Assembly (NCBI GenBank): GCA_001602645.1
Contig: LUYE01000006.1
Location: forward strand, 1-64,000
Length of the DNA stretch: 64,000 nt
Origin: Methanosarcinales archaeon Methan_01
GTDB taxonomy: Archaea > Halobacteriota > Methanosarcinia > Methanotrichales > Methanotrichaceae
Direction of reading: 5' to 3'
Shown: piece after piece, positions 1 through 64,000 of the stretch
How the letters are laid out: the number at the start of each line of letters is the position of its first letter
How positions within the stretch are numbered: the stretch's first letter is position 1
Program-made: the position numbers and the translations under genes
The notes under the pieces: generated by a model
The model's input: the letters and a program-made list of their open reading frames with translations, nothing else
Told to the model about the DNA's origin: nothing
Databases searched by the model: none

Positions 1-238
1 TGATTGAACAATTAATCACATATCTTCGCGTTATCATAAACTATTCTGGCGGAAACAGCGAACAAAGCTCGATAATGACTTAAGATCTATATTTAACAGT
101 TAAACTTATTCCGAAGAACTATATAAAAAGTACCTATAGCATTATAAGTTATTAGTTGTATAATTATAATGTTGAAAATATCCGAGAGCCTATTTTAACT
201 GATGCTTGACCGAAGACAAATGGAGTCGACGTACCATC

Positions 239-253
239 TAAACCCTTTTAATC
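239..253 (+). promoter_or_regulatory. Archaeal promoter for the chelatase operon
   Basis: A purine-rich BRE-like stretch runs straight into a TATA-like box (around 245-253), about 35 bases before the first start codon. The rest of 1-286 is AT-rich and holds no coding frame that I can support. The position suits transcription of the operon that begins at 287. Confidence 0.45.
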
Positions 254-286
254 CACCAAGACATATCCTACTGCGGGTGAGCTCCT

Positions 287-691
287 TTGGATAGGGAATG
301 GGAGATAGACGTATCGGTTTCGGATGTGGGCTCGGTCTTCACCCTCCTCGGCATAGCCATCACCTCGGCGGTGATCGGGGCGGCGGAGATCGGCTACACC
401 ATGCTCTGGGTCACTTCCGCCTACGAGAGGAACGGCAAGGACTTCTTCCTCGACCTCCTCTACGCCACCAAATACACCTGGACGGCGGAGTACGTCATCG
501 TGGCGGGGTCGGTGATCCTGGTCTCAGCGATCATATTCATGGCGACGATGAGCATCTCCCTCTTCTATCTCAACAACCTATCGACCAAGAGGAGGAGGCC
601 GAGCCTCAACCCCCTCTTCGGCCTCTACTTTCTGGGGCTCCTTCTGCTCATCGTGACCCTCCTCTCGGCGATCATGCTCAGGTACTCTTGA
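287..691 (+). CDS. Small membrane protein, first gene of the chelatase operon
   Basis: The protein has 134 residues and three clear hydrophobic segments, about residues 18-40, 66-92 and 108-131. A short basic loop (STKRRRPS) lies before the last one. It starts at TTG, with a GGGTGA ribosome binding site six bases upstream, and its stop lies one base before the GTG of the next gene, so the two are probably co-transcribed and coupled. I do not recognise the family. Small membrane proteins are common beside cobalt-chelatase and metal-transport genes in methanogens, so a role in metal supply or membrane docking of the chelatase ATPase is possible but is inference only. Confidence 0.75.
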
Positions 692-692
692 G

Positions 693-1958
693 GTGGAAAT
701 TTTGAGGATCACTGGCGTTATAAGGGAAAGAAGATCTTCCGCCGAAACGGCTTTCGAGGCCGGCTCCGGCGAGGCTCCGGATTCGAGGAGAGGAGGGCCT
801 TCGGCTCAGAACGGCAGAGGCAAAGGTTCCGGAACCGGGCAGGATCGAGATTCGTCGAAGGCTTCGGCCGGAGGGAAAAACCTGGGTACGTCGGCCGCCG
901 AAGGCGGGACGGCTGGGTCCTTCGCCCTCAACCTCGCAAGGTCGAAGAGGCTCCTCTACCCCTTCGCCGCCATCGTCGGCCAGGAGAAGATGAAGAGGGC
1001 TCTGATCCTCAACGCCATCAACCCCTCGATAGGAGGGGTCCTGATCCGAGGAGAGAAGGGGACGGCGAAGTCTACGGCCGTCCGGGGGCTCGCGGAGGTC
1101 CTGCCGGGGATCGAGGTGGTCGTAGGCTGCCGCTTCGGCTGCGACCCGAGGGACTCAGAGATGCTCTGCTGGGAATGCGCCGAGCGGCTGAAGGAAGGGG
1201 TTTTGCCGACGGAGGTGAGGCCGATGCGGGTCGTCGACCTCCCTGTCGGGGCGACGGAGGACCGGGTGGTGGGATCCCTCGACATGGAGCGGGCCCTCCG
1301 GGGCGGGGAGAGGGCCTTTGAGCCCGGGGTCCTGGCGGAGGCGAATCGAGGAATACTATACGTCGACGAGATCAACCTCCTCGACGACTACGTCGTCGAT
1401 GCCCTCCTCGACGCCGCCGCCATGGGGATGAACGTCGTCGAGCGGGAGGGGGTGTCTGCGAGCCACCCCGCGAGCTTCATCATCGTCGGGTCGATGAACC
1501 CGGAGGAGGGGGAGCTGCGGCCGCAGCTTCTGGACAGGATCGCCCTCCAGGTGGAGGTGGAGGGGATATCCGACGTCGAGCAGAGGGTCGAGATCATCGA
1601 GCGGAGCAACGCCTTCTCAAAAGATCCCGTCAAGTTCAGGGAGGAGTTCGAGGCCGAGAATAGGAGGCTCACCTCCCGGATCGTCGCCGCCAAGAAGGCC
1701 CTCCCCAGGATCGCCGTCGGAAGGAGCGATCGCCTCAAGATCGCCAAAATAGCCGTCGAGTTCGGGGTCGACGGCCATCGGGCTGACATCATGATCGAGC
1801 GGACGGCGAGGACGAACGCCGCCTTCGAGGGGAGGGAGAGAGTCGAGGCCGCCGACATCGTAGCCGCGGCGGAGATGGTGCTGCCCCATAGGATGAGGAA
1901 GACCCCCTTCGACGACGGGGAGTTCAGCCCCGATAGGCTTCGATCGATGGTGGCCTGA
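693..1958 (+). CDS. Magnesium/cobalt chelatase-type AAA+ ATPase, subunit I (ChlI/BchI family)
   Basis: This is an ATPase motor of the metal-chelatase class, which drives insertion of Mg or Co into tetrapyrroles. Walker A is GEKGTAKST (residues 120-128), Walker B is ILYVDEI (221-227), and a sensor/arginine-finger stretch [17 protein letters not shown] begins near 266. Four cysteines at about 146, 150, 159 and 162 form a zinc-finger-like insert common in archaeal ChlI proteins. Residues 1-80 are Gly/Ser-rich and probably disordered. The GTG at 693 is the longest start; a TTG at 702, with GAGGTGG just upstream, is at least as likely. It overlaps the VWA partner gene by one base. No large catalytic subunit (ChlH/CobN) is nearby, so the substrate cannot be read from context. 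Methanogens lack chlorophyll, so cobalamin or F430 metallation is the likely setting. Confidence 0.88.
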
Positions 1959-3148
1959 TGGAGCCGTCGGAATCCCCACCCCCAAGGGCAGGAGAGCTGA
2001 TCCCCCTCCTCCGGAAAAACCTCGATCGGGACTGGGGCTGCAAGGTCTTCTTCGTCGGGGCTTCGGTCCTGGGGATCAGGCTCCCCAGGGAGAGGGCGGG
2101 GATGATGACCGATGAGGACGCCGCGCGGGTCAGGTCCGTCCTGGAGATCCGCGCCCCATCCATCAGGATGGAGGAGATCGCCGCCGTCATCCTCCTCGGC
2201 GACGAGACTTTCATCGAGATGAGACTCCCAGACCTGGAAGCCCTTCTCCGGCGTCCTCGCCCTGTAGAGGAGCCCTGCGACCTCGCCGAGATCCTCGACG
2301 GCTTCGCCCGGTCGGGGCCGAAGGTGGCCGCAAAGTCGCCGGCCTCGGGAAGGAGGTCGGAGGTTCTGGCCATCGGCAAGAGGGGGAGGTACGTCCGGGC
2401 CCGGATGCCGCGCTCTGAGGCGAAGGACGTCGCCCTCGCCCCCACCATCCGGGCGGCTCTGGCCCGATCCGGCGGCTTCGTCGAGGCCGGAGTCGGCAGG
2501 AGCGTCGTCATAAGGGAGGAGGACCTCCGGGAGAAGGTGAGGCGCCGGAAGGTCTCGACCCTCGTCGGCATCGTCCTCGACACCAGCTTCTCGATGGAGG
2601 AGGCTTCCGAGGCGACGAGGAGGGTGGTCTTGGAGCTGCTGAGAGATGCCTACCAGAGGAGGGACCGGGTAGCCCTCGTCTCCTGCTCGGGGAGGGAGGC
2701 GGAGGTGGTAATCCCCTTCACCCCGGCGGCGGCGACGGCGAAGAGGCACCTCGACGGGATCGAGTACGGCGGGACGACGCCCCTGGCGAGCGGCCTCGCC
2801 AAAGGCTCCGCCCTCCTCGCCCGGGAGCGGGATAAAGAGCCCTCAGCGATACCGATCCTCGTCCTTATCACCGACGGGTCCGCCAACGTCCCCCTGGAGG
2901 TGGCGGCGGACCCCGACCAGGAGGTGGAGGAGGTAGCCCGGGAGCTGAAGAGGTCTGGGGTCCACCTCCTGGTGGTGGACGTCGGCTCCGGGGGCTCAGA
3001 GCTGGCGAAGAGAATCAGCGCCGCCGCCGGGGGGAGGTACGTCAAGACGAATCGGCCCAGCCAGGAGGAGATCTACGCCGCCATCAAGGAGGAGCAGCGG
3101 GGGGCGGCAGGCCTCGCCGGGGCCGAGGGCCGGGAGAGGGAGCGGTAG
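1958..3148 (+). CDS. VWA-domain chelatase partner (ChlD/BchD-like)
   Basis: The protein has 396 residues and a von Willebrand A domain in its C-terminal half. The metal-ion-dependent adhesion site DTSFS lies at residues 208-212, followed by the TTPLASG and LVLITDGSAN segments typical of chelatase subunit D. Unlike full-length ChlD there is no intact N-terminal AAA+ module: residues 1-110 look like a remnant helical region. In this family the D subunit forms a ring with subunit I and bridges it to the catalytic subunit. The ATG overlaps the stop of the ATPase gene (TGATG), implying translational coupling. The C-terminus is rich in Arg/Glu/Gly. Confidence 0.85.
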   Translation: MEPSESPPPRAGELIPLLRKNLDRDWGCKVFFVGASVLGIRLPRERAGMMTDEDAARVRSVLEIRAPSIRMEEIAAVILLGDETFIEMRLPDLEALLRRPRPVEEPCDLAEILDGFARSGPKVAAKSPASGRRSEVLAIGKRGRYVRARMPRSEAKDVALAPTIRAALARSGGFVEAGVGRSVVIREEDLREKVRRRKVSTLVGIVLDTSFSMEEASEATRRVVLELLRDAYQRRDRVALVSCSGREAEVVIPFTPAAATAKRHLDGIEYGGTTPLASGLAKGSALLARERDKEPSAIPILVLITDGSANVPLEVAADPDQEVEEVARELKRSGVHLLVVDVGSGGSELAKRISAAAGGRYVKTNRPSQEEIYAAIKEEQRGAAGLAGAEGRERER

Positions 3149-3166
3149 CGGGAGGGAGGCTCTGAG

Positions 3167-4204
3167 ATGGCGTCGACCCTGGGGCTGAAGGTCAGAAGAG
3201 GCGAGGGCGAGATCTTTCGGCGGCGGCTCGTCGAGATGGGGGCCTTCGACCGGAGGCGGAAGATCCGTTCCGAGGGCGAGGACCTTTATATGCCGATCCT
3301 GGAGCTCTCCCGCGAGGCGAAGGAGGAGCTCTCCAGCCTCGGAGAGTTCGACCTCGTCGAGGCGGAGTTTCTGGTGGAGGCGCCGAAGGAGACGGTGGAG
3401 GAGCTCCTCGGCCGAAAAGCCTCCTTCGAGGTGGTGGGGGATATCGCCATCCTGGACGGGCCAGATCGGGAGGCGGCCGCCGCCATCTTGGCCGTTCACA
3501 GGAACGTTCGGGCGGTGATATCGCCCCTGACGGCGGTGGAGGGGGAGTACCGGACCCGGCGCTTCAGATGCGTCGCCGGGGAGGCGCGGACGACGACCGT
3601 CCATAAGGAGCACGGTTTGAGGTACAGAATCGACCTGGAGCGGGCCTACTTCACCCCCCGTTTGGGGACCGAAAGGCTCAGAGTCGCAAACCTGGTTAGG
3701 CCGGGGGAGGCGGCCTTCGATATGTTCTCTGGGGTCGGCCCCTTCGCCCTCCTCATCTCGAAGCGAGGGGCAAAGGTCGTCGCCGTAGACAAGAACCCCG
3801 AAGCTGTGAGGCTCCTCCGGGAGAACGCCTGCCTGAACAGGATCAACGATATAGTCATTCTGGAGGCGGACGCCGCGGATCTGGCGGAGCAGTTCGCAAA
3901 CCAGGCCGACCGCGTCATCATGAACCTGCCCCACTCCGCCCGCGACTTCCTTTGGGCCGCCATGCGGATCGCGAAGGACGGCGGGGTCGTCCACTACTAC
4001 GCCATCGCCCCCGAGGACGACCTCTTCGGCCGGGATACGGCTTTCGTCGAAGAGGCGGCTTCTGCCTCTGGCGTCAAAGCCGAGATCCTCCGCCGCGGGG
4101 TGGTCCGGAGCTACGCCCCCCACGAGTACAACATCGTCATCGACTTCGCGGTTCATAAGCCCGATAAGGCCGAAGAGGCTCCGGAGGCGGGGCCGGGACC
4201 ATAG
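3167..4204 (+). CDS. trm5: tRNA (guanine37-N1)-methyltransferase, Trm5 type
   Basis: This class I SAM-dependent methyltransferase forms m1G37 next to the tRNA anticodon, which guards against frameshifting. The N-terminal region (residues 1-110) matches the archaeal Trm5 D1/D2 layout. The SAM site is FDMFSGVGPFAL (about 184-195) with AVDKNPEA as the second motif, and MNLPHSA is the catalytic loop, corresponding to the NPPY-like motif of Trm5. The length of 345 residues fits. It follows the VWA gene by 18 bases and may share the chelatase transcript, though no functional link is known. The ATG is preceded by GGGAGG. Confidence 0.88.
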   Translation: MASTLGLKVRRGEGEIFRRRLVEMGAFDRRRKIRSEGEDLYMPILELSREAKEELSSLGEFDLVEAEFLVEAPKETVEELLGRKASFEVVGDIAILDGPDREAAAAILAVHRNVRAVISPLTAVEGEYRTRRFRCVAGEARTTTVHKEHGLRYRIDLERAYFTPRLGTERLRVANLVRPGEAAFDMFSGVGPFALLISKRGAKVVAVDKNPEAVRLLRENACLNRINDIVILEADAADLAEQFANQADRVIMNLPHSARDFLWAAMRIAKDGGVVHYYAIAPEDDLFGRDTAFVEEAASASGVKAEILRRGVVRSYAPHEYNIVIDFAVHKPDKAEEAPEAGPGP

Positions 4205-4250
4205 AAGAACCGAAAAGTATATATTCGTTAATTGCCGTAGAGTGGAAGTG

Positions 4251-4302
4251 GCAAAAGTCGTAGGCTAATTCTCTCCCTCTACCCTCCTATAACGACTTTT
4301 GC
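4251..4302 (+). terminator. Inverted repeat after trm5, possible terminator
   Basis: A perfect 11-base inverted repeat (GCAAAAGTCGT, 4251-4261, against ACGACTTTTGC, 4292-4302) encloses a pyrimidine-rich loop and is followed by CTCCCTCCTTTT. It could terminate the trm5 transcript. Because a TATA-like box lies 25-30 bases before the left arm, it could instead be the 5' end of a small RNA. Confidence 0.45.
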
Positions 4303-4981
4303 TCCTCCCTCCTTTTAGTAGTCTGCCCACAAAGAGTTGATGTGGATGAAACAAACAACGTGTGACCTCATCGAATGTGATGTACCTTATGGGAACAAAT
4401 CGGATGCAATCGATATCTTCATTTCGCCGCGCGATCTGAGATAGCGATATCAACTCAGTTGCGGTAGACTACCCGGCACCAGAAAGGAAGGAAAGGGGGG
4501 AGGGCTCAACCTTGCCTGCTACCTCCCCGATGAGCTTCTCTTTCGCTGAGACCGTCATAGCTGCCGATGAGGGCAGAGCGGACCGTTGAATTCGGAAAAT
4601 ATGTTAAATTTTCCAAAGAGGAGGGAATGTGCCGCCCCATGCTCCCGACCGCGTATTATCGCGAGTTCCCCGACGAATTGCTGCGCCCATCACGGCGCGC
4701 AAATCTTTTCCGCGGTGCCGGAGCTCTCATCTCGCTGGCACGTAGCCCGAATGCGTTGCCACGAAGGCGTGCATCTCCTATCCCGGCGGGTCCTGATCGG
4801 CCAGCCTTCCAGGCCGAGCCGCGCCTCTCCCTTTGAGGAGCAGGCTTCAGTCACCCTGGATATTGGAGCATCGTCGGGCACGTTCTGCCCACGGTCCACC
4901 CGCCAACCCTTGCACGGGACGGCAAACAGCATATTTAATCGTTATACATATTTATAGCTGGCGGCCCAACCGTCCCATCTC

Positions 4982-5007
4982 CCGGAGGGGTCCTCAAATC
5001 CTCCGGA
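4982..5007 (-). terminator. Hairpin after the radical SAM gene
   Basis: CCGGAGG (about 4982-4988) pairs with CCTCCGG (about 5000-5006), extended by flanking CTC/GAG. It lies just beyond the minus-strand stop of the YgiQ-type gene at 5033 and is a reasonable transcription-end structure. Confidence 0.4.
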
Positions 5008-5032
5008 AGGGAGGGTGCCTATGGAAGCCGGA

Positions 5033-6949
5033 TCATCCCCTCGGCACCAGGCATTCCGGCCCGTCGCCGATGAGATCGTCCCGGCCGGCAAGGCGCAAGC
5101 CCTCCCGGACGAGCCCCTCGTTCCTCTTATCCCAGTACTGGAGGAGGGCCCGCTGAATCTCCTTCTCCCTCCCCCGGGGTACGTGGACGGGACTGCGAGT
5201 GAAGGGGTCGAGGCCGGTGTAGTACATGCAGGTCGAGACGGTCATCGGCGTAGGCGTGAAGTCCTGGACCTGGTCGGAGCGGAGGCGGTGGTCCCGGAGG
5301 TACTCGGCGAGCTCCACCATGTCACGGAGCTCGCAGCCCGGATGGCCGGAGATGAAGTAGGGGACGAGGTACTGCTCTTTGCCCGCCTTCCGGCTCGCCC
5401 TTTTGAATATATCCCGAAACTCCTCCAGGGCGGCCCGAGAGGGCTTGTGCATCCTCGCCAGGACCCGATCGGAGACGTGCTCGGGCGCCACCTTCAGGTG
5501 GCCGGAGACGTGGTGGCGAGAGAGGGCGTAGAGGTACTCCACCCCCGTCTGGTCCGCGAGGACCAGGTCGTGGCGGATCCCAGAGCTGACGAAGACCCGC
5601 TTGACGCCCGGAATATCTCGCAGTCGGCGGAGGAGCTCGATCTGGCGGCGGTGGTCTGCCTTCAGGGTCGGACAGTCGGGGGAGCAGAGCCGGTCGGCGC
5701 AGGCGCCTTCTGTGCCACCTCCGGCGCCGGCCCGCCAGCGGCTGCAGGCCATCCCGTACATGTTGGCGGTGGGGCCGCCGACGTCCTGGATCACCCCCTT
5801 GAACCCGGGGAGCCTCGTCAGAGCCTCCGCCTCCCTCACCACCGACTCGATCGACCTGCTCTGGACGATCCTCCCCTGGTGGTGGGTGAGGGCGCAGAAG
5901 GCGCAGGAGCCGAAGCAGCCCCGGTGGGTGGTGATCGAGAACCGGACCGGCTCCAGGGCCGGTATCTCCTCTTGGTAGGAGGGATGGGCGGCCCGGGTGA
6001 AGGGAAGCTCGTAGATCTCGTCCAGCTCCTCCGTCGTCAGGGGGAGGGACGGCGGGTTTGCGACGACGACGGTCTTGGGATGGGGCTGTACGATCGTTCT
6101 ACCCCGGAAGGGGTCCTGCTCTCCGTAGTGGAGGCGGAAGGCCTCGGCGTACCTCCTCTTATCCGCCGCCACCTCCCCGAAGGACGGGATCTCAACGAGC
6201 CCCTGGCAACCGCTGGCCCTCCATTCCCGGACCTCCATCTTGAAGGCCGTCCCGGGGACGTCCCTGATCTCCCCCACCGCCTCGCCCCCTGCCAGTCGCC
6301 GGGCTACCTCCAGGATCGGCCTCTCCCCCATCCCGTAGACGACCAGGTCCGCCGGCGCGTCCGCCAGGATCGAGCCCCGGACCGAGTCCGACCAGAAGTC
6401 GTAGTGGGCGAACCTCCGGAGGCTCGCCTCGATCCCGCCGAGGATCACCGGGACGTCGGGGAAGTGGGCGTGGACCCGGTTGGCGTAGACGATCGACGCC
6501 CGGTCAGGGCGGAGGAGCCGTCCCCCCGGCGAGTAGACATCTCGCCTCCGCCGCCTCAGAGCCGGCGAGTAGTTGTTGACCATCGAGTCGACGTTTCCGG
6601 AGGCGACGCCGAAGAAGAGCTGGGGCTCCCCCAGGCGGGCGAAGTCGGAATCCCGCCTCCAGTCTGGCTGGGGGACGATCCCTACGGAGTAGCCCGCATC
6701 CTGGAGGACCCGGCCGATCAGCCCGACCCCGAAGGAGGGGTGGTCGACGTACCCGTCCCCCGATACGAGGACGACGTCGAAGCGGTCGATGCCATCTCGC
6801 CTAGCCTCCTCCATCGACATCGGCAGAGGCGGTGGACCCCGCGGCTTCGCCCCTCTCCGGCCGCGCCTATTGCCCCTCGTCATAGCCCCCTCATCCGCGC
6901 CCTTTCCCATCCGCCGCTTCGTCCAACATCCACATCTACATCCACTCAT
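5033..6949 (-). CDS. YgiQ-family radical SAM protein (UPF0313)
   Basis: The radical SAM cluster motif is CFGSCAFC (residues 345-352), a CxxxCxxC that binds the 4Fe-4S/SAM centre. The family hallmark VSGDGYVDHPSFG lies near residue 62, and HVSGHLKVAPEHVSD lies in the C-terminal third. Length (638) fits the YgiQ family, whose substrate is unknown. The first 45 residues are basic and Cys-rich and probably lie upstream of the true start; Met 23 or Met 44 are alternatives. The start overlaps the 3' end of the PPC-domain gene by 14 bases, so the pair is likely one transcript. Confidence 0.9.
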   Translation of the reverse strand: MSGCRCGCWTKRRMGKGADEGAMTRGNRRGRRGAKPRGPPPLPMSMEEARRDGIDRFDVVLVSGDGYVDHPSFGVGLIGRVLQDAGYSVGIVPQPDWRRDSDFARLGEPQLFFGVASGNVDSMVNNYSPALRRRRRDVYSPGGRLLRPDRASIVYANRVHAHFPDVPVILGGIEASLRRFAHYDFWSDSVRGSILADAPADLVVYGMGERPILEVARRLAGGEAVGEIRDVPGTAFKMEVREWRASGCQGLVEIPSFGEVAADKRRYAEAFRLHYGEQDPFRGRTIVQPHPKTVVVANPPSLPLTTEELDEIYELPFTRAAHPSYQEEIPALEPVRFSITTHRGCFGSCAFCALTHHQGRIVQSRSIESVVREAEALTRLPGFKGVIQDVGGPTANMYGMACSRWRAGAGGGTEGACADRLCSPDCPTLKADHRRQIELLRRLRDIPGVKRVFVSSGIRHDLVLADQTGVEYLYALSRHHVSGHLKVAPEHVSDRVLARMHKPSRAALEEFRDIFKRASRKAGKEQYLVPYFISGHPGCELRDMVELAEYLRDHRLRSDQVQDFTPTPMTVSTCMYYTGLDPFTRSPVHVPRGREKEIQRALLQYWDKRNEGLVREGLRLAGRDDLIGDGPECLVPRG

Positions 6950-7388
6950 CCAGCTGGGGCAGGGAGAGGCCCGTCCTCTCGTCGATGGACCTTCTGGCCT
7001 GGAACCCCACGACCTCGAAGACGACCGCCTCGACGACGAGGTAGGCCGTCGCCTCCTCTCGCAAACAGCCGGTCAGTCCCCGGCCGGCACGCCCCGCCGA
7101 GGCGTGGATGTGGATCGAAGGCTCGCCCTCCTCCCCGGGGTGGAAGGTGGCAAGGCCGAAGATCTCCCAGCCGCCGTCCAGATCCTCAAAGAAAGGCGGC
7201 CCAGGAGGGACCGTCGCCTCCCTAGGCCCCATGATCAGCCGCCCCTTCCGGAGGGCCCCTAGGAAATGGACGAATCCGCTCTCGACCCCCTTCTCCACAA
7301 GAAACCTCGTGATCGAGCCTAAAAGGTCCTCACCCTCCTCCAGCCTGATGAAGAAGATCCGCGCAAGGCGCCCTTCCGAATACTCCAT
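6936..7388 (-). CDS. PPC/DUF296-domain protein
   Basis: This 150-residue protein matches the PPC (plant and prokaryote conserved, DUF296) fold. It opens with a strand-rich region and GEDLLGSITRFLVEKGV, has the conserved histidine motif IHIHASAGR near residue 92, and the GLTGCL turn. In plants the domain sits on AT-hook DNA-binding proteins; stand-alone prokaryotic versions form trimers of unclear function. No AT-hook is present. It lies directly upstream of, and overlaps, the YgiQ-type radical SAM gene. Confidence 0.85.
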   Translation of the reverse strand: MEYSEGRLARIFFIRLEEGEDLLGSITRFLVEKGVESGFVHFLGALRKGRLIMGPREATVPPGPPFFEDLDGGWEIFGLATFHPGEEGEPSIHIHASAGRAGRGLTGCLREEATAYLVVEAVVFEVVGFQARRSIDERTGLSLPQLDEWM

Positions 7389-7514
7389 GAGAGGTCTTCT
7401 GGGAGGCCTGACGTAATAAACCCTAACCCCGCCTGAGGGAAAGGAGACCTGCGAGCCTGGGAGGGCTCCGGCTTATCGACTCCATCAGACCATGTGGCGG
7501 GAATCCGGAGAGCC

Positions 7515-7535
7515 GATCGATACCGTTATCTACTC
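7515..7535 (+). promoter_or_regulatory. Shared-type promoter, copy 1 of 3
   Basis: GATCGATACCGTTATCTACT is the first of three near-identical promoter blocks, each 70-77 bases upstream of a lamin-tail-domain gene. TTATCTA is the TATA-like element. Confidence 0.6.
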
Positions 7536-7604
7536 AAAAGCTCTCTACGGTGGCGGGTTCCGGAGCCGTCTGGGACCATCGGATGTGTACGGGGGATCTG
7601 GATT

Positions 7605-8072
7605 ATGAGAATTGCGTCTGGAATCTTGGCATCTCTAAGTATCGTCGTCGCATTATCGGCGATCGGCGCAGGGTCCGTAGTGATAAACGAGGTGGAGCTC
7701 AACCCCACCGGTAACGCCACCAAATGGGCGGAGCTTTACAATGGAGGAGATGAGGCCGTCGAGATCTCCGGCTGGGTCGTCACCATTGTCAACCTCCCCT
7801 GGTCCGGGATGATCGTCGTCCCCGACGAGACGGTCATCCCCGCTGGAGGGTACTACGTCGCCGAGGGCGATCCTCAGTGGAGTCAGGATTATCAGGGCTC
7901 CGTGACCCTGGTGGACGGGATGAGGATGAAGGTCGATGAGAGCCCCCTGATAGTGGACGACGGTGACAGCGACTTCACCTACGGCCGCTACCCCAACGGC
8001 CTCGATACCGACCAGAGGACCGACTGGAAGCTCATGAAGGCCACTCCCAGGGCCGAGAACGCCCTGAGCTGA
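7605..8072 (+). CDS. Secreted lamin-tail-domain (LTD) protein, copy 1
   Basis: This small exported protein of 155 residues has a signal peptide (MRIASGILASLSIVVALSA) and a single LTD-type immunoglobulin fold. The domain opens with VVINEVELNPTG, continues with WAELYNGGDEAVEISGW, and closes with YGRYPNGLDTDQRTDW. LTDs occur on bacterial and archaeal surface proteins and nucleases, usually as accessory binding modules; a protein made only of an LTD is probably extracellular or cell-wall associated. I chose ATG 7605 over a longer frame from 7494 because the signal peptide begins here and a GGGGG tract lies upstream, as in both paralogues. Confidence 0.85.
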   Translation: MRIASGILASLSIVVALSAIGAGSVVINEVELNPTGNATKWAELYNGGDEAVEISGWVVTIVNLPWSGMIVVPDETVIPAGGYYVAEGDPQWSQDYQGSVTLVDGMRMKVDESPLIVDDGDSDFTYGRYPNGLDTDQRTDWKLMKATPRAENALS

Positions 8073-8217
8073 TCGCCTGATCCGAAGGGTCAGGAGCGGC
8101 TCGATAGGAGTCGTTCGGCCCTTACTGCCGGGGGAAGAGGGCGACTCTCCATCTTTCAGACCATCGAGACGATCTCTCCGAGGTCTCCGGGAGAGGCTCG
8201 ACCTTCTGCCCTCCCTC

Positions 8218-8237
8218 GATCGATACGGTTATTTATC
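8218..8237 (+). promoter_or_regulatory. Shared-type promoter, copy 2 of 3
   Basis: GATCGATACGGTTATTTATC differs from copy 3 by a single base. TTATTTAT is the TATA box, 77 bases before the ATG of LTD copy 2. Confidence 0.65.
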
Positions 8238-8313
8238 TGGAGATCTTTGAGATCGCCATCTCTGACGGGCTGCCCCGGGCAGGCAGATCTCGGATTGGTG
8301 GGGGTTTTTCATT

Positions 8314-8787
8314 ATGAAAAGAAAAAAGGTTAGACTCCTGGCGTCCCTGCTGGGAGTTTTGGCGTCGTCGGTGGCGTGTCTTGGAGCCGTCGTTATCAAC
8401 GAGGTGGAACTGGACCCGCCCGAGGGCGGGAACGAGTGGGTCGAGCTTTACAACAATGGCGCAGAAGACGTGGACGTTAGCCGCTGGAGCGTCTGGATCG
8501 TCGACCAGAATCCAACCTGGACCGGGGTCATGAAGATCCCTCAGGATACGGTGATGGGGGGGGGAAGCTTCTTCGTCGCCGAGGGAGACAGAAAGTGGAT
8601 CCACGCCACAGGAACCGGGACGGTGATCCTCAAGACGGAGGAGGGGGTCGTCGTCGACGAGACGCCCCTTTTGGACGACAACAGCAACAACTTCTTCACC
8701 AACTACCGCTACCCCAACGGGGTGGACACCGACCAGAGGTCCGACTGGGTCTTCGGGAGGGGCACCAAGAACGCCCCCAACGCCTGA
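8314..8787 (+). CDS. Secreted lamin-tail-domain protein, copy 2
   Basis: The protein has 157 residues: a basic N-terminus (MKRKKVRLL), a hydrophobic signal peptide ending near CLGA, and then one LTD. VVINEVELDPPEG, EWVELYNNGAEDVDVSRW and YRYPNGVDTDQRSDW mark the start, core and end of the domain. The mature protein is acidic. It is clearly a paralogue of the flanking genes at 7605 and 8947, but the upstream spacer (about 240 bases) shows that each gene is its own transcription unit with its own copy of the promoter. Function is unknown beyond a surface location. Confidence 0.87.
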   Translation: MKRKKVRLLASLLGVLASSVACLGAVVINEVELDPPEGGNEWVELYNNGAEDVDVSRWSVWIVDQNPTWTGVMKIPQDTVMGGGSFFVAEGDRKWIHATGTGTVILKTEEGVVVDETPLLDDNSNNFFTNYRYPNGVDTDQRSDWVFGRGTKNAPNA

Positions 8788-8850
8788 TCTCCGATCAGCT
8801 CCTCTTCTGAGGTATGGCCCGGCCTTGGGATCCGAAGCCGCCATATTCCC

Positions 8851-8870
8851 GATCGATATGGTTATTTATC
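8851..8870 (+). promoter_or_regulatory. Shared-type promoter, copy 3 of 3
   Basis: GATCGATATGGTTATTTATC, with TATA element TTATTTAT, lies 77 bases before the ATG of LTD copy 3. Conservation of the outer GATCGAT as well as the TATA box suggests a common regulator site or recent duplication. Confidence 0.65.
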
Positions 8871-8946
8871 CGAAGATCGCTCTTATTCAGGAGGCCGGGA
8901 CGGATGAGACCCGGACCACAATCTGAGGTTAATGTGGGGGTTATTT

Positions 8947-9432
8947 ATGAAGCTCATATTGGAGTCGTTCTTAGCATCTCTTGCGGTCCTCGCCGCGCTA
9001 GTATCGGGATCTGTCGTCGTAAATGAGGTGGAGCTGAACCCCTCGGGGGATGGAAACGAGTGGGTGGAACTCTACAACTCCGGGGAAGAGCCGGCGGATA
9101 TAGGTCAGTGGAGCGTATCGATCGAGGAGGCCCTGTCGTCGTCGGGAACCTGGACTGGAGTGATCCCGATACCGAAGGAGACTTCGATCTCCCCCGGGAG
9201 CTATTACGTCGTCGAAGGGGACCGCCGCTGGATCCACGGGAATAACGGAACGGTGATCCTCAGGACCGATTCTTGGGCGGAGGTGGATAGAACACCAGCC
9301 CTCAGCGACGAGGAGGGGAACGACTTCTCCTGGTCCCGCTACCCCAACGGCATCGACACCGACACCAGATCTGACTGGGCCTTCATAAAGGCAACGCCGG
9401 GAGCGGAGAACGTTCTGAGGGCGGCGTTCTAG
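8947..9432 (+). CDS. Secreted lamin-tail-domain protein, copy 3
   Basis: The protein has 161 residues from ATG 8947, chosen over ATG 8932 because a GTGGGGG tract precedes it as in the sister genes and the signal peptide MKLILESFLASLAVLAALVS then starts correctly. The LTD shows VVVNEVELNPSG, EWVELYNSGEEPADIGQW and WSRYPNGIDTDTRSDW. Relative to copies 1 and 2 it has a few extra residues in the first loop (SSSGTW). A stem-loop terminator follows at once. Confidence 0.87.
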   Translation: MKLILESFLASLAVLAALVSGSVVVNEVELNPSGDGNEWVELYNSGEEPADIGQWSVSIEEALSSSGTWTGVIPIPKETSISPGSYYVVEGDRRWIHGNNGTVILRTDSWAEVDRTPALSDEEGNDFSWSRYPNGIDTDTRSDWAFIKATPGAENVLRAAF

Positions 9433-9451
9433 CCCCGGCAGCCCTGTGGGA

Positions 9452-9467
9452 CTGCCCTTTCGGGCAG
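9452..9467 (+). terminator. Stem-loop after LTD copy 3
   Basis: CTGCCC and GGGCAG form a six-base stem around a TTTC loop, 19 bases after the stop codon. There is no long T-run. Confidence 0.45.
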
Positions 9468-9641
9468 AAGGGAGACGATCCGGACGGTTTGGTGATAATC
9501 CAGACCACGAAGAAAACGAGGGGGGCGTATAGTCCCGAAAATTTGATTTAAAGCTGCAGATCGAGGATCGGCCCCCGCCAACGGTCCCATCGCATTCATT
9601 TATATGAGAGGATGCCGTAGATACCTCCCAGGTGGAAGTTC

Positions 9642-10025
9642 ATGGTATCTCTGAAAGTGAACGCGGATGCTTTAGCCATGGTTCAGGGGAGCGACGATGC
9701 CGATAGGCATCCGATCGTGGCAGAGGTGAAGGGACCGGGACAGGACGGCTCCCTCAAGGTGGCGGTGGAGATCGAGTCACCGATATCGGCCAGGGTGGGC
9801 GGAGACCCGGAGATACCCATCGCCGTCAGCCTCCCTGAGCTTCGAGAGATCGCCGAGGCCCTCTCGAAGGTGGCGGAGGGGATCGGGGTTGAGGTGGGAG
9901 GCAGAGAGGATCGACCCCTGAAAGTGGGCCTCGGTCGGATCCCCCTGGACCTGACGGTATCCGTCACCTCCCCCAAGGACGAGTCGATCCTTACGGTCAG
10001 GATAAGGGGGTCGATAGGGGAGTGA
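9642..10025 (+). CDS. Uncharacterised acidic protein
   Basis: The protein has 127 residues, no signal peptide and no membrane segment. It begins MVSLKVNADALAMV and alternates beta-type stretches (GSLKVAVEIESPISARV, LTVSVTSP) with one amphipathic helix (PELREIAEALSKVAEGI, about residues 64-80). The ATG is preceded by GGTGG at good spacing and codon use matches the neighbours, so it is probably real. I do not recognise the family. It stands alone between the LTD cluster and the COG2426 gene, which starts 100 bases on in the same direction. Confidence 0.7.
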   Translation: MVSLKVNADALAMVQGSDDADRHPIVAEVKGPGQDGSLKVAVEIESPISARVGGDPEIPIAVSLPELREIAEALSKVAEGIGVEVGGREDRPLKVGLGRIPLDLTVSVTSPKDESILTVRIRGSIGE

Positions 10026-10126
10026 AGACCGCCCCCTTCGGAGGACTTTGACTCTGAGTCCCAAAGGACCGGGCCTATCTCGGGGGGAGGGACGATGATC
10101 CAGGGGGAACGGGAGGATCCGATCTG

Positions 10127-10600
10127 ATGGAGGCGTTCACCTCGATGCCGGGCTGGCTCGCCACCTTCATCCTCGCGATGACCCCGGTCTTCGAGCTCCG
10201 GGGGTCGATACCCGTCGGGATCGCGGTATACGGCCTATCGCCCCTGGAGGCGTACGCCATATCGGTAGCCGGAAACCTGACGCCCGTGGTCCCGCTACTC
10301 CTATACCTGGAGCCTGTATCCCGCTGGCTGATGCGATACCGGCCCGGCCACGTCTTCTTCTCCTGGCTCTTCTCCAGGACGTACAAAAGACATGTCGAAA
10401 AGCATAGAAAGTATGGCCTCCTCGCCCTCACCCTCTTCGTCGCCGTCCCCCTGCCGGTGACGGGGGCATGGACCGGCTCCGCCATAGCCTTCATCTTCGG
10501 CCTCAAGTTCAAAGAGGCCTTCTCCGCCATCGCCGCCGGGGTCGTCGTTGCGGGAGTCGTCGTCACGGCTTCGGTGATGGGCATCATATCCCTCTTCTGA
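10127..10600 (+). CDS. COG2426 small multidrug-export-type membrane protein
   Basis: This 157-residue integral membrane protein belongs to the putative small multidrug export family. The signature FELRGSIPVGIAVYGL lies near residue 20, with several hydrophobic segments and a basic cytosolic loop (SRTYKRHVEKHRKYG, about 86-100), then FVAVPLPVTGAWTG. The family is broadly spread in archaea and bacteria; transport activity is assumed rather than shown. An SD-like GGGGGAACGGGAGG region precedes the ATG. The next gene, a permease, has its own TATA box, so this is likely monocistronic. Confidence 0.85.
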   Translation: MEAFTSMPGWLATFILAMTPVFELRGSIPVGIAVYGLSPLEAYAISVAGNLTPVVPLLLYLEPVSRWLMRYRPGHVFFSWLFSRTYKRHVEKHRKYGLLALTLFVAVPLPVTGAWTGSAIAFIFGLKFKEAFSAIAAGVVVAGVVVTASVMGIISLF

Positions 10601-10783
10601 GCCCCAAGCCAAGAGGACGAAAATTTTGGAGGATCCGCGCCTATGAATAGAGGGACATTGATGAGGCTACGTTTCCCATAGCGACCACCCCCGAGGACGG
10701 CCCGCGAATTGGAGGATGAGCACAATATATCAATGCCATCTTCTATTTAGACTTGAAAACGCTACGGCGGCTCGGGAGGCTTT

Positions 10784-12592
10784 TTGAAGATGATCTTCGG
10801 CATGTCTCTGGAGATGGGGCTGACCTTCCTCGTCCTCGCCGTCACCATCCTACTTTTCGTCACCGAGATCTTGAGGGTGGACGTCGTCGCGGTCCTCGTC
10901 ATCTTAATCCTCGCCTGGACCGGCCTCGTCAGCCCTGCCCAGGCCCTATCGGGGCTCGCGAGCAACGCCGTCGTCTCCATGGCAGCGATCATGATCCTGG
11001 GGAGGGGCATGGAGAGGGCGGGGGTCGTCCACAAGATCAGCCGGGCGGTCTTGAGGATCGCCGGATCCGACGAGCGTAGGCTCATCGGCATCACTTCGTG
11101 GGTGGTGGGGCTGATCTCCAGCTTCATGCAGAACGTCGGGTCGGTGGCCCTCTTCCTGCCAGCGGTTCTCCGCATCTCGAAGAGCACGAGGACGCCGGCA
11201 TCGCGGCTTTTGATGCCGATGGGGTTTGCGGCGATCCTCGGCGGAACCCTGAGCATGGTGGGATCCAGCCCCCTCATCATCCTCAACGACCTCTTGAGAC
11301 AGGGGGGGGAGGAGCCCTTTGGGATCTTCAGCGTGACGCCGATCGGGGTCATCCTCCTCGGATCGGGGATCGGCTACTTCATGATCTTCGGCCACCGCCT
11401 CCTCCCGAAAAAATTCGGCCCCGGTGCGGATTTCAGTTCCCAGGAGGACCTGATCGAGACCTGGAGGCTCCCAGCCATCGTCAGCTACTACTTCGTATCC
11501 TGGAAGAGCGACCTCGTCGATAAGGCCCGGGAAGATATCCGGCTCCGGCGAAACTACGGCATCACCCTCCTCGCCATCGTCGAGGGGAAGGAGGTGACCT
11601 ACTCCCCCTGGAGGAGGACGCGGTTCGCTCCGGGGCAGGAGCTGGCGCTCCTCGGCGAACCCGAGGACGTGGAGCGGTTCGCCGCCGAGCACGATCTCTG
11701 GAAGATCACCGACGAGGCGAGGTTCTGCGACCTCTTGAGCCAGGCGGAGGCGGGCTTCGCGGAGGTCGTCGTCCGGCCGCGGGCCCCCATCGTCGGCAAG
11801 ACCCCTCGGGAGATATCTATCCGGAAGAACTACGGCGTCGAGCCGATCATCCTCCTCAGCGGTACCCAGGAGGAGAGGAAGGAGTTCGACGATCGGCCCC
11901 TCAACCCCGGCGACACCTTCGTCATCCACGGCCTCTGGGACCGGATCCGAAAGATCGGATCCGACCGGAACTTCGTCCTCTTGACGCCGGTGGAGGCGGG
12001 TAGCCTCGACCGATCGAAGGCGATCCCAGCAACCCTATGCTTCCTCGGAGCCATCGCCCTCTCCCTGGCGGGGGTTCAGCTCTCGATCGCCCTCCTCAGC
12101 GGAGCCCTAGCCATGGTCCTTCTGAAGGTGATCTCCATCGACGAGGCGTACGAGGCCGTCGACTGGAGGACGATCGTCCTCCTGGCGGGGCTGATACCCC
12201 TGGGGATCGCCATGGAGGAGACGGGGGCCGCCAGCGCCATCGCCCTGGCGCTGATCGACCATCTCCAAGGAGGTCCGACGATCGTCGTCCTCCTGGCGGT
12301 GGCAGCCCTCGCCACCCTCCTCTCCCTCACAATCTCCAACGTCGCCGCCACGGTCCTCCTCGTACCTCTGGCGATGATCATGGCCAAAGACCTGGCGATA
12401 GACCCCCGGGCCCTAGCCCTCCTGGTGGGGGTCTCTGCCTCCAACTCCTTCATCCTCCCCACCCATCAGGTCAACGCCCTCCTCATGGCCCCCGGAGGCT
12501 ACACGAACGCCGACTACCTGAGGGCCGGAGGCGTCATGACGGTGATCTTCATCTTCGTCGCAGCCCTGATGATCTATCTATTCTACATGTGA
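10784..12592 (+). CDS. SLC13/DASS-type permease with two TrkA-C (RCK_C) domains
   Basis: The protein has 602 residues. Membrane segments flank a soluble centre (about residues 215-405) that contains two RCK_C-like modules, each ending in a regulatory fold (PGQELALLGEPEDV and PGDTFVIHGLWDRI). The C-terminal membrane half has the DASS-type hairpin motif SNVAATVLLVPLA and ASNSFILPTHQVNAL. Members move sulfate, dicarboxylates or other anions with sodium; the substrate here cannot be told. The start is TTG 10784 with GGGAGG five bases upstream; ATG 10790 is an alternative. A TATA box lies near 10727-10736. Confidence 0.88.
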   Translation: MKMIFGMSLEMGLTFLVLAVTILLFVTEILRVDVVAVLVILILAWTGLVSPAQALSGLASNAVVSMAAIMILGRGMERAGVVHKISRAVLRIAGSDERRLIGITSWVVGLISSFMQNVGSVALFLPAVLRISKSTRTPASRLLMPMGFAAILGGTLSMVGSSPLIILNDLLRQGGEEPFGIFSVTPIGVILLGSGIGYFMIFGHRLLPKKFGPGADFSSQEDLIETWRLPAIVSYYFVSWKSDLVDKAREDIRLRRNYGITLLAIVEGKEVTYSPWRRTRFAPGQELALLGEPEDVERFAAEHDLWKITDEARFCDLLSQAEAGFAEVVVRPRAPIVGKTPREISIRKNYGVEPIILLSGTQEERKEFDDRPLNPGDTFVIHGLWDRIRKIGSDRNFVLLTPVEAGSLDRSKAIPATLCFLGAIALSLAGVQLSIALLSGALAMVLLKVISIDEAYEAVDWRTIVLLAGLIPLGIAMEETGAASAIALALIDHLQGGPTIVVLLAVAALATLLSLTISNVAATVLLVPLAMIMAKDLAIDPRALALLVGVSASNSFILPTHQVNALLMAPGGYTNADYLRAGGVMTVIFIFVAALMIYLFYM

Positions 12593-12596
12593 GCCG

Positions 12597-13499
12597 TCAG
12601 ATCTTGCGAACCCTGACGGTCGAGGCCGCGGCGACCCCCATGGTCTCGGCGGCGCTTCCCATGTTCACCGCGATCTCCAGCCGCCCTATTGAGTTTATGA
12701 AGGCGACCAATTCGCCGATCGGCACGTCGGCGTAGGTCGTCCCGAAGGACGCCTCAACCCACTCGTCGCCGACGGCAATCTCGACCCGATCTCTGGGACC
12801 GATATCCGTTTCCTCGAGGAACTCCCCGGGGATGTTCGTGACGAGATTTCCCCAGGGGTCGACGTAGGCGACGGCCCCCACCAGGCCTCCGCCCTCGACC
12901 CCCGCCCTCTGCCGCTCGAGCTTCACGGGATCGGAGACCTCAGGGCCGAACTCGGCGGGCTCGGCCCCGGCCGCCAGCTTAGCTCCCACAGGGCCGTAGA
13001 CCTCGATGCCGTTGAAGGTGACGGGTTCACCCCCGTGACCGATCAGGTTCAGATCTCTGATCTCGTGGACCATCGCCACCCCCAGATCCTCCATGACGTC
13101 GGTGAAGAGGCCGTTGTCGGGGCCGACGAAGAGCTTGCCGTCCTCCATCTCGACGACGATGGACCGCTCGTCCGTCCCCACCCCTGGGTTCACCTCCGCC
13201 ACAAAGACCGCTCCCGGCGGGTAATATCGCGCAGCCTGAGCGAGGATGTAAGAGCCCTCGGCGACGTTGAAGGCCGAGATCTCGTGGGTTATGGTCGAGA
13301 TCCGAGCCTCGGGATTTGCCGCATAGATCGAACCCTCCAGGGCCCCGGCGCGGAAGCCCGAGGTGCCATAGTCGGTGAGGAGGACGACCAGGCCTTCTAC
13401 TCCCCCTTCCTCGGTAGCCCCTTCCTCGGGATCGCTGAGCCCCCCAGGAAGGGCCAAGATAGCGACGGCGATCGCCGCCAGGATGATGAGCCGTCTCAT
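12597..13499 (-). CDS. SAM hydrolase/hydroxide adenosyltransferase family (DUF62) with signal peptide
   Basis: The DUF62 family cleaves S-adenosylmethionine to adenosine and methionine; relatives are chlorinases and fluorinases. Diagnostic segments are LLTDYGTSGFRAGALEG (about residue 36), THEISAFNVAEGSYIL, FVGPDNGLFTDV and AYVDPWGNLVTNI. Oddly, the first 20 residues (MRRLIILAAIAVAILALPGG) form a signal peptide followed by an acidic linker, so the protein appears exported or membrane-anchored, whereas SAM is cytosolic. It converges on the permease gene with four bases between stops. Family assignment is firm; the exported location is a prediction from sequence. Confidence 0.87.
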   Translation of the reverse strand: MRRLIILAAIAVAILALPGGLSDPEEGATEEGGVEGLVVLLTDYGTSGFRAGALEGSIYAANPEARISTITHEISAFNVAEGSYILAQAARYYPPGAVFVAEVNPGVGTDERSIVVEMEDGKLFVGPDNGLFTDVMEDLGVAMVHEIRDLNLIGHGGEPVTFNGIEVYGPVGAKLAAGAEPAEFGPEVSDPVKLERQRAGVEGGGLVGAVAYVDPWGNLVTNIPGEFLEETDIGPRDRVEIAVGDEWVEASFGTTYADVPIGELVAFINSIGRLEIAVNMGSAAETMGVAAASTVRVRKI

Positions 13500-13667
13500 G
13501 ATATAAGCCGTCCGTTCTGATTCTCTTCTCCAAAGAAATTCGTTCCCGTCTTCGTATCAGCTTTATAAAGATGTGACGACCTAAAGGAATCATCATTGAG
13601 GAGCGGGCCGGGTCGGGTGACCCATCCCCGATCGTCCCGCCTTCGAGCGCGAGATCGAGGAGATCTT

Positions 13668-14189
13668 ATGCTGGAGCAATTCGAGATGGATCTGTGGTCT
13701 CCCTACGTCGTCGGTGCTGGGATAGGGGTCTTGAACTGCTTCGCCTTCCTCCTCTCTGACAGGCCGATAGGCTGCTCATCCGCCTACGCCAGGGCCAGCG
13801 GCATGATCGAGAGGGCGGTTCGCGGACCGAAGGTCGAGGCGAAGGCCTACTACAGGAAGTTCGAGCCTGTCGTCGACTGGGAGGTGATGCTGGTGGCGGG
13901 GGTCGTCATCGGGGCGTTCCTCTCGGCGAGCCTATCGGGGTCCTTCCGGATGGAGACGGTCCCGCCCCTCTGGAGGGAGAGGTTCGGCCCCGATCCGATC
14001 CTGCGGATCGCGGCTGCCTTCGCAGGAGGCGTCCTTTTGGGGCTGGGCGCCCGGTGGGCGGGAGGCTGCACCAGCGGCCACGGGATCAGCGGGACGGCCC
14101 AGCTAGCCGCGAGCTCGTGGCTCGCAGTGATATGCTTCTTCATCGGCGGCGTGGCGACGGCGATGCTCCTCTTCAGGGCCGGGGGATGA
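13668..14189 (+). CDS. YeeE/YedE (DUF395) sulfur transporter half, first protein
   Basis: This 173-residue membrane protein carries the YeeE/YedE motif GCTSGHGISGTAQLA near residue 128. Bacterial TsuA of this family imports thiosulfate through conserved cysteines, here the Cys of GCTSGHG plus DRPIGCSSAYARASG near residue 30. It is a half-size unit, and the gene 16 bases downstream encodes the other half, so the pair likely makes one functional channel. The start ATG 13668, preceded by GAGG, replaces a longer frame from 13596 that lacks family sequence. Sulfur import would suit a methanogen needing sulfide for coenzyme M and Fe-S clusters; that link is inference. Confidence 0.87.
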   Translation: MLEQFEMDLWSPYVVGAGIGVLNCFAFLLSDRPIGCSSAYARASGMIERAVRGPKVEAKAYYRKFEPVVDWEVMLVAGVVIGAFLSASLSGSFRMETVPPLWRERFGPDPILRIAAAFAGGVLLGLGARWAGGCTSGHGISGTAQLAASSWLAVICFFIGGVATAMLLFRAGG

Positions 14190-14205
14190 GGAGGGGACGG
14201 AAGGG

Positions 14206-14775
14206 ATGATGGAAGATAAGCTCAAAGGCCTCAGATCGAAGAGACGGGCCCAGCTCGCCATCGGCCTATTCATCGGGATCGGATTCGGCTTTCTCCTCCA
14301 GAAGGGGGGCGTCACCAGGTACGACGTCATCGTCGGCCAGCTCCTCCTCGACGACTTCACCATCTTCAAGGTGATGGCATCGGCGGTGATATCGGGGATG
14401 GTGGGCGTCCACCTCCTCAAGAGCCTCGGCCTCGTGAGCCTCCACCCCAAACCCGGCTCCTTGGGCTCCTCGGCTCTGGGCGGCCTCATCTTCGGCGTCG
14501 GCTTCGGCATCCTCGGCCGCTGTCCGGGGACGGCGGCCGGAGCCGTCGGCCAGGGGTCGGTCGACGCCCTCCTCGGCGGAGTCGTCGGGATCCTCCTCGG
14601 GGCCGGCATCTTCGCCTGGGGGTACCCCAGGATCGAGGAGAAGGTGCTGAGGAGGGGCGACTTCGGGGACGTGACGATCCCCGAGATCCTGGGGGTGAAC
14701 CGCTGGCTTGTGGTCATCCCGGCGGTCCTGATCCTGGTCGGGCTTCTATTCTGGCTGGAGGGGATGGGGACATGA
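14206..14775 (+). CDS. YeeE/YedE (DUF395) sulfur transporter half, second protein
   Basis: This 189-residue membrane protein pairs with the preceding gene. Its YeeE-type motif is GRCPGTAAGAVGQG near residue 104, providing the cysteine equivalent to that of the partner. GFGFLLQKGGVTRYDVIVGQ marks the first family segment near residue 24. Five to six hydrophobic stretches are visible, and the last lies at the C-terminus after a short soluble piece (RRGDFGDVTIPEILGVN). The gap to the first half is 16 bases and contains a GGAAGG ribosome site, consistent with a two-gene operon. Confidence 0.87.
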   Translation: MMEDKLKGLRSKRRAQLAIGLFIGIGFGFLLQKGGVTRYDVIVGQLLLDDFTIFKVMASAVISGMVGVHLLKSLGLVSLHPKPGSLGSSALGGLIFGVGFGILGRCPGTAAGAVGQGSVDALLGGVVGILLGAGIFAWGYPRIEEKVLRRGDFGDVTIPEILGVNRWLVVIPAVLILVGLLFWLEGMGT

Positions 14776-14889
14776 GCCGCCGTTGGAGATGAGCCATGGC
14801 AAGAATCTCCTCCGGCCCCAAAAAATTATCCACAGCAATCGGCCGCCCCGAGCTGGGCGCGGCTCTAATATCGGAAATTTTATAGAGCA

Positions 14890-14938
14890 AAAAAAGAAAA
14901 AGAGGAGCTTTCAGTGCAGCAGAACTTCTGCTGCACTG
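14890..14938 (-). terminator. fpo operon terminator overlapping the fpoN stop codon
   Basis: A perfect 13-base inverted repeat (14912-14924 against 14926-14938, one central base) contains the last codons and the TGA of fpoN. On the minus strand it is followed by a T-rich tract (about 14882-14907). This looks like an intrinsic-type terminator built into the end of the coding sequence. Confidence 0.75.
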
Positions 14939-16389
14939 TAGGCGAAGTCGACGAAGGCCTGGGGGAAGACGCCGATCCAGAGGACGACCACCAGGGCCAC
15001 GACCATGGCCAGGACGTACCCCTTCGGCTCGATGATCTTTCCGCCCGCGGGCTCTCTGACGTACATGTACATGATCACCCTCAGGTAATAGTACAGCGAG
15101 AGAGCGCTGTTGAGGGCGAAAAGCACCGCCAGCCAGACAAGGCCGGAGTCGATCGCCGAGCCCCAGAGCATGAACTTCCCGACGAACCCCGCCGTCGGGG
15201 GGATCCCCGATAGCGAGAAGAGGAAGATCAGCATGCAGAACGCGGTTATCGGCGCCCTTCTGCCGAGGCCCGCATACTGCTCCAGGTCGTCGGGGTTCTT
15301 CCTCCCCTCGGAGAGGGCCATGTACCCGACCACCGCCGCAGCGATGAAGGCCCCGGTCTTCATGAAGGCGTGGCCGAGGATGAGCATCAGCCCGCTCGCA
15401 AGGCCGTTCTGGGCCACGCTGAGGTCGAGGCCGCCGTGCTCGGCTGCTCCGACGACGACGAAGGCGATGGCGATGTACCCGGCGTAGGCGACGCTGGAGT
15501 AGGCGAGCATCCTCTTGACGCTCTTCTGCCAGATGGCTACGACGTTCCCGAGGGTCATGGTTATCGCCACTAGGATGGCGAAGGCCATGTACCACTCAAA
15601 CCGGAGGGCTATCAGGGCGATGAAGATGACCTTGAAGGCTGCTACAAACCCCATCTTCTTCGATCCCGCGGCGAGGAACGCCGTCACGATCGTCGGCGCC
15701 CCTTCGTAGGTGTCGGGGGCCCACATGTGGAAGGGGACGAGGGCCATCTTGAACCCGAAGCCCGCCACCAGGAAGAGGAGGGCTACGAGGGTCGCAGGTC
15801 CCATGGACTCCACGGAGGCCGCGGCGATCTCCGCGAGCCTCGTCGTTCCCGAGAGGCCGTATAGGAGGGAGAAGCCGAAGAGCATCATCGCCGATGAGAC
15901 CGATCCGAAGATGAAGTACTTCATCGCCGCTTCCAGGTTCTGCTTTTCCCTGTCGAAGGCCGCCATGGCGTAGGTGGCCAGGCTCGCGAGTTCAAACCCT
16001 ATGAAGAGGGTGACTATGTCGATGGAGCTCGCCACCACCATCATCCCCACGGTGGCCAGGAGGAGGAGGACGTAGAACTCATCCTGGGCGGGACTGTCCT
16101 TGTACCTGCTGAGCCCTGCCATCACCACGATCAGAGCGACCGCGACGAAGATCAGCTTGAAGAACTGGGAGAGGGCGTCGACCTCCAGCGTCCCATAGAA
16201 TAGGGGGCCTTTTGTCATGTCGGCACCCATCACCAGGAAGAGAGAGATGACCAGCCCCACGAGGCTCAGGATTCCCATCAGGTTCTTGTTCTTCATGAAC
16301 AGGCCGATGAGGATCATCACCAGGGCGAGCCCCGTCAGCAGAGCCTCTCCGCCCAGCAGAGAGAGATAGTCACTGAATGCAAGTGCCAC
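14911..16389 (-). CDS. fpoN: F420H2 dehydrogenase-type complex, membrane subunit FpoN
   Basis: This NuoN homologue of 492 residues has about 14 membrane helices and is one of three antiporter-like subunits that pump protons during electron flow to methanophenazine. Family segments include FELASLATYAMAAFDR, MWAPDTYEGAPT (near residue 225) and YSSVAYAGYIA. The conserved charged residues of the half-channels (Glu in FELAS, Lys in FGFKMA) are present. It is the last gene of the fpo cluster, one base after fpoM; no fpoO follows. Confidence 0.95.
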   Translation of the reverse strand: MALAFSDYLSLLGGEALLTGLALVMILIGLFMKNKNLMGILSLVGLVISLFLVMGADMTKGPLFYGTLEVDALSQFFKLIFVAVALIVVMAGLSRYKDSPAQDEFYVLLLLATVGMMVVASSIDIVTLFIGFELASLATYAMAAFDREKQNLEAAMKYFIFGSVSSAMMLFGFSLLYGLSGTTRLAEIAAASVESMGPATLVALLFLVAGFGFKMALVPFHMWAPDTYEGAPTIVTAFLAAGSKKMGFVAAFKVIFIALIALRFEWYMAFAILVAITMTLGNVVAIWQKSVKRMLAYSSVAYAGYIAIAFVVVGAAEHGGLDLSVAQNGLASGLMLILGHAFMKTGAFIAAAVVGYMALSEGRKNPDDLEQYAGLGRRAPITAFCMLIFLFSLSGIPPTAGFVGKFMLWGSAIDSGLVWLAVLFALNSALSLYYYLRVIMYMYVREPAGGKIIEPKGYVLAMVVALVVVLWIGVFPQAFVDFAYSAAEVLLH

Positions 16390-16390
16390 T

Positions 16391-17893
16391 TCAGATCACC
16401 CCCGTCGAAGCCATGGTAGTAAACGGATCGACCAGCGGCTTCGCCGCCACTTCCATGATGTCCATGATCGTCGCCGGCTGGACCCCGAAGTAGATTATGA
16501 GCAGGATGAGGATGCTCATCGACAGGATCTCGTAAGAATGAGGATCTTTGAGATCCAGGTACTTCTTCAGGATCGGCCCGAACATGACCTTCTGCATCGC
16601 CCACAGGTGGTAGCCTGCGGTGACTGCGATGCCGCCGAAGATCACTATCAGTACATAGACCGGCAGGTTCTGGTAAGACCCGGCCAGGACCGAGAGCTCT
16701 GCTACAAAGCCGCACATCCCAGGAAGGCCGAGAGAGGCCATGAACCCGGCCATCATCAGGACCGCGAACTTGGGCATCCTATCGGAGAGGCCGCCCAGCT
16801 CGGAGATGATCCTGGTGCCGGCGGTGTGCTGGATCGTCCCGGCAGACATGAAGAGGACGCAGGTGATCAGCCCGTGGCTGAACTGCTGGAACATCGCCCC
16901 CTGGACCGATAGGACGCTGAGGGCCCCGGCCCCGAGGAGGACGTACCCCATGTGGCTGACGCTGGAGTAGGCGACCATCTTCTTGAGGTCCTTTTGGGAT
17001 AGAGCCAAGAAGCCTCCGTAAACGATGCTGACGACCCCTATCACCGCCATCAGGGTGATGTAGTTAGCGGAGACGTTCGGGAGCATCGGCATCACCACCC
17101 TGAAGAGGCCGTAGCCACCCATCTTCAGGAGGAGGGCTGCCAGGAGGACGGACCCCGCCGTAGGCGCCTCGACGTGAGCGTCCGGCAGCCAGGTATGGAA
17201 GGGGACCGCGGGCATCTTCACCAGGAACCCGAAGAGGAGCCCGAAGAAGATCACGTTCAGGAGCATCGGCGAGAAGATCGTCGAATCTCCCGTCGCCTGG
17301 AGGAGGGTCATCATGTCGAAGGTCCTCATGCCTTCAGGCGTCCTGTAGCTGAAGTAGAGCCCGAATATGGAAAGGAGCATTATCAGGCTCGCCACGTGAG
17401 TGTAGATGAAGAACTTGATCGCAGCATAGTCCTTCCTCGGACCGCCCCATATCCCTATCAGGAAGAACATGGGTATCAGCACGACCTCCCAGAAGATGTA
17501 GAAGAGGAAGAAGTCTAGGGCCGAAAAGACTCCGAGAACTCCCACCTCGTTGAGGAGGAGGAGGGCGAAGAACTGGTTGGACCTCTTCTTCTCGCCCCAG
17601 GAGTAGACGACGACGAGGACGCTCACTATGGTGGAGAGGAGGATCAGGGGCAGCCCTATGCCGTCAACTCCAACGGTGTACTTGACGCCGATGGCGGGAA
17701 CCCAGTCGTAGCTCTCCACAAACTGCATCGCGTTCGAGGCCTTGTCAAACTCCTGGAACATCTGGAGGGATATCCCCAGAGGTATCAGGGACCCGATAAG
17801 GGCCAAGTACTTCGCTCCCTTCGCGTTCAGGAAGGCGAGGACCGCTGCCAAGAGTGGTATGGCGATCATCAACGAAATGGCGTTATCCATCAT
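16391..17893 (-). CDS. fpoM: F420H2 dehydrogenase-type complex, membrane subunit FpoM
   Basis: This NuoM homologue of 500 residues is a proton-pumping antiporter-like subunit. The typical FYIFWEVVLIPMFFLIGIWG helix (about residue 135) contains the conserved Glu, and WLPDAHVEAPTAGSVLLA with LLLKMGGYG carries the His, Glu and Lys residues of the proton path. YSSVSHMGYVLLG follows. The ATG lies four bases inside the end of fpoL, so translation is coupled. Length agrees with other Fpo/Nuo M subunits. Confidence 0.95.
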   Translation of the reverse strand: MMDNAISLMIAIPLLAAVLAFLNAKGAKYLALIGSLIPLGISLQMFQEFDKASNAMQFVESYDWVPAIGVKYTVGVDGIGLPLILLSTIVSVLVVVYSWGEKKRSNQFFALLLLNEVGVLGVFSALDFFLFYIFWEVVLIPMFFLIGIWGGPRKDYAAIKFFIYTHVASLIMLLSIFGLYFSYRTPEGMRTFDMMTLLQATGDSTIFSPMLLNVIFFGLLFGFLVKMPAVPFHTWLPDAHVEAPTAGSVLLAALLLKMGGYGLFRVVMPMLPNVSANYITLMAVIGVVSIVYGGFLALSQKDLKKMVAYSSVSHMGYVLLGAGALSVLSVQGAMFQQFSHGLITCVLFMSAGTIQHTAGTRIISELGGLSDRMPKFAVLMMAGFMASLGLPGMCGFVAELSVLAGSYQNLPVYVLIVIFGGIAVTAGYHLWAMQKVMFGPILKKYLDLKDPHSYEILSMSILILLIIYFGVQPATIMDIMEVAAKPLVDPFTTMASTGVI

Positions 17894-19848
17894 ATCGCCA
17901 CCCCCATCGACGCCAGCTGAATAACTATCAGCAGGACCGCAACTCCGAGAACTATGGCGGTGAGGTAGTTCTGGATCACCCCGGTCTGGAGCTTGCGGAC
18001 CGTTCCGCCGAATCCCACTGATATGGCGCTAATCTTGTTCACCGCTCCGTCGATGATCTTGAGGTCGATCATGTTGGAGACGAGGGCTATGCCGTAGACC
18101 ACCTTCTCTGCGAACCAGAGGGTGTAGATCTCGTTCTGGTAGTACCTCTTGAGGAGGATCTTCCGGAGGGGATCCCTCTCCGAGGTGACCAGCCCCGGAT
18201 CGAACCGCTTCCACCGCGAGTAGAAGAGGGCTGCCACGATGATGCCGCCTACGCCTATGATGATCGGTAGGATCTTGATGATGAAGGGCTCGTGGACGTG
18301 GGCGTGGGAGACGTGATGGCCCCCGATAACCGCCAGCTCCTCGAAGTCCACTCCGAAGTGGTCGAAGTTGTTTCCGACGTAGTGGTAGAACCCCTCCTGT
18401 GACGGCATCCCCATGAAGAGGGCGAAGATCGCCAGAATCACCAGGGGGCCGAGCATGATCCAGGGGGACTCGTGCTTGTGGTAGTCGCTCCTCGCCTCGC
18501 CGTCGAAGGTGAGGAACCAGAGCCTGAAGGTGTAGATCGCCGTCAAGAGGGCGGCGAGGATCACGAAGACGTACGGGATCCATCCGAGGCCGAAGGCTCC
18601 GTTCTCGAAGGCGAGGACGATGATCTGGTCCTTGCTGAAGAACCCGGTGGTCAGGGGGAAACCGGCCAGGGTGAGAGAGCCCGCGAGCATCGTCAGGCCG
18701 GTCCACTTCATGTGCTTCAGGACGCCTCCCATCTCCCTCATGTCGTTGGTGCCGACGGCGTGGATGACGCTCCCGGCGCAGAGGAAGAGGAGAGCCTTGA
18801 AGAAGGAGTGGCCGATCAGGTGGAAGATCGAGACGCCGACGGCGGTCGCCCCGACGGCTGCCCCAAACCCTAGGGCTGCCATCATGTATCCGAGCTGGCT
18901 GACCGTCGAGTAGGCGAGGACCCTCTTGATGTCGAACATCACCAGGCCCATCGTTGCCGCAAATAGCGCCGTAAAGGCGCCGACGTACGCGACGACGGTG
19001 AGGCCGTTGGGGGCCGCGTAGAAGAGCGGGAACATCCTCGCCACCAGGTAGACGCCGGCGGTAACCATCGTCGCGGCATGGATCATCGCCGAGACGGTGG
19101 TGGGACCCTCCATGGCGTCAGGAAGCCAGACGTGCAGGGGGAACTGACCCGACTTGCCGACGGCCCCTCCGAAGAGGAGGACGGCTATCCAGGTGAGCTG
19201 GTCTGGCGGTATAAGGTTCAGGCTGTCGTATATCGTCTGGAACTGGAGGAGATAAGTCCCCTCGGGCAGGACGAGGTTCAGCTTGGCCATGTTGGTGTAG
19301 AGCAGGACGATGCCCGCCAGGAACATGACGTCTCCGACCCTGGTCACCAGGAAGGCCTTCTTGGCGGCAGAGGCCGCCGAGGGCTTCCGGTACCAGAACC
19401 CGATCAAGAGGTACGAGCAGAGGCCCACCAGCTCCCAGAATATGAAGAGCTGGAGCAGGTTGTCGGAGAAGACGAGGCCGAGCATCGCTGCGGTGAAGAG
19501 GCCGGCCTCAGCGAAGTACCGTGCCATCCCGGGGTCCCCATCCATGTATCCGAGGGCGTAGGTGTGGATCAGGGTACAGACGAAGGTCACCATCAGGAGC
19601 ATCACTATCGCCAGAGGATCGATCAGGATCCCGGCGTTGAAGCTCGCAAACCAGTGCATCGACTGGTGGACGATCTCGTCGTTCGGATATATCTCCCTGA
19701 ATATCCCGAAGGATAGTATGAACCCTGCAAAGGTTGCCAGAACCGTGAAGAACCCGCCTCCCTTTGGCAGATGCCAACCCAGAAAGATCGTGAGGACGAA
19801 GGCCAGTACCGGCAGGCCCACGATCAGATAGGCGTAATCTTGGTACAT
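17890..19848 (-). CDS. fpoL: F420H2 dehydrogenase-type complex, membrane subunit FpoL
   Basis: This NuoL homologue of 652 residues is the distal antiporter-like proton pump. WLPDAMEGPTTVSAMIHAAT and MVTAGVYLVAR (near residues 240-270) are the family core, and FWELVGLCSYLLIGFW holds the conserved Glu. The C-terminal part (beyond about 560) is the amphipathic lateral arm with a final hydrophobic anchor. A His-rich stretch (GGHHVSHAHVH) occurs in the loop around 500. It overlaps fpoM by four bases. Confidence 0.95.
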   Translation of the reverse strand: MYQDYAYLIVGLPVLAFVLTIFLGWHLPKGGGFFTVLATFAGFILSFGIFREIYPNDEIVHQSMHWFASFNAGILIDPLAIVMLLMVTFVCTLIHTYALGYMDGDPGMARYFAEAGLFTAAMLGLVFSDNLLQLFIFWELVGLCSYLLIGFWYRKPSAASAAKKAFLVTRVGDVMFLAGIVLLYTNMAKLNLVLPEGTYLLQFQTIYDSLNLIPPDQLTWIAVLLFGGAVGKSGQFPLHVWLPDAMEGPTTVSAMIHAATMVTAGVYLVARMFPLFYAAPNGLTVVAYVGAFTALFAATMGLVMFDIKRVLAYSTVSQLGYMMAALGFGAAVGATAVGVSIFHLIGHSFFKALLFLCAGSVIHAVGTNDMREMGGVLKHMKWTGLTMLAGSLTLAGFPLTTGFFSKDQIIVLAFENGAFGLGWIPYVFVILAALLTAIYTFRLWFLTFDGEARSDYHKHESPWIMLGPLVILAIFALFMGMPSQEGFYHYVGNNFDHFGVDFEELAVIGGHHVSHAHVHEPFIIKILPIIIGVGGIIVAALFYSRWKRFDPGLVTSERDPLRKILLKRYYQNEIYTLWFAEKVVYGIALVSNMIDLKIIDGAVNKISAISVGFGGTVRKLQTGVIQNYLTAIVLGVAVLLIVIQLASMGVAI

Positions 19849-19852
19849 CCCT

Positions 19853-20155
19853 TTACCACCTCAGCGCGTTGATCTTGTCCAGTTCTATGGTTCCGTACAG
19901 CCTGTACAGCGTGATCAGGATGGCGAATCCCACTCCCGCCTCCGCAGCGGCCAAGGCTATGGAGAACAGGGCGAAGACCTGACCATTTACGTTGGGCAGG
20001 TATGCCGAGAACGCCACCAGATTGATGTTTGCGCTGTTCAGCAGGATCTCCACGCACATCATAAGCTTGATACCGTTCCGCTGGGTCAGAAGGCCGTAAA
20101 GGCCTATGGTGAACATCGCCGACGCCAGCAGCACGTATAGCACCAGTGGGATCAT
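19853..20155 (-). CDS. fpoK: F420H2 dehydrogenase-type complex, membrane subunit FpoK
   Basis: This NuoK homologue has 100 residues and three helices. [18 protein letters not shown] holds the membrane Glu used for proton translocation in complex I. I start the gene at ATG 20155 ([10 protein letters not shown]) rather than six codons earlier, because GGAGGGAGG lies just upstream of this ATG and the resulting length of 100 is the family standard. It precedes fpoL by four bases. Confidence 0.93.
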
Positions 20156-20177
20156 CTGTTTTCCTCCCTCCACGCCA

Positions 20178-20444
20178 TCATCTGGGCAACTCCTTTCTTG
20201 CGACGTATATCGCTCCGATCAAGGCTGCCAGAAGCACCAGGGAGAGGACCTCGAAGGCGACGAGATACAACGTGAAGATCTCGACGCCGATATCGCCGAT
20301 CCCGCTCTCCGGGGCCCTGTACCCCTCTCTCGGCTCGAAACTGTACGATCCCATCTCCTCGCCGCTCCATGGCGTCGCTGCGAGGAGGACGATCAGCGTG
20401 GCCAGGAAGATCAGCGTCAGAATCGTCGTCTTGACCTTAACCAT
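20178..20444 (-). CDS. fpoJ2: FpoJ, C-terminal half (J2)
   Basis: This 88-residue protein has two membrane helices joined by an acidic extracytoplasmic loop ([16 protein letters not shown]). The second helix, [20 protein letters not shown], and the ending ARKELPR match the C-terminal end of NuoJ. NuoJ is split into two reading frames here, which overlap by eight bases. I recall the same split from Methanosarcina fpo operons, so it is probably the normal methanogen arrangement rather than a frameshift. Confidence 0.88.
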
Positions 20445-20736
20445 GGGACTCCTCCTCCATCAGCGTCTTCTTTGTGAGCATTATAGCGAAGAGTATCAGC
20501 ACTCCAACCGCTCCGATGTACACCAGAACCTGGGCCACTCCGACGAAGGTGGCGTTCAGGGATATGTATAATGCAGCCACGGCGGCGAAGCTTCCTATGA
20601 GATAAAGGCCGCTGTGGACTATGTTTCTGGAGTAGACGGTGAGGATTGAGAGGCCGAGGATGATCACTGCGAGCAGGGAGAAAGCTCCCAGCTCAATCAG
20701 GAACCTTATATTGTAAAACTGAGTAAGATCTATCAT
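20437..20736 (-). CDS. fpoJ1: FpoJ, N-terminal half (J1)
   Basis: This 99-residue protein with three helices corresponds to the N-terminal part of NuoJ. SRNIVHSGLYLIGSFAAVAA and VAQVLVYIGAVGVLILFAIM are the family-conserved helices, the second being the pi-bulge helix that couples quinone chemistry to proton movement in complex I. Its end overlaps the start of J2 by eight bases, which favours coupled translation and a two-piece subunit. Confidence 0.9.
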   Translation of the reverse strand: MIDLTQFYNIRFLIELGAFSLLAVIILGLSILTVYSRNIVHSGLYLIGSFAAVAALYISLNATFVGVAQVLVYIGAVGVLILFAIMLTKKTLMEEESHG

Positions 20737-20756
20737 CCTGTCTCACCCTCCGATAG

Positions 20757-21311
20757 TTATTCAGCCTTCTTCTTCGCGGCCTTCTCGCCGGATCCCTTTT
20801 CGCCTTCACCGGCGGCCTTAGCTGCCTTCTCCTTCTTCGCCTTGGCTGCCTCGGCGGCCTTCCTCTTCTTCTCCTCTTCAGCCTTCCTCGCCTCCTCGGC
20901 GAGATCGGCCAGCTCCTGGTCGTTGTATGCTCCGACGGCGATATCCACCGGGTCGTAGACTATGTCTTCCCTGTTCCAGCCAGCGATCTCGAAGACCTTC
21001 GACATCGTCAGGCAGCTGGCGGGGCATTCGTCAACGCAGAGGCCGCAGAACATGCACCTGCCATAGTCGATCTGAGGATACTGGAGCTTCTTATTCTTCA
21101 CCGGGTTTCCGCGCGCGTAAGCCACCAGCTTGATGCAGTCGTTGGGGCAGATTCTGGCACAGGCGCCGCATCCGATGCACTTCCTGATATCCAGAACGTG
21201 GACCCCTCTCTCTGCATCGGGAAGATCCATGATCTTCTCTGGATAGAGACGGGTGACCTCCACGCCGGTCACCGAGCGCTTGAGGGTCATTTTGAGGTTC
21301 TTGAGCACCAT
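20757..21311 (-). CDS. fpoI: F420H2 dehydrogenase-type complex, 2x[4Fe-4S] subunit FpoI with basic tail
   Basis: This NuoI homologue carries two 4Fe-4S clusters that pass electrons towards FpoB. Cluster motifs are CIGCGACARIC (Cys 45, 48, 51, 55) and CMFCGLCVDEC (86, 89, 92, 96), each followed by CP-type turns. After about residue 138 a 45-residue extension made almost wholly of Lys, Ala and Glu follows, absent from bacterial NuoI. With no fpoF in the window, such a basic tail could dock an acidic electron donor such as ferredoxin; I recall this proposal for Methanothrix thermophila. It lies between fpoH and fpoJ1. Confidence 0.93.
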   Translation of the reverse strand: MVLKNLKMTLKRSVTGVEVTRLYPEKIMDLPDAERGVHVLDIRKCIGCGACARICPNDCIKLVAYARGNPVKNKKLQYPQIDYGRCMFCGLCVDECPASCLTMSKVFEIAGWNREDIVYDPVDIAVGAYNDQELADLAEEARKAEEEKKRKAAEAAKAKKEKAAKAAGEGEKGSGEKAAKKKAE

Positions 21312-21322
21312 AGATCTTCACC

Positions 21323-22363
21323 TCACGCGAAGTACATCCCCACCACCACTGCCCAGACGAGGTTGACCATCGAAAGGGGCAGGAGAATCTTCCATCCAAG
21401 GTCCGTGACCTGGTCTATCCTGAACCTGGGCAAGGATACCCTGATCCAAATCAGGGCCACCAGCACTATGACCAGCTTCATGAAGAACCAGATCATCGGC
21501 GATATGAAGGAGATCACCGGTATGACGGGGCCTTTCCAGCCTCCAAGGTAGAGGTGGACCAGCAGGATGGACCCGAGGAGAAATACGATGTACTCCTGGA
21601 AGTAGAGGAGGCCGAACCGGATCCCGCTGTACTCGGTGTTGTAGCCGGCTATGATCTCCTCCTCGGCCTCGGTCTGGTCGAAGGGCATCCTTCCGAGATC
21701 CGTGATGAGGGCGATGGCAAATATCACAAAACCGATCGGCTGGGCGAAGGCGAACCAGACGCTCTGGGCCTCGACGATCTCCACCACGTTCAGGCTGTGG
21801 GCCATGATGGCTACGCTGATGACGCAGATCCCCATCGGAACCTCGTACGCAATCATCCTGGCGATGCCCCGAAAGGCTCCCAGCATCGAGTACTTGTTGT
21901 TGGACGACCAGCCTGCCATGAAGGCCCCTATCGCCATGATGCTGAGGGCTGCCTCGATGTAGAAGGCGCTGATGTCCATATTCGCCACCACCAGGGGGAT
22001 CTCTCTGCCGTCTATGATCAAGGCCCCGAAGGGTAGGGCTCCAGCCACCAGCATCGTCGTCGCTACCGCCACGATGGGAGCCCAGACGTAGACGGGCTTA
22101 TCCGCTCCCCTCGGGATGATATCCTCCTTGGTGAAGAGCTTGATGGCGTCAGCTCCGAGCTGGAGGACGCCCCATCGGCCACCGACCCTGTTCGGCCCGT
22201 ACCGAGACTGGAAGTCGCCCATCACCTTCCTCTCGAGCCAGACTAATAACATCGCCACCACGTTGATGACTGCGGCGAGGATGGCGGCGGCGATCAGCCC
22301 GATGACGAGACCGTATATCTTCGGCTCTTGGGCTGCAAATTCTGTGATCGCAGATAATACCAT
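21323..22363 (-). CDS. fpoH: F420H2 dehydrogenase-type complex, membrane subunit FpoH
   Basis: This NuoH homologue of 346 residues has eight or more helices and forms part of the quinone (here methanophenazine) pocket and the E-channel. ERKVMGDFQSRYGPNRVGG near residue 44 is the defining NuoH loop, and FDQTEAEEEIIAGYNTEYSG (about 229-248) is the conserved acidic loop facing the quinone chamber. It starts 12 bases after fpoCD. Confidence 0.95.
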   Translation of the reverse strand: MVLSAITEFAAQEPKIYGLVIGLIAAAILAAVINVVAMLLVWLERKVMGDFQSRYGPNRVGGRWGVLQLGADAIKLFTKEDIIPRGADKPVYVWAPIVAVATTMLVAGALPFGALIIDGREIPLVVANMDISAFYIEAALSIMAIGAFMAGWSSNNKYSMLGAFRGIARMIAYEVPMGICVISVAIMAHSLNVVEIVEAQSVWFAFAQPIGFVIFAIALITDLGRMPFDQTEAEEEIIAGYNTEYSGIRFGLLYFQEYIVFLLGSILLVHLYLGGWKGPVIPVISFISPMIWFFMKLVIVLVALIWIRVSLPRFRIDQVTDLGWKILLPLSMVNLVWAVVVGMYFA

Positions 22364-22375
22364 TAGACAATCCTC

Positions 22376-24091
22376 CTACCTGTCCACCTCGCTGGTGCAA
22401 GCGTCCATGCTGCCCGCGATGGCGACGACGTCGGCTATGTAGACCCCCTCCAGGAGCGGGGGGAGAGCCTGCATGTAGGCGTAGACAGGCCCCCGGGCCT
22501 TCACCTTGACGGGCTTGTCTGACCCGTCGCTCACCACGAAGAACCCCATCTCTCCCCGGTGGTCTTCGACCCGGTAGTAGGCCTCGCCCGGCTCGGGCTT
22601 GATCTTCTTGGGGATCCCCTCCGCCATGATGGGGCCGCTGGGGATCTGGTCGAGGCACTGCTCTATTATGTAGCAGCTCTCGAAGATCTCGTCGAGCCTC
22701 ACCTCGACCCTCGCCTTGGAGTCTCCCTCCTTCCTGGTGATAACGTCGAAGTCCAGATCCTTATAGAGGAGGTACGGGTCCTCCCGCCTCATGTCGTACG
22801 GGGTGTCAGAAGCCCTCAGGGGCGGACCTGAGACCCCGAGCCTCCTCGCGTCATGAGGCGATAGGACCCCCACGCCCTCCATTCTCTTCCGGTAGATGCT
22901 GTCGGATAAGAAGAGCTCCTTGTACTCCTCGGTCTTCTCCCTGATCATCTTGAGGGTGTCGAGGGTCATGTCCTTGAAGCCGTCAGGAAGGTCGTTTCGG
23001 ACCCCTCCGAAGCGGACGAAGCTGTGGTTGATCCTGGCGCCGGTGACGCTCTCTATGCAGGTGAGGACGTCCTCTCGGTCGATGATCATGTAGAGGAAAG
23101 GCGAATAGACGGCGCTAGCGATGAGGGTCAGAAACTCGGCGGTCCCCAGAAGGTGGCTCTGGATCCTCGATAGCTCCTCCAGGATTATCCGAATGTACTG
23201 GGCCCTCTCGGGAGCTTCGATCCCAAGAAGCCTCTCCACGGCGCCGCAGTAGGCCTCGTTGTTGGTGAGGGAGGCCATGTAGCAGAGCCTGTCGGTGATG
23301 GGGATCCCCTGCATGTAGGTCCTGTTCTCCAGGATCTTCTCGATCCCCTTGTGGATGTAGCCGACGTCCAGAAAGGCCTTCTTAACCCGCTCCCCGTCCA
23401 CCAGAATGTCCAGGAGGAAGGGTCCGGGGACGACGGCGTGCTGGGGTCCCATGTGGAGGATCATCTCCGACTCGCCCTTGATCTCCATCTCCTCCCTTTC
23501 CCGGAAGGTGGGGTACTTGGGCCTCTCCTTCTGGACGGTCCCCGCCTTGACCTCAGCCTCGGTGGGGGGGATGGAGTACTCGGTGTACCCCTCGGCCGTG
23601 AGCCGCTCGATCGCCCTCTCGGCGGTGTTGTAGTCGGGGTATCCCTTGAAGTCCTTCCTCCAGGGCCAGACCCCCACCAGCTCGTCGGGGAGCAGAAGGG
23701 GATAGAGCTCGGGATGACCTTCGAAGTTGATCCCCAGCATCTCCCAGATCTCCCGTTCGTACCAGTTGGCATTCCAGAAGAGGCCCGTCAGGGACTTGAC
23801 CGATGGACCGTCCCTCTTGGTCTTGACCTTCAGGAGCGCCACCACCTGGTGCGCGCCATGGCTGGCCAGCATCTCCGTCACCTCGAAGAGGCCTTCGTCG
23901 ATCTTGTCCACGCCGACAGCTCCGGTGTAGTGGTCGAAGCTGTGATTGTCTCTCAAGTATTTGCAGACGTCCACGATCCTGTCCGGCTTGATGGTGGCCC
24001 ACAGTTGCCTTTCGGGACCGACCTTCGCCTCCTCGATCACACCCGGAAAGGCCGACTGAAGGGCAGCCAAGACATCATTTGCAGTTGTCAA
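22376..24091 (-). CDS. fpoCD: F420H2 dehydrogenase-type complex, fused subunits C and D
   Basis: One continuous frame joins the 30-kDa (NuoC) and 49-kDa (NuoD) homologues. The C part spans roughly residues 1-160, with NWYEREIWEMLGINFEGHP as its signature. The D part runs from about residue 190, with HMGPQHAVVPGPFLLDILVD, YIHKGIEKILENRTYMQG and FVRFGGVRNDLP. D forms the quinone-reducing face next to FpoB. I place the start at TTG 24091 because GGAGGAG lies nine bases upstream; a longer frame to 24133 would run into fpoB. I recall separate fpoC and fpoD genes in Methanosarcina and a fused nuoCD in Escherichia coli. Confidence 0.93.
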   Translation of the reverse strand: MTTANDVLAALQSAFPGVIEEAKVGPERQLWATIKPDRIVDVCKYLRDNHSFDHYTGAVGVDKIDEGLFEVTEMLASHGAHQVVALLKVKTKRDGPSVKSLTGLFWNANWYEREIWEMLGINFEGHPELYPLLLPDELVGVWPWRKDFKGYPDYNTAERAIERLTAEGYTEYSIPPTEAEVKAGTVQKERPKYPTFREREEMEIKGESEMILHMGPQHAVVPGPFLLDILVDGERVKKAFLDVGYIHKGIEKILENRTYMQGIPITDRLCYMASLTNNEAYCGAVERLLGIEAPERAQYIRIILEELSRIQSHLLGTAEFLTLIASAVYSPFLYMIIDREDVLTCIESVTGARINHSFVRFGGVRNDLPDGFKDMTLDTLKMIREKTEEYKELFLSDSIYRKRMEGVGVLSPHDARRLGVSGPPLRASDTPYDMRREDPYLLYKDLDFDVITRKEGDSKARVEVRLDEIFESCYIIEQCLDQIPSGPIMAEGIPKKIKPEPGEAYYRVEDHRGEMGFFVVSDGSDKPVKVKARGPVYAYMQALPPLLEGVYIADVVAIAGSMDACTSEVDR

Positions 24092-24110
24092 CGGTGAACT
24101 CCTCCTCTCT

Positions 24111-24683
24111 CTAATAGCCCCTCTTGTCCTCACGCCGCTTGATCTTCTCCTGCAGCTCCCTGAAGCCCTCGATGAACTTCTCGGGCCGTGGCGGACAGCC
24201 CGGGACGAAGACGTCGATGGGGAAGAACTTGCTGGTGTCGTTTATGATGTTGTAGGAGTCGTAGAAGGGTCCGCCGGAGATGGCGCACTCGCCTATTGCC
24301 ATGACCCACTTTGGCTCCGGTATCTCCTCCCAGAGGTTCTTGATCGCCGGTAAATACTTTCGGGTTATGTAGCCGCTGATGATCATGACGTCGACCTGTC
24401 TTGGGGTTGCCCTGGGGAATATCCCGAAACGGTCGCAGTCGTAGTGGGGACATCCGAAGACGAGCATCTCGACGCCACAACACCCCATGGGCTGCATCAA
24501 AAACCAAAGAGAGTTCTTCCTTCCCCAGTTCAGGACGTTCTTGATGGGGCCCATCTCAATGATCTCGTGGATCTTCTCGGTGGTGGTGAACCAGACGTCG
24601 GTGAGGGGCCGCCCCCAGATCGTCCACTTCTCCAGCTCCTTATCAACTGCAACAGGCAGAGGTATGACATCGCTTATACCCAA
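24111..24683 (-). CDS. fpoB: F420H2 dehydrogenase-type complex, N2-cluster subunit FpoB
   Basis: This NuoB homologue of 190 residues carries the last iron-sulfur cluster before methanophenazine. The tandem cysteines in MGCCGVE (68, 69), Cys 133 in GECA and Cys 163 in PGCPPRPE make the N2 ligand set. The N-terminal hydrophilic extension is short. It overlaps fpoA by ten bases, and its stop lies about 20 bases before the fpoCD start. Confidence 0.96.
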   Translation of the reverse strand: MGISDVIPLPVAVDKELEKWTIWGRPLTDVWFTTTEKIHEIIEMGPIKNVLNWGRKNSLWFLMQPMGCCGVEMLVFGCPHYDCDRFGIFPRATPRQVDVMIISGYITRKYLPAIKNLWEEIPEPKWVMAIGECAISGGPFYDSYNIINDTSKFFPIDVFVPGCPPRPEKFIEGFRELQEKIKRREDKRGY

Positions 24684-25069
24684 CGCAACGCCTCCTTCTT
24701 AATGGCATAGAGCAGACCGATCAAAAGCACCACGATGAAGATCAGCATGTCGATGATCGCGATGTTCACTCCTCCCAAGGTGGGGATCACCTCGGAAGCG
24801 TAGACGTAGATCCACGGATAGAGGAAGAGAACCTCGACGTCGAAGATCACGAAGACGATGGCGAAGAGATAATACTGGACGTTGTACTGGATAACCGCCT
24901 CCCGTATCGGTCTCAGCCCGCCCTCGTAGGTAGCCCTCTTCTGAAAAGTCGATTTCTGAGGAGATATGACCTTCACGGCAGCCAGCGCGCCTATGGGCAC
25001 AATTGCACCTACTATTAAAAACATAATAAGTGGGATATAATAGTCCACTGCCATCATTTCGCCGCTCAT
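24674..25069 (-). CDS. fpoA: F420H2 dehydrogenase-type complex, membrane subunit FpoA
   Basis: This NuoA homologue of 131 residues has three helices. YEGGLRPIREAVIQYNVQYY (about residues 50-69) is the conserved soluble loop between helix 1 and helix 2, and FVIFDVEVLFLYPW follows. It is the first gene of the operon. GGAGGT precedes the ATG at ideal spacing, and the promoter lies about 45-55 bases upstream. Confidence 0.95.
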   Translation of the reverse strand: MSGEMMAVDYYIPLIMFLIVGAIVPIGALAAVKVISPQKSTFQKRATYEGGLRPIREAVIQYNVQYYLFAIVFVIFDVEVLFLYPWIYVYASEVIPTLGGVNIAIIDMLIFIVVLLIGLLYAIKKEALRWV

Positions 25070-25081
25070 TTTTTACCTCCG

Positions 25082-25165
25082 TTAGCCGTAAGAGCTAAAC
25101 ACTAGGTACTGATATAAAAGGTTTATGAGAAAATCGATTAGCATCACTATCGCTAAGCAGTGATG
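25082..25165 (-). promoter_or_regulatory. fpo promoter with flanking inverted repeats
   Basis: Reading on the minus strand, a BRE/TATA element (AAACCTTTTATATC, about 25112-25125) lies some 45 bases before fpoA. On each side sits a TTAGC...GCTAA inverted repeat: 25082-25086 with 25094-25098 in the leader, and 25138-25142 with 25152-25156 upstream. The distal one is nested in a second repeat, CATCACT (25142-25148) with AGTGATG (25159-25165). These are candidate operator sites, possibly shared with the divergent deoxyhypusine synthase gene. Confidence 0.55.
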
Positions 25166-25213
25166 GGGTCGGTCCTAAAAGGCTTCAAACTGGCATAATA
25201 TGGGTGAGTTTCG

Positions 25214-26131
25214 GTGGATTATATAAGGCAGATGGAGATCGGGGCCGGGATGGATGCGGATGAGCTGGTGAGGATGATGGAAGGCTGCGGCTTTGGGGCC
25301 AGAAGGCTGGCCGAAGCCGTAAATATCTACGAGGAGATGCTGTCGGAGGATTACACCAGGTTCTTCACCCTGGCCGGCGCGATGGTCCCCGCCGGGATGA
25401 GAAACATAATATCCTCCCTCATCAGAGACGGACGGATAGACGTCCTCGTCTCCACGGGAGCAAACCTCGTCCACGATATAATAGAGGGTTTCAGCCACCA
25501 CGTCCTGGGAGATCCCGAGGCCTCCGACTCGGGGCTCAGGGAGGCGGGGGTGAGCAGGATATACGACGTCTACGTCGGAGACGACGACTTCATCCGGTTC
25601 GAGGAGATCCTTCAGGGGATCCTCCCCGAAGGGGCGGAACGGATGACGGGAACGGAGCTTCTGAGGGCGCTGGGGAGGAAGATCGACGACGAAAGATCGA
25701 TCCTCAGGGCCGCCTCCGACGCCGGGGTCCCCATATTCTGTCCCGCCCTCTCGGACTCGATGATAGGGCTGCAGGCCTGGCTCTTTCGGCAGACCCACCC
25801 GCTGAACGTGGACGCCTTCGGAGACGTAGGCGGGCTGGTGGACATCTGCTACGGAGCGTCGCGATCCGGGATAGTGATCATAGGGGGAGGGGCGCCCAAG
25901 AACTTCGCCCTCCAGGCTATGCTCGTCACCCCCAACAGCTTCGACCTCGCCATCCAGCTCACGACGGACAGGCCCGAGCCGGGGGGGCTCTCGGGAGCGT
26001 CCCTCTCCGAGGCCGTATCCTGGGGGAAGATCTCCCCCGAGGCGAGGATGGTCACGGTCTACGGCGACGCCACCATCAACCTACCCCTGATGGTGGCCTC
26101 CGCCCTGACCCGGCTTTCGAAGAGGGGCTGA
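25214..26131 (+). CDS. dys: Deoxyhypusine synthase
   Basis: This NAD-dependent enzyme transfers the aminobutyl group of spermidine to a lysine of translation factor aIF5A. LAGAMVPAGMRNIISSLI, TGANLVHDIIEG, IIGGGAPKNF and EAVSWGKI are family blocks; Lys 272 in the last is the imine-forming active-site lysine. Its 305 residues make it a compact archaeal form. GTG 25214 is preceded by GGTGA; internal ATGs at 25232 and 25250 are less likely because the upstream residues match family sequence. It diverges from fpoA and leads the ubiX gene by 12 bases. Confidence 0.92.
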   Translation: MDYIRQMEIGAGMDADELVRMMEGCGFGARRLAEAVNIYEEMLSEDYTRFFTLAGAMVPAGMRNIISSLIRDGRIDVLVSTGANLVHDIIEGFSHHVLGDPEASDSGLREAGVSRIYDVYVGDDDFIRFEEILQGILPEGAERMTGTELLRALGRKIDDERSILRAASDAGVPIFCPALSDSMIGLQAWLFRQTHPLNVDAFGDVGGLVDICYGASRSGIVIIGGGAPKNFALQAMLVTPNSFDLAIQLTTDRPEPGGLSGASLSEAVSWGKISPEARMVTVYGDATINLPLMVASALTRLSKRG

Positions 26132-26143
26132 TCGGAGGTTCAA

Positions 26144-26788
26144 TTGGTTCGAGGATGTGATAAAATAAAGAGGACGGGAAAGGTTCTGGACGTGGTGGTG
26201 GGGATCAGCGGGGCCTCCGGGGTCATCTACGGGATCAGGCTCCTGGAGGTTCTGGCTGATTTGGGATCTACAACCCACCTGGTGATGACCGACGCCGCCC
26301 GGAGGATCATCGAGATCGAGACGGAGGAGAGCCCCATCGACGTAGAGATGATGGCGGACCGGGTCTATTCGGCCCGGGACTTTACTGCATCCATTGCCAG
26401 CGGCTCCAACAGGTTCGACGCCATGGTGGTGGCTCCGTGCAGCATGAGGACCCTGGCGGGCATCGCCAACGGAGTATCCGACACCCTCATCACCAGGGCG
26501 GCGGACGTCAGCCTTAAGGAGAGGCGGAGGTTGGTTCTGGTGACCCGGGAGACGCCCTTGAACCTCGTCCACCTGAAGAACATGGTGGCAGCCACCGAGG
26601 CGGGGGCGATCATCCTTCCGCCTTGCCCTGGATTCTACTCCAAGCCGGAGACGATCGAGGAGATGGTGGACGTGGTGGTGGGGAGGGTCCTGGACCTCCT
26701 GGAGGTCGAGCACGACCTTTACAAAAGGTGGAGGACTCCCCTGAGCGGAAATGCTTATAACGACGAAAACCAGATTGGAAAAAGGTGA
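26144..26788 (+). CDS. ubiX: UbiX-type flavin prenyltransferase
   Basis: The enzyme attaches a dimethylallyl group to FMN, making the prenylated cofactor of UbiD decarboxylases. VGISGASGVIYGIRLLEVL near residue 18 is the FMN-binding start, followed by MVVAPCSMRTLAGIANG (about 101) and LVTRETPLNLVHLKNM (about 133), both diagnostic. It starts at TTG 26144 after GGAGG. No ubiD homologue is in the window. It forms an operon with deoxyhypusine synthase upstream and a mini zinc-ribbon gene downstream. Confidence 0.93.
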   Translation: MVRGCDKIKRTGKVLDVVVGISGASGVIYGIRLLEVLADLGSTTHLVMTDAARRIIEIETEESPIDVEMMADRVYSARDFTASIASGSNRFDAMVVAPCSMRTLAGIANGVSDTLITRAADVSLKERRRLVLVTRETPLNLVHLKNMVAATEAGAIILPPCPGFYSKPETIEEMVDVVVGRVLDLLEVEHDLYKRWRTPLSGNAYNDENQIGKR

Positions 26789-26793
26789 CCTGG

Positions 26794-26967
26794 ATGAAAT
26801 GTCAAATCTGTGCTGTCGAGAAGGAGACGCTGCCCGTAAAAGCCAAGCAAGCGACGATACACGGCCTCAAGGACACTGTTTTTCAAGTATGTAAAGAATG
26901 TCTCGAAGCTGCTCACAAGTCCCACCTGGACAAGGAATTTCTTCTCAAGAAGGGAGGGGCGGGATAG
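26794..26967 (+). CDS. Mini zinc-ribbon protein
   Basis: This 57-residue protein has two cysteine pairs, CQIC near the N-terminus and CKEC about 30 residues later, spaced as in a treble-clef or zinc-ribbon fold. The rest is basic and helical, ending in EFLLKKGGAG. The ATG at 26794 is favoured because GGTGA (26784-26788), which also contains the ubiX stop, sits five bases upstream. I know of no function; such proteins are often adaptors or DNA/RNA binders. Its tight packing behind ubiX suggests co-expression. Confidence 0.75.
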   Translation: MKCQICAVEKETLPVKAKQATIHGLKDTVFQVCKECLEAAHKSHLDKEFLLKKGGAG

Positions 26968-27168
26968 AGGTCGTCACATCAAGCCCGAATATCGTCGTCG
27001 GTTGCTGAAGGAGACTTTCCTACTTCGAGAGACCTGCCGAAGTTCGGTCGGAATGGATGATCGGCTTTGATGATCGATGACGGCGGTCTCTGACGGGACG
27101 GTCTCGGATAAACTTAAATTCGGGATGGTTCGTAGCTCATACGCAATACCAATTCGAGGCATGATAAT

Positions 27169-28773
27169 TTGACACCATTTATTGAGATCCGGGACTTGAC
27201 AGTGCGGTTTGGCGAAGTTGAAGCTCTCCGCCATGTCAATTTGGAGATCGAAGAGGGAGAGTCTCTCGGCATTCTGGGAAGGAGCGGATCGGGGAAGAGC
27301 GTCCTTCTCCACGTCCTCCGAGGGGTCGAGCCCTTCGAGGAGATCACCGGCGAAGTGATCTACCACGTCGCAAGATGCTCCCAGTGCAACCATGTGGAGC
27401 CACCGAGCAAGGTCGGCGAAAGCTGCAGGTGCGGCGGAACCTTCCAGCCCTTCGAAGCGGACTTCGTATCTCTCGGGATCAACGATCCCAAAAGGAGAGA
27501 CGTATCTCGCAGGATCGCCATCATGCTTCAGAGGACCTTCGCCCTCTACGGCGACGAGAGGGTCATCGTCAACGTCATGCGGGCGGTGGAGGAGGCATCC
27601 GGCGGGTCGATAAGCGTCAACCGGGCGGCGGACCTCCTCGACGAGGTGAACATGTCCCACAGGATGATGCACGTGGCAAGGGAGCTCTCCGGGGGCGAGA
27701 AGCAGAGGGTGGTCCTCGCCCGGCAGCTCGCCAAGTCTCCGATGATGCTCCTCGCCGACGAGCCCTCCGGTACCTTGGACCCGAAGACCGCCGACCTCGT
27801 CCACGATAGCATAAGGCGGGCGGTAGACGACTTCAACATGACGATGATCATCACCAGCCACTGGCCGGACGTCATGGTGGAGCTGACGGACAGGGCCGTA
27901 CTCCTCGACCACGGCGAGGTCGTCTCCCTGGGCGAGCCCTCGAAGATCGCCGGGGAGTTCGTCGCCATGGCCGGGAAGATCGAAGATAGGAAGAAGACCG
28001 ACGTCGGATCGCCGATCATCCGATGCAGAGACCTCTCCAAGAGGTATATCAGCATCGACCGGGGCGTTGTCCGGGCCGTCGACGAAGTCTCCCTGGAGAT
28101 ATACGAGGGCGAGATCTTCGGCCTCGTGGGGACGAGCGGCGCCGGCAAGACCACCCTCTCCAAGATGCTGAACGGGATCGTCCTCCCCACCAGCGGGGGC
28201 ATCTGGTGCAGGGTCGGCGACGACTGGGTGGACATGACGATCCTCGGCGCAGACCAGAAGGGGAGGGCGACCAAGTACATGGGGATGCTCCACCAGGAGT
28301 ATACCCTCTACCCCTACCGGAGCGTCATAGACAACCTCACCGAGTCGATAGGGCTCTCCCTCCCCTTCGAGCTGGCCGAGAGGAAGGCGATCCACACCCT
28401 GGTGACGGTCGGCTTCTCCGAGGGTGAGGCGGAGAAGGTCCTCACCAAGAACCCCAACGAGCTGAGCGAGGGCGAGAGACATAGGGTGGCCATGGCCCAG
28501 GTCCTGATAAAGGAGCCGAGGATAGTGGTCCTGGACGAGCCGACGGGGACGATGGACCTCATCACCAAGATAGACGTCTCCAAATCGGTCCTGAACGCCA
28601 GGGAGGAGCTCGGGGAGACGTTCCTCATCGTCAGCCACGACATGGACTTCGTTCAGAACGTCTGCGACCGAGCGGCTTTGATGAGGAACGGGAAGATCGT
28701 CCACGTCGGAACGCCCGAAAGCGTCCTCTCCCTTATGACCAAAGAGGAAGAAGAGGAGATGCTGGGGAGTTAA
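27169..28773 (+). CDS. atwA: Methyl-coenzyme M reductase activation ATPase, component A2
   Basis: This soluble twin-ABC ATPase of 534 residues is needed for ATP-dependent reductive activation of methyl-coenzyme M reductase (MCR). The first nucleotide domain has GRSGSGKS (37-44), a four-cysteine insert (CSQC at 70-73, CRC at 86-88) typical of A2, LSGGEKQR and LLADEPSGTLD. The second has GTSGAGKT (about 325), LSEGERHR and VVLDEPTGTMD. There are no membrane segments. It starts at TTG 27169, with a TATA-like AAACTTAAATT near 27110-27120. The six marker genes that follow are packed closely, making this the first gene of an MCR-activation operon. Confidence 0.95.
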   Translation: MTPFIEIRDLTVRFGEVEALRHVNLEIEEGESLGILGRSGSGKSVLLHVLRGVEPFEEITGEVIYHVARCSQCNHVEPPSKVGESCRCGGTFQPFEADFVSLGINDPKRRDVSRRIAIMLQRTFALYGDERVIVNVMRAVEEASGGSISVNRAADLLDEVNMSHRMMHVARELSGGEKQRVVLARQLAKSPMMLLADEPSGTLDPKTADLVHDSIRRAVDDFNMTMIITSHWPDVMVELTDRAVLLDHGEVVSLGEPSKIAGEFVAMAGKIEDRKKTDVGSPIIRCRDLSKRYISIDRGVVRAVDEVSLEIYEGEIFGLVGTSGAGKTTLSKMLNGIVLPTSGGIWCRVGDDWVDMTILGADQKGRATKYMGMLHQEYTLYPYRSVIDNLTESIGLSLPFELAERKAIHTLVTVGFSEGEAEKVLTKNPNELSEGERHRVAMAQVLIKEPRIVVLDEPTGTMDLITKIDVSKSVLNAREELGETFLIVSHDMDFVQNVCDRAALMRNGKIVHVGTPESVLSLMTKEEEEEMLGS

Positions 28774-28775
28774 CT

Positions 28776-30302
28776 TTGAAAGTCTTTGTGGACGGCGCAG
28801 AGATCACCCTTCAGGATGGCTCGACCCTTAAGAACGCCCTGGATGCGGCGGGAGTATCGCCCCAGAAGGAGGCGATCATCGGGATCGTCAAGGGCCGTGA
28901 GGAGGAGGCCCGGGAGACCAACTCTTACTGGCTTAACACCACCAAGGGGAAGCTGAGGATAGAGCTCTTGGATACGGGCCTCCAGGATGTATGGCATCAG
29001 GCCGTCGGCCAGATATCGGGCCTCCGGGCGCGGTGGAGCGACGGCGCCGCCGTGGCCTTCGGCCCCGTGAGGACGGAGATGGCCCCCACCAGGGGTGAGA
29101 ACGAGTACGATCGGTGGGAGGTGGTCTTCGGAGCCAGCGGCTTCGAATCGGATAAGGCCCAGATAGTCTTCGCTAGGAAGAGGCACTCCGCGGCCTACGG
29201 CGCCCCCGCCGAGAACCGGGGGGTATTCGCGACGGTGGTGGGAGGAAAAGAGCTTCTGGCCAGGCTCGATATGGGCGATGCGATCCTGGACGCGGAGCCG
29301 ATCGTGGAGTGGGCTGCCCTCACGGATAAGATGGCGACCCAAGACCTCTCTCTCCCGTTGTCAGAGGGCATGGAGGTATATTCCAGGATAGAGGTCGAGC
29401 TGATGGAGGAGGCTCCCCAGGGGGCGGAGTTCTTCCTGGCGGCGACGAGGGACGGAGTCTTCGTCATCGACGCCACCTCCAGCTCCTACGCCTCCTCCGA
29501 CGTCCTTTTGGGCGAGCGGATCGAGTTTGAGAACCGCGAGCCCAGATCCGAGGGCGCCGTCACCATCAGGACCACGGGAAGGGGCCTCGGCCGGACATTC
29601 ATCTACAAGGCGGACAGGACATCCACCCCCAGCCAATCGGTGGTGGGTACCGTCACCTCCGGCATGGATCTGGTGAAGCTGGCCGAGCCAGGGATGCGGC
29701 TTCTGGCGAAGGTTAAACCCGAGAGGATCATGCTGATGGGGCTATCCCTCAAAGAGGCGGAGCGGACCGCCACCGATCGGGGCCTCGCCTTTGAGGTGAG
29801 AGGCTACACCGGCGACGACGCCGTGGTGGTGGAGCAGAGCCCTGTCACCACCATGCAAATCCTGAAAGAGGGGCGGGTATCGGTAACCTCGATCCCGGCC
29901 GATCGGATGGTCTCGATCGAGCTCTACGACGACCTCGCTCCCAAGACCCTGGACTACTTCAGGCACGTGGTGGGGCTGAAAGAGAAGCCCGTGGGTCCTC
30001 TGCCCGTCTACTTCGTCTACGAGAATACCGTCCTCTTCAAGCCCGTCATATCGGCGACGAGCTACAAGGAGATCCTCCCCGAGAACAAGCCCGTCGACGT
30101 GGTCAGGGCCGGAGAGATCGGGGTCACCAACCAGGCGGCGAAGAACGCTGGCCTCGTGGGGGTAAAGCTGGAGGACGACCCTCGATACGGACCCTCGGGG
30201 GAGAAGTTCCTCGCGACCAACATCGTCGGTCGGATCCTCGACCTGGAGAAGCTCCGGGACGTCAAGGAGGAGGAGACCGTTTACGTTCTGGAGGTGCGAT
30301 AG
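28776..30302 (+). CDS. mmp3: Methanogenesis marker protein 3
   Basis: The 508-residue protein matches the marker-3 family, which is universal in methanogens and absent elsewhere. The N-terminus (MKVFVDGAEITLQDGSTL) looks like a small beta-grasp domain. The centre has repeated beta stretches including FATVVGGKELLARLDMGD, and the C-terminal third has IPADRMVSIELYDDLAPKTL and a cyclophilin-like feel. I recall component A3a, the protein fraction that activates MCR with A2, being reported to contain marker proteins 3, 7 and 17. It begins three bases after atwA; the start codon is TTG. Confidence 0.92.
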   Translation: MKVFVDGAEITLQDGSTLKNALDAAGVSPQKEAIIGIVKGREEEARETNSYWLNTTKGKLRIELLDTGLQDVWHQAVGQISGLRARWSDGAAVAFGPVRTEMAPTRGENEYDRWEVVFGASGFESDKAQIVFARKRHSAAYGAPAENRGVFATVVGGKELLARLDMGDAILDAEPIVEWAALTDKMATQDLSLPLSEGMEVYSRIEVELMEEAPQGAEFFLAATRDGVFVIDATSSSYASSDVLLGERIEFENREPRSEGAVTIRTTGRGLGRTFIYKADRTSTPSQSVVGTVTSGMDLVKLAEPGMRLLAKVKPERIMLMGLSLKEAERTATDRGLAFEVRGYTGDDAVVVEQSPVTTMQILKEGRVSVTSIPADRMVSIELYDDLAPKTLDYFRHVVGLKEKPVGPLPVYFVYENTVLFKPVISATSYKEILPENKPVDVVRAGEIGVTNQAAKNAGLVGVKLEDDPRYGPSGEKFLATNIVGRILDLEKLRDVKEEETVYVLEVR

Positions 30303-30728
30303 GTGAAGGCTACCAAGTACGTCGTGACGAGCCAGGAATCCGACGTCCTCCCCTCCGACATCGCTCTCAAGATATACGAGCTGGGCCGGGATATCAACGT
30401 CAAAGAGACCTGCTTTGGCGTCATCATCGATGGCGAGGAGGAGGACATCAGGGCGACGGTGGAAGAGCTGAGGAAGATGGACGAGAGCAACATCTTCATC
30501 AAAGACCGGGGCTTTCCGCCCGGGGATCCCAGAAGGTGTCGGGGCCACCGGGGCGGCGGAGCCAGGCCCGGCTTCTACATGATGCAGCACGAGTCCGAGA
30601 TCCTCCCCCTGATATCCCGGGCCCTCGAAGCCGATCTCCGGGGCGAGGAGGCCCCTCTCCCGATCGAGGCGAAGAAGCGGCCGGGGTTGGAGGAGCTGGA
30701 AGAGATGATAAACGAGGAATTTTCCTGA
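30303..30728 (+). CDS. mmp6: Methanogenesis marker protein 6
   Basis: This 141-residue methanogen-specific protein has family blocks VVTSQESDVLPSDIALKIYE at the start and FIKDRGFPPGDPRRCRGHRG near residue 65. The latter is basic and Gly-rich with one Cys, followed by ARPGFYMMQHESEILPLI. The GTG start directly abuts the stop of mmp3, indicating coupled translation. The biochemical role is not known; constant clustering with mmp3, mmp5, atwA and mcr genes across methanogens points to MCR maturation or activation. Confidence 0.9.
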   Translation: MKATKYVVTSQESDVLPSDIALKIYELGRDINVKETCFGVIIDGEEEDIRATVEELRKMDESNIFIKDRGFPPGDPRRCRGHRGGGARPGFYMMQHESEILPLISRALEADLRGEEAPLPIEAKKRPGLEELEEMINEEFS

Positions 30729-30737
30729 GGTTGGTTC

Positions 30738-31175
30738 ATGGTCAAAGTCATGGTTTACCCCCCCACCAGCATGATCCTGTCAGACCTCGTCGAAAGGACG
30801 GGTCACGAGGCGCTGGTGGTATCAAAAGAGGTCAGAAAGAAGGTCAACACCGCTGGTCTCGACTCCCCGCCCCTGAACATGACCCCGGAGGACCCGAAGA
30901 AGGGGCTGAAGTACGCCGCCGTCGACGTCCCCTCGGGGGTGAGGGGGAGGATGTCCCTCCTCGGTCCGATGATCGAGGAGGCGGAGGCCGCCATCGTCGT
31001 ATTGAACGACCGATGCACCCTGGGGTGTACCGGATGCGCCAGGACCAACGAGCTGACCCGCTTCCTCCTCAGGACGAAGCGGATCCCCCTCCTGGAGCTG
31101 GAATATCCCGGGGATGAGCTTGCTGCGCGGCGGTTCGTCTCAAGAATCCGGGAGTTTCTGGAGGGGTTGAGTTGA
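30738..31175 (+). CDS. mmp5: Methanogenesis marker protein 5
   Basis: This 145-residue methanogen-specific protein begins [19 protein letters not shown]. Its most telling feature is [13 protein letters not shown] near residue 94, a CxxxCxxC motif that could bind an iron-sulfur cluster or metal. There is no other radical SAM architecture. The ATG follows mmp6 by nine bases with GAGG upstream, and the 3' end overlaps mmp15 in a TTGA. Function is unknown. Confidence 0.9.
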
Positions 31176-32398
31176 TCAGGATAGCCCAGCTCTCCTGCGG
31201 CCCCGAGTACAGCGGGGTCCAGCAGGAGCTGGAGAAGGCCGCCGAGATGGTGGGGGCCGAGCTGGTCTTCCCCGAGGTCTCCCTCGACGACGTCCGGAAC
31301 GTAGAGGAGAGGTTCGGGATCGAGGTGGCGAGCGGCGACCTGAACCTCGCCATGGCCAGGGCCACCAGGATCGTGGAGAACACCGACCTCGCCGACGCCG
31401 TCTTCGTCGCGACCTGCTTTCGGTGCGCCGAGGGGGCCATCGTTCGAAGTGAGCTACGGAAGTACATCCATGAGAACTCCAGGATCCCCGTCCTCAGCTA
31501 CTCCTTCACTGAGAGAACGAAGGCCGAGACCCTCCTCACGAGGATGGAGGCCCTCGTCACCACCGCCAAGTTCAAGGGGCTCTTATCCCGGGAGAGGCAG
31601 ACCGGCCTAACCGCCGGGATCGACTCCGGCTCGACGACGACCAAGGCGGTGGTGATGAGGGATAACAAGGTGATAGGGACCGGATGGGGCCCCACCACCG
31701 AGGTTCTGAAGAGCGCCGAGCAGGCGTACAACGCCGCCCTCGAATCGGCGGGGGTCGAGAGGAACGAGATCGAGGCGCTGGGGACGACCGGATACGGCCG
31801 CCACCTCGTCGGCAAGGAGTTCGGCGCGAAGCTTATCCAGGAGGAGATCACCGTCAACTCCAAGGGGGCGGTCTTCCTGGCGGACGCCCAGAGGGGAAAC
31901 GCCACGGTGATCGATATCGGAGGGATGGACAACAAGGCGATATCCGTCCAAGACGGGGTCCCCGGGACCTTCACCATGGGCGGGATCTGCGCCGGGGCCT
32001 CGGGAAGGTTTCTGGAGCTGACGGCCAAAAGGCTCGGCGTCGAGATAACGGAGCTCGGGAAGCTCGCCCTGAAGGGAGACCATCGGAACGTCCCCATGAA
32101 CAGCTACTGCATCGTCTTCGGAACCCAGAGCCTGGTCAACAGCCTCTCGACGGGGTCCAGGCCCGAGGACGTGGCGATGGCCGCCTGCCACAGCGTCGCC
32201 GAGCAGGTCTTCGAGCAGCAGCTCCAGGAGGTGGAGGTGAAGGAGCCGGTGATCATGGTGGGGGGGACCTCCCTGATCGAGGGGCTCCCGCGGGCGATGG
32301 AGGGCCTTCTGGGGCTGAAGGTGACCGTCCCAGAATACGCCCAGTACATCGGTTGTGTCGGAGCAAGCCTCCTCGTCTCGGGGCTCGTGGAGGATTGA
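31172..32398 (+). CDS. mmp15: Methanogenesis marker protein 15 (BadF/BcrA-type ATPase)
   Basis: The protein has 408 residues. The C-terminal 260 form an ASKHA ATPase: [14 protein letters not shown] (phosphate 1, near residue 150), [12 protein letters not shown] (phosphate 2) and [12 protein letters not shown] (adenosine). [11 protein letters not shown] and [10 protein letters not shown] sit where 2-hydroxyacyl-CoA dehydratase activases hold the two cysteines that ligate a 4Fe-4S cluster between subunits, so this protein may push electrons to low potential with ATP. The N-terminal domain has Cys 10 and CFRC near 74. The TTG start overlaps mmp5. The role is unproven, but ATP-driven electron delivery for MCR activation is a sensible hypothesis. 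Confidence 0.92.
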
Positions 32399-32399
32399 G

Positions 32400-32975
32400 A
32401 TGGAGATGGACCCCCTCGAGGTCTTCGAGGTCGAGATGCCCGGCGAGGAGTACGGCGCCGAGAAGTATCGGGAGATCATCATGGACATCCTCCAGGACCT
32501 GGGGCTGATCAGGTCGATCGGGAGGCTCTACGTCTACGTCGAGATAGGGGTCCCCTACTTCGCCGTCTACGGGATGATCCGGGGGAAGCTCCCTCCCCTC
32601 AGGGTGCGGGACGTCGGCGATCTGGTGGCTGCCGAGGGCGGTTATCAGATCACCGTGGAGGACGAGGAGCACATGGCCGGCCTCATCCGGGCCCTCTGGG
32701 AGGCCTACGGCCGGGAGAAGGTCGAGCAGCCCGACAGAAACGTTCTGGTGGTCCTATCGGATGAGTCCCCCGAGGAGCTGGTGGTGGCGGATCTGGAGAC
32801 GGAGTTTCGACGGGACCTGATGGACGCCCTCGTCAGGATAGCCCCCGAGGGATTCAGGAACCGGAGGAACGAGATGGGCAAAGATAGCTTCTTCTTCCTG
32901 GCGGCGGAGGAGACGATAAAGCCCGAGCTCCTCGCCGAGGCGAAGGAGAAGATCGGAGGCATGCGAGATGCTTGA
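32400..32975 (+). CDS. mmp17: Methanogenesis marker protein 17
   Basis: This 191-residue methanogen-specific protein starts MEMDPLEVFEVEMPGEEYG. ATG 32400 is preferred over a frame reaching back to 32355 inside mmp15, since GTGGAGG precedes it. It is an acidic, mixed alpha/beta protein without cysteines or membrane segments. Marker 17 was reported, as I recall, among the proteins of MCR-activating component A3a together with markers 3 and 7 and McrC. It overlaps mmp7 by eight bases. Confidence 0.9.
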   Translation: MEMDPLEVFEVEMPGEEYGAEKYREIIMDILQDLGLIRSIGRLYVYVEIGVPYFAVYGMIRGKLPPLRVRDVGDLVAAEGGYQITVEDEEHMAGLIRALWEAYGREKVEQPDRNVLVVLSDESPEELVVADLETEFRRDLMDALVRIAPEGFRNRRNEMGKDSFFFLAAEETIKPELLAEAKEKIGGMRDA

Positions 32976-33891
32976 TCCCGTGATGTTCACCGGCGGCGTC
33001 TACAAGCACGACCTGGTGACGGAGCTCGTCGAGGATCTGGGGGGCTACCTCCTCCAGAAGAACGTCACCCAGAGCGAGGTGATCCTTCTGATGCTCGTCC
33101 CCCACGAGGACATGCAGGTCCTGGAGGCGTTGACCAAGGAGCTGAAGGGGAAGCTCGAAAGGGCTCCCCTCGCGGGGACGGAGATCGCCGTGGTGACCCC
33201 GACCCTAGCCATCCATCACCTCCCCCACCCCGCCTGCGACGTCGCCGAGTACCTCCGGAGGCACGGGGCGAAGAGCAACATGATAGGGATGAGCCGGGGG
33301 GTCGCGAAGAAGATCGCTCAGATCGACGAGTACGAAACGACCCTCATCAACGAGCACGACGCCGTCGTCTTCACCTTCGGGAACTTCGCCGACTGCATCC
33401 TCAAGAAGGAGCACCTTTACAGAGCCCTCACCATCCCCGTCATCGTCACCGGCGGCCCCGAGATGAGGAAGGAGGACCTTCCCTACGCCTTCGAGTACGT
33501 CCCGAACGTCGGCCGGATCGCCCACCGGTCCCGGAAGGCGACGGAGATCGGAAGCCTCGACAACATCGTCGCCGCGGTGGGGAGAGCCCTCGACAGCGTT
33601 CGCGCCTCGATCTTCAAGGATCCCCTCACCACCACCCCCCCGAGGGTGATGGACGCGGTGAGGGAGCAGGTCCCCGATGTCCTTTCGTCCCATTCGCCCC
33701 TCCCGATAGCCCTCAACCTCAACGGCCTGAGGATAAAGCTTCCTTACGATGAATATCACGAGGCTGTGGCGGGCGTCAGGTTTGAGGAGGGGGTAACCCT
33801 GGGGGAGATAGCCAAGGTGATGCCGTCGAGGATGAAGGACTATATACTCGTCCGGATATTGCCCGTCTCTGAAACCGGCTTTGTCGTCTAG
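32968..33891 (+). CDS. mmp7: Methanogenesis marker protein 7
   Basis: This 307-residue methanogen-specific protein opens with MFTGGVYKHDLVTELVEDLG. HHLPHPACDVAEYLRRHG (near 79) contains a Cys, and FTFGNFADCILKKEHLYRAL (near 128) another. Marker 7 is, from memory, a proven part of the MCR activation machinery and close to McrC in that complex. It ends the marker cassette; a CxxC AhpD-like gene follows after nine bases. The ATG overlaps mmp17. Confidence 0.92.
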   Translation: MLDPVMFTGGVYKHDLVTELVEDLGGYLLQKNVTQSEVILLMLVPHEDMQVLEALTKELKGKLERAPLAGTEIAVVTPTLAIHHLPHPACDVAEYLRRHGAKSNMIGMSRGVAKKIAQIDEYETTLINEHDAVVFTFGNFADCILKKEHLYRALTIPVIVTGGPEMRKEDLPYAFEYVPNVGRIAHRSRKATEIGSLDNIVAAVGRALDSVRASIFKDPLTTTPPRVMDAVREQVPDVLSSHSPLPIALNLNGLRIKLPYDEYHEAVAGVRFEEGVTLGEIAKVMPSRMKDYILVRILPVSETGFVV

Positions 33892-33900
33892 GTGAGATGA

Positions 33901-34344
33901 ATGAGTTTTGAAGAAGATCTGGAGAGGATCCTCGATAAGGGCACTGAACAGACGGCGGAGGATATGCTCGCCTCCATCGAGAAGGCGTACGGCGAGGTCC
34001 CTTATATATTCGGGTTCATGAAGGACAAACCCGAGCTCCTGGTGACGAAGATCCTTCACAACAACGCCATCATAAGAAGCTCTCAGGCCCTGGACATGGA
34101 GACCCAAGAGCTGATATCCATCGCCGTCGCCGCGGCGATCCGGTGCAGCCACTGCCTCAAGCTCCACATCAGGGTCGCGAAACGGATGGGGGTAACCGAC
34201 GACGAGATCGGCGCCGCCCTCCTCATCGCCGGGAACATCGCCAACGCCACCGTCCTCGCCATGGCCACGAGAGAGCTGAACGAAGAGAAAGGGATCTGCC
34301 CCGTCTGCCAGGTGAGCGGGAACGGAGACCCGATAGACATCTGA
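33901..34344 (+). CDS. Carboxymuconolactone decarboxylase/AhpD-like protein
   Basis: This 147-residue helical protein of the CMD/AhpD fold has CSHCLKLHIRVAKRMG near residue 81, which supplies the redox CxxC and following His typical of AhpD. A second CPVC pair lies near the C-terminus, unusual for the family. Such proteins act as thiol-disulfide or peroxide-related reductases. Placement nine bases after the MCR-activation cassette suggests it could protect or reduce thiols in that oxygen-sensitive system, but that is inference. Confidence 0.87.
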   Translation: MSFEEDLERILDKGTEQTAEDMLASIEKAYGEVPYIFGFMKDKPELLVTKILHNNAIIRSSQALDMETQELISIAVAAAIRCSHCLKLHIRVAKRMGVTDDEIGAALLIAGNIANATVLAMATRELNEEKGICPVCQVSGNGDPIDI

Positions 34345-34604
34345 TCGGCGTCTTCGATGCAACTGTGGTAATTAAGTAGCAGCCCACTAAGAGGATTTCG
34401 ATTAACCTCTGGCTAAGCGTCCCAATTAAATTTGGGATCTAGAGGGGGTATTCGGAATCCTCAGTAGTTGTTCGGTATGGTAGTATTCTCACATTGAGAT
34501 AAAATCATGGGAGCCGCCAACCAGTTCTGGCGAAATGTCTCCTGCCCAGGCTGCAAAGGGCCTCAAAATACGTAATACCGTCTTAATATTTTTCTTGATA
34601 GTTC
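34345..34604. other. Intergenic region with terminator-like repeats
   Basis: This is AT-rich sequence after the marker operon. AGAGG...CCTCT (near 34390-34410) and TCCCAA...TTGGGA (near 34419-34437) are short inverted repeats that may end the upstream transcript. I see no coding frame here. Confidence 0.4.
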
Positions 34605-34620
34605 AGAACGTTTATATATT
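34605..34620 (+). promoter_or_regulatory. Strong archaeal promoter
   Basis: GAACG followed by TTTATATATT (34611-34620) is a near-consensus TATA box. Transcription would start about 34640, exactly where the three-hairpin leader begins. Confidence 0.7.
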
Positions 34621-34640
34621 AGTAATCGGAGATGGTCATC

Positions 34641-34713
34641 CGGGGTGCTGAGACCCCGATTCCTAGTGGCGGCTTATGGTGCCACCCGACTCTGACGGTA
34701 AGCAAAATGTCGG
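34641..34713 (+). ncRNA. Candidate structured leader RNA (three consecutive hairpins)
   Basis: Three perfect stems follow each other with little spacer: CGGGGT/ACCCCG (34641-34646, 34653-34658) with a six-base loop; GTGGC/GCCAC (34666-34670, 34681-34685); and CCGAC/GTCGG (34686-34690, 34709-34713) with an 18-base loop. They start at the predicted transcription start and lie about 60 bases before the ribosome binding site of the Cys-rich gene. I could not match this to a riboswitch class that I know. It may be a cis-regulatory element or a small RNA. Confidence 0.5.
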
Positions 34714-34774
34714 ACGGAAGAGAAACTGGCCTCGACACTATTCCGAGTAGGGATGTAATACGAGGTGGATATAA

Positions 34775-35482
34775 ATGAGCAAAAAAGCCCTTGCGGCCAT
34801 CGCGTTTCTGGCGATGGCGGTCCTCTCAGTGAGCTATGGGGTGCTGGCTGAAGAGACCGAAGAACTCCAACCTGAGAAGAACGTCACATTCATGTTCGTG
34901 CAGACCGCCCAGTCTGGCACGCTCATCCCGGTGGAGGGGATGGATAACCTCTACACCCTGACTCTCATGGGTGTCGCCCCCCAGACGATCGCCTTCTCGG
35001 ACCGACCTGAGAGGATCGTGGTCCAGGCGCCGATGCAGCAGTTCCTAGACGGAATGTGCTTCTCATGTGATAATCCGCCAAACGCTGCCATAGAGATCCT
35101 GGATGCAGATGGGGACGAGGACCTAGCAGTGGTGGAACTCTTCGATCCCGTCTACGACGCTGCCAACCAAACACTCCAGTACAACGTGAGCTTCCTGGAA
35201 CTACCGGATCTCAGCTATGCCGTGTTCAACGAGCGTGCTGACGAGGCCCTGCCGGAGACCTTCGGCTCAGCTGCTCTGTTTATCGATGATTGCAAAGATG
35301 GCGCTGTGGAGTGCAACAAAGGCCCTTATACATGGTCAGAATATTGTGGCAAAATCAAGACGGGCTGTTGTTGGGATTGGTCAGACTTTTGTTGTGAGAT
35401 GTGCCACGACCCCGATTATTACGAGGATGCATGTGAGAAGAAATACGGCTCAAGCTGCATAACTCTTAGGGATATGTGCTAG
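34775..35482 (+). CDS. Secreted cysteine-rich protein
   Basis: The protein has 235 residues. A signal peptide (KKALAAIAFLAMAVLSVSYG) is followed by an acidic, strand-rich domain (about 30-170) with one CFSC pair near residue 95. The C-terminal 65 residues contain eleven cysteines, including two CC pairs in GCCWDWSDFCCEMCHDPDYY. Outside the cell these would form disulfides or bind metal. I recognise no family. The gene is less GC-rich than the core genome and stands alone behind its own strong promoter and structured leader, with GAGGTGG before the ATG and a terminator hairpin after it. Confidence 0.75.
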   Translation: MSKKALAAIAFLAMAVLSVSYGVLAEETEELQPEKNVTFMFVQTAQSGTLIPVEGMDNLYTLTLMGVAPQTIAFSDRPERIVVQAPMQQFLDGMCFSCDNPPNAAIEILDADGDEDLAVVELFDPVYDAANQTLQYNVSFLELPDLSYAVFNERADEALPETFGSAALFIDDCKDGAVECNKGPYTWSEYCGKIKTGCCWDWSDFCCEMCHDPDYYEDACEKKYGSSCITLRDMC

Positions 35483-35522
35483 TAGCGTATAAAATCGAAA
35501 AACGGTCAAGTTGCGCCGGCGC

Positions 35523-35545
35523 ACCCCGCAGCAGAGCTGCGGGGT
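35523..35545 (+). terminator. Terminator hairpin after the Cys-rich gene
   Basis: ACCCCGCAG (35523-35531) and CTGCGGGGT (35537-35545) form a perfect nine-base stem with a CAGAG loop, 40 bases after the stop codon. Confidence 0.7.
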
Positions 35546-35746
35546 ATTCTGTCGGGGAATTCTCAGTTTGGGAGGGGATCTTCTGCCGAGCCGGGCAGAT
35601 AAGCAGCCTTTTCAAGGCGGTCCAAGGTTGAACTACCCATCAATAACAAGCATTGATTTACAATAGCTCAAGCGAATTTCGGTATCAGAATGACTGCATC
35701 GAAATGCGTTTTCTCGATCACGATCCTCTCACACGCCAAGAGAGAC

Positions 35747-38083
35747 ATGAAACGGGAACCAAAATATATATTGCTCATGTTATTGCTGGCGTCTGTTTTG
35801 TTCATCCCGGCCTCGTCGGCCGAGGGCGAGGCGAGCGGATCTATCATGAAGATCGCATCATCTACCAGCGTCTCTCCAGGAGACCCGCTATATTACGCCA
35901 TATTTTACAGGAACGCCGGCGAGGTCGATCTGACTGAGGCTGTAATAACCGAGAAGTATCCCGAGGGAGTTGAATTCATCCGTGCAAAACCCGCGCCGGA
36001 CGAGGGCTCCGACAATAAGTGGACCATAGGAGATCTGCCGGTGGGAGGACATGGAATGATCGTATTAGCGGTGCAAGTTACTGAGTCGCAGGATCTCGAA
36101 TTCACCGAAGAAGGGCGAGTCGTCGGAGAGGGGTTTGTGAGCGTCAGAGATAGCCTATCCACGAGCCCTGGTGGTCATAACCTGAAAAACGTGGCAACGA
36201 TCGACTCCAATGAGACGGGCCCCGTAAACTCCACAGTTTCAGTTGCCATCAGCAATACAAAGCTAGATATCCGGGAGCACGGCAGCGGCACCTACGAAAG
36301 CGATGAGAAGCTGAAGCTCAGGACGGAAAACACGTCGATATCGATGGAGAAAGATGCGTCTTCAAAATACACATCGACCTCTCTCCACCTTTACAACAAC
36401 AGAACGGTGAACTATTCTTCGAAATGGACCCAGATTGCCAGCACCGAAAACTGGGCGACCGGAGCCTCGATGAGCGAATCGTACAGATATGCGACATCGA
36501 TAGACCGAAAGTCCATGATGTTCCTTGACGAAAAAGAGTCGGTGATGAATATAGAATCAGTGTTCAACGGGACCGGTTACATCGGTTTTTTGAAGATGCC
36601 TTCCAGTACTTCGACGTCTTCCGATGGACCTGCCCCTTCACAGCTTCCAACGCCTCAGACCCTGCCGCTCTTCGAGTCCCACGAGGACTACTTCGGAAGT
36701 TTCAATATACTGCAGATGGTCGACGAGTACGGATCTAGCATCGCCTCCGATAAGTACGCTTCAGGGACAGGCCTCGTCGTCGTCGATAAGCGCGTCAAGG
36801 ATAATCAGAGCAGCTACGAATCCGGCACGGGAACCTACGATTCAGAAGAGCTGATCAGAACCTATACCAACTACATCGCAAAAGACATAAGCCTCGTATA
36901 CGCGCCGATGAACCAGAGCCTCACCAACGACGTCTCGATCGAGTCCTCGATGAGATGGAAGGAGGGCATGTACTCCCGAATCCCAGGCAGAAGCTACATC
37001 GGTGAGGAGTACACTGGGGTCATCGAGCTCGATAAATCCGCGGTGGCAGCAGGGCTAAACAATACTGAGACCATCGCCAACTTCTCGGGCCGGGCCAGGT
37101 ACAGGGCAATTCTCGAAGACATCCTCGACTTCGACGAGCACTACGAGGGCAACCACTCGATCGAGAGAAGAATAAACCTATACTCGTCGGCTCCAAAGTA
37201 CGACCTGCCCCATTTGAACGTCACCACGACCTTAGGTTGGATTTATAAAGAGGACGTCACCACGGCCCTAGGTTGGATCGACGAGGAGACGATCGGGGTA
37301 AACGAAACGATCGCCATCTATTCCATCAGTATCGAGAACGACGGGAACAGGGCGCTTGCCCCGATCCACGTAAGGGACATCTTCCCACCGGGATCTGTTT
37401 TGATTCATCCCGCCTCGGTCAGGCCCACAGAGCTAAATGATACATATGCAAACTGGACGCTGACGCACCTTGCCATAGGGGACGTCGCCACCATAATACT
37501 CGGCTTGGACGTGACGGAAGCTCTGCCCGGCGACGCCAGTACGCATCATCCAGCCGAGCTAGTGAACAGGGTGGAAGCCTGCGGCGGGTACAACGGCAGC
37601 GAACGGGTCTGTGCAACCAACGGCGTCTCAGTTGTTAAGACAGCCCAACTCGATCCCCAGAACGGAAGCATCGTCTGGTACAAAATCTACGTCAACAACG
37701 ATGCCAACACCGATAGAACTGCCACGGTGACCGACCAGTTGCCGAAAGGCATGAAGCTTCTTGACTCCACATTCACTGTCGCATCTAACGAGAACGGCAC
37801 TATCACCTGGAACTTAGAGGATATCGAACCGTTCGATACGGTGACGATAACTTACAGTGTCGAGGCGCTCCACGCGGGAAGGTTCGTAAACTCCGTCAGG
37901 GTAGACCCGAAGTATTCTGATGGGACGGCAGAGCACCCGGTGTACGCCAGCGCCATTATCGACGTTGAGCAGATCGATAAAGGGTGGAACGGCTCAATGT
38001 GGAGGCCTCCGAACTGGGACTTCGAGTACGTCGGATACTCCGCAGAGACGACCTGCGACGAGATCTGCGCAATGAGCCAGTGA
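35747..38083 (+). CDS. Large secreted surface protein with DUF11-type repeats
   Basis: The protein has 778 residues from ATG 35747, where the signal peptide EPKYILLMLLLASVLFIPAS begins; the frame extends further upstream without a plausible start. Residues about 30-140 form a DUF11-like domain (VSPGDPLYYAIFYRNAGEVD, TEKYPEGVEFI). A long Ser/Thr/Tyr-rich middle has many N-glycosylation-like sites. Two more DUF11-like domains lie near the C-terminus (NDGNRALAPIHVRDIFPPGS and NNDANTDRTATVTDQLPKGM). There is no C-terminal anchor. DUF11 modules build archaeal and bacterial surface layers and sheaths, and Methanothrix cells are sheathed. Base composition is lower in GC than core genes. Confidence 0.82.
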   Translation: MKREPKYILLMLLLASVLFIPASSAEGEASGSIMKIASSTSVSPGDPLYYAIFYRNAGEVDLTEAVITEKYPEGVEFIRAKPAPDEGSDNKWTIGDLPVGGHGMIVLAVQVTESQDLEFTEEGRVVGEGFVSVRDSLSTSPGGHNLKNVATIDSNETGPVNSTVSVAISNTKLDIREHGSGTYESDEKLKLRTENTSISMEKDASSKYTSTSLHLYNNRTVNYSSKWTQIASTENWATGASMSESYRYATSIDRKSMMFLDEKESVMNIESVFNGTGYIGFLKMPSSTSTSSDGPAPSQLPTPQTLPLFESHEDYFGSFNILQMVDEYGSSIASDKYASGTGLVVVDKRVKDNQSSYESGTGTYDSEELIRTYTNYIAKDISLVYAPMNQSLTNDVSIESSMRWKEGMYSRIPGRSYIGEEYTGVIELDKSAVAAGLNNTETIANFSGRARYRAILEDILDFDEHYEGNHSIERRINLYSSAPKYDLPHLNVTTTLGWIYKEDVTTALGWIDEETIGVNETIAIYSISIENDGNRALAPIHVRDIFPPGSVLIHPASVRPTELNDTYANWTLTHLAIGDVATIILGLDVTEALPGDASTHHPAELVNRVEACGGYNGSERVCATNGVSVVKTAQLDPQNGSIVWYKIYVNNDANTDRTATVTDQLPKGMKLLDSTFTVASNENGTITWNLEDIEPFDTVTITYSVEALHAGRFVNSVRVDPKYSDGTAEHPVYASAIIDVEQIDKGWNGSMWRPPNWDFEYVGYSAETTCDEICAMSQ

Positions 38084-38092
38084 AACGTTAAT

Positions 38093-38117
38093 GTGCGGAA
38101 GATCTGTTCTTCCGCAC
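38093..38117. terminator. Bidirectional terminator hairpin
   Basis: GTGCGGAAGA (38093-38102) and TCTTCCGCAC (38108-38117) make a perfect ten-base stem with a five-base loop, between two convergent genes, so it could serve both directions. Confidence 0.65.
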
Positions 38118-38152
38118 CAGACGTTATCAAGTACGCCGCGCATCCAATTCGA

Positions 38153-38614
38153 CTATACATCCGATAAAATATACTTTTCCTGAATCTTCCGGTCTTCGGC
38201 CTCATCGTTCCAGACGAGGGAGCTGACATGCCACGAGTCATCAACCTTTATGAACTGGATGCTGTTGATTCCGACGGTTAGAGGCTCGGGATCTTCGGGG
38301 TCGAACCTCGCCTCGTAGGTGCTGAACCGATGGGCGATCTTCCCGAAGATCTCAGTCCTTTCGGCAACCTCCCTCTCGCTGAAGGATTTCAGGCTCCCGG
38401 CCGAGACCTGATAGCCGACGGCATCCACGAACTGATCGATGGTGAAGATCAGCGGGTCGTCGTTGTTGTTGATCAAGATCCCCTCCTTGATGAAGAGGCT
38501 CTTCAGCCTCGCCAGGTCCGGCTTCTCTCCCTGCCGGAAGGAGATGCACGAATATAGCGAATTCGTCAGCTCTTCGATCTTCATCTGGTCCTGGCCGCTC
38601 TCCTCAAAATCCAA
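38153..38614 (-). CDS. NTF2-like/SnoaL-fold protein
   Basis: This 153-residue cytoplasmic protein has the cone-shaped NTF2 pattern: an N-terminal helix pair (IEELTNSLYSCISFRQGEKP), DLARLKSLFIKEGILIN, then strands ending IQFIKVDDSWHVSSLVW. That last pattern, a Trp after a short turn, is characteristic. The fold is used both for small-molecule enzymes and for binding proteins, so function is open. It is a single gene convergent with the DUF11-type surface protein. Confidence 0.72.
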   Translation of the reverse strand: MDFEESGQDQMKIEELTNSLYSCISFRQGEKPDLARLKSLFIKEGILINNNDDPLIFTIDQFVDAVGYQVSAGSLKSFSEREVAERTEIFGKIAHRFSTYEARFDPEDPEPLTVGINSIQFIKVDDSWHVSSLVWNDEAEDRKIQEKYILSDV

Positions 38615-38786
38615 GTTCTGTCACCTCCAGTCCAGATGTCAATAGAACGAGATCAGATTTGAGTATTCCGATCGGCATGTCAGCCGTCGCCGTGATCTCA
38701 GTTAAGAATCGTTGGAAAATAGAGAAGAATGGCCTCAAGAGATTGGGGACTGGATTTCTGCCCCCTTTCAAGCTCAAGAGGTCGAC

Positions 38787-39146
38787 CTAGTGTCGGTGCT
38801 CTTTGCAGGCGTTCTCGTCGGAGGCCTCTTCGAGGTACCCCTCCTTCCAGTCGGCTATGGCGTCCCTGACGGTCCCGGTCGCCCCGACGAAGACCTCGAT
38901 CCCGTACCCCTCGAACATCTTCACCGCCTTGGGGCCGAGCCCCCCCGCCAGCATGACGTGGGCGCCCCTGGCAGAGATCAGCTCCGGGGGGAGGCCGGTC
39001 CCTCCCATGTGCTCGCTCGTATTTCGGATCACCTCGACGTCCTCGGAGTCGATGTCGACTATCGTGAAGGTCTCAGCCCTCCCGAAGTGGGCGCAGATCA
39101 GCTCGTCGAGCCCTTTATCCCCCATGGTTGGAACTGCAACTTTCAT
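38787..39146 (-). CDS. NifX/NafY-like (dinitrogenase Fe-Mo cofactor-binding fold) protein A
   Basis: This 119-residue protein of the NifX/NafY/NifB-C-terminal fold shows MKVAVPTMGDKGLDELICAH at the start, HFGRAETFTIVDID, LAGGLGPKAVKMFEGYGIEV and VRDAIADWKEG. The fold binds Fe-Mo cofactor precursors in nitrogen fixers, but most archaeal members lie outside nif clusters and are thought to handle Fe-S or metal clusters. The C-terminus ends in CKEHRH, a possible metal ligand set. It follows a second NifX-like gene by six bases in the same transcript. Confidence 0.87.
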   Translation of the reverse strand: MKVAVPTMGDKGLDELICAHFGRAETFTIVDIDSEDVEVIRNTSEHMGGTGLPPELISARGAHVMLAGGLGPKAVKMFEGYGIEVFVGATGTVRDAIADWKEGYLEEASDENACKEHRH

Positions 39147-39152
39147 ATCAGA

Positions 39153-39587
39153 TCACCGGTTCTGACCGCCCTGTCCTCTCCCGCCACCTCGACCACCACG
39201 GCCGCCACCGCGCCCCATGCCGCCGCCCATGCCCGAGTGAGGCTGGACCGAGGCGGAGGAGGTCTCCGGTAGCTCTCCGTTCTTGAACCTCTCCAACGCC
39301 TCGCGAACGCTCCCGCCGGAGGCGAGGTAGACCTTCACCCCTGCGGCCTTCAGGGTCTCGGCGGCGTTGGGACCGATGTTGCCTGTTATAAGAGCAGCAG
39401 CACCTGCGTTGGCGATCGTCTGGGCCGCCTGGATTCCGGCGCCGCTGGCGGCGCTGGCGCTGGAGTTGGATATCGACTCCGCCAACATCGAATCAATGTC
39501 CACTATCACGAAGTAGGCGCACCTTCCAAAACGAGGGTCCATCGGGGCCTCGACGCCCGGACCGGTTGCAGTAACACAAACTTTCAT
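39153..39587 (-). CDS. NifX/NafY-like protein B with Gly/Arg-rich tail
   Basis: The protein has 144 residues. The first 110 are a NifX-type domain (DPRFGRCAYFVIVDID, ALITGNIGPNAAETLKAAGV, VREALERFKNGELP). The last 30 are a low-complexity GGRGG-type tail beginning SGMGGGMGRGGG, resembling RGG boxes that bind nucleic acid or protein. It is the first gene of a two-gene minus-strand unit with the other NifX-like protein. No nif structural gene is nearby, so a general Fe-S or metal-cluster carrier role is more likely than nitrogenase assembly. Confidence 0.87.
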   Translation of the reverse strand: MKVCVTATGPGVEAPMDPRFGRCAYFVIVDIDSMLAESISNSSASAASGAGIQAAQTIANAGAAALITGNIGPNAAETLKAAGVKVYLASGGSVREALERFKNGELPETSSASVQPHSGMGGGMGRGGGRGGRGGGRGQGGQNR

Positions 39588-39825
39588 CTCAAGACTTCCT
39601 TATAGATATTTCCCGATATTCTCATCCCATCCGACGATTCCAACAGAAATCGCAGATCGTATTGTTATCACTCCTGGACCCCGGATATATGTTACCATCT
39701 ATTTCAAGGTTGCGCGGATTTTGTCCAAATATGGTGGGGATAGATTTACATAAATGATGAGATCGATTTCAGCCGCCGGACCGCATCGTCCTGCCCATCG
39801 AGGGGTCCGCCGCCCCGATGGCCCT

Positions 39826-41220
39826 TCATCTCTCCAGGTCGGGAGCCTCCGGCCGTCGCCATCCCGCCATGCTCGCGAATATCCCCAAGAAGGAGAGGGC
39901 TGCGAAGGCTAGGAGGGCGGCCCGGCCGCTCCGGATGAAGAGGTCGATGCTCTCGGGGGCGATCGGCACCCTCCCCATGTAAAGGGAGAGGGCGAGAGCG
40001 ACAATCCCCATGCTCAGCATGTGGCCGGAGAGCCTCATCGTCCCCAGGGTCGATGAGGCTACGCCGTAAAACCGAGGCGGAACGGAGCTCATGACGGCGT
40101 TGGTGTTGGGGGAGGAGAAGAGGCCGACGCCTAGGCCCAGGATCACGAGGCTTCCGATCACCGAACCAGCCGAGGTCCCACGACCAAGGTCGAGGAGGGT
40201 GAGGAGGCTTGCGGTCGTCAGCCCCATCCCCAGGCCCGCCAGGATCGCCGGGCTCATCCGATCGCTGAGCCAGCCCGAGAGGAGGGCGACGAAGATCATC
40301 AGCAAGGGCTGGGATATCAGAACCAGCCCCGCCTCCTGGGCCGAGAAGCCCTGGACATACTGGAGGTGGAGGCTGAGGAGGAAACCCACCCCGAAGGTGG
40401 CGGTGTAGTTGATCAGGGCGGCGAGGTTTGAGAGGGCGAAGGGCCTGTTCTCCCGAAAGAGGCTCATCTCCAACAGGGGACTCTCGGACCTCGACTCCCA
40501 GAGAACGAAGGCGGCGATGCCGGCGAGGCCCAGGAGGGTCAGCCCCAGGCCGAAGGCCTCCGGCAGCCTCGAGAAACCGTAGATCGTAGCCACCAGGCCG
40601 AGGATGTAGAGGGCCGAACCGGAGAGGTCGAACCTCTCGCCCCGGGCATCAGCCCACTCCCCTTTGAGCCGCCAGGCGACCACCCCGATCACCATCAAGC
40701 CGACGGGCAAGTTAGAGAGAAAGACCGACCTCCAGCCGAAGTGGTGGGTTAAAAAGCCGCCCAGGGACGGCCCCAGGGTGAGGCCGAGGTAGACGGCGGC
40801 GACGCTCGCCCCCAGAGCTTTGCCCCGCTCCCGGGCGGGGAAGGCGGAGGTGAGGATGGCGGTCCCGGTCCCGAAGATCATCGCCCCGCCCATCCCTTGC
40901 GTGAACCGGAAGGCGATCAGCATCGGGGCAGAGGTCGCGAGGGCGCATAGGAGAGCCGATCCGGTATAGGTGACGACACCGCAGGTGAAGACCCTCTTTC
41001 GGCCGTGGATGTCCCCGAGGCGGCCGAAGGGGACGAGGAAGATCGCTGCCGAGAGGACCGCCGATGTCGCCACCCAGCTGAGGGTGACCGCGTCGAGGGC
41101 GAACTCCTCTCCAATCGCCGGGAGGGCTATGTTCACCGAGGAGCCCATGAAGGGGGTGAGAAAGGAGCTGGCCGCCGCCGCTGCCAGGGCCGCCATCTTC
41201 TGCGAATGGTCTTCCGTCAT
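39826..41220 (-). CDS. Major facilitator superfamily drug exporter, DHA2 type
   Basis: This 464-residue protein has about 14 hydrophobic helices. GRLGDIHGRKRVFTCG (about 66-81) is the loop 2-3 signature of the superfamily, and ALGASVAAVYLGLTLGPSLG (about 136) is antiporter motif C. The 14-helix build and STLGTMRLSGHMLSMG near the end match the DHA2/EmrB proteins that export drugs by proton antiport. The substrate is unknown. The gene stands alone; a dead HEAT-repeat fragment lies upstream on the other strand. Confidence 0.9.
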   Translation of the reverse strand: MTEDHSQKMAALAAAAASSFLTPFMGSSVNIALPAIGEEFALDAVTLSWVATSAVLSAAIFLVPFGRLGDIHGRKRVFTCGVVTYTGSALLCALATSAPMLIAFRFTQGMGGAMIFGTGTAILTSAFPARERGKALGASVAAVYLGLTLGPSLGGFLTHHFGWRSVFLSNLPVGLMVIGVVAWRLKGEWADARGERFDLSGSALYILGLVATIYGFSRLPEAFGLGLTLLGLAGIAAFVLWESRSESPLLEMSLFRENRPFALSNLAALINYTATFGVGFLLSLHLQYVQGFSAQEAGLVLISQPLLMIFVALLSGWLSDRMSPAILAGLGMGLTTASLLTLLDLGRGTSAGSVIGSLVILGLGVGLFSSPNTNAVMSSVPPRFYGVASSTLGTMRLSGHMLSMGIVALALSLYMGRVPIAPESIDLFIRSGRAALLAFAALSFLGIFASMAGWRRPEAPDLER

Positions 41221-41403
41221 TCCGCGGCTGGGTATGGGAGAGGGGGAGTTAAGAGTTTGGAGGCTGAAAGGACTCGAGAGGCGCTAGCGGAGATGGCTGG
41301 AATGGGGCCTGAGGCGCGCCTCAACCCTATCCGGATAACCCGAAGCCTTTTGGGCGGAGGTCGAGACCCCCTCGCGCCCTGGTGCCGGTCCAGTCTCCGT
41401 CCC

Positions 41404-41517
41404 AATTCGCCTGAGATCGGCGACCCCAGGGCCGTCGATCCTCTGATCGAGGCCCTCGGGGACGATTACTCGGATGTCCGAGCAGCGGCGGCAGAGGCTC
41501 TCGATAAGCTGGGGTGA
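41404..41517 (+). pseudogene. C-terminal fragment of a HEAT-repeat protein
   Basis: About 37 codons encode one clear PBS-lyase-type HEAT unit, GDPRAVDPLIEALGDDYSDV followed by RAAAAEALDKLG and a stop. No start codon or upstream repeats exist in this frame: sequence before 41400 is the antisense of the transporter gene. It is the tail of a gene otherwise lost. Confidence 0.65.
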
Positions 41518-41609
41518 TAGGCTTGAGCCTCAGCTTCAATCTTTTCTCATACAGAGTCGCTTATTACCATAGATCGGCAGCCGCCCACTTCCCCGAAAAA
41601 TAGATCAAA

Positions 41610-41627
41610 ACCAAGCTATTTATATCC
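41610..41627 (+). promoter_or_regulatory. Promoter of the 50-residue-repeat gene
   Basis: A purine-rich BRE-like run is followed by CTATTTATATCC (41616-41627), about 60 bases before the ATG. GAGGTGG (41674-41680) is the ribosome site. Confidence 0.65.
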
Positions 41628-41685
41628 AGACATCATATTTTATTTCAATTGGGATGAATAACGATGAGGATTTGAGGTGGGATAA

Positions 41686-42642
41686 ATGAGACGGATGATG
41701 CTCGCAATGGTCTGCATGATCTCGGCATTCTTCCTAAACGGTGCCCTTGGGCAGTCGGACCTCCTCTTCTACGATCCGACCGCCGGCGAGGGCGAGTTCT
41801 ATTCGGTGGACGGGAGCGGCAACATCGGATTCTTGAGTGGAAGTGATGGCTGGCGGAGGACGTGGTCGATGATCGTTCCTGGAAACTTCAACGGCGACGG
41901 CCGCACCGACCTCCTCTTCTACGATCCGACCGCCGGCGAGGGCGAGATCTATTCGACGGAAGGGAGCGGCAACATCGGATTCTTGAGTGGGAGTGACGGC
42001 TGGCGAAGAACCTGGTCGATGATCGTTCCGGGCAACTTCAACGGAGATGACTACACCGATCTCCTCTTCTATGATCCGACCGCCGGCGAGGGCGAGTTCT
42101 ATACGACGGATGGGAGCGGCAACATCGGATTCTTAAGTGGCAGTGATGGCTGGCGGAGAACCTGGTCGATGATCGTTCCGGGCAACTTCAATGGCGACGG
42201 CTACACCGATCTCCTCTTCTATGATCCGACGGCTGGAGAGGGCGAGTTCTACTCGACAGACGGGAGCGGAAACGTCAGGCTCATGAAGGCGAGTGACGGT
42301 TGGAGGAGGACATGGTCGATCATCGTTCCAGGAGACTTCAACGGCGACGGCCGCACCGATCTCCTCTTCTACGACCCGACGGCTGGGGAGGGCGAGTTCT
42401 ACTCGACAGACGGGAGCGGGAACGTCAGGCTCATGAGGGCGAGCGACGGATGGAGGAGGACATGGTCGATCATCGTCCCTGGAGACTTCAACGGTGACGA
42501 CCGCACCGACCTCCTATTCTACGATCCAGCCGCTGGCCAAGGCGAGTTCTACGCCACCGAGGGAACAGGAAACGTCAGGCTCATGAAGGCGAGCGACGGA
42601 TGGAGGAGGACATGGTCGATCATCGAGGCGGGGAACTTCTAG
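41686..42642 (+). CDS. Secreted 50-residue-repeat protein (FG-GAP/VCBS-like propeller)
   Basis: The protein has 318 residues. A signal peptide (MLAMVCMISAFFLNGALG) leads directly into six tandem 50-residue repeats, the last slightly short. Each contains DLLFYDPTAGEGEFY, then DGSGN, SDGWRRTWS, and the linker FNGDGRTD, a DxNxDG-type calcium site like that of FG-GAP repeats. Six blades suggest a small beta-propeller on the cell surface. Repeats are so alike at DNA level that recent expansion or gene conversion is likely: repeats 1-3 share NIGFLSGS while 4-6 share NVRLMKAS, pointing to block duplication. The ligand is unknown. Confidence 0.85.
   Translation: MRRMMLAMVCMISAFFLNGALGQSDLLFYDPTAGEGEFYSVDGSGNIGFLSGSDGWRRTWSMIVPGNFNGDGRTDLLFYDPTAGEGEIYSTEGSGNIGFLSGSDGWRRTWSMIVPGNFNGDDYTDLLFYDPTAGEGEFYTTDGSGNIGFLSGSDGWRRTWSMIVPGNFNGDGYTDLLFYDPTAGEGEFYSTDGSGNVRLMKASDGWRRTWSIIVPGDFNGDGRTDLLFYDPTAGEGEFYSTDGSGNVRLMRASDGWRRTWSIIVPGDFNGDDRTDLLFYDPAAGQGEFYATEGTGNVRLMKASDGWRRTWSIIEAGNF
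41758..42642 (+). repeat. 150-bp tandem repeat array, six units
   Basis: Units start at 41758, 41908, 42058, 42208, 42358 and 42508 (the last truncated to 135 bases). The period is exactly 150 bases, in frame with the coding sequence. Confidence 0.9.
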
Positions 42643-42656
42643 CTTGCGTCGCGAAT

Positions 42657-42676
42657 TGCGGGGGAGTACCCCCGCA
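42657..42676 (+). terminator. Terminator hairpin
   Basis: TGCGGGGG and CCCCCGCA form an eight-base perfect stem around AGTA, followed by TCTCTTTT. It ends the repeat-protein transcript. Confidence 0.75.
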
Positions 42677-42971
42677 TCTCTTTTGCTCCGCTCAGTATAT
42701 GCCATCGATTCAGTTTGGATCTCACAGATAATTCGGAGAGCTCCAGGTCGCCAGAATGTGCTCATAAAAGACTCTGGCTAAGGCAGCGAGATAGTATTTA
42801 GTATTAGTAACTGCCTCTTGCGGCTAAAGAAGAGATGAATTGGCAGGCATATTTCTGTAGGATTCCCGAGCCGAGGTACTGATGGCCAGAAGAGGCATAG
42901 ATGGGTTTAGAAAGGAGATGAAACTTCAGAGATTCTATTATAGGGTTTACTGGAAGACTGGTGTGATCTGG
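42677..42971. other. AT-rich intergenic region
   Basis: A TATA-like stretch (AGATAGTATTTAGTATTAG, about 42789-42807) could drive the TPR gene. The open frame that extends the TPR gene upstream to 42882 lacks protein-like features. Nothing else was recognised. Confidence 0.4.
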
Positions 42972-43652
42972 ATGAGAACAATTATAATTTTGGCATTGAT
43001 GATCTCGGCAACTCTAGCGACCCCGATAAGTGGCGAAAAGACCCCAGAGGAATGGCTAGAAAGCGGCGTTGATCTCGGAGAACGAGGCGAGTATCGCGAG
43101 GCTATTCTGGCTTTCGATGAAGCTATTGAACTCAATCCTGAGGATCCAGCAGCCAGGATAGGCAAAGGACTTGCTCTCTATCATCAGAATGAATATGAAG
43201 ACGCCATCACGTGTTTAGACGAGGCGATCAGGCTTAACCCTGAGCTTAGTATGGCTTGGATAGTTAAAGGACTTGCTCTCTATGACCTGGGCAAATACAA
43301 CGATTCCCTTGATTGTTCTGACGAAGCCATTAGCCTCGATCCGCAAAACGTTCTGGCTTGGAACAACAGAGGTATAGCGCTCTCCAAACTTAGCAAGTGT
43401 GAAGAGGCCATTCAGGCTTACGATGAGGCCATCCGGATTGATCCTGAGTATCAAACAGCCTGGAACAACAAGGGCGTCGCTCTTAGTAAACTAGAGATGT
43501 ATGAAGAGGCCATTCAGGCTTACGATGAGGCTATCCGGATTGATCCTGAGTATCAAACAGCCTGGAACAACAAAGCCATAGTTCTCCAAGCGCTTGGCAG
43601 AGCCTCCGAGACAAATCAATCCTCCGCAGAAGCTGAGGAGATGCGGTCATAA
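42972..43652 (+). CDS. Secreted or membrane-anchored TPR protein
   Basis: The protein has 226 residues. A hydrophobic N-terminus (TIIILALMISATLATPIS) is followed by five to six 34-residue tetratricopeptide repeats, for example AWNNKGVALSKLEMYEEAIQ. TPRs form helical scaffolds that bind partner proteins. ATG 42972 is chosen because the signal segment begins there and GGTGTGATC precedes it. Base composition is clearly more AT-rich than the core genome. The last two repeats are nearly identical in DNA, so one was duplicated recently. Confidence 0.82.
   Translation: MRTIIILALMISATLATPISGEKTPEEWLESGVDLGERGEYREAILAFDEAIELNPEDPAARIGKGLALYHQNEYEDAITCLDEAIRLNPELSMAWIVKGLALYDLGKYNDSLDCSDEAISLDPQNVLAWNNRGIALSKLSKCEEAIQAYDEAIRIDPEYQTAWNNKGVALSKLEMYEEAIQAYDEAIRIDPEYQTAWNNKAIVLQALGRASETNQSSAEAEEMRS
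43400..43573 (+). repeat. Near-identical tandem TPR units
   Basis: 43400-43471 and 43502-43573 match over 72 bases with one visible difference; the offset of 102 bases equals one 34-residue repeat. Confidence 0.85.
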
Positions 43653-43773
43653 AAATTGCCGGGGTCAGGGATATAAAGGCGCCCAACTGGAGACGGAGAG
43701 ATGCTTGTCATCTGTCGATCCAACCCAACATACGCCAATATCATTATATCATAATTAAATAAAAGATTGCCGA

Positions 43774-45051
43774 TTATCCCTCCATACCCGCCACCACCTC
43801 TTGGAGGTAGGCCGACTCCGTCCTCACCGTCTCGACGCCAGCCTCGGCGAGGGCGTAGCCGGGACCCTTCCCCTCCAGGCTCTCGCCGCCGACGACGACG
43901 TCGGGCTTGTGAGATAAGAGAAAGCCGGCGACCTTCAGACCCTTCCCCTTCTCCAGGTCCTTGTAGGGGTTGGCGAGAATCGTCTGTCCCTCGACCTTTC
44001 GCTCTTTGAGGTTTAGGTCGACGAGGGCGAAGTAAGGCGACTCCCCGAAGTGGCGGCTCACCTTTCCTTCCAGATCCGCCAGGGCGACGGCGTACCGGAG
44101 ATGGGTTTTAGGCCTCGGCTCGCCATGGATCAGGACCCGGTCGACGTTGGGGACCGCCTCTCTGATATCCCGCTCGATCCTCTGGCTCGCCTGATGGGCC
44201 CGGGCGAGGTCGGTGACCCTGAAGGCGACCTTCGCCTCGACGAAGAGGTAGCGGCCCGAGTTTCTCCCCAAAACCTCCTCGACGGTCGAGACCTCGGGTT
44301 GGGCCTCGATCGCCGCCTCGATCTTCCTCAGAGTAGCCGAGTCGATGGATGCATCCAGAAGGACCCTCATCCCCGAGACGAGGATCTCCCATCCTGCCCG
44401 GAGGATGAGGACGGCTATGATCGCCGCTGCCACCCTGTCCAGAGGCAGGCCAACGAGCTCTCCCGCCAGGCCGGCGAAGACGACCAATTCGGTCAGAACG
44501 TCGGCCCGGAACTGCCGGCCGTCGGCGACGAGGCTCGGGGAGGCGTACATTTCGCCGACCCGCATCTCGTAGGTCCCGAATATGAGGGGTATGGGGACGA
44601 TCGCCGCCACCGCCACCAGGACCCAGCCGCCGTAGGCGGCGCTGGCGGCGGTGCCGATCGCCGCCTCCCGGCCGATCTCGTAGGCGGTGAAGAAGAGGAG
44701 GAGGGAGATGATCACAGCGACGAGGTTTTCGACCTTATAGAGGCCGTAGGGGAAGCTCCTGCTCTTCCTCCCTGAGATGAAGATCCCGAGGATCAGGGCC
44801 GTTGAGCCGAAGACGTCAACGGCGGAGTGGACGGCGTCGGCTCGGAGGGCGAGGCTTCCGGATATCTCCGACAGGAGGAGCTTGATCCCGACGAGGGACA
44901 GGTTCACCAGGAGCGAGAGGAGGGCAACCCTCGATACGGGGTCCATCCCATCCCGCTCCTCCCGAGAATCTCTGGCGGCACCGCCAGATCGGTCCATCGG
45001 TCTTGATGTCAGAGCTCCCGGATCCCTGCCGCCCTCGCTCCTGTTGAACAT
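43774..45051 (-). CDS. Cation diffusion facilitator fused to a NifX/NafY-like domain
   Basis: The protein has 425 residues. About 40-245 is a six-helix CDF metal exporter (SLALRADAVHSAVDVFGS with the metal-site Asp/His, and VADGRQFRADVLTEL as the second site). About 245-310 is the CDF C-terminal ferredoxin-like domain. About 315-425 is a NifX/NafY-type fold (VSRHFGESPYFALVDLN, GLKVAGFLLSHKPDVVVGGE). Coupling of a metal efflux pump to a metal-cluster-binding domain suggests sensing or delivery of the exported metal (Fe, Mn, Zn or Co). The first 35 residues are polar; Met 36 is a possible later start. Confidence 0.88.
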   Translation of the reverse strand: MFNRSEGGRDPGALTSRPMDRSGGAARDSREERDGMDPVSRVALLSLLVNLSLVGIKLLLSEISGSLALRADAVHSAVDVFGSTALILGIFISGRKSRSFPYGLYKVENLVAVIISLLLFFTAYEIGREAAIGTAASAAYGGWVLVAVAAIVPIPLIFGTYEMRVGEMYASPSLVADGRQFRADVLTELVVFAGLAGELVGLPLDRVAAAIIAVLILRAGWEILVSGMRVLLDASIDSATLRKIEAAIEAQPEVSTVEEVLGRNSGRYLFVEAKVAFRVTDLARAHQASQRIERDIREAVPNVDRVLIHGEPRPKTHLRYAVALADLEGKVSRHFGESPYFALVDLNLKERKVEGQTILANPYKDLEKGKGLKVAGFLLSHKPDVVVGGESLEGKGPGYALAEAGVETVRTESAYLQEVVAGMEG

Positions 45052-45158
45052 GTCGAACTTCCTTTCAAACTCACCATCTGCCTTCTGAAACGGACCGACT
45101 CCCTTGACCGATCATAAGATAAGCACCCTTGGAGCTATTTTGAGACTTCTCCTATAGA

Positions 45159-45800
45159 TCAATTTCCCGAGATCTCCACGACCCTTCCCGCCCCGGCCTT
45201 CAGGCATTTTTCTGGATATCTCCTCACGATCTCGGATTGGCGAACGGTGCAGTGGGCGGAGCAGATGAGTTCGAGATCTGCGAGCCGATCGAGGTCCGAG
45301 AACCCGTGAAAGCCGCCGATGAGGCCTCCAACTTTCCCGAATCTGGAGGCGACCTCGAGGATCTCTCCGACGCCGGGATGGGCGCAGCCGGAGATCACCA
45401 CAAGGCCGATCTCAGAATCGAAGGCCATCGACTGCTCTATCCCCGCAAGCTCTCCGGTGGAGTATATGCCGGGGTGGATCTCCGTCGGAGCTTCTACTCT
45501 CAGAACCCCGACATTTCGGAGGGCCGGGGCTGATCGGGGTATCGCCACCCTGACGGGATTGATCCTGAGAAGATCGGATAGCCCTCCGACGTGATCTGAA
45601 TGAGGATGAGATATGAAGACCTCCTCGATGGATCTGGGGTCGATCTCCAGCGCTCTCATGTTGCTGAGAAGGACGTCGCCTCTTGCGCCGGCATCGAAGA
45701 GGATCCGCCTCCCCCTAGCCTCGACGAGGGCGGAGAAGCCCCAGTCGGCCACGAGATCCTCCCGAATTGAGATGTTGTCATAGGTTATAGTGACCCTCAT
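45159..45800 (-). CDS. Metallo-beta-lactamase-fold hydrolase, MJ0301-like
   Basis: The protein has 213 residues from ATG 45800 (RVTITYDNISIREDLVADWG), with ten further codons possible upstream. HPHSDHVGG near residue 64 is the metal-binding HxHxDH motif, ISGCAHPGV (about 137) supplies another ligand, and GGFHG and SAHCT follow near the end. The layout resembles archaeal proteins related to the enzyme that makes 7,8-dihydropterin methyl-ribofuranosylaminobenzene phosphate for methanopterin, but that enzyme assignment is uncertain. No neighbouring gene helps. Confidence 0.78.
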   Translation of the reverse strand: MRVTITYDNISIREDLVADWGFSALVEARGRRILFDAGARGDVLLSNMRALEIDPRSIEEVFISHPHSDHVGGLSDLLRINPVRVAIPRSAPALRNVGVLRVEAPTEIHPGIYSTGELAGIEQSMAFDSEIGLVVISGCAHPGVGEILEVASRFGKVGGLIGGFHGFSDLDRLADLELICSAHCTVRQSEIVRRYPEKCLKAGAGRVVEISGN

Positions 45801-45931
45801 GACTGAGTCCACATCAAGATCTTCATTCAAATTACTTCGTATTCCAGAAGGATGCCGTAAGACCTCTCCCCCGGAGACCTCGCCGCCACTGCGGCCTCGC
45901 CTTCGGATAGAACCGCCTCCCCCCTGAAAGT

Positions 45932-46620
45932 TTATCCATTCCTTGTCAGGGGAGTCCGGGCACTGTCGGAGATCACCGCTGCATCCTCAGCTCCCGGGAC
46001 GGAGATCTCGAACAGGGTGGCGGTCAGGGCAACGAGCCTTCCATCGCGAGGGAGGAGGATGGGGGCGCCAACCTCGGCTAACGACCCCATCGTCCTCGGG
46101 CAAGTTGCGTTTTCGATCCCATCGTCTGCCACCACCATGGGCTCGATGGCAGAGGTGTATTCGCCAGCCCCGCCCCCCCACGTCGAGTCGACGAGGCTCC
46201 AGATCCCGCCGATCCTGACGGCGTTTTAGGCGTGGTTGCTGGTGGGGGGTATCACCGAGCCGACGGCGTAGCCGTACCCCTTCCCATAGCCCAGGATCAC
46301 CTCCGCCTCCTGGCCGGATAGCTGGCAGAGCCTCTCGAGGAGAGCGCTGTACTCGCTTGCAGACCCCTCTTCTATCCTCTAAAACCTCCTCCGGCTTTCC
46401 GGCCCCCGTCCGGGCAGCCACAAGCCTCCATCCCCAACCTCGACATCGAAAGCCCCGTTGTTGAAGAGCTCCACCCACTCCCGCCCCTCGTCGGAGCCGA
46501 GGAGGTTCGTCTCCACCCTGGCGATGGCGACTGCCGGAGGCGAAGGTTCGGCCAGGGGGAGGCTACTGCAGAAGAGAGGGACAGGAGGAGAAACGCCGCG
46601 AGGAAGCCGGCCCCTCCTCA
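45932..46620 (-). pseudogene. Decayed lamin-tail-domain/transglutaminase-like surface protein
   Basis: Pieces of one exported protein lie in different frames. A signal peptide (GFLAAFLLLSLSSAVASPW, about 46606-46550) comes first. An LTD start (AIARVETNLLGSDEGREWVE) then continues in a second frame. A transglutaminase/kyphoscoliosis-type domain follows: PEEVLEDRRGVCK holds the catalytic Cys (codon 46359-46361), and after a frameshift come EYSALLERLCQLSGQEAEVI, LGYGKGYGYAVG and SNHA. The Trp codon expected after NHA is a TAA stop (46226-46228), and NAVRIGGIWSLVDSTWGGG resumes beyond it to 45932. At least three frameshifts and one stop show the gene is dead. Confidence 0.8.
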
Positions 46621-46640
46621 ATCCCTATATCCAAGAGCGG

Positions 46641-47714
46641 TCAAGCATCCCCGACCCTCTCCACCCTGATCGTATCGAGGAGCATCTCCGTCGCATTCCA
46701 CAAAAAGCTCGACTCGATCTCGCACCTGGTCCTCGCCAGGAGCACTCCCTCCTCGGTTTCGACCTGGCCGGGCCAGAAGATCGCCACGAAGAGGATCTGG
46801 TGGTCCTCGTCCTCCCCGACGCCCAGGACGCCGACCTCGTCCCCGACCGTCCTCGCCGACCCGTTGTTCTTGGTGTACCCCCTCCCCTGGAGGTGAGCCT
46901 CGGCGAGGAGCCGCTCCGTCTCCAGGTTCGCCATCCTGTAGTCGTCGTAGCCGTCTATCTCGATCGTCGCCCCCCGCTGCCCTCCGGCGAGGATGACCCT
47001 GTACCTCTCCACCCCCGCCTCAGGATCGCCGGCCTCGGGGCCCTCCTGGAAGACCGTGTAGTCCAGATCCCCGAGGTCGAAGTAGACCAGATAGGGGCCG
47101 ACGGCCACCGTCTCCACCGTCGAGGCCATTTTTGCCTCCACCCTCTCCTCGACATGGATCGAGTCGAGGAGCTCCTTCGTCGCTTCCCAGGGAAGGCTGG
47201 AGGAGATGACGCAGGAGGTCTCTCCCATGTAATCGCCGGGGGCCAGGTGCCTGTCGAGCCAGTAGGCTGCCTGATATACCTCACCCCCCTCGGCCAACGA
47301 GAAGGTCGTCAGATAACCCGTGTGCCGGTCGACCAGCCTCGCCTCCGTCTCCACCCCCATGACGCCGACCCCCCATGGGCTCTTCTTGCTGAGGGCCCTG
47401 GTGACCCCATCCCCCGCCGGGACGGGGCTCTGATGCTCCGTCAATCTGATAGAAGCCCGCCCTTCGACGCAGTCCAAGGATATCGATCGTTCGGCATAAT
47501 CGATCCCCGTAGGGGTCCTACCCTGGACCGGCTCCGCCTCCATGCGGGCGCAGTCTAACGTGGAGGGGAGGTTGAAGGTGACCCGAAAGGCTCCGAGGTC
47601 GAAGGCCTCCTCTGCTGAATACGCGGCCTGGGCGGCGAGGAGGGCCGCCAGGAAGACAAGAAATAATCTCTTTATCAATATGGTGACGCCCCCCAGAAGG
47701 GTGCTTTCGTCCAT
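46641..47714 (-). CDS. Secreted protein with two copies of an uncharacterised domain
   Basis: The protein has 357 residues: a signal peptide (LFLVFLAALLAAQAAYSA) and two diverged copies of a 150-160 residue domain. Each begins with a G-aromatic-x-V-x-F-D/N-L pattern (GAFRVTFNL, GPYLVYFDL), then has an aromatic core (YWLDRHLAPG, IFWPGQVETE), and ends with a Cys-containing strand and helix (TSCVISSSL / TKELLDSIHV; TRCEIESSF / TEMLLDTIRV). The same domain forms the gene at 58757. I do not recognise it as a named family. A TTG at 47678 that begins the signal peptide more tightly is an alternative start. Confidence 0.78.
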   Translation of the reverse strand: MDESTLLGGVTILIKRLFLVFLAALLAAQAAYSAEEAFDLGAFRVTFNLPSTLDCARMEAEPVQGRTPTGIDYAERSISLDCVEGRASIRLTEHQSPVPAGDGVTRALSKKSPWGVGVMGVETEARLVDRHTGYLTTFSLAEGGEVYQAAYWLDRHLAPGDYMGETSCVISSSLPWEATKELLDSIHVEERVEAKMASTVETVAVGPYLVYFDLGDLDYTVFQEGPEAGDPEAGVERYRVILAGGQRGATIEIDGYDDYRMANLETERLLAEAHLQGRGYTKNNGSARTVGDEVGVLGVGEDEDHQILFVAIFWPGQVETEEGVLLARTRCEIESSFLWNATEMLLDTIRVERVGDA

Positions 47715-47781
47715 GCCCTCAGACGTCCCCTTCGTTATTAAAGGCTCCGAGATCTTCCTATCCCGGCCAGAGATCAGGGGA

Positions 47782-48855
47782 TCATATCCTATGGCACTCT
47801 CCGTCCTCAGCTATCTTGACCGTCACCTTCGGCTTGGTGGCGAAACCCGCGGCCGCCCTCCAGTCCTCGTCGTCGGGGACGTGGTCGTAAAATCCCTTCC
47901 GAAAGTCGCCGAAGCCCGAGAGGTGGTTCAAGAGGACCAGAACCTCCTCCTCCCCCGAGGTCCATCGGTCGATGAGGGACCTGTTCTCCTCCAGGCTCGC
48001 GTGATAATCTCCGGAGGCCTTGATGGTGTTCGTGTCGAGGACTAGGCAGGCGGGGTCCCGGAGGTCCGGGCTCTCGATGACCCACTCCTCCATCGATTTG
48101 TAGTCCCCGGAGACGACGAAGTTCCTGAACCTCGGGCCGTCTCCGCCAGGACTGCCGACATAACCGAGGCTCAACCTGAATAGAAAGAGGCAGGACCCAG
48201 GGGCATGTTTCGAGTGATGGACCGGAAGGGCCTTGACCTCGAAGGGGAAGAACCCTCCGGTATGGGGAAGGCCGGACCTCTCTGGCGATGCTCCTTCGAT
48301 CGCACCCCCGCTCCTCCGAGGGGCCCCCGCCAAACTCAAACCATCTCTCTGGGACCCCTCGGGAGAGAGGGCGCCGTCAGGCCTTCGGACCCTCTGCCAG
48401 ACGTCGTATCCCGAGAGGGGCCTCCAGGAGACGAGGCCGCCTAGGTAGCCGAACCTCGCCCTGGCGCCGTCCTCCGGGTGGTGGAGACAGTCCTCGGTCC
48501 CGATCACCGGCAGCGGACCGAAGAGCTTCAGAGCCCTCTCAAAATCCTTCACCCCCGCCCGAACCATCAGCCCCCTCATCCTGCTGTTGGCAAGCCTGTC
48601 TAGATCCGATAAGTGGTCGAAGTGGGAGTGGGTCAGGAATACGAGGTCGGGAGGGCTGACCCCCGCCTCGATCATCCTCTCGACGGAGGGGGCGCCGACG
48701 TCGACGAGGATGTGGGCGCCGGCAGCGCCTCCGGCCGCTCCATCGGGGATCACGATCGAGGTCGCCGTATGCCCCCTCCGCCGTCGATTCGGCCCAACCC
48801 CCAGCTCCCGGCCGAAGGGCCCTCCCGTCCCCCAGGTCCAGACCTCGATCTTCAA
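47782..48855 (-). CDS. Metallo-beta-lactamase-fold hydrolase
   Basis: The protein has 357 residues. HSHFDHLSD near residue 76 is the dinuclear-metal motif HxHxDH. ALPVHHSKHAPGS (about 211) and VVSGDYKSM (about 248) supply later ligands in the order used by RNase Z/AtsA-type proteins. The N-terminus, IEVWTWGTGGPFGRELGVG, fits the first strand of this group. An insertion rich in Arg/Gly (about 150-195) is not typical. The substrate is unknown. It is a single gene whose stop lies about 70 bases before the neighbouring secreted-protein gene. Confidence 0.85.
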   Translation of the reverse strand: MKIEVWTWGTGGPFGRELGVGPNRRRRGHTATSIVIPDGAAGGAAGAHILVDVGAPSVERMIEAGVSPPDLVFLTHSHFDHLSDLDRLANSRMRGLMVRAGVKDFERALKLFGPLPVIGTEDCLHHPEDGARARFGYLGGLVSWRPLSGYDVWQRVRRPDGALSPEGSQRDGLSLAGAPRRSGGAIEGASPERSGLPHTGGFFPFEVKALPVHHSKHAPGSCLFLFRLSLGYVGSPGGDGPRFRNFVVSGDYKSMEEWVIESPDLRDPACLVLDTNTIKASGDYHASLEENRSLIDRWTSGEEEVLVLLNHLSGFGDFRKGFYDHVPDDEDWRAAAGFATKPKVTVKIAEDGECHRI

Positions 48856-49027
48856 GCCACCACCTCAGATCCACCATCTGACGTTCTATTCCCCTCTTCT
48901 CCTCCGGCCAGGATTTTGGGGTTCGCCCCTCACCATCTGGGTTTGAGGGATTTAAGCCATCCGGACTGGGATCTTCAAACGACACATATTTCAATCAATA
49001 AGCAAAGAAGAGGACCAAGGAACGATT

Positions 49028-49725
49028 GTGGGGCGAGAGGGACGAAGGGGGCGACTTTTAGAGCGATCCTCCTCATCGCAGTCCTGGCGATGGGCGGGGC
49101 TGCCGGGAGCCCGGCGATCCCCGAGCCAGCCCAGAGCGAGGACTTCTACAACAGGGTCAGGGCATCGGGAACCGGCTACTTCGAGGTGGGCACCTCCGTC
49201 GTCGACAGGAGGATGGGGCTGGAGTACTACACCTATGTCAGCGGAGATGGCCAGCTGGAGATGGATCAGAAGAGCGCCGTCTCCAACCGGGCCGGAGACG
49301 TCCAGGGAAATCTGAACGGCACCTCCGTCCCCCTCAACCTCCTCGAGGAGGTAAAGATGAGCTACTCCGGCAAGACCCCCATGGTGGGGATGAAGCAGAT
49401 CCACTCCAAGGCCTTCTACGGCGGCATCGGCGCCGAGGTCCAGGAGCGCTTCGAGGTGACAGAGATGGAGCGGATCCAGAAGACCTACTTCGCCTCCACA
49501 GACCCCGGTTCCCAGGCCTCAAACCCCTCTGAGGCCGCGGACCTGAGGGAGAGAAGCCCCGCCCACCTGGTGGGGATGGACCTTGCGACGAGCTTCAACG
49601 GCACCTGGCAGAGCGACTACCGGTGGCACAAGATCTTCTACAAGGACATGATGGGCCACGAGACCTTCTCCGGCGTCTTCGACGTCGAGAAGACCCTGAA
49701 ATTCTCCGAGGGCCCAGCCTTTTAG
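49028..49725 (+). CDS. Secreted uncharacterised protein with start-region frameshift
   Basis: Residues from FRAILLIAVLAMGGAAGS (a signal peptide) through a 200-residue strand-rich domain to KTLKFSEGPAF form one good frame ending at 49725, but it has no start codon after the TATA-like box near 48985. A GTG at 49028 begins the matching N-terminus one frame off; a single missing G in the run near 49047-49051 would join them. This is either a real one-base deletion, a sequencing error, or a non-standard start. The family is not recognised. YFEVGTSVVDRRMGLEYYTY and GYFE/GMKQIHSKAFYGG are the best landmarks. Confidence 0.6.
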
Positions 49726-49892
49726 GGGACCCCATCCCTGGGTTTTTTTCCCTGCCGGGCGAGGTTGATCCGGGGCGTGGGAGCCGTTTGGTTGGATGCA
49801 AAAACTTGGAGAGGATGATGGCCATCCTCGCCCGTTCGGCTTAAATCCCGACGGGCCATGGAGATCATCGAAGAGAATTTGGAGGGATCCCT

Positions 49893-50285
49893 TTGCTTGA
49901 GATAAAGACGGAAGAGCCGGTTCAGGTGATAGACATAACCCGCCAGGTGAACGACGCCGTCAGGGAGAGCGGCGTCGCCGAGGGGATCTGCCTCGTCTAC
50001 ACCCTCCACACCACCACCGGGATCATCATCAACGAGGCCGAGAGCGGCCTCGTCGCCGACCTCCTCCGGAGGCTCGCGTCCCTCGCCCCTCCGAGGGACG
50101 GGTACCTCCACGATAGGATCGACGATAACGCCCACGCCCACCTCCAGGCCGTCCTCTTGGGAAACAGTCGGACGATACCCGTCGAGGAAGGGTGTCTAGC
50201 GCTGGGGACGTGGCAGCGGGTCCTCTTCGTCGAGCTGGACGGCCCCCGGCGGAGGAGCGTCCTCATCAAGGTCCTCCCCGGGTAG
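49893..50285 (+). CDS. UPF0047/YjbQ-family protein
   Basis: The protein has 130 residues and the family hallmarks LHTTTGIIINEAESGLVADL (about 38-57), HDRIDDNAHAHLQAVLLG and GTWQRVLFVELDGPRRR. Conserved His residues form a metal site. Some members show weak thiamine-phosphate synthase activity, but the true role is unknown. It starts at TTG 49893 with GGAGG eight bases upstream. It converges on ilvE. Confidence 0.9.
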   Translation: MLEIKTEEPVQVIDITRQVNDAVRESGVAEGICLVYTLHTTTGIIINEAESGLVADLLRRLASLAPPRDGYLHDRIDDNAHAHLQAVLLGNSRTIPVEEGCLALGTWQRVLFVELDGPRRRSVLIKVLPG

Positions 50286-50319
50286 TCCGGCCCCATATCT
50301 TTCGACGTCGGGTATGGGC

Positions 50320-51186
50320 TCAGATGGGGGTTCCCGTCGTCATCGTCATCTCCTTGAACCCCTCGATCAGATCTTTTGTGACGGGGCCCGGCCTTCCGCC
50401 GCTTATCACCCTCCCGTCGATCTTGGTGACGGGGGCGACCTCCGCCGCCGTCCCGGTAACGAAGATCTCGTCGGCGGTGTAGAGGTCGAAGAGCCCGAGG
50501 TTAGCGTCCTTCACCTCGTACCCCTTAGCCAAGGCGACCTCGATGACGGCGAGCCTGGTGATCCCCTTCAGGTTGTTCGCGGTGTGGGGGGTCGAGATCT
50601 CGCCGTCCTTGACGACGAAGATGTTGTCGCCGCTCCCCTCGGAGACGTTCCCGGCGTCGTCGAGGAAGATCGCTTCGTTCCCGCCCTTGACGTTCGCCTC
50701 GATCTTGGCGAGGATGTTGTTGAGGTAGTTTAGGGACTTTATGTTGGGGGGAAGCGCCGCCGGGGAGTTTCTCCTGACGGTGACGGTTATGGCGGTGAGC
50801 CCGACTTCGTAGAGGTCCCCGTACATGGCATCCCACTTCTGAGATATGATCATCACCGTCGGCTTTGCGCACTTCCTGGGGTCGAGCCCCAGGTCGCCGA
50901 CGCCCCTCGTGACGAGGGGTCGGATGTAGGCATCCTTAAGGCCGTTCTTCCGGAGGGTCTCGAGGATCGCGGCCGCCATCTCCGCCTCTGTCATCGGTAT
51001 CTCCAGCATGATCGCCTTGGCGGAGTCGTAGAGCCTCTTGACGTGCTCCTCCAGCCTGAAAACCCTACCGTTGTAGGCCCTGATCCCCTCGAAGACCCCG
51101 TCGCCATACAGAAGGCCGTGATCGTAAACCGAGACCGCCGCCTCTTCAGCGGGGACGAACTTCCCATCCAGATAGATCCAGCTCAT
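50320..51186 (-). CDS. ilvE: Branched-chain amino acid aminotransferase
   Basis: This PLP-dependent fold-type IV aminotransferase performs the last step of valine, leucine and isoleucine synthesis. [20 protein letters not shown] starts the protein, [17 protein letters not shown] follows, and [14 protein letters not shown] carries the PLP lysine. [18 protein letters not shown] lies near the end. I start at ATG 51186 (288 residues, family length) after GGTGGTGG; an upstream extension to 51357 overlaps ribH and lacks family sequence. It diverges from ribH. Confidence 0.93.
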
Positions 51187-51322
51187 AAGCCATCCACCAC
51201 CCCGGATAAATTGGCCTGGGATAAATGGGTTTTGACCGTACTGGCCAAGACCGATCGATGGGTTTATTACCGCAAAATGCGCCCGGCTAAAGAAGCAGCC
51301 TCCCATCGGCGGTGTTGGATCT

Positions 51323-51733
51323 ATGATAAAACTTGGTTTTGTGGTCGCAGAGTTCAACCGGGATATAACATATCAGATGGAGATCCTAGGAAGAGAACAT
51401 GCTGAATTTTTGGGCGCAGAGGTCGTAGCCACCCTCCACGTTCCGGGGGTCTACGACATGCCCCTAGCCGTGAAGAAGCTGGCGGGGAAGGAGGAGGTCG
51501 ACGCGGTGGTGACGATCGGCTGCGTCATCCAGGGGGAGACGGGCCACGACGAGATCGTCGCCCAACAGGCCTCCCGGAAGATCATGGACCTCGCCCTGGA
51601 GTTCGACAAGCCCGTGACCTTGGGGATATCCGGCCCCAAGATGTCCAGGATGGACGCCCACAGCCGGATAGACTACTCCAAGCGCGCCGTGGAGGCCGCG
51701 GTCAAGATGGTCAAACGGCTGAAGGGTGATTGA
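51323..51733 (+). CDS. ribH: 6,7-dimethyl-8-ribityllumazine synthase
   Basis: This enzyme makes the penultimate intermediate of riboflavin, from which F420 and FAD precursors also derive. [36 protein letters not shown] and [20 protein letters not shown] are the substrate-binding blocks; His in GHDE is the catalytic His. The 136 residues are typical of archaeal forms. It overlaps or abuts the next aminotransferase, forming an operon. Confidence 0.95.
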
Positions 51734-51735
51734 AT

Positions 51736-52872
51736 TTGGTATCCGAGAGACTCGCCTCGATCCCCGAGTCGACGACGATGAAGATCTCGGCGATGGCGAA
51801 GAGGCTGAACGCCGCCGGCCTCGACGTCATCGACCTGGGGGTGGGGGAGCCCGACTTCGACACCCCCAAGAACATCTGCGACGCCGCCGTCAGCTCCATC
51901 CAGAGGGGGGATACCCACTACCTCCCCACCAGCGGGATCCCGGAGCTCCGGGCGGCGATCGCCGAGAAGCTCCGCCGCGAGAACGGGATCGAGGTCTCCC
52001 CGGACCTGGTATCCGTCGTCCCGGGGGCGAAGATGGCGATCTTCGCGGCGATGCAGGCCCTCCTCGACGAGGGCGACGAGGGCGTCCTCATCGGCCCCTC
52101 CTGGGTCAGCTACGAGCCATGCATCAGCTTCGCCGGCGGCAGAGTGCGATGGGCCGAGGTGGACGAGGAGTTCGAGCCGATCTCCCTCGCCGACTCCATA
52201 ACCCCCAAGACGAAGATGATCCTGGTCAACTCCCCCTCCAACCCCACCGGCGCCGTCTTCGATAGGTCGATCCTCGAGGAGATCCGGGACCTGGCCGTCG
52301 ACCACGACCTCTTGGTCCTCTCGGACGAGATCTACGAGAAGATCATCTACGGCCAGGATCACCTCAGCATAGGCTCCTTCTCCGGGATGGAGGAGAGGAC
52401 CGTCACCGTCAACGGCTTCTCCAAGTGCTACGCCATGACCGGCTGGCGTTTGGGATACCTGGCCGGCCCCCAGGAGGTGATGAAGTGGGTGAACAGGATC
52501 CTCTCCCACTCCGTCTCCCACGCCACCACCTTCGTCCAGTGGGCGGGGGTCGAGGCCCTCAAGGGCCCCCAGGATAGCATCAACGCCATGGTGGCGGAGT
52601 TTCAGGCCCGGCGGGACCTCCTGGTGGCGGGGCTTGCGGAGATCGGGATCCGATGCCCGCTGCCCGGCGGCGCCTTCTACGTATTTCCGGACGTCTCGGA
52701 GTTCGGGGGCGGCGACGAGTTCACCGAGAGGATCCTCTCCGAGGCGATGGTCGCCGCGACGCCCGGCTCCGCCTTCGGACCGGGCGGCGCGGGTCACGTC
52801 CGGATCTCCTACGCCGCCTCGCGGGAGAGGCTCGCCGAGGCTCTGGCGAGGATAGAGAAGATGCTAGGGTGA
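51736..52872 (+). CDS. Aspartate-type aminotransferase (class I)
   Basis: This PLP enzyme has 378 residues. VIDLGVGEPDFDTP, THYLPTSGIPELRAAI, NSPSNPTGAV (Asn binding PLP), LSDEIYEKIIYG and NGFSKCYAMTGWRLGY (with the PLP lysine) are all in order. Arg in HVRISYAAS binds the alpha-carboxylate. The substrate is probably aspartate or an aromatic/other 2-oxo acid; motifs cannot decide. TTG 51736 with GGTGAT upstream is preferred to TTG 51730. It follows ribH immediately. Confidence 0.92.
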   Translation: MVSERLASIPESTTMKISAMAKRLNAAGLDVIDLGVGEPDFDTPKNICDAAVSSIQRGDTHYLPTSGIPELRAAIAEKLRRENGIEVSPDLVSVVPGAKMAIFAAMQALLDEGDEGVLIGPSWVSYEPCISFAGGRVRWAEVDEEFEPISLADSITPKTKMILVNSPSNPTGAVFDRSILEEIRDLAVDHDLLVLSDEIYEKIIYGQDHLSIGSFSGMEERTVTVNGFSKCYAMTGWRLGYLAGPQEVMKWVNRILSHSVSHATTFVQWAGVEALKGPQDSINAMVAEFQARRDLLVAGLAEIGIRCPLPGGAFYVFPDVSEFGGGDEFTERILSEAMVAATPGSAFGPGGAGHVRISYAASRERLAEALARIEKMLG

Positions 52873-52932
52873 AATGCGAAAAGTCCAAAGCCGGGGGGTC
52901 TTTCTCCGGTGCAAATACCCGGTAACCGTTGG

Positions 52933-52954
52933 TGCGGGGGAACTCACCCCCGCA
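52933..52954 (+). terminator. Terminator hairpin
   Basis: TGCGGGGG (52933-52940) and CCCCCGCA (52947-52954) form an eight-base stem identical in sequence to the one at 42657-42676, with a different loop. It ends the ribH-aminotransferase operon. Confidence 0.65.
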
Positions 52955-53110
52955 TGCGAGAACTATCTACTCGTCTATGCCGGGGAACTAGAAAAGAACC
53001 TAAGCTGGTTAGCTCATGTGAGGAACGCTTAAGAATAAGATAGAGGAAGACGACTTTCAATATAGAGTGATGTATCAAGATGCCAATTGAGGAAAATTTG
53101 AGGGCAACTG

Positions 53111-53734
53111 ATGAACCAAGATATAGAAAATTATACGTCTCCTGATTTCAAAGGCGAGCCAGTTTATACATTTTTGTTTCATACTAATAATCCAGACGTT
53201 GATCATGGAGGTATTTGCAGCATCAATATAGAAATTTCAGGTGCAGGAGATGTTGATTCTGCAAAACTCAATATATCAATGTCCTCATATTTGGTTGACG
53301 GTAAAGTCGAAGTTAAATACAATTCCCCTGGAAGAGAAACGAGATCCTTTGAAGAAGTTCCTCCTATCACTATGGGGCTACCACTTGAGTTATTTACAAA
53401 TTGGACCCCCGATGGATTCAGTCCAATAAATCGCGGAGAACGCTACTTTAACGGGTTGCCCCTCATATCATTTTCTTTTAAGGTTCCTAAGAAAGCCCCA
53501 AGAGGGGTACATAAGATTTTTTTTACTTTAACCTATAAGGGTCAAAAGAGTAATAAGTGGTATAAAGATAACCAAATAATGGAGATACGCATAAAGCGCT
53601 TCTATGAAACACCCATGGGAAAGTTTATACTAATTTTAGCGGCAATAATAGCCGCGTTACCGGGTTTGCCTACTTTATGGAATATTCTGGATATTTTGTG
53701 GAGTATGTTTCAAACCTCTTTATGCAGTCTTTGA
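53111..53734 (+). CDS. AT-rich orphan protein with C-terminal membrane helix
   Basis: The protein has 207 residues. The N-terminal 160 look like a beta-rich soluble domain (GGICSINIEISGAGDVDSA, ISFSFKVPKKAPRGVHK). One transmembrane helix near the end (FILILAAIIAALPGLPTLW) would anchor it with the domain on one face of the membrane. No signal peptide or family is recognised. Base composition is strikingly AT-rich compared with all neighbours, and a dead integrase fragment lies just downstream, so the gene was probably acquired horizontally. Confidence 0.7.
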   Translation: MNQDIENYTSPDFKGEPVYTFLFHTNNPDVDHGGICSINIEISGAGDVDSAKLNISMSSYLVDGKVEVKYNSPGRETRSFEEVPPITMGLPLELFTNWTPDGFSPINRGERYFNGLPLISFSFKVPKKAPRGVHKIFFTLTYKGQKSNKWYKDNQIMEIRIKRFYETPMGKFILILAAIIAALPGLPTLWNILDILWSMFQTSLCSL

Positions 53735-53787
53735 TAGCGAATCGAATTTTATGCGGCCCTGAGATCAAATGATTGGAACTCGTACTC

Positions 53788-54060
53788 TCAGATCTCGAAC
53801 CCCTCGTAACTCTTCCGCCGGTGGTTGATATCGACGTTCAGATAAACCTAGGTCGGCTTCAGATCGGTATGCTCCAACTGAGCCTGGAGGTCCTTGAGGG
53901 GTATGCCCAGGTCGAGGTCCCGGGCCCATGGAAATGCCTAAGGTTGTGCGGGGTGACCATGTAGAGGGGCTTGCCGTCCTTATCGCGCATAACCCTCTGT
54001 ATCCTCGCCTTTTGCCCGGCCTCTCCCAGGATCGCCGCCCGCAGCCCAAAGGGATGAAGC
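53788..54060 (-). pseudogene. C-terminal fragment of a tyrosine recombinase (integrase)
   Basis: RAAILGEAGQKARIQRVMRD and PLYMVTPHNLRHF give the H-x-L-R-H catalytic motif. The frame then shifts and DLGIPLKDLQAQLEHTDLKP followed by VYLNVDINHRRKSYEGFEI gives the end of the catalytic domain, including the nucleophilic Tyr, but with a TAG stop just before VYLNV. The N-terminal half is missing. It is therefore a non-functional relic beside the AT-rich orphan gene. Confidence 0.82.
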
Positions 54061-54062
54061 GG

Positions 54063-54824
54063 CTATTCCATCCTCCGGCCCCAGTTCGTCTTCACCATCA
54101 TCGCCATCCGGGGGTTTTTGAACTGCTTGTAGATGGCGAGGTCCTTGGGATAGCCGATGAAGGGGTCGATCGTCCCCTCCTCCATGTTGGCGACCCAGAC
54201 CTTGATCTCCGCCAGATCGGCCGCCTTCCCCTTCTCCTGGAAGAAGGAGATGAAGGGGCCGGGGCTCTCGGCGTGGGGGACGATGACGACCGACCTCTCC
54301 ATCCCCTCCACCAGCTCTGCATCCTGGATCGATGGAAAGATCCAGAAGTCGAGCTTTTTCTCGCCGGAGCCGACGAAGGTGAGCCTCCCCGGGGAGCCGT
54401 CGGCGAGGGCGTAGCCTGCCCCCGCCATGAACTCGACCAGGAGGTCTCTCAGGTTCAGCCTCACCAGCTCCTCGACCTCCCTCTCGGATTCCTTGAACTG
54501 ATTGAAGGCCCGGGCGAAGTCGGGGTCGGCATAGCACCCGGTGTGGACGAAGTGGAAGACCCGCTCGTTGATCTTCATCACGCTGTCTAGCTTCGGGAGG
54601 TTGATGAAGATCGGCTCGCCGGAAAGGACGTTGAAGAATATCCCCGAGGCGACGTTCTTCTTTCCCAGGGTCTCCTCAAGCTCATCTTTCTCCTCCGGGG
54701 ATAGGTCTGCCCTCCGCACACAGTCGTAGACCCGCTGCAAGAGCTCGTACCTGGCGATGATCTCCTTTTCGGTCAGAAGGTCAGAGAGACAGCTTCCTAT
54801 GAACTCGATCTTCTTTTTTGTCAT
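54063..54824 (-). CDS. Uncharacterised protein co-transcribed with mptA
   Basis: This 253-residue soluble protein starts with helical, charged sequence ([20 protein letters not shown]). Then come [39 protein letters not shown] and [20 protein letters not shown]. It ends in [10 protein letters not shown] recognise no named domain. It probably belongs to a family restricted to methanogens or archaea, judged only from its neighbours. Its ATG overlaps the stop of mptA by four bases, a sign of shared expression, but no role in pterin synthesis can be claimed. Confidence 0.75.
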
Positions 54825-55792
54825 TTCGTCGGCACCTCGCTGGCGCTTGAGAGGTCCTCGGCCCCCAGCTCCGCCCGGAGCTCCCCCATGGTGGCGCTCC
54901 TTTCGGCGAAGGCGTTGTGCTGGTGGATGCTCTCCTCGTTCACCTGCTTTAAGACGACGACGGCGTCGTCGGGGAGGTCACCGAAGGACTCCACCACCTT
55001 CTGGGCCATCGTCCGGACGCAGTCCTCCACGAACTTGGGGTTGCTGTGGGCCCTCTGGACGACGAGCGCCTCGTCGGGGCGCTTGAGGAGGCCGAAGACC
55101 CGGGAGCTCATCGACCTCTCGATGATCCTGATGATGTCGTCGAGGGAGACGCACCGGCGGTCGCAGACCTGGATCGAGATCATCCCCCGGCCCCGCTGGT
55201 TGTGAGTGGCGACGGGGAGCCTCGCCGCGAAGTCGCGGGCCTCCTCGGGGCCGAGCCCCAGGGTCGATAGCTCCTTTCTCACCAGGTCCCTCATGATCTC
55301 CTGGGCGCAGGGACAGGCGGTCATCCCCACCACCTCCGCCCCAACGAGCTTCCTGACGTGGCCCGCCTTCGCCACCGCCTCGGCGAAGATGTCCACCACC
55401 TCCTGCCCCGCCGTCTTGGTGACGGGGGAGCTCCTCTCGACGATGTACTCGCTCTTCATCTTCACCTCGGCCCGGGTGGCATACTCGTGCTTGGATAAAA
55501 CCCGGCGGGCGATCTCACCGCAGAGCTCCTCGATGACGTAGACCGGCTCGTTGATCGCCTCCTCCAGCACCTCGTCTATCACCTCGAAGTTTCGGGAGAG
55601 GTTCGCCCCCTTCCGGTCGGAGGGGAGGTCGACGAAGACCTCGAAGTTCGATATGAGAACTATGGGCCGCTCCTCGTCCTTCCGGAGGACCTTCACCAGC
55701 TTCTTCACCCCCGTGAGGCCAACCCTGGTGAGGTTTATGGGGTACTCGGGTTGACAGGCCTGAACGTCTGGCAGCGTCTCCAAAGGGATCAC
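54821..55792 (-). CDS. mptA: GTP cyclohydrolase MptA (FolE2 type)
   Basis: This enzyme opens GTP to 7,8-dihydroneopterin 2',3'-cyclic phosphate, the first step of tetrahydromethanopterin synthesis, and needs Fe(II). [20 protein letters not shown] starts the protein. [12 protein letters not shown] near residue 156 carries the metal-binding Cys, with [13 protein letters not shown] (His) and [13 protein letters not shown] following. The 323 residues match the family. A small coiled-coil gene overlaps its start and an uncharacterised gene overlaps its end, so three genes form one operon. Confidence 0.94.
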
Positions 55793-56004
55793 CTTCGGAT
55801 ATCTTCCTCGGATTCCAGCTCGTCGGAGAGGGAGAGGAGCTCCTCCACCTCCTCGAGAAGGGCGTCCAGGATCTCGGATATCTGGCGATCCTGCTCCTCC
55901 GTGCGCTTTAGGAAAGCCTCCATCTCGAAGGATAGCTTTTCATCGTCCAGATCAAGGAGGTCGCCCCTGAGAAGCCCTCGCTCGATCTTCTCCAAGTCCA
56001 GCAT
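55789..56004 (-). CDS. Small acidic coiled-coil protein
   Basis: This 71-residue protein is almost wholly Leu/Glu/Asp/Lys with heptad-like spacing ([20 protein letters not shown]), so it should form a coiled coil. It has no cysteine and no membrane segment. It overlaps the ATG of mptA by four bases, which supports real translation. No family is recognised; it could be an adaptor for one of the enzymes behind it. Confidence 0.68.
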
Positions 56005-56180
56005 GAGACGATCTCAGGGACCGAATTCTATTTCAGGCTTTGCCCGACGCCGGTAAAGACCCCAGCCAAGAGGGATGGATCGGAAGATAGAGAGGCAATT
56101 TGGCCCCTGGGGACGGCGGTATCTGGAGTCAGCTATATCTATCTGGAGGGCCACTTCAATTTCAGCTGGAGGCTTGGATC

Positions 56181-56822
56181 GTGATCAAGAGATGTCCAGA
56201 ACACGGATTTTTCCGGGGGGAGAGCTGTGTCTGCGGCAGCGCCGGCCAGATCGTCCTCGAAGAGGAGAGAAGCGAGAAGCTCGGCAGGCTGGTGGCTGGC
56301 GCCCTCAGGCACTTTCCCGACGATCTGGGCCTGGAGATGGACTCTCGGGGGTGGGTGGACCTAGACGCCCTCTCCGAGGCGATCGGGACGAGGTACCGTT
56401 GGGCGAATAAAAGGCTGGTGATAGCCCTAGTCCAGTCAGACCCGAAGGAGAGGTACGAGATCCGGATGGGGAAGATCAGGGCGAAGTACGGCCACTCCGT
56501 GGACGTGAGCCTCGACTACCCCAAAAACGAGCTGGCTGCCCTCTACTACGGGGCGAACGAGGAAGAGGCGGACAGAATCCTGGAGGTGGGGCTGAAGGCG
56601 GCGACCCAGCGGTACGTCCACCTATCCACGACGCCGGAGAAGGCGTGGCACGTCGGCACCTTCAGGACGAACAACCCTCGGGTGATAAGGGTGGATGCCG
56701 GGGCGGCGATGAGGGCGGGGGTGAGGATGATGACCGTAAGCCCGGATATCGTCATCTCCGAGAACGTACCCCCCGAGTACCTCAGCCCCGTCCCCTTCAC
56801 CCATCCGAGCCCAGTGGGATGA
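56181..56822 (+). CDS. kptA: RNA 2'-phosphotransferase KptA/Tpt1
   Basis: This NAD-dependent enzyme removes internal 2'-phosphates from RNA; in archaea it may act on tRNA or on other 2'-phosphorylated ends. DSRGWVDLDALSEAIGTRYR, RIRAK-like KIRAKYGHSVDVSLDY and VHLSTTPEKAWHVG carry the conserved Arg-His-Arg-Arg-type active-site elements. The N-terminus (CPEHGFFRGESCVCG) is a small zinc-ribbon found on archaeal members. I use GTG 56181 (213 residues) after GGAGG; a frame to 56100 lacks support. It ends directly against the convergent gene. Confidence 0.9.
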   Translation: MIKRCPEHGFFRGESCVCGSAGQIVLEEERSEKLGRLVAGALRHFPDDLGLEMDSRGWVDLDALSEAIGTRYRWANKRLVIALVQSDPKERYEIRMGKIRAKYGHSVDVSLDYPKNELAALYYGANEEEADRILEVGLKAATQRYVHLSTTPEKAWHVGTFRTNNPRVIRVDAGAAMRAGVRMMTVSPDIVISENVPPEYLSPVPFTHPSPVG

Positions 56823-57434
56823 TCATCTCCCAAACCGCCTCTCTCTCCTCTGGTAGTCCCTGATGGCCAGGAGAAAGTCGACCTTCTTCAGATCATCCCA
56901 GGAGCGGTCGATGAAGTAGAGCTCGGAGTAGGCCGACTGCCAGATCATGAAGTCGCTCAGCTCCCGATGGCCGAGGCGTATCAGAAGGTCAGGGCGGAGG
57001 TTCAGTCGGAGCCTCGCCTCGATGGCCTCCTCGTCGACAGCCTCGGGGTCGATGACCCCGGCCTTTACCTCCACCAGAAGAGACCTGATAGCAGAGGTCA
57101 CCTCCTCCTTTCCTCCGGACCCAGCGGAGATGAAGAGGCGGAGGGGGCCGCCCTTACCGAAGCCCCTCTCTTCAGCTCCGATGATCAGCCTTCCCCGAGC
57201 TGGAACGTCCGCCAGCTCTCGTTCTAGATCCTCGACCTTCTCAGGGCCAAAAAACTCTGAGAAGAGGGCCGCCTCGCGGATCCCCAGGGTGGTGCACCAC
57301 CCCGCCACCGTCCCCACCTTCCGCCACCAGTGGGCCCCGACCGCCTCGGCGGAGATGACGACGGCTATGCAGGAGGGGACCTCTCCTCCCCTGATACCTC
57401 TTCCAAGGATCCTTTCGCGCACGCGGTCGAGCAT
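56823..57434 (-). CDS. Cis-prenyltransferase-like protein lacking the catalytic N-terminal motif
   Basis: The protein has 203 residues. The C-terminal part fits undecaprenyl/dehydrodolichyl diphosphate synthases: PDLLIRLGHRELSDFMIWQS, AYSELYFIDRSWDDL, and the terminal RRERRFG with an RxG end. But the phosphate-binding DGNGRWA motif near the N-terminus is replaced by VVISAEAVGAHWWRK, so the key Asp is missing. Such proteins act as non-catalytic partners in two-subunit cis-prenyltransferases (NgBR in animals; a two-part enzyme reported, as I recall, in Methanosarcina mazei). It diverges from a DUF92 gene, which fits lipid-carrier metabolism. Confidence 0.82.
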   Translation of the reverse strand: MLDRVRERILGRGIRGGEVPSCIAVVISAEAVGAHWWRKVGTVAGWCTTLGIREAALFSEFFGPEKVEDLERELADVPARGRLIIGAEERGFGKGGPLRLFISAGSGGKEEVTSAIRSLLVEVKAGVIDPEAVDEEAIEARLRLNLRPDLLIRLGHRELSDFMIWQSAYSELYFIDRSWDDLKKVDFLLAIRDYQRRERRFGR

Positions 57435-57497
57435 CAGGGCACCTGGACGGTCTCTTCGAGAGAAAGTATTTTTGCGATCGGCTTCATGTAGCGGTCC

Positions 57498-58709
57498 ATG
57501 AAGAGAGAGGCGATGGCGAGGGGATGCGTCGGCATGACGGTTCTCCTCTTCCCTTACGCCGGGTTTTATTCCGTCGTCCCCCTATTCGCCCTGGCCATCG
57601 CAGAGCGACGGGTCCGGGTCCTCTCCGCCTCCCTCGCCTTCCTCCTCTTATTGAGCCTCGCCATGGAGGCTACGATCCTCAAGCTCCCCCTTTACCTGGT
57701 GGCGGTATCCTTCGTCGCCCCCACCTTCGGGGCCCTGGTATCCGAAAGGTTCCAGGATCTCGGAAAGAGCCTAGCCTATCTGGCGACGACGACGGCCCTC
57801 GGCTGCCTCGCCATCCTCTGGACGATGCCCCCGACCCTGGGAGCCGCGATGGAGCCGGAGAGGATCCTCTTTCTTGCGACCCTGGGGGGGCTCTCCGGCG
57901 CCTTCCTCCACACCGCCTCCACCTACCGGGACTTCGCCGTCCCCTTCGGATCCTGCATGGTGATGTGGCTCTTCAGCTTCGACTATCCTCTTCCCGATCT
58001 TCAACACATGGCTGGCATATACGTCTTCGCCCTGGCCCTGGGGATCGGCGCCTACAGGATGAAGGCCGCCGACGCCGAGGCGGTGATCAGCGAGGTGATA
58101 ATCTGCCTCCTCGTCATATTCTTCGCGGATATATTCTGGTTCCTGCTCCTCCTCTCCTTCTACCTCCTCGGAAGCGGCTTCACCAGGTACAAGTACGCGA
58201 GGAAGCAGGAGCTGAGGATAGCCCAAGCCCGGGGCGGCGTCCGGGGGTATAAGAACGTCTACAGCAACAGCCTCGTCCCCCTGGCGATGGCGGTCCTCTA
58301 CGGAGTCTATGGGTCAGACCTATTCGCCTTCGCCTTCCTCGGGTCTGTCGCCACCGCCACCGGGGACACCCTGGCGAGCGAGATCGGCGAGACGGCTCGA
58401 TCTCAGCCGCGGATGATCACAACCCTCCGCTCCGTCGAGCCGGGCGTCGACGGGGGCGTCACCCTCCTCGGCGAGGCCGCCTCCCTCTCCGGCTCCCTCT
58501 TCACCGGCGTCCTAGCCGTCGCGACGGGGATGGCCGGATACGGCAGCCTCGCTGCAGCCCTCCTGGGAGGCTTTCTCGGGACGAACTTCGACAGCCTCCT
58601 CGGCGCCACCCTCCAGTCGCGAGGGCTCCTCAGCAACAACGGCGTCAACCTGTTTGCGACCCTCTTCGGGGCCCTGGTGGGGGCGGCGGTCTGGGCGGCG
58701 CTCTTCTGA
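57498..58709 (+). CDS. DUF92/TMEM19-family membrane protein, polyprenyl-kinase-like
   Basis: The protein has 403 residues and about ten helices. The C-terminal half is DUF92: RGYKNVYSNSLVPLAMAVLY, GSVATATGDTLASEIGE, TTLRSVEPGVDGGVTLLGE and GTNFDSLLGATLQ are in the correct order, including the acidic residues thought to bind the phosphate donor and metal. DUF92 includes the phytyl-phosphate kinase of plants. The N-terminal 180 residues are an extra membrane domain. It lies 63 bases from the divergent cis-prenyltransferase-like gene, hinting at a role in dolichol or isoprenoid salvage. Confidence 0.85.
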   Translation: MKREAMARGCVGMTVLLFPYAGFYSVVPLFALAIAERRVRVLSASLAFLLLLSLAMEATILKLPLYLVAVSFVAPTFGALVSERFQDLGKSLAYLATTTALGCLAILWTMPPTLGAAMEPERILFLATLGGLSGAFLHTASTYRDFAVPFGSCMVMWLFSFDYPLPDLQHMAGIYVFALALGIGAYRMKAADAEAVISEVIICLLVIFFADIFWFLLLLSFYLLGSGFTRYKYARKQELRIAQARGGVRGYKNVYSNSLVPLAMAVLYGVYGSDLFAFAFLGSVATATGDTLASEIGETARSQPRMITTLRSVEPGVDGGVTLLGEAASLSGSLFTGVLAVATGMAGYGSLAAALLGGFLGTNFDSLLGATLQSRGLLSNNGVNLFATLFGALVGAAVWAALF

Positions 58710-58756
58710 TCCTCTGGGCCCCTGACACCCCTCGGACCTGAACTCTCAAAAACCCT

Positions 58757-59461
58757 TCACAGCTCGATCCTCTCCGCCTCCGATGCGCCCCCAGAGGGCT
58801 CTATGTCGGGGAGGTAGACCCGGATCGAGTTGAGGAGGCCCTCGGTCACCGCCACCGACGCCTCGGAGGCGATGGTGCAGTCGACCTGGGCGTATAGCGT
58901 CCCGTTGACGTCCCGGATGTCGGGCCAATATACGGCACAGACGAGGATCTCGCCGCTGGGCCGCTCGCCGAGCCCCAGGATCGCGGGCTTTCCGTCGATC
59001 TGGACCTCATGGGTCTGGATGCTGGTGCAGTTGGCGTTGGTCAGGTAGAAGGTCACGGCCCTTCTGGTGAAGGAGCTGGTCGCCTCCATCGGTACCCCAT
59101 AATCGGTGAGGGCGATCATCATCGCGCCGTCTGCATATATCCAGCATACGTGGGCTGGAAACTCCTTGCCGTCGACGGTGGCGTAGGGAACCTCCTCGAA
59201 CTCGATATCGTAGCCCGTATAGTTCCCAAGGTCGAAGGAGACCTGATATCCGCCGAGAGTCACGTTCTCCCCGGCAGCTGATGCTGCCGCCGCCAGGAAG
59301 AGGAGAGCGACGACGATCGAGCCCGCGACGCGCCCTCCGTTTATGAAGCCACCACCGACGCCGTCGATGCCCAGATATTGACCGATGATCGAACTCCCCA
59401 TCGAGCCCGGCTCCAAAACCCGCTGCAATCCCATCATAGAACCCTCACTTCGATTTGCCAT
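58757..59461 (-). CDS. Secreted single-domain relative of the 46.6-kb two-domain protein
   Basis: The protein has 234 residues: a polar N-terminus, a hydrophobic export segment (AGSIVVALLFLAAAASAAGE, about 46-65), and one copy of the domain seen twice in the gene at 46641. GGYQVSFDLGNYTGYDIEFE opens it, ILVCAVYWPDIRDVNGTLYA is the core, and VDCTIASEASVAVTEGLL with NSIRVYLP closes it. The true start may be nearer the export segment. Function is unknown; secretion is predicted. Confidence 0.75.
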   Translation of the reverse strand: MANRSEGSMMGLQRVLEPGSMGSSIIGQYLGIDGVGGGFINGGRVAGSIVVALLFLAAAASAAGENVTLGGYQVSFDLGNYTGYDIEFEEVPYATVDGKEFPAHVCWIYADGAMMIALTDYGVPMEATSSFTRRAVTFYLTNANCTSIQTHEVQIDGKPAILGLGERPSGEILVCAVYWPDIRDVNGTLYAQVDCTIASEASVAVTEGLLNSIRVYLPDIEPSGGASEAERIEL

Positions 59462-59564
59462 AAACGGGATTTACCGCATCTCTAATAAATGTTATATCGG
59501 AGGCTGGACAGACCTCAGAACCGTACCGATGGATCAGATTTCGCTCGGATGATGGAGGAGAGAG

Positions 59565-60857
59565 ATGACCCTGAAAAAACACGTCAGCCTCAACATCAAC
59601 GTGCGGGGGGTCGAGCCCTCGCCGACCCTCGCCATCAACGAGAGGTGCAAGCTCCTTGAAGGCCAAGGGGAGAGGGTCGCAAACCTCGGCCTCGGCCAGT
59701 CCCCCTTCCCCGTCCCAACCCCGGTCGTCAACGCCCTGCGGCTCTACGCCTCCGAGAAGGACTACCTTCCGGTGAAAGGGCTACCCGCCCTGAAGGAGGC
59801 GGTGGCCGCCTTCCACCGGAAGGAGGACGGGGTCAACGCCAGCCCCGAGAACGTCCTCGTCGGCCCCGGATCCAAAGAGCTGATGTTCCTCCTCCAGCTC
59901 GTCTATTACGGCGAGATCATCGTCCCCACCCCCGCCTGGGTCTCCTACGTCCCCCAGGCCCAGATCCTGGGGAAGAAGGTCCGGCTCCTCCACACCACCT
60001 TCGACGAGAAGTGGCACATCACCCCAGAGAGGCTGGCCCGGTTCCTGGAGAGCGAGCAGGACGTCTACCGCCCCCGTATCCTGGTGATGAACTATCCAGG
60101 AAACCCCGACGGCCTCACCTATTCGTCGGAGGAGCTGAAGGAGATCGCGAGCGTCGCCCGAGAGTACGAGCTGGTCCTGCTATCCGACGAGATCTACGGC
60201 CAGCTCCACCACCGGGGCGAGCACGTCTCTGTCGCCCGGTTCTACCCCGAGGGGACGATCATCAGCTCGGGCCTCTCCAAGTGGTGCGGCGCCGGGGGCT
60301 GGAGGCTCGGGACCTTCACCTTCCCGCCAGACCTCGACTGGCTCCTGGAGGCTATGGCCGCCGTCGCCAGCGAGACCTACACCTCCGTCTCCGCCCCGAT
60401 CCAGTTCGCCGCAGTCCAGGCCTTCCGGGGCGGGATCGCCATCGAGAGGTACCTATGGCACGCCCGACGGATCCTGTCGGTCCTCGGATCCGAGCTCCAC
60501 GGAATTCTCAGGGAAGCCGACGTAAGGGTCCACGCCCCCGAGGGGGGGTTCTACCTCTTCGTCGACTTCTCGTCCCTGGCAGACCCCCTCTCAAGGCGGG
60601 GGATAAGGGACGGAGCCGCCCTCTGCGACCGGCTCCTCGCCGATCGAAAGGTGGCCATCCTCCCGGGGTCGGCCTTCGGCCGGCCCAAAAGCGAGCTATC
60701 TGCCCGGATCGCCTACGTCAACTTCGACGGCTCCAAGGCCCTGGCAGCGAGCGAGACGATCCCCCTCCACCAGAGGCTCCCCGAGGATTTCATCCCCCAG
60801 ATCTGCGACGAGACGATCGGCGCAGCCCACGAGATCGCCAGCTGGCTGAAAGAATAG
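59565..60857 (+). CDS. Class I/II PLP aminotransferase
   Basis: The protein has 430 residues with the fold-type I sequence: GLGQSPFPVPTPVVNAL, LPVKGLPALKEAVAAFH, MNYPGNPDGLTY (PLP-binding Asn), LLSDEIYGQLHH and ISSGLSKWCGAGGWRLG (PLP lysine). Arg in ARIAYVNFDG binds the carboxylate. It differs from the gene at 51736 in the Cys next to the lysine and in the longer C-terminus. The substrate is not evident. It has its own ATG with GGAGG nearby and converges on secD. Confidence 0.88.
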   Translation: MTLKKHVSLNINVRGVEPSPTLAINERCKLLEGQGERVANLGLGQSPFPVPTPVVNALRLYASEKDYLPVKGLPALKEAVAAFHRKEDGVNASPENVLVGPGSKELMFLLQLVYYGEIIVPTPAWVSYVPQAQILGKKVRLLHTTFDEKWHITPERLARFLESEQDVYRPRILVMNYPGNPDGLTYSSEELKEIASVAREYELVLLSDEIYGQLHHRGEHVSVARFYPEGTIISSGLSKWCGAGGWRLGTFTFPPDLDWLLEAMAAVASETYTSVSAPIQFAAVQAFRGGIAIERYLWHARRILSVLGSELHGILREADVRVHAPEGGFYLFVDFSSLADPLSRRGIRDGAALCDRLLADRKVAILPGSAFGRPKSELSARIAYVNFDGSKALAASETIPLHQRLPEDFIPQICDETIGAAHEIASWLKE

Positions 60858-60986
60858 CTCAGGTGGCGATAAAACCTGTCGCGGTTATGATTGATGATAA
60901 AACCCATATCATTTATGGCGACGGAATAAAAATGGGGGGATGGGACCGCGGCCGATCCCCCAAAGTTCAGTCTCTCTTTCGCCTAT

Positions 60987-62615
60987 TCACTCGCCGCCCT
61001 GCATTATCAGGCCGACGATCCTCCCGTAGGCGGGCCTGGCTATGAAGACGCCTATGAGGACCCCGGCGATCGTTATCAGGGCGAAGCTCTTGAAGGCTCC
61101 AAACCCCATGGCAAATAGGGGAAGCATCGCGACGATCGTCGTCGCGGCAGCGGCCATGATGATCCCGAAGGCGCTGGAGAGCCTCGCGAGGTAGATCTTG
61201 CCGCTGGGCATCTTCCCCTCGTAGAGGAGCTCGTCGGTGATGATGACGAGATGGTCGACGCCGGTCCCTATGACAGCTATGATCCCCGCGATGGCGGGAA
61301 GGTCAAGCTGCCACTTCAGGAGGGCGGCGAGGGCCAGCATCATCAGAACCTCGCTGAAGGAGGTCGCCACCATCGGGATGACGATCCTGGGATCGCGGTA
61401 CCGGTAGTATATCACAAGGCCCACCGCCAGGATCGCAATGATCCCTGCTATCAGGACCTGCTTTTTGAACTGGTCGCCGAGGGCAGCCGTCACCTGGCCG
61501 GATCCGATGATCTCGACGTTGACGGGCAAGGCCCCCTCCCTGAGGTGGATGTAGAGCTCGTGGGCCCTCTGGCTGTCGCCTCCCACCTGGGCCACCATAT
61601 TCCTCATGGGGGCGACCTCCAGGCTCGCCGCCAGATCCTGGGCGAGGGGGGCGGAGAAGATCAGCTCGTCATCGAGGTTCATCGAGATCTCGTGGTCGAT
61701 CCTGTTTCTGGTGGCTCCCGTCTCCACCGCAGCCTTCTGGAAGGCGACGGCCCCCTCCTCCGAGAGGGTGAAGGGGACGCCCCAGTTTCCGGACTGGTCT
61801 CCCGTCGGGAGGGATACGTCGGCGATCTGGTCGCCGTAGAGGACGTGCATCGACTGGTTGCCCTCGGTCTGGATCCTGATCTCAAAGACGCCGGGCTTGC
61901 CGACGATATCCTGGGCGTCGTTGACGGTGACCCCGGCAAGATCGATGAGGATGAACTTGTTGTCCACCACCCTGACCTTGATGTCCGCAAGGCCGAGACG
62001 GTTCAGCTTCCTGTCCAGGACCTGTTTCGTCTCGTCCACCGTCTCCTCGGTCACCCCCTCGGAGAAGCCAGCGTCGCCCGGTGCCAGGGTCCCGCCCACC
62101 TCGGCGAGGATCGCCTCCAGGGAGGACCTGGTGACGTTCGACCTCACCTCGAAGGATATGGGGTCCGACTCCAGGTACTTGACGTCCGAATCGAGGGAGT
62201 TCTTGAGGTAGTTCATGATGACGCCGATAGGCGAGGCCTGGATGGTGACGGTGGTGGCGTTGCCCCTAGGAGTGACGGTAGCCTGGGGATAGCCGAGATC
62301 CTCGGCGACGGTGCTGGAAGCCCTCCCATCGAAGATGATCTGGTAGTCCACGCTCGACGGACGCCACTCCACCTCCACGGGGCGGCCGAGGGTGTCGCTG
62401 AACTCCTTCTCCAGGATCTTCACCGGGTCGACCTGGGGCTGTATGATGGAGCCCTGAAGTTTCAGCTGGAGCCAGGAACCGCCCTCCAGATCGAGGCCGT
62501 ACTTCAGCCTCGTTTGGAGGCCGTTGTCGGAAGGCATCGGAGCCAGGATCAAAAGGGCGGCAGCCACCGCCACGACGAATATGATGATCCTCGGATCTTT
62601 GGGTATCTCCGTCAT
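60987..62615 (-). CDS. secD: Protein-export membrane protein SecD
   Basis: SecD works with SecF to pull exported proteins outward using the proton gradient. The protein has 542 residues from ATG 62615, which overlaps the secF stop (ATGA). GLDLEGGSWLQLKLQG is the first periplasmic-type motif. Five helices in the last 180 residues include GIIAVIGTGVDHLVIITDEL, the conserved D-D helix 4 region. A large outer domain lies at about 50-370. Archaeal SecDF usually come as this two-gene pair. Confidence 0.95.
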   Translation of the reverse strand: MTEIPKDPRIIIFVVAVAAALLILAPMPSDNGLQTRLKYGLDLEGGSWLQLKLQGSIIQPQVDPVKILEKEFSDTLGRPVEVEWRPSSVDYQIIFDGRASSTVAEDLGYPQATVTPRGNATTVTIQASPIGVIMNYLKNSLDSDVKYLESDPISFEVRSNVTRSSLEAILAEVGGTLAPGDAGFSEGVTEETVDETKQVLDRKLNRLGLADIKVRVVDNKFILIDLAGVTVNDAQDIVGKPGVFEIRIQTEGNQSMHVLYGDQIADVSLPTGDQSGNWGVPFTLSEEGAVAFQKAAVETGATRNRIDHEISMNLDDELIFSAPLAQDLAASLEVAPMRNMVAQVGGDSQRAHELYIHLREGALPVNVEIIGSGQVTAALGDQFKKQVLIAGIIAILAVGLVIYYRYRDPRIVIPMVATSFSEVLMMLALAALLKWQLDLPAIAGIIAVIGTGVDHLVIITDELLYEGKMPSGKIYLARLSSAFGIIMAAAATTIVAMLPLFAMGFGAFKSFALITIAGVLIGVFIARPAYGRIVGLIMQGGE

Positions 62616-63505
62616 CGTCTCTGCCTCCGGGATGCCGTCTTTTTGGGACGGGCCAGGTACCATCGAAGGGCGTTCGAGTTCATCACCCAGGTGTTCATCA
62701 GCCCCGCCAGAAGGCCGAAGAGGAGGACCGTCGATATGTCGAAGAGGATGTTGATCTGGGTGAAAGATGACGATACGAGGTAGGAGAAGGTGGAGACTAG
62801 GAAGAGGGCAAAGATGGCAGAGAACGTGGTGCTGGTCATGGCGATCCCGGTCCTGAAGGCCCCCACCACCTTATCCTCGGTCCTCCCCTTCCGCTTCAGA
62901 ACCCTGTTGTTGAGGAGGATGTTGCTGTCCACGGAGTAGCCTATCAGCATCAGGAGGGCTGCCACCGTCCCCAGGGAGAGCTCCACCCCCGCGACGTTCA
63001 TGCAGGCCGCGGTGATCATGATGTCGGAGAAGGCGGCGAGAATTATGGTCAAGGCTACAAAGGGAGTCCTGAATATCACGAAGACTACCACCGCCATGAA
63101 GACGAAGGAGAGGGGGATGTACTTCTTGGCCTGCTCCTGGAGGCGGGTGCTGTATACCGGCCCCATGTACTTTATTTCGGGCTCCTGGTAATCAGCGTCG
63201 ATCATCGCCGATAGCTCCTTATGCCTGGCGTCGTCCATCGGCCCCAGCTGGATCATGTACCGATGGCCCACGTCCCTGATGTCCTTCACCGGGTAGGCTG
63301 CAAGCTTCGCTCTTATCTCATCCTCTGATTCGACTACGGGAACGGTTACTATAGTCCCTCCCGTGAACTCGACCCCCAGGTTGACGGGCGATCCCGTCTT
63401 TAAGTAGGTGAAGCCCAGGATGGATAGCGCCACCGCCAGAACGGCGAGGGCGATCGCCACCATCTTCTTGGGCTCGTATTTAGAGATGAAGGTCTCTGGA
63501 TCCAT
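62612..63505 (-). CDS. secF: Protein-export membrane protein SecF
   Basis: The protein has 297 residues from ATG 63505, with GAGGAT upstream; an 11-codon extension is less likely. NLGVEFTGGTIVTVPVVES is the family's first loop motif. AALLMLIGYSVDSNILLNNR in helix 4 carries the proton-path Asp, and AFRTGIAMTSTTFSAIFAL follows. Six helices are visible. It is translationally coupled to secD downstream. Confidence 0.95.
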   Translation of the reverse strand: MDPETFISKYEPKKMVAIALAVLAVALSILGFTYLKTGSPVNLGVEFTGGTIVTVPVVESEDEIRAKLAAYPVKDIRDVGHRYMIQLGPMDDARHKELSAMIDADYQEPEIKYMGPVYSTRLQEQAKKYIPLSFVFMAVVVFVIFRTPFVALTIILAAFSDIMITAACMNVAGVELSLGTVAALLMLIGYSVDSNILLNNRVLKRKGRTEDKVVGAFRTGIAMTSTTFSAIFALFLVSTFSYLVSSSFTQINILFDISTVLLFGLLAGLMNTWVMNSNALRWYLARPKKTASRRQRR

Positions 63506-63598
63506 ACAAGTATCCTCTTTCGCGCAAACCGCATTCAACGTATTTACGGGTTGTCGTTTGTCGGCTTTTCTTCATAAATTCTGATCGATGGCGGAAGG

Positions 63599-64000
63599 CT
63601 ATTTCTTCTCCCATTTCTTGAGGTTGGCCACCTGGGATAGGGTCCTTCCCCGCTTGATCTCCTCCCGGAGCCTGCTCTCAGTCTTCTCGACCTCTTTCGC
63701 CCTCCGGGCGATCTCGTAGCCCCTCTCCCTCGGGATGACGACGACGCCGGAGTCGTCGCCGACGATGATATCTCCGGGGCGGACCGACCTGCCCCCGCAG
63801 GTGATCTCGGCGTTGATCTCCCCCATCCCCTTCGGCTCTCCGGCGTTTGGAGTGATGGAGCTGGCGAAGATCGGGTATCCCATCTCCCGGATCTCGTCGA
63901 GGTCCCGGACGGCGCCGTCGATGACGACTCCTGCAACCCCCTTCATCTTGCAGCTCTGGGTGGCAAGCCCGCCCCAGCAGGAGACGTACCTGCTCCCGTT
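63599..64000 (-). CDS. RraA-like domain protein, 5' end outside the window
   Basis: At least 133 residues of the C-terminal part are present; the frame stays open through the right edge (coding begins beyond 64000). [20 protein letters not shown] and [20 protein letters not shown] are the RraA/demethylmenaquinone-methyltransferase-like signature. In methanogens this module is often fused behind hexulose-6-phosphate synthase, and the protein then makes ribulose phosphate/formaldehyde chemistry while the RraA part is of unclear use. Whether that fusion exists here cannot be seen. Confidence 0.85.

Follow-up and report, generated by a model that had tools for sequence, protein, structure and literature searches.

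Old tandem lamin-tail-domain genes in an archaeal genome probably keep their family's ancestral core promoter

Why do three neighbouring genes, whose protein products share only about half of their residues, carry nearly the same 20 bases in front of them? The question is raised by the window analysed here, a stretch of 64,000 nucleotides at the start of contig C29 from an archaeal genome of 2.6 Mb that is 98.95% complete, in which three genes for lamin-tail-domain (LTD) proteins follow one another on the same strand. The likeness of their promoters could reflect a regulator of their own, a controlling leader RNA, recent copying or simple retention. We consider it probable that the trio consists of old tandem paralogs, each keeping the core promoter that the family had from the beginning, and that the strong core they have in common leads to their joint expression. 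The three genes are the following.

7605 to 8072, forward strand: LTD copy 1, 155 aa, with a hydrophobic N-terminus and a single lamin tail domain
8314 to 8787, forward strand: LTD copy 2, 157 aa, with a hydrophobic N-terminus and a single lamin tail domain
8947 to 9432, forward strand: LTD copy 3, 161 aa, with an alternative start at 8932, a hydrophobic N-terminus and a single lamin tail domain

A sequence-only reading of this DNA had described three single-LTD genes, and the Pfam profile agrees: copies 1, 2 and 3 score 44.6, 43.3 and 45.3 bits against PF00932, all above the cut-off of 34.3, with copy 1 entered minus its first codon and copy 3 entered from the alternative start at 8932. Measured against copy 1, protein identity is 47% for copy 2 and 48% for copy 3, and the hydrophobic N-termini suggest that the proteins are probably secreted. 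An AlphaFold model made for copy 3 (25 sequences; pLDDT 79.2, pTM 0.74) matches eight solved structures at E of 0.001 or below, every one of them a lamin entry, two of these being complexes in which the matched chain is unchecked. The top match is a human lamin tail (E 6.8e-5; TM 0.43 by query and 0.63 by target), and the fold predicted by the model is Ig-like and of the lamin-tail type. A search of solved structures by sequence returned one match only, at chance level (E 0.7). LTD relatives occur in 47 of the 50 Methanotrichaceae genomes searched.

Each of the three genes is preceded by one block.

7515 to 7534, forward strand: BRE/TATA core promoter of LTD copy 1, block kept in nine of nine genomes of the genus
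8218 to 8237, forward strand: BRE/TATA core promoter of LTD copy 2, block kept in five of nine genomes of the genus
8851 to 8870, forward strand: BRE/TATA core promoter of LTD copy 3, block kept in nine of nine genomes of the genus

The blocks begin exactly where the sequence-only reading had put them, at 7515, 8218 and 8851, and the distance from block end to ATG is 70, 76 and 76 bases for copies 1, 2 and 3, within the 70-77 bases that it had given. The one consensus that it had proposed for all three holds for copies 2 and 3, both of which read GATCGATAnnGTTATTTATC, but not for copy 1, whose block GATCGATACCGTTATCTACT is off by three bases. Copy 1 differs in its TATA half (TTATCTAC), as it does in all nine genomes, so promoter strengths may differ among the trio. 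With up to one mismatch allowed, GTTATTTATC has four matches in the window against 0.83 expected, a count that none of 100 shuffles reaches, and the copy 2 and copy 3 blocks account for two of the four.

Could the likeness result from recent copying only, by gene conversion or fresh duplication, with selection playing no part? Three tandem paralogs with similar promoters would suit such an origin, but the surroundings of the blocks speak against it. Among the three window paralogs the blocks are on average 83% identical. Codon positions 1, 2 and 3 reach 65, 68 and 44% and fourfold sites 38%, while identity is down to 30% over the 20 bases that follow the block and to 23% (ungapped) over the 60 bases that precede it. 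The earlier statement that the promoters are more alike than most coding positions thus stands. Taken over the whole genus, the blocks of orthologs are on average 89-92% identical and those of paralogs 79%, with a minimum of 65% for the latter. The copies themselves, furthermore, are too old for this explanation. In a tree of 62 rows, 35 of which are relatives from other genera, copies 1, 2 and 3 each form their own clade (support 100/99, 100/99 and 100/97), which places the duplication as old and the split of the copies before the genus. Recent copying as the sole cause is thereby extremely improbable.

The retention of the trio points in the same direction. All nine genus genomes searched contain the three-gene cluster, and in each it adjoins an open reading frame with the same YgiQ-like start, as judged by eye, the YgiQ assignment having been tested in the window. 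The G000-G005 orthologs have dN of 0.09-0.13 against dS of 0.29-0.67, which indicates purifying selection. A fixed search expression finds the block at copies 1, 2 and 3 in nine, five and nine of the nine genomes. In the picture of triplicated genes with cloned promoters that the sequence-only reading had drawn, the element of selection is supported, while the cloning is not: these are ancestral core promoters of old paralogs and not fresh copies.

Two side observations concern the cluster itself. Between copies 2 and 3, four of the nine genomes (G001, G002, G003 and G008) carry two co-directional genes. The smaller encodes about 284-311 aa. The larger, of about 465 aa (628 aa in the frame listed for G003), we take, by eye, to encode a B12-binding radical SAM protein. 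In five of the nine (G002, G004, G006, G007 and G008), copy 1 has ACG in place of its ATG start, at L078:3568-3570 and at the same place in L074, L076, L079 and L080; in these genes an in-frame upstream ATG overlaps the GTGGGGG element described below, and the start may have moved.

What kind of element is the block? A motif was learned de novo from 142 other upstream regions of the same genome (the window and a further 220 kb, with the LTD trio excluded and the gene starts called crudely). The resulting general promoter motif, tcAAaAnntTTATATat, reaches a log-likelihood of 135.7, compared with 61.2, 63.4 and 52.6 in three base-shuffled sets, which as controls received less effort (12 random seeds each against 40). 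Each of the 23 LTD blocks in the genus matches this motif at an identical offset, scoring 11.1-13.8 bits, and the conserved letters of the block coincide with its BRE and TATA positions. The 23 blocks were collected by a fixed search expression that demands ATCGAYA and TTATYTA, so the invariance of those letters is not independent evidence. The median LTD block score is reached by 6.3% of the 142 best sites. By its motif, the block is an archaeal BRE/TATA core promoter from the strong end of the genome's range.

This identity suggests how the trio would be expressed. TFB would bind the BRE half of the block (TCGAYA) and TBP its TATA half (TTATYTA). The transcript would begin about 20 bases past the block, with a leader of roughly 45-60 nt whose end is formed by a G-rich ribosome-binding site, GTGGGGG in most cases, and the start codon. 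Because all three promoters share the same strong core, the three genes are likely expressed together and at similar levels, which would yield a set of small secreted Ig-like envelope proteins. A separate idea, that an alternative TFB reads the block as a variant BRE, is not favoured; a single TFB gene, with both repeats in one frame, is found in the genome.

An ordinary core promoter might be expected at many genes, which raises the question of how private this version is. In the whole 2.6 Mb genome, the 20-base block with up to two mismatches has two matches, namely copies 2 and 3, and the block of copy 1 is missed because it lies three mismatches from the sequence searched. A 15-base form occurs exactly at four places, three of which are the LTD trio. 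The block was also considered as a common promoter type and rejected as such: with up to two mismatches the 15-base form has 133 matches against 87 for its reverse, and only four are exact. Equally rejected was a block at every LTD gene. The genome has nine LTD-domain matches in eight frames, the block is present at three of the nine, and the upstream regions of the other LTD genes are, by eye, without it. On the same contig, but beyond the window, two more single-LTD genes form a second pair (L012:1536-2036 and 2284-2700, reverse strand); they are of another type and likewise lack the block.

The comparison extends beyond this genome. Across nine genomes, CGAYANNRTTATYTA-N45..75-GGGGG yields 24 rows at 23 distinct places, all of which precede LTD trio genes, and its reversed-pattern control yields 0. 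A looser form, CGATANNRTWATWTA, which was widened after reading 21 family loci and is hence not blind, and which misses the TATA half of copy 1, occurs at 54 places in 50 family genomes, against 15 for the reversed control. Of these places, 31 lie within 200 bases before LTD genes (26 genomes), 21 of them in other genera; 17 of the 50 genomes, including all six of g9, have no match. The patterns were designed with the LTD promoters in view, and their matches before LTD genes are partly by construction; the informative part of these searches is the scarcity of matches away from LTD genes. It is well supported that the LTD family has this promoter version almost to itself and that selection acts on it, and the block does not behave as a common genome-wide promoter unrelated to LTD genes, the form in which the sequence-only reading had envisaged its own failure.

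The remaining 23 places of CGATANNRTWATWTA are not before LTD genes, and a single conserved stretch of non-LTD sequence is common to four of them (in G000, G004, G005 and G006). At L019:1501-1610 (G000:C58:69108), and also in L231, L232 and L233, a CGATAATGTTATATA promoter precedes this stretch, which has no long open reading frame. No Rfam match was obtained for L019 and L232, the two tested, and a small RNA gene is possible.

Does the near-privacy of the promoter version mean that a dedicated regulator is at work? The block may also hold a site for such a protein, GATCGATA being partly palindromic, and the trio would then be a true regulon. This would agree with the near-absence of the promoter version elsewhere in the nine genomes, with its enrichment at LTD genes of other genera, and with the presence of ATCGA in 23 of 23 leaders, although the expression that picked these leaders demands ATCGA. 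The letters in question, however, fall at the BRE position of the general motif, and the first LTD genes of genus g8 keep CGATA in nearly all cases but not the GA before TCGATA (mostly CTCCGATA). A paper on FilI/FilR of M. harundinacea (PMC3991700), whose main text contains neither 'motif' nor 'consensus', offers there no site for comparison. Since the block is an ordinary core promoter, likeness alone is no proof of a shared regulator, and we consider a dedicated one quite unlikely.

Retention of the core promoter by old paralogs can also be viewed where it fails, as the loss of the copy 2 promoter in four genomes provides a natural comparison. The search expression did not find the copy 2 block in G001, G003, G006 and G007 among the nine genomes, and these four form one branch of the LTD tree. 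The copy 1 stop and the first codon of copy 2 in the alignment are 95-169 bases apart in these four and 261-294 in the other five, and in the four the best site of the promoter motif before copy 2 scores only 4.2-7.8 bits. The likeliest reading of these distances is that a deletion put copy 2 under the promoter of copy 1; in G006, which retains a weak site (7.8 bits), copy 2 may have a promoter of its own. Such a deletion would be in keeping with a requirement for joint expression, though it is no proof of one.

Between block and gene, the window contains the following predicted leader elements.

7553 to 7589, forward strand: predicted 5' leader of copy 1 with a candidate hairpin (weak, z -0.47)
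7590 to 7595, forward strand: CGGGGG, Shine-Dalgarno-like, before copy 1 (GTGGGGG in most orthologs)
8256 to 8297, forward strand: predicted 5' leader of copy 2 with a candidate hairpin (z -0.03)
8298 to 8304, forward strand: GTGGGGG, Shine-Dalgarno-like, before copy 2
8895 to 8914, forward strand: candidate hairpin close to where the copy 3 mRNA is predicted to begin (z -1.54 for the leader as a whole)
8934 to 8940, forward strand: GTGGGGG, Shine-Dalgarno-like, before copy 3, overlapping the in-frame upstream ATG at 8932

Control might reside in the leader RNA, with a hairpin at the 5' end that protects or regulates the mRNA and GTGGGGG setting translation. A hairpin is possible between block and start codon in most leaders (predicted structures, by eye). 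The 23 LTD leaders are more stably folded than shuffled sequence (mean z -1.31, with 14 of the 23 below -1), and they also surpass 19 further predicted leaders (mean z -1.11 vs -0.29, p 0.012; folding energy per base -0.337 vs -0.211, p 0.0006), with p values that are too small because the rows are related. In copy 3 the hairpin pairs in 84.1% of cells, compared with at most 54.0% when slid. The same hairpin, however, shows no covariation, as column by column 0 pairs have changed on both sides and no measure rises above shuffles. Its letters differ between copies, window copies 1 and 2 fold only weakly, and an Rfam search of the leader gave no match at E up to 1. The hairpin in the leaders of the trio is therefore suggestive only. 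GTGGGGG, in turn, is present in 21 of 23 LTD leaders, and a sample of 254 gene starts contains it three times, twice at LTD genes. Genus g8, however, has an ordinary Shine-Dalgarno sequence, GTGGAGG, at the same place in seven of the nine first LTD genes read, so GTGGGGG is probably a variant ribosome-binding site. On balance, control by leader RNA is unlikely.

A more ambitious proposal would combine variant BRE, TATA, hairpin leader and G-rich ribosome site into one family-specific cassette, through which a single signal sets three co-assembling Ig-like envelope proteins in filament-forming methanogens. Its promoter part is kept over much of Methanotrichaceae; as a whole we find it very doubtful. 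The trio promoters make a solid, though not very unusual, example of a long-established gene family that has kept its own promoter. As such, the findings tie a version of the core promoter to one gene family across a genus and, in part, across a family, and they draw attention to uncharacterised, probably secreted LTD proteins in Methanotrichaceae, a major group of acetate-using methanogens.

How does the locus compare with known systems? Like other archaeal BRE/TATA core promoters, the LTD blocks have an A-rich BRE, three free bases and a TATA element. They differ in having CGAYA in the BRE half where the general motif has AAaA, in being nearly private to one gene family and in that the start site is here a predicted one; in Methanolobus psychrophilus, BRE/TATA elements are predicted about 19-22 nt from the start for 81.6% of primary transcripts (PMC5378194). 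The proteins resemble other prokaryotic PF00932 members in scoring above the Pfam cut-off and, for copy 3, in a predicted fold nearest to lamin tails. Unlike Hlac_1867/ComA and Hvo_1477, in which the LTD has a metallo-beta-lactamase or nuclease partner (PMC5118699), the trio consists of stand-alone domains with a hydrophobic N-terminus. An LTD protein elsewhere (L014:2123-3094, reverse strand) has a weak staphylococcal-nuclease-like stretch (16.9 bits, below the cut-off of 21) and recalls the haloarchaeal nuclease Hvo_1477. The word 'lamin' was not found by a word search in the sheath paper PMC11576556, within the text searched. Among the publications listed by the literature searches, none deals with the LTD cluster, judged by titles and abstract openings. 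Finally, promoters shared among paralogs are not unique to the LTD trio, as a second case with CCGAAATnGTTATATATC leaders exists in this genome at G000:C78, where two genes have, by eye, nearly identical promoters and leaders (L029:1501-1575 and L030:1501-1585). By eye, both paralogs seem to encode dockerin plus substrate-binding proteins. They resemble the trio as paralogs that have retained a common promoter and leader, and differ from it in their canonical CGAAA BRE, in their AGGAGG ribosome site and in comprising two copies that lie 7.8 kb apart.
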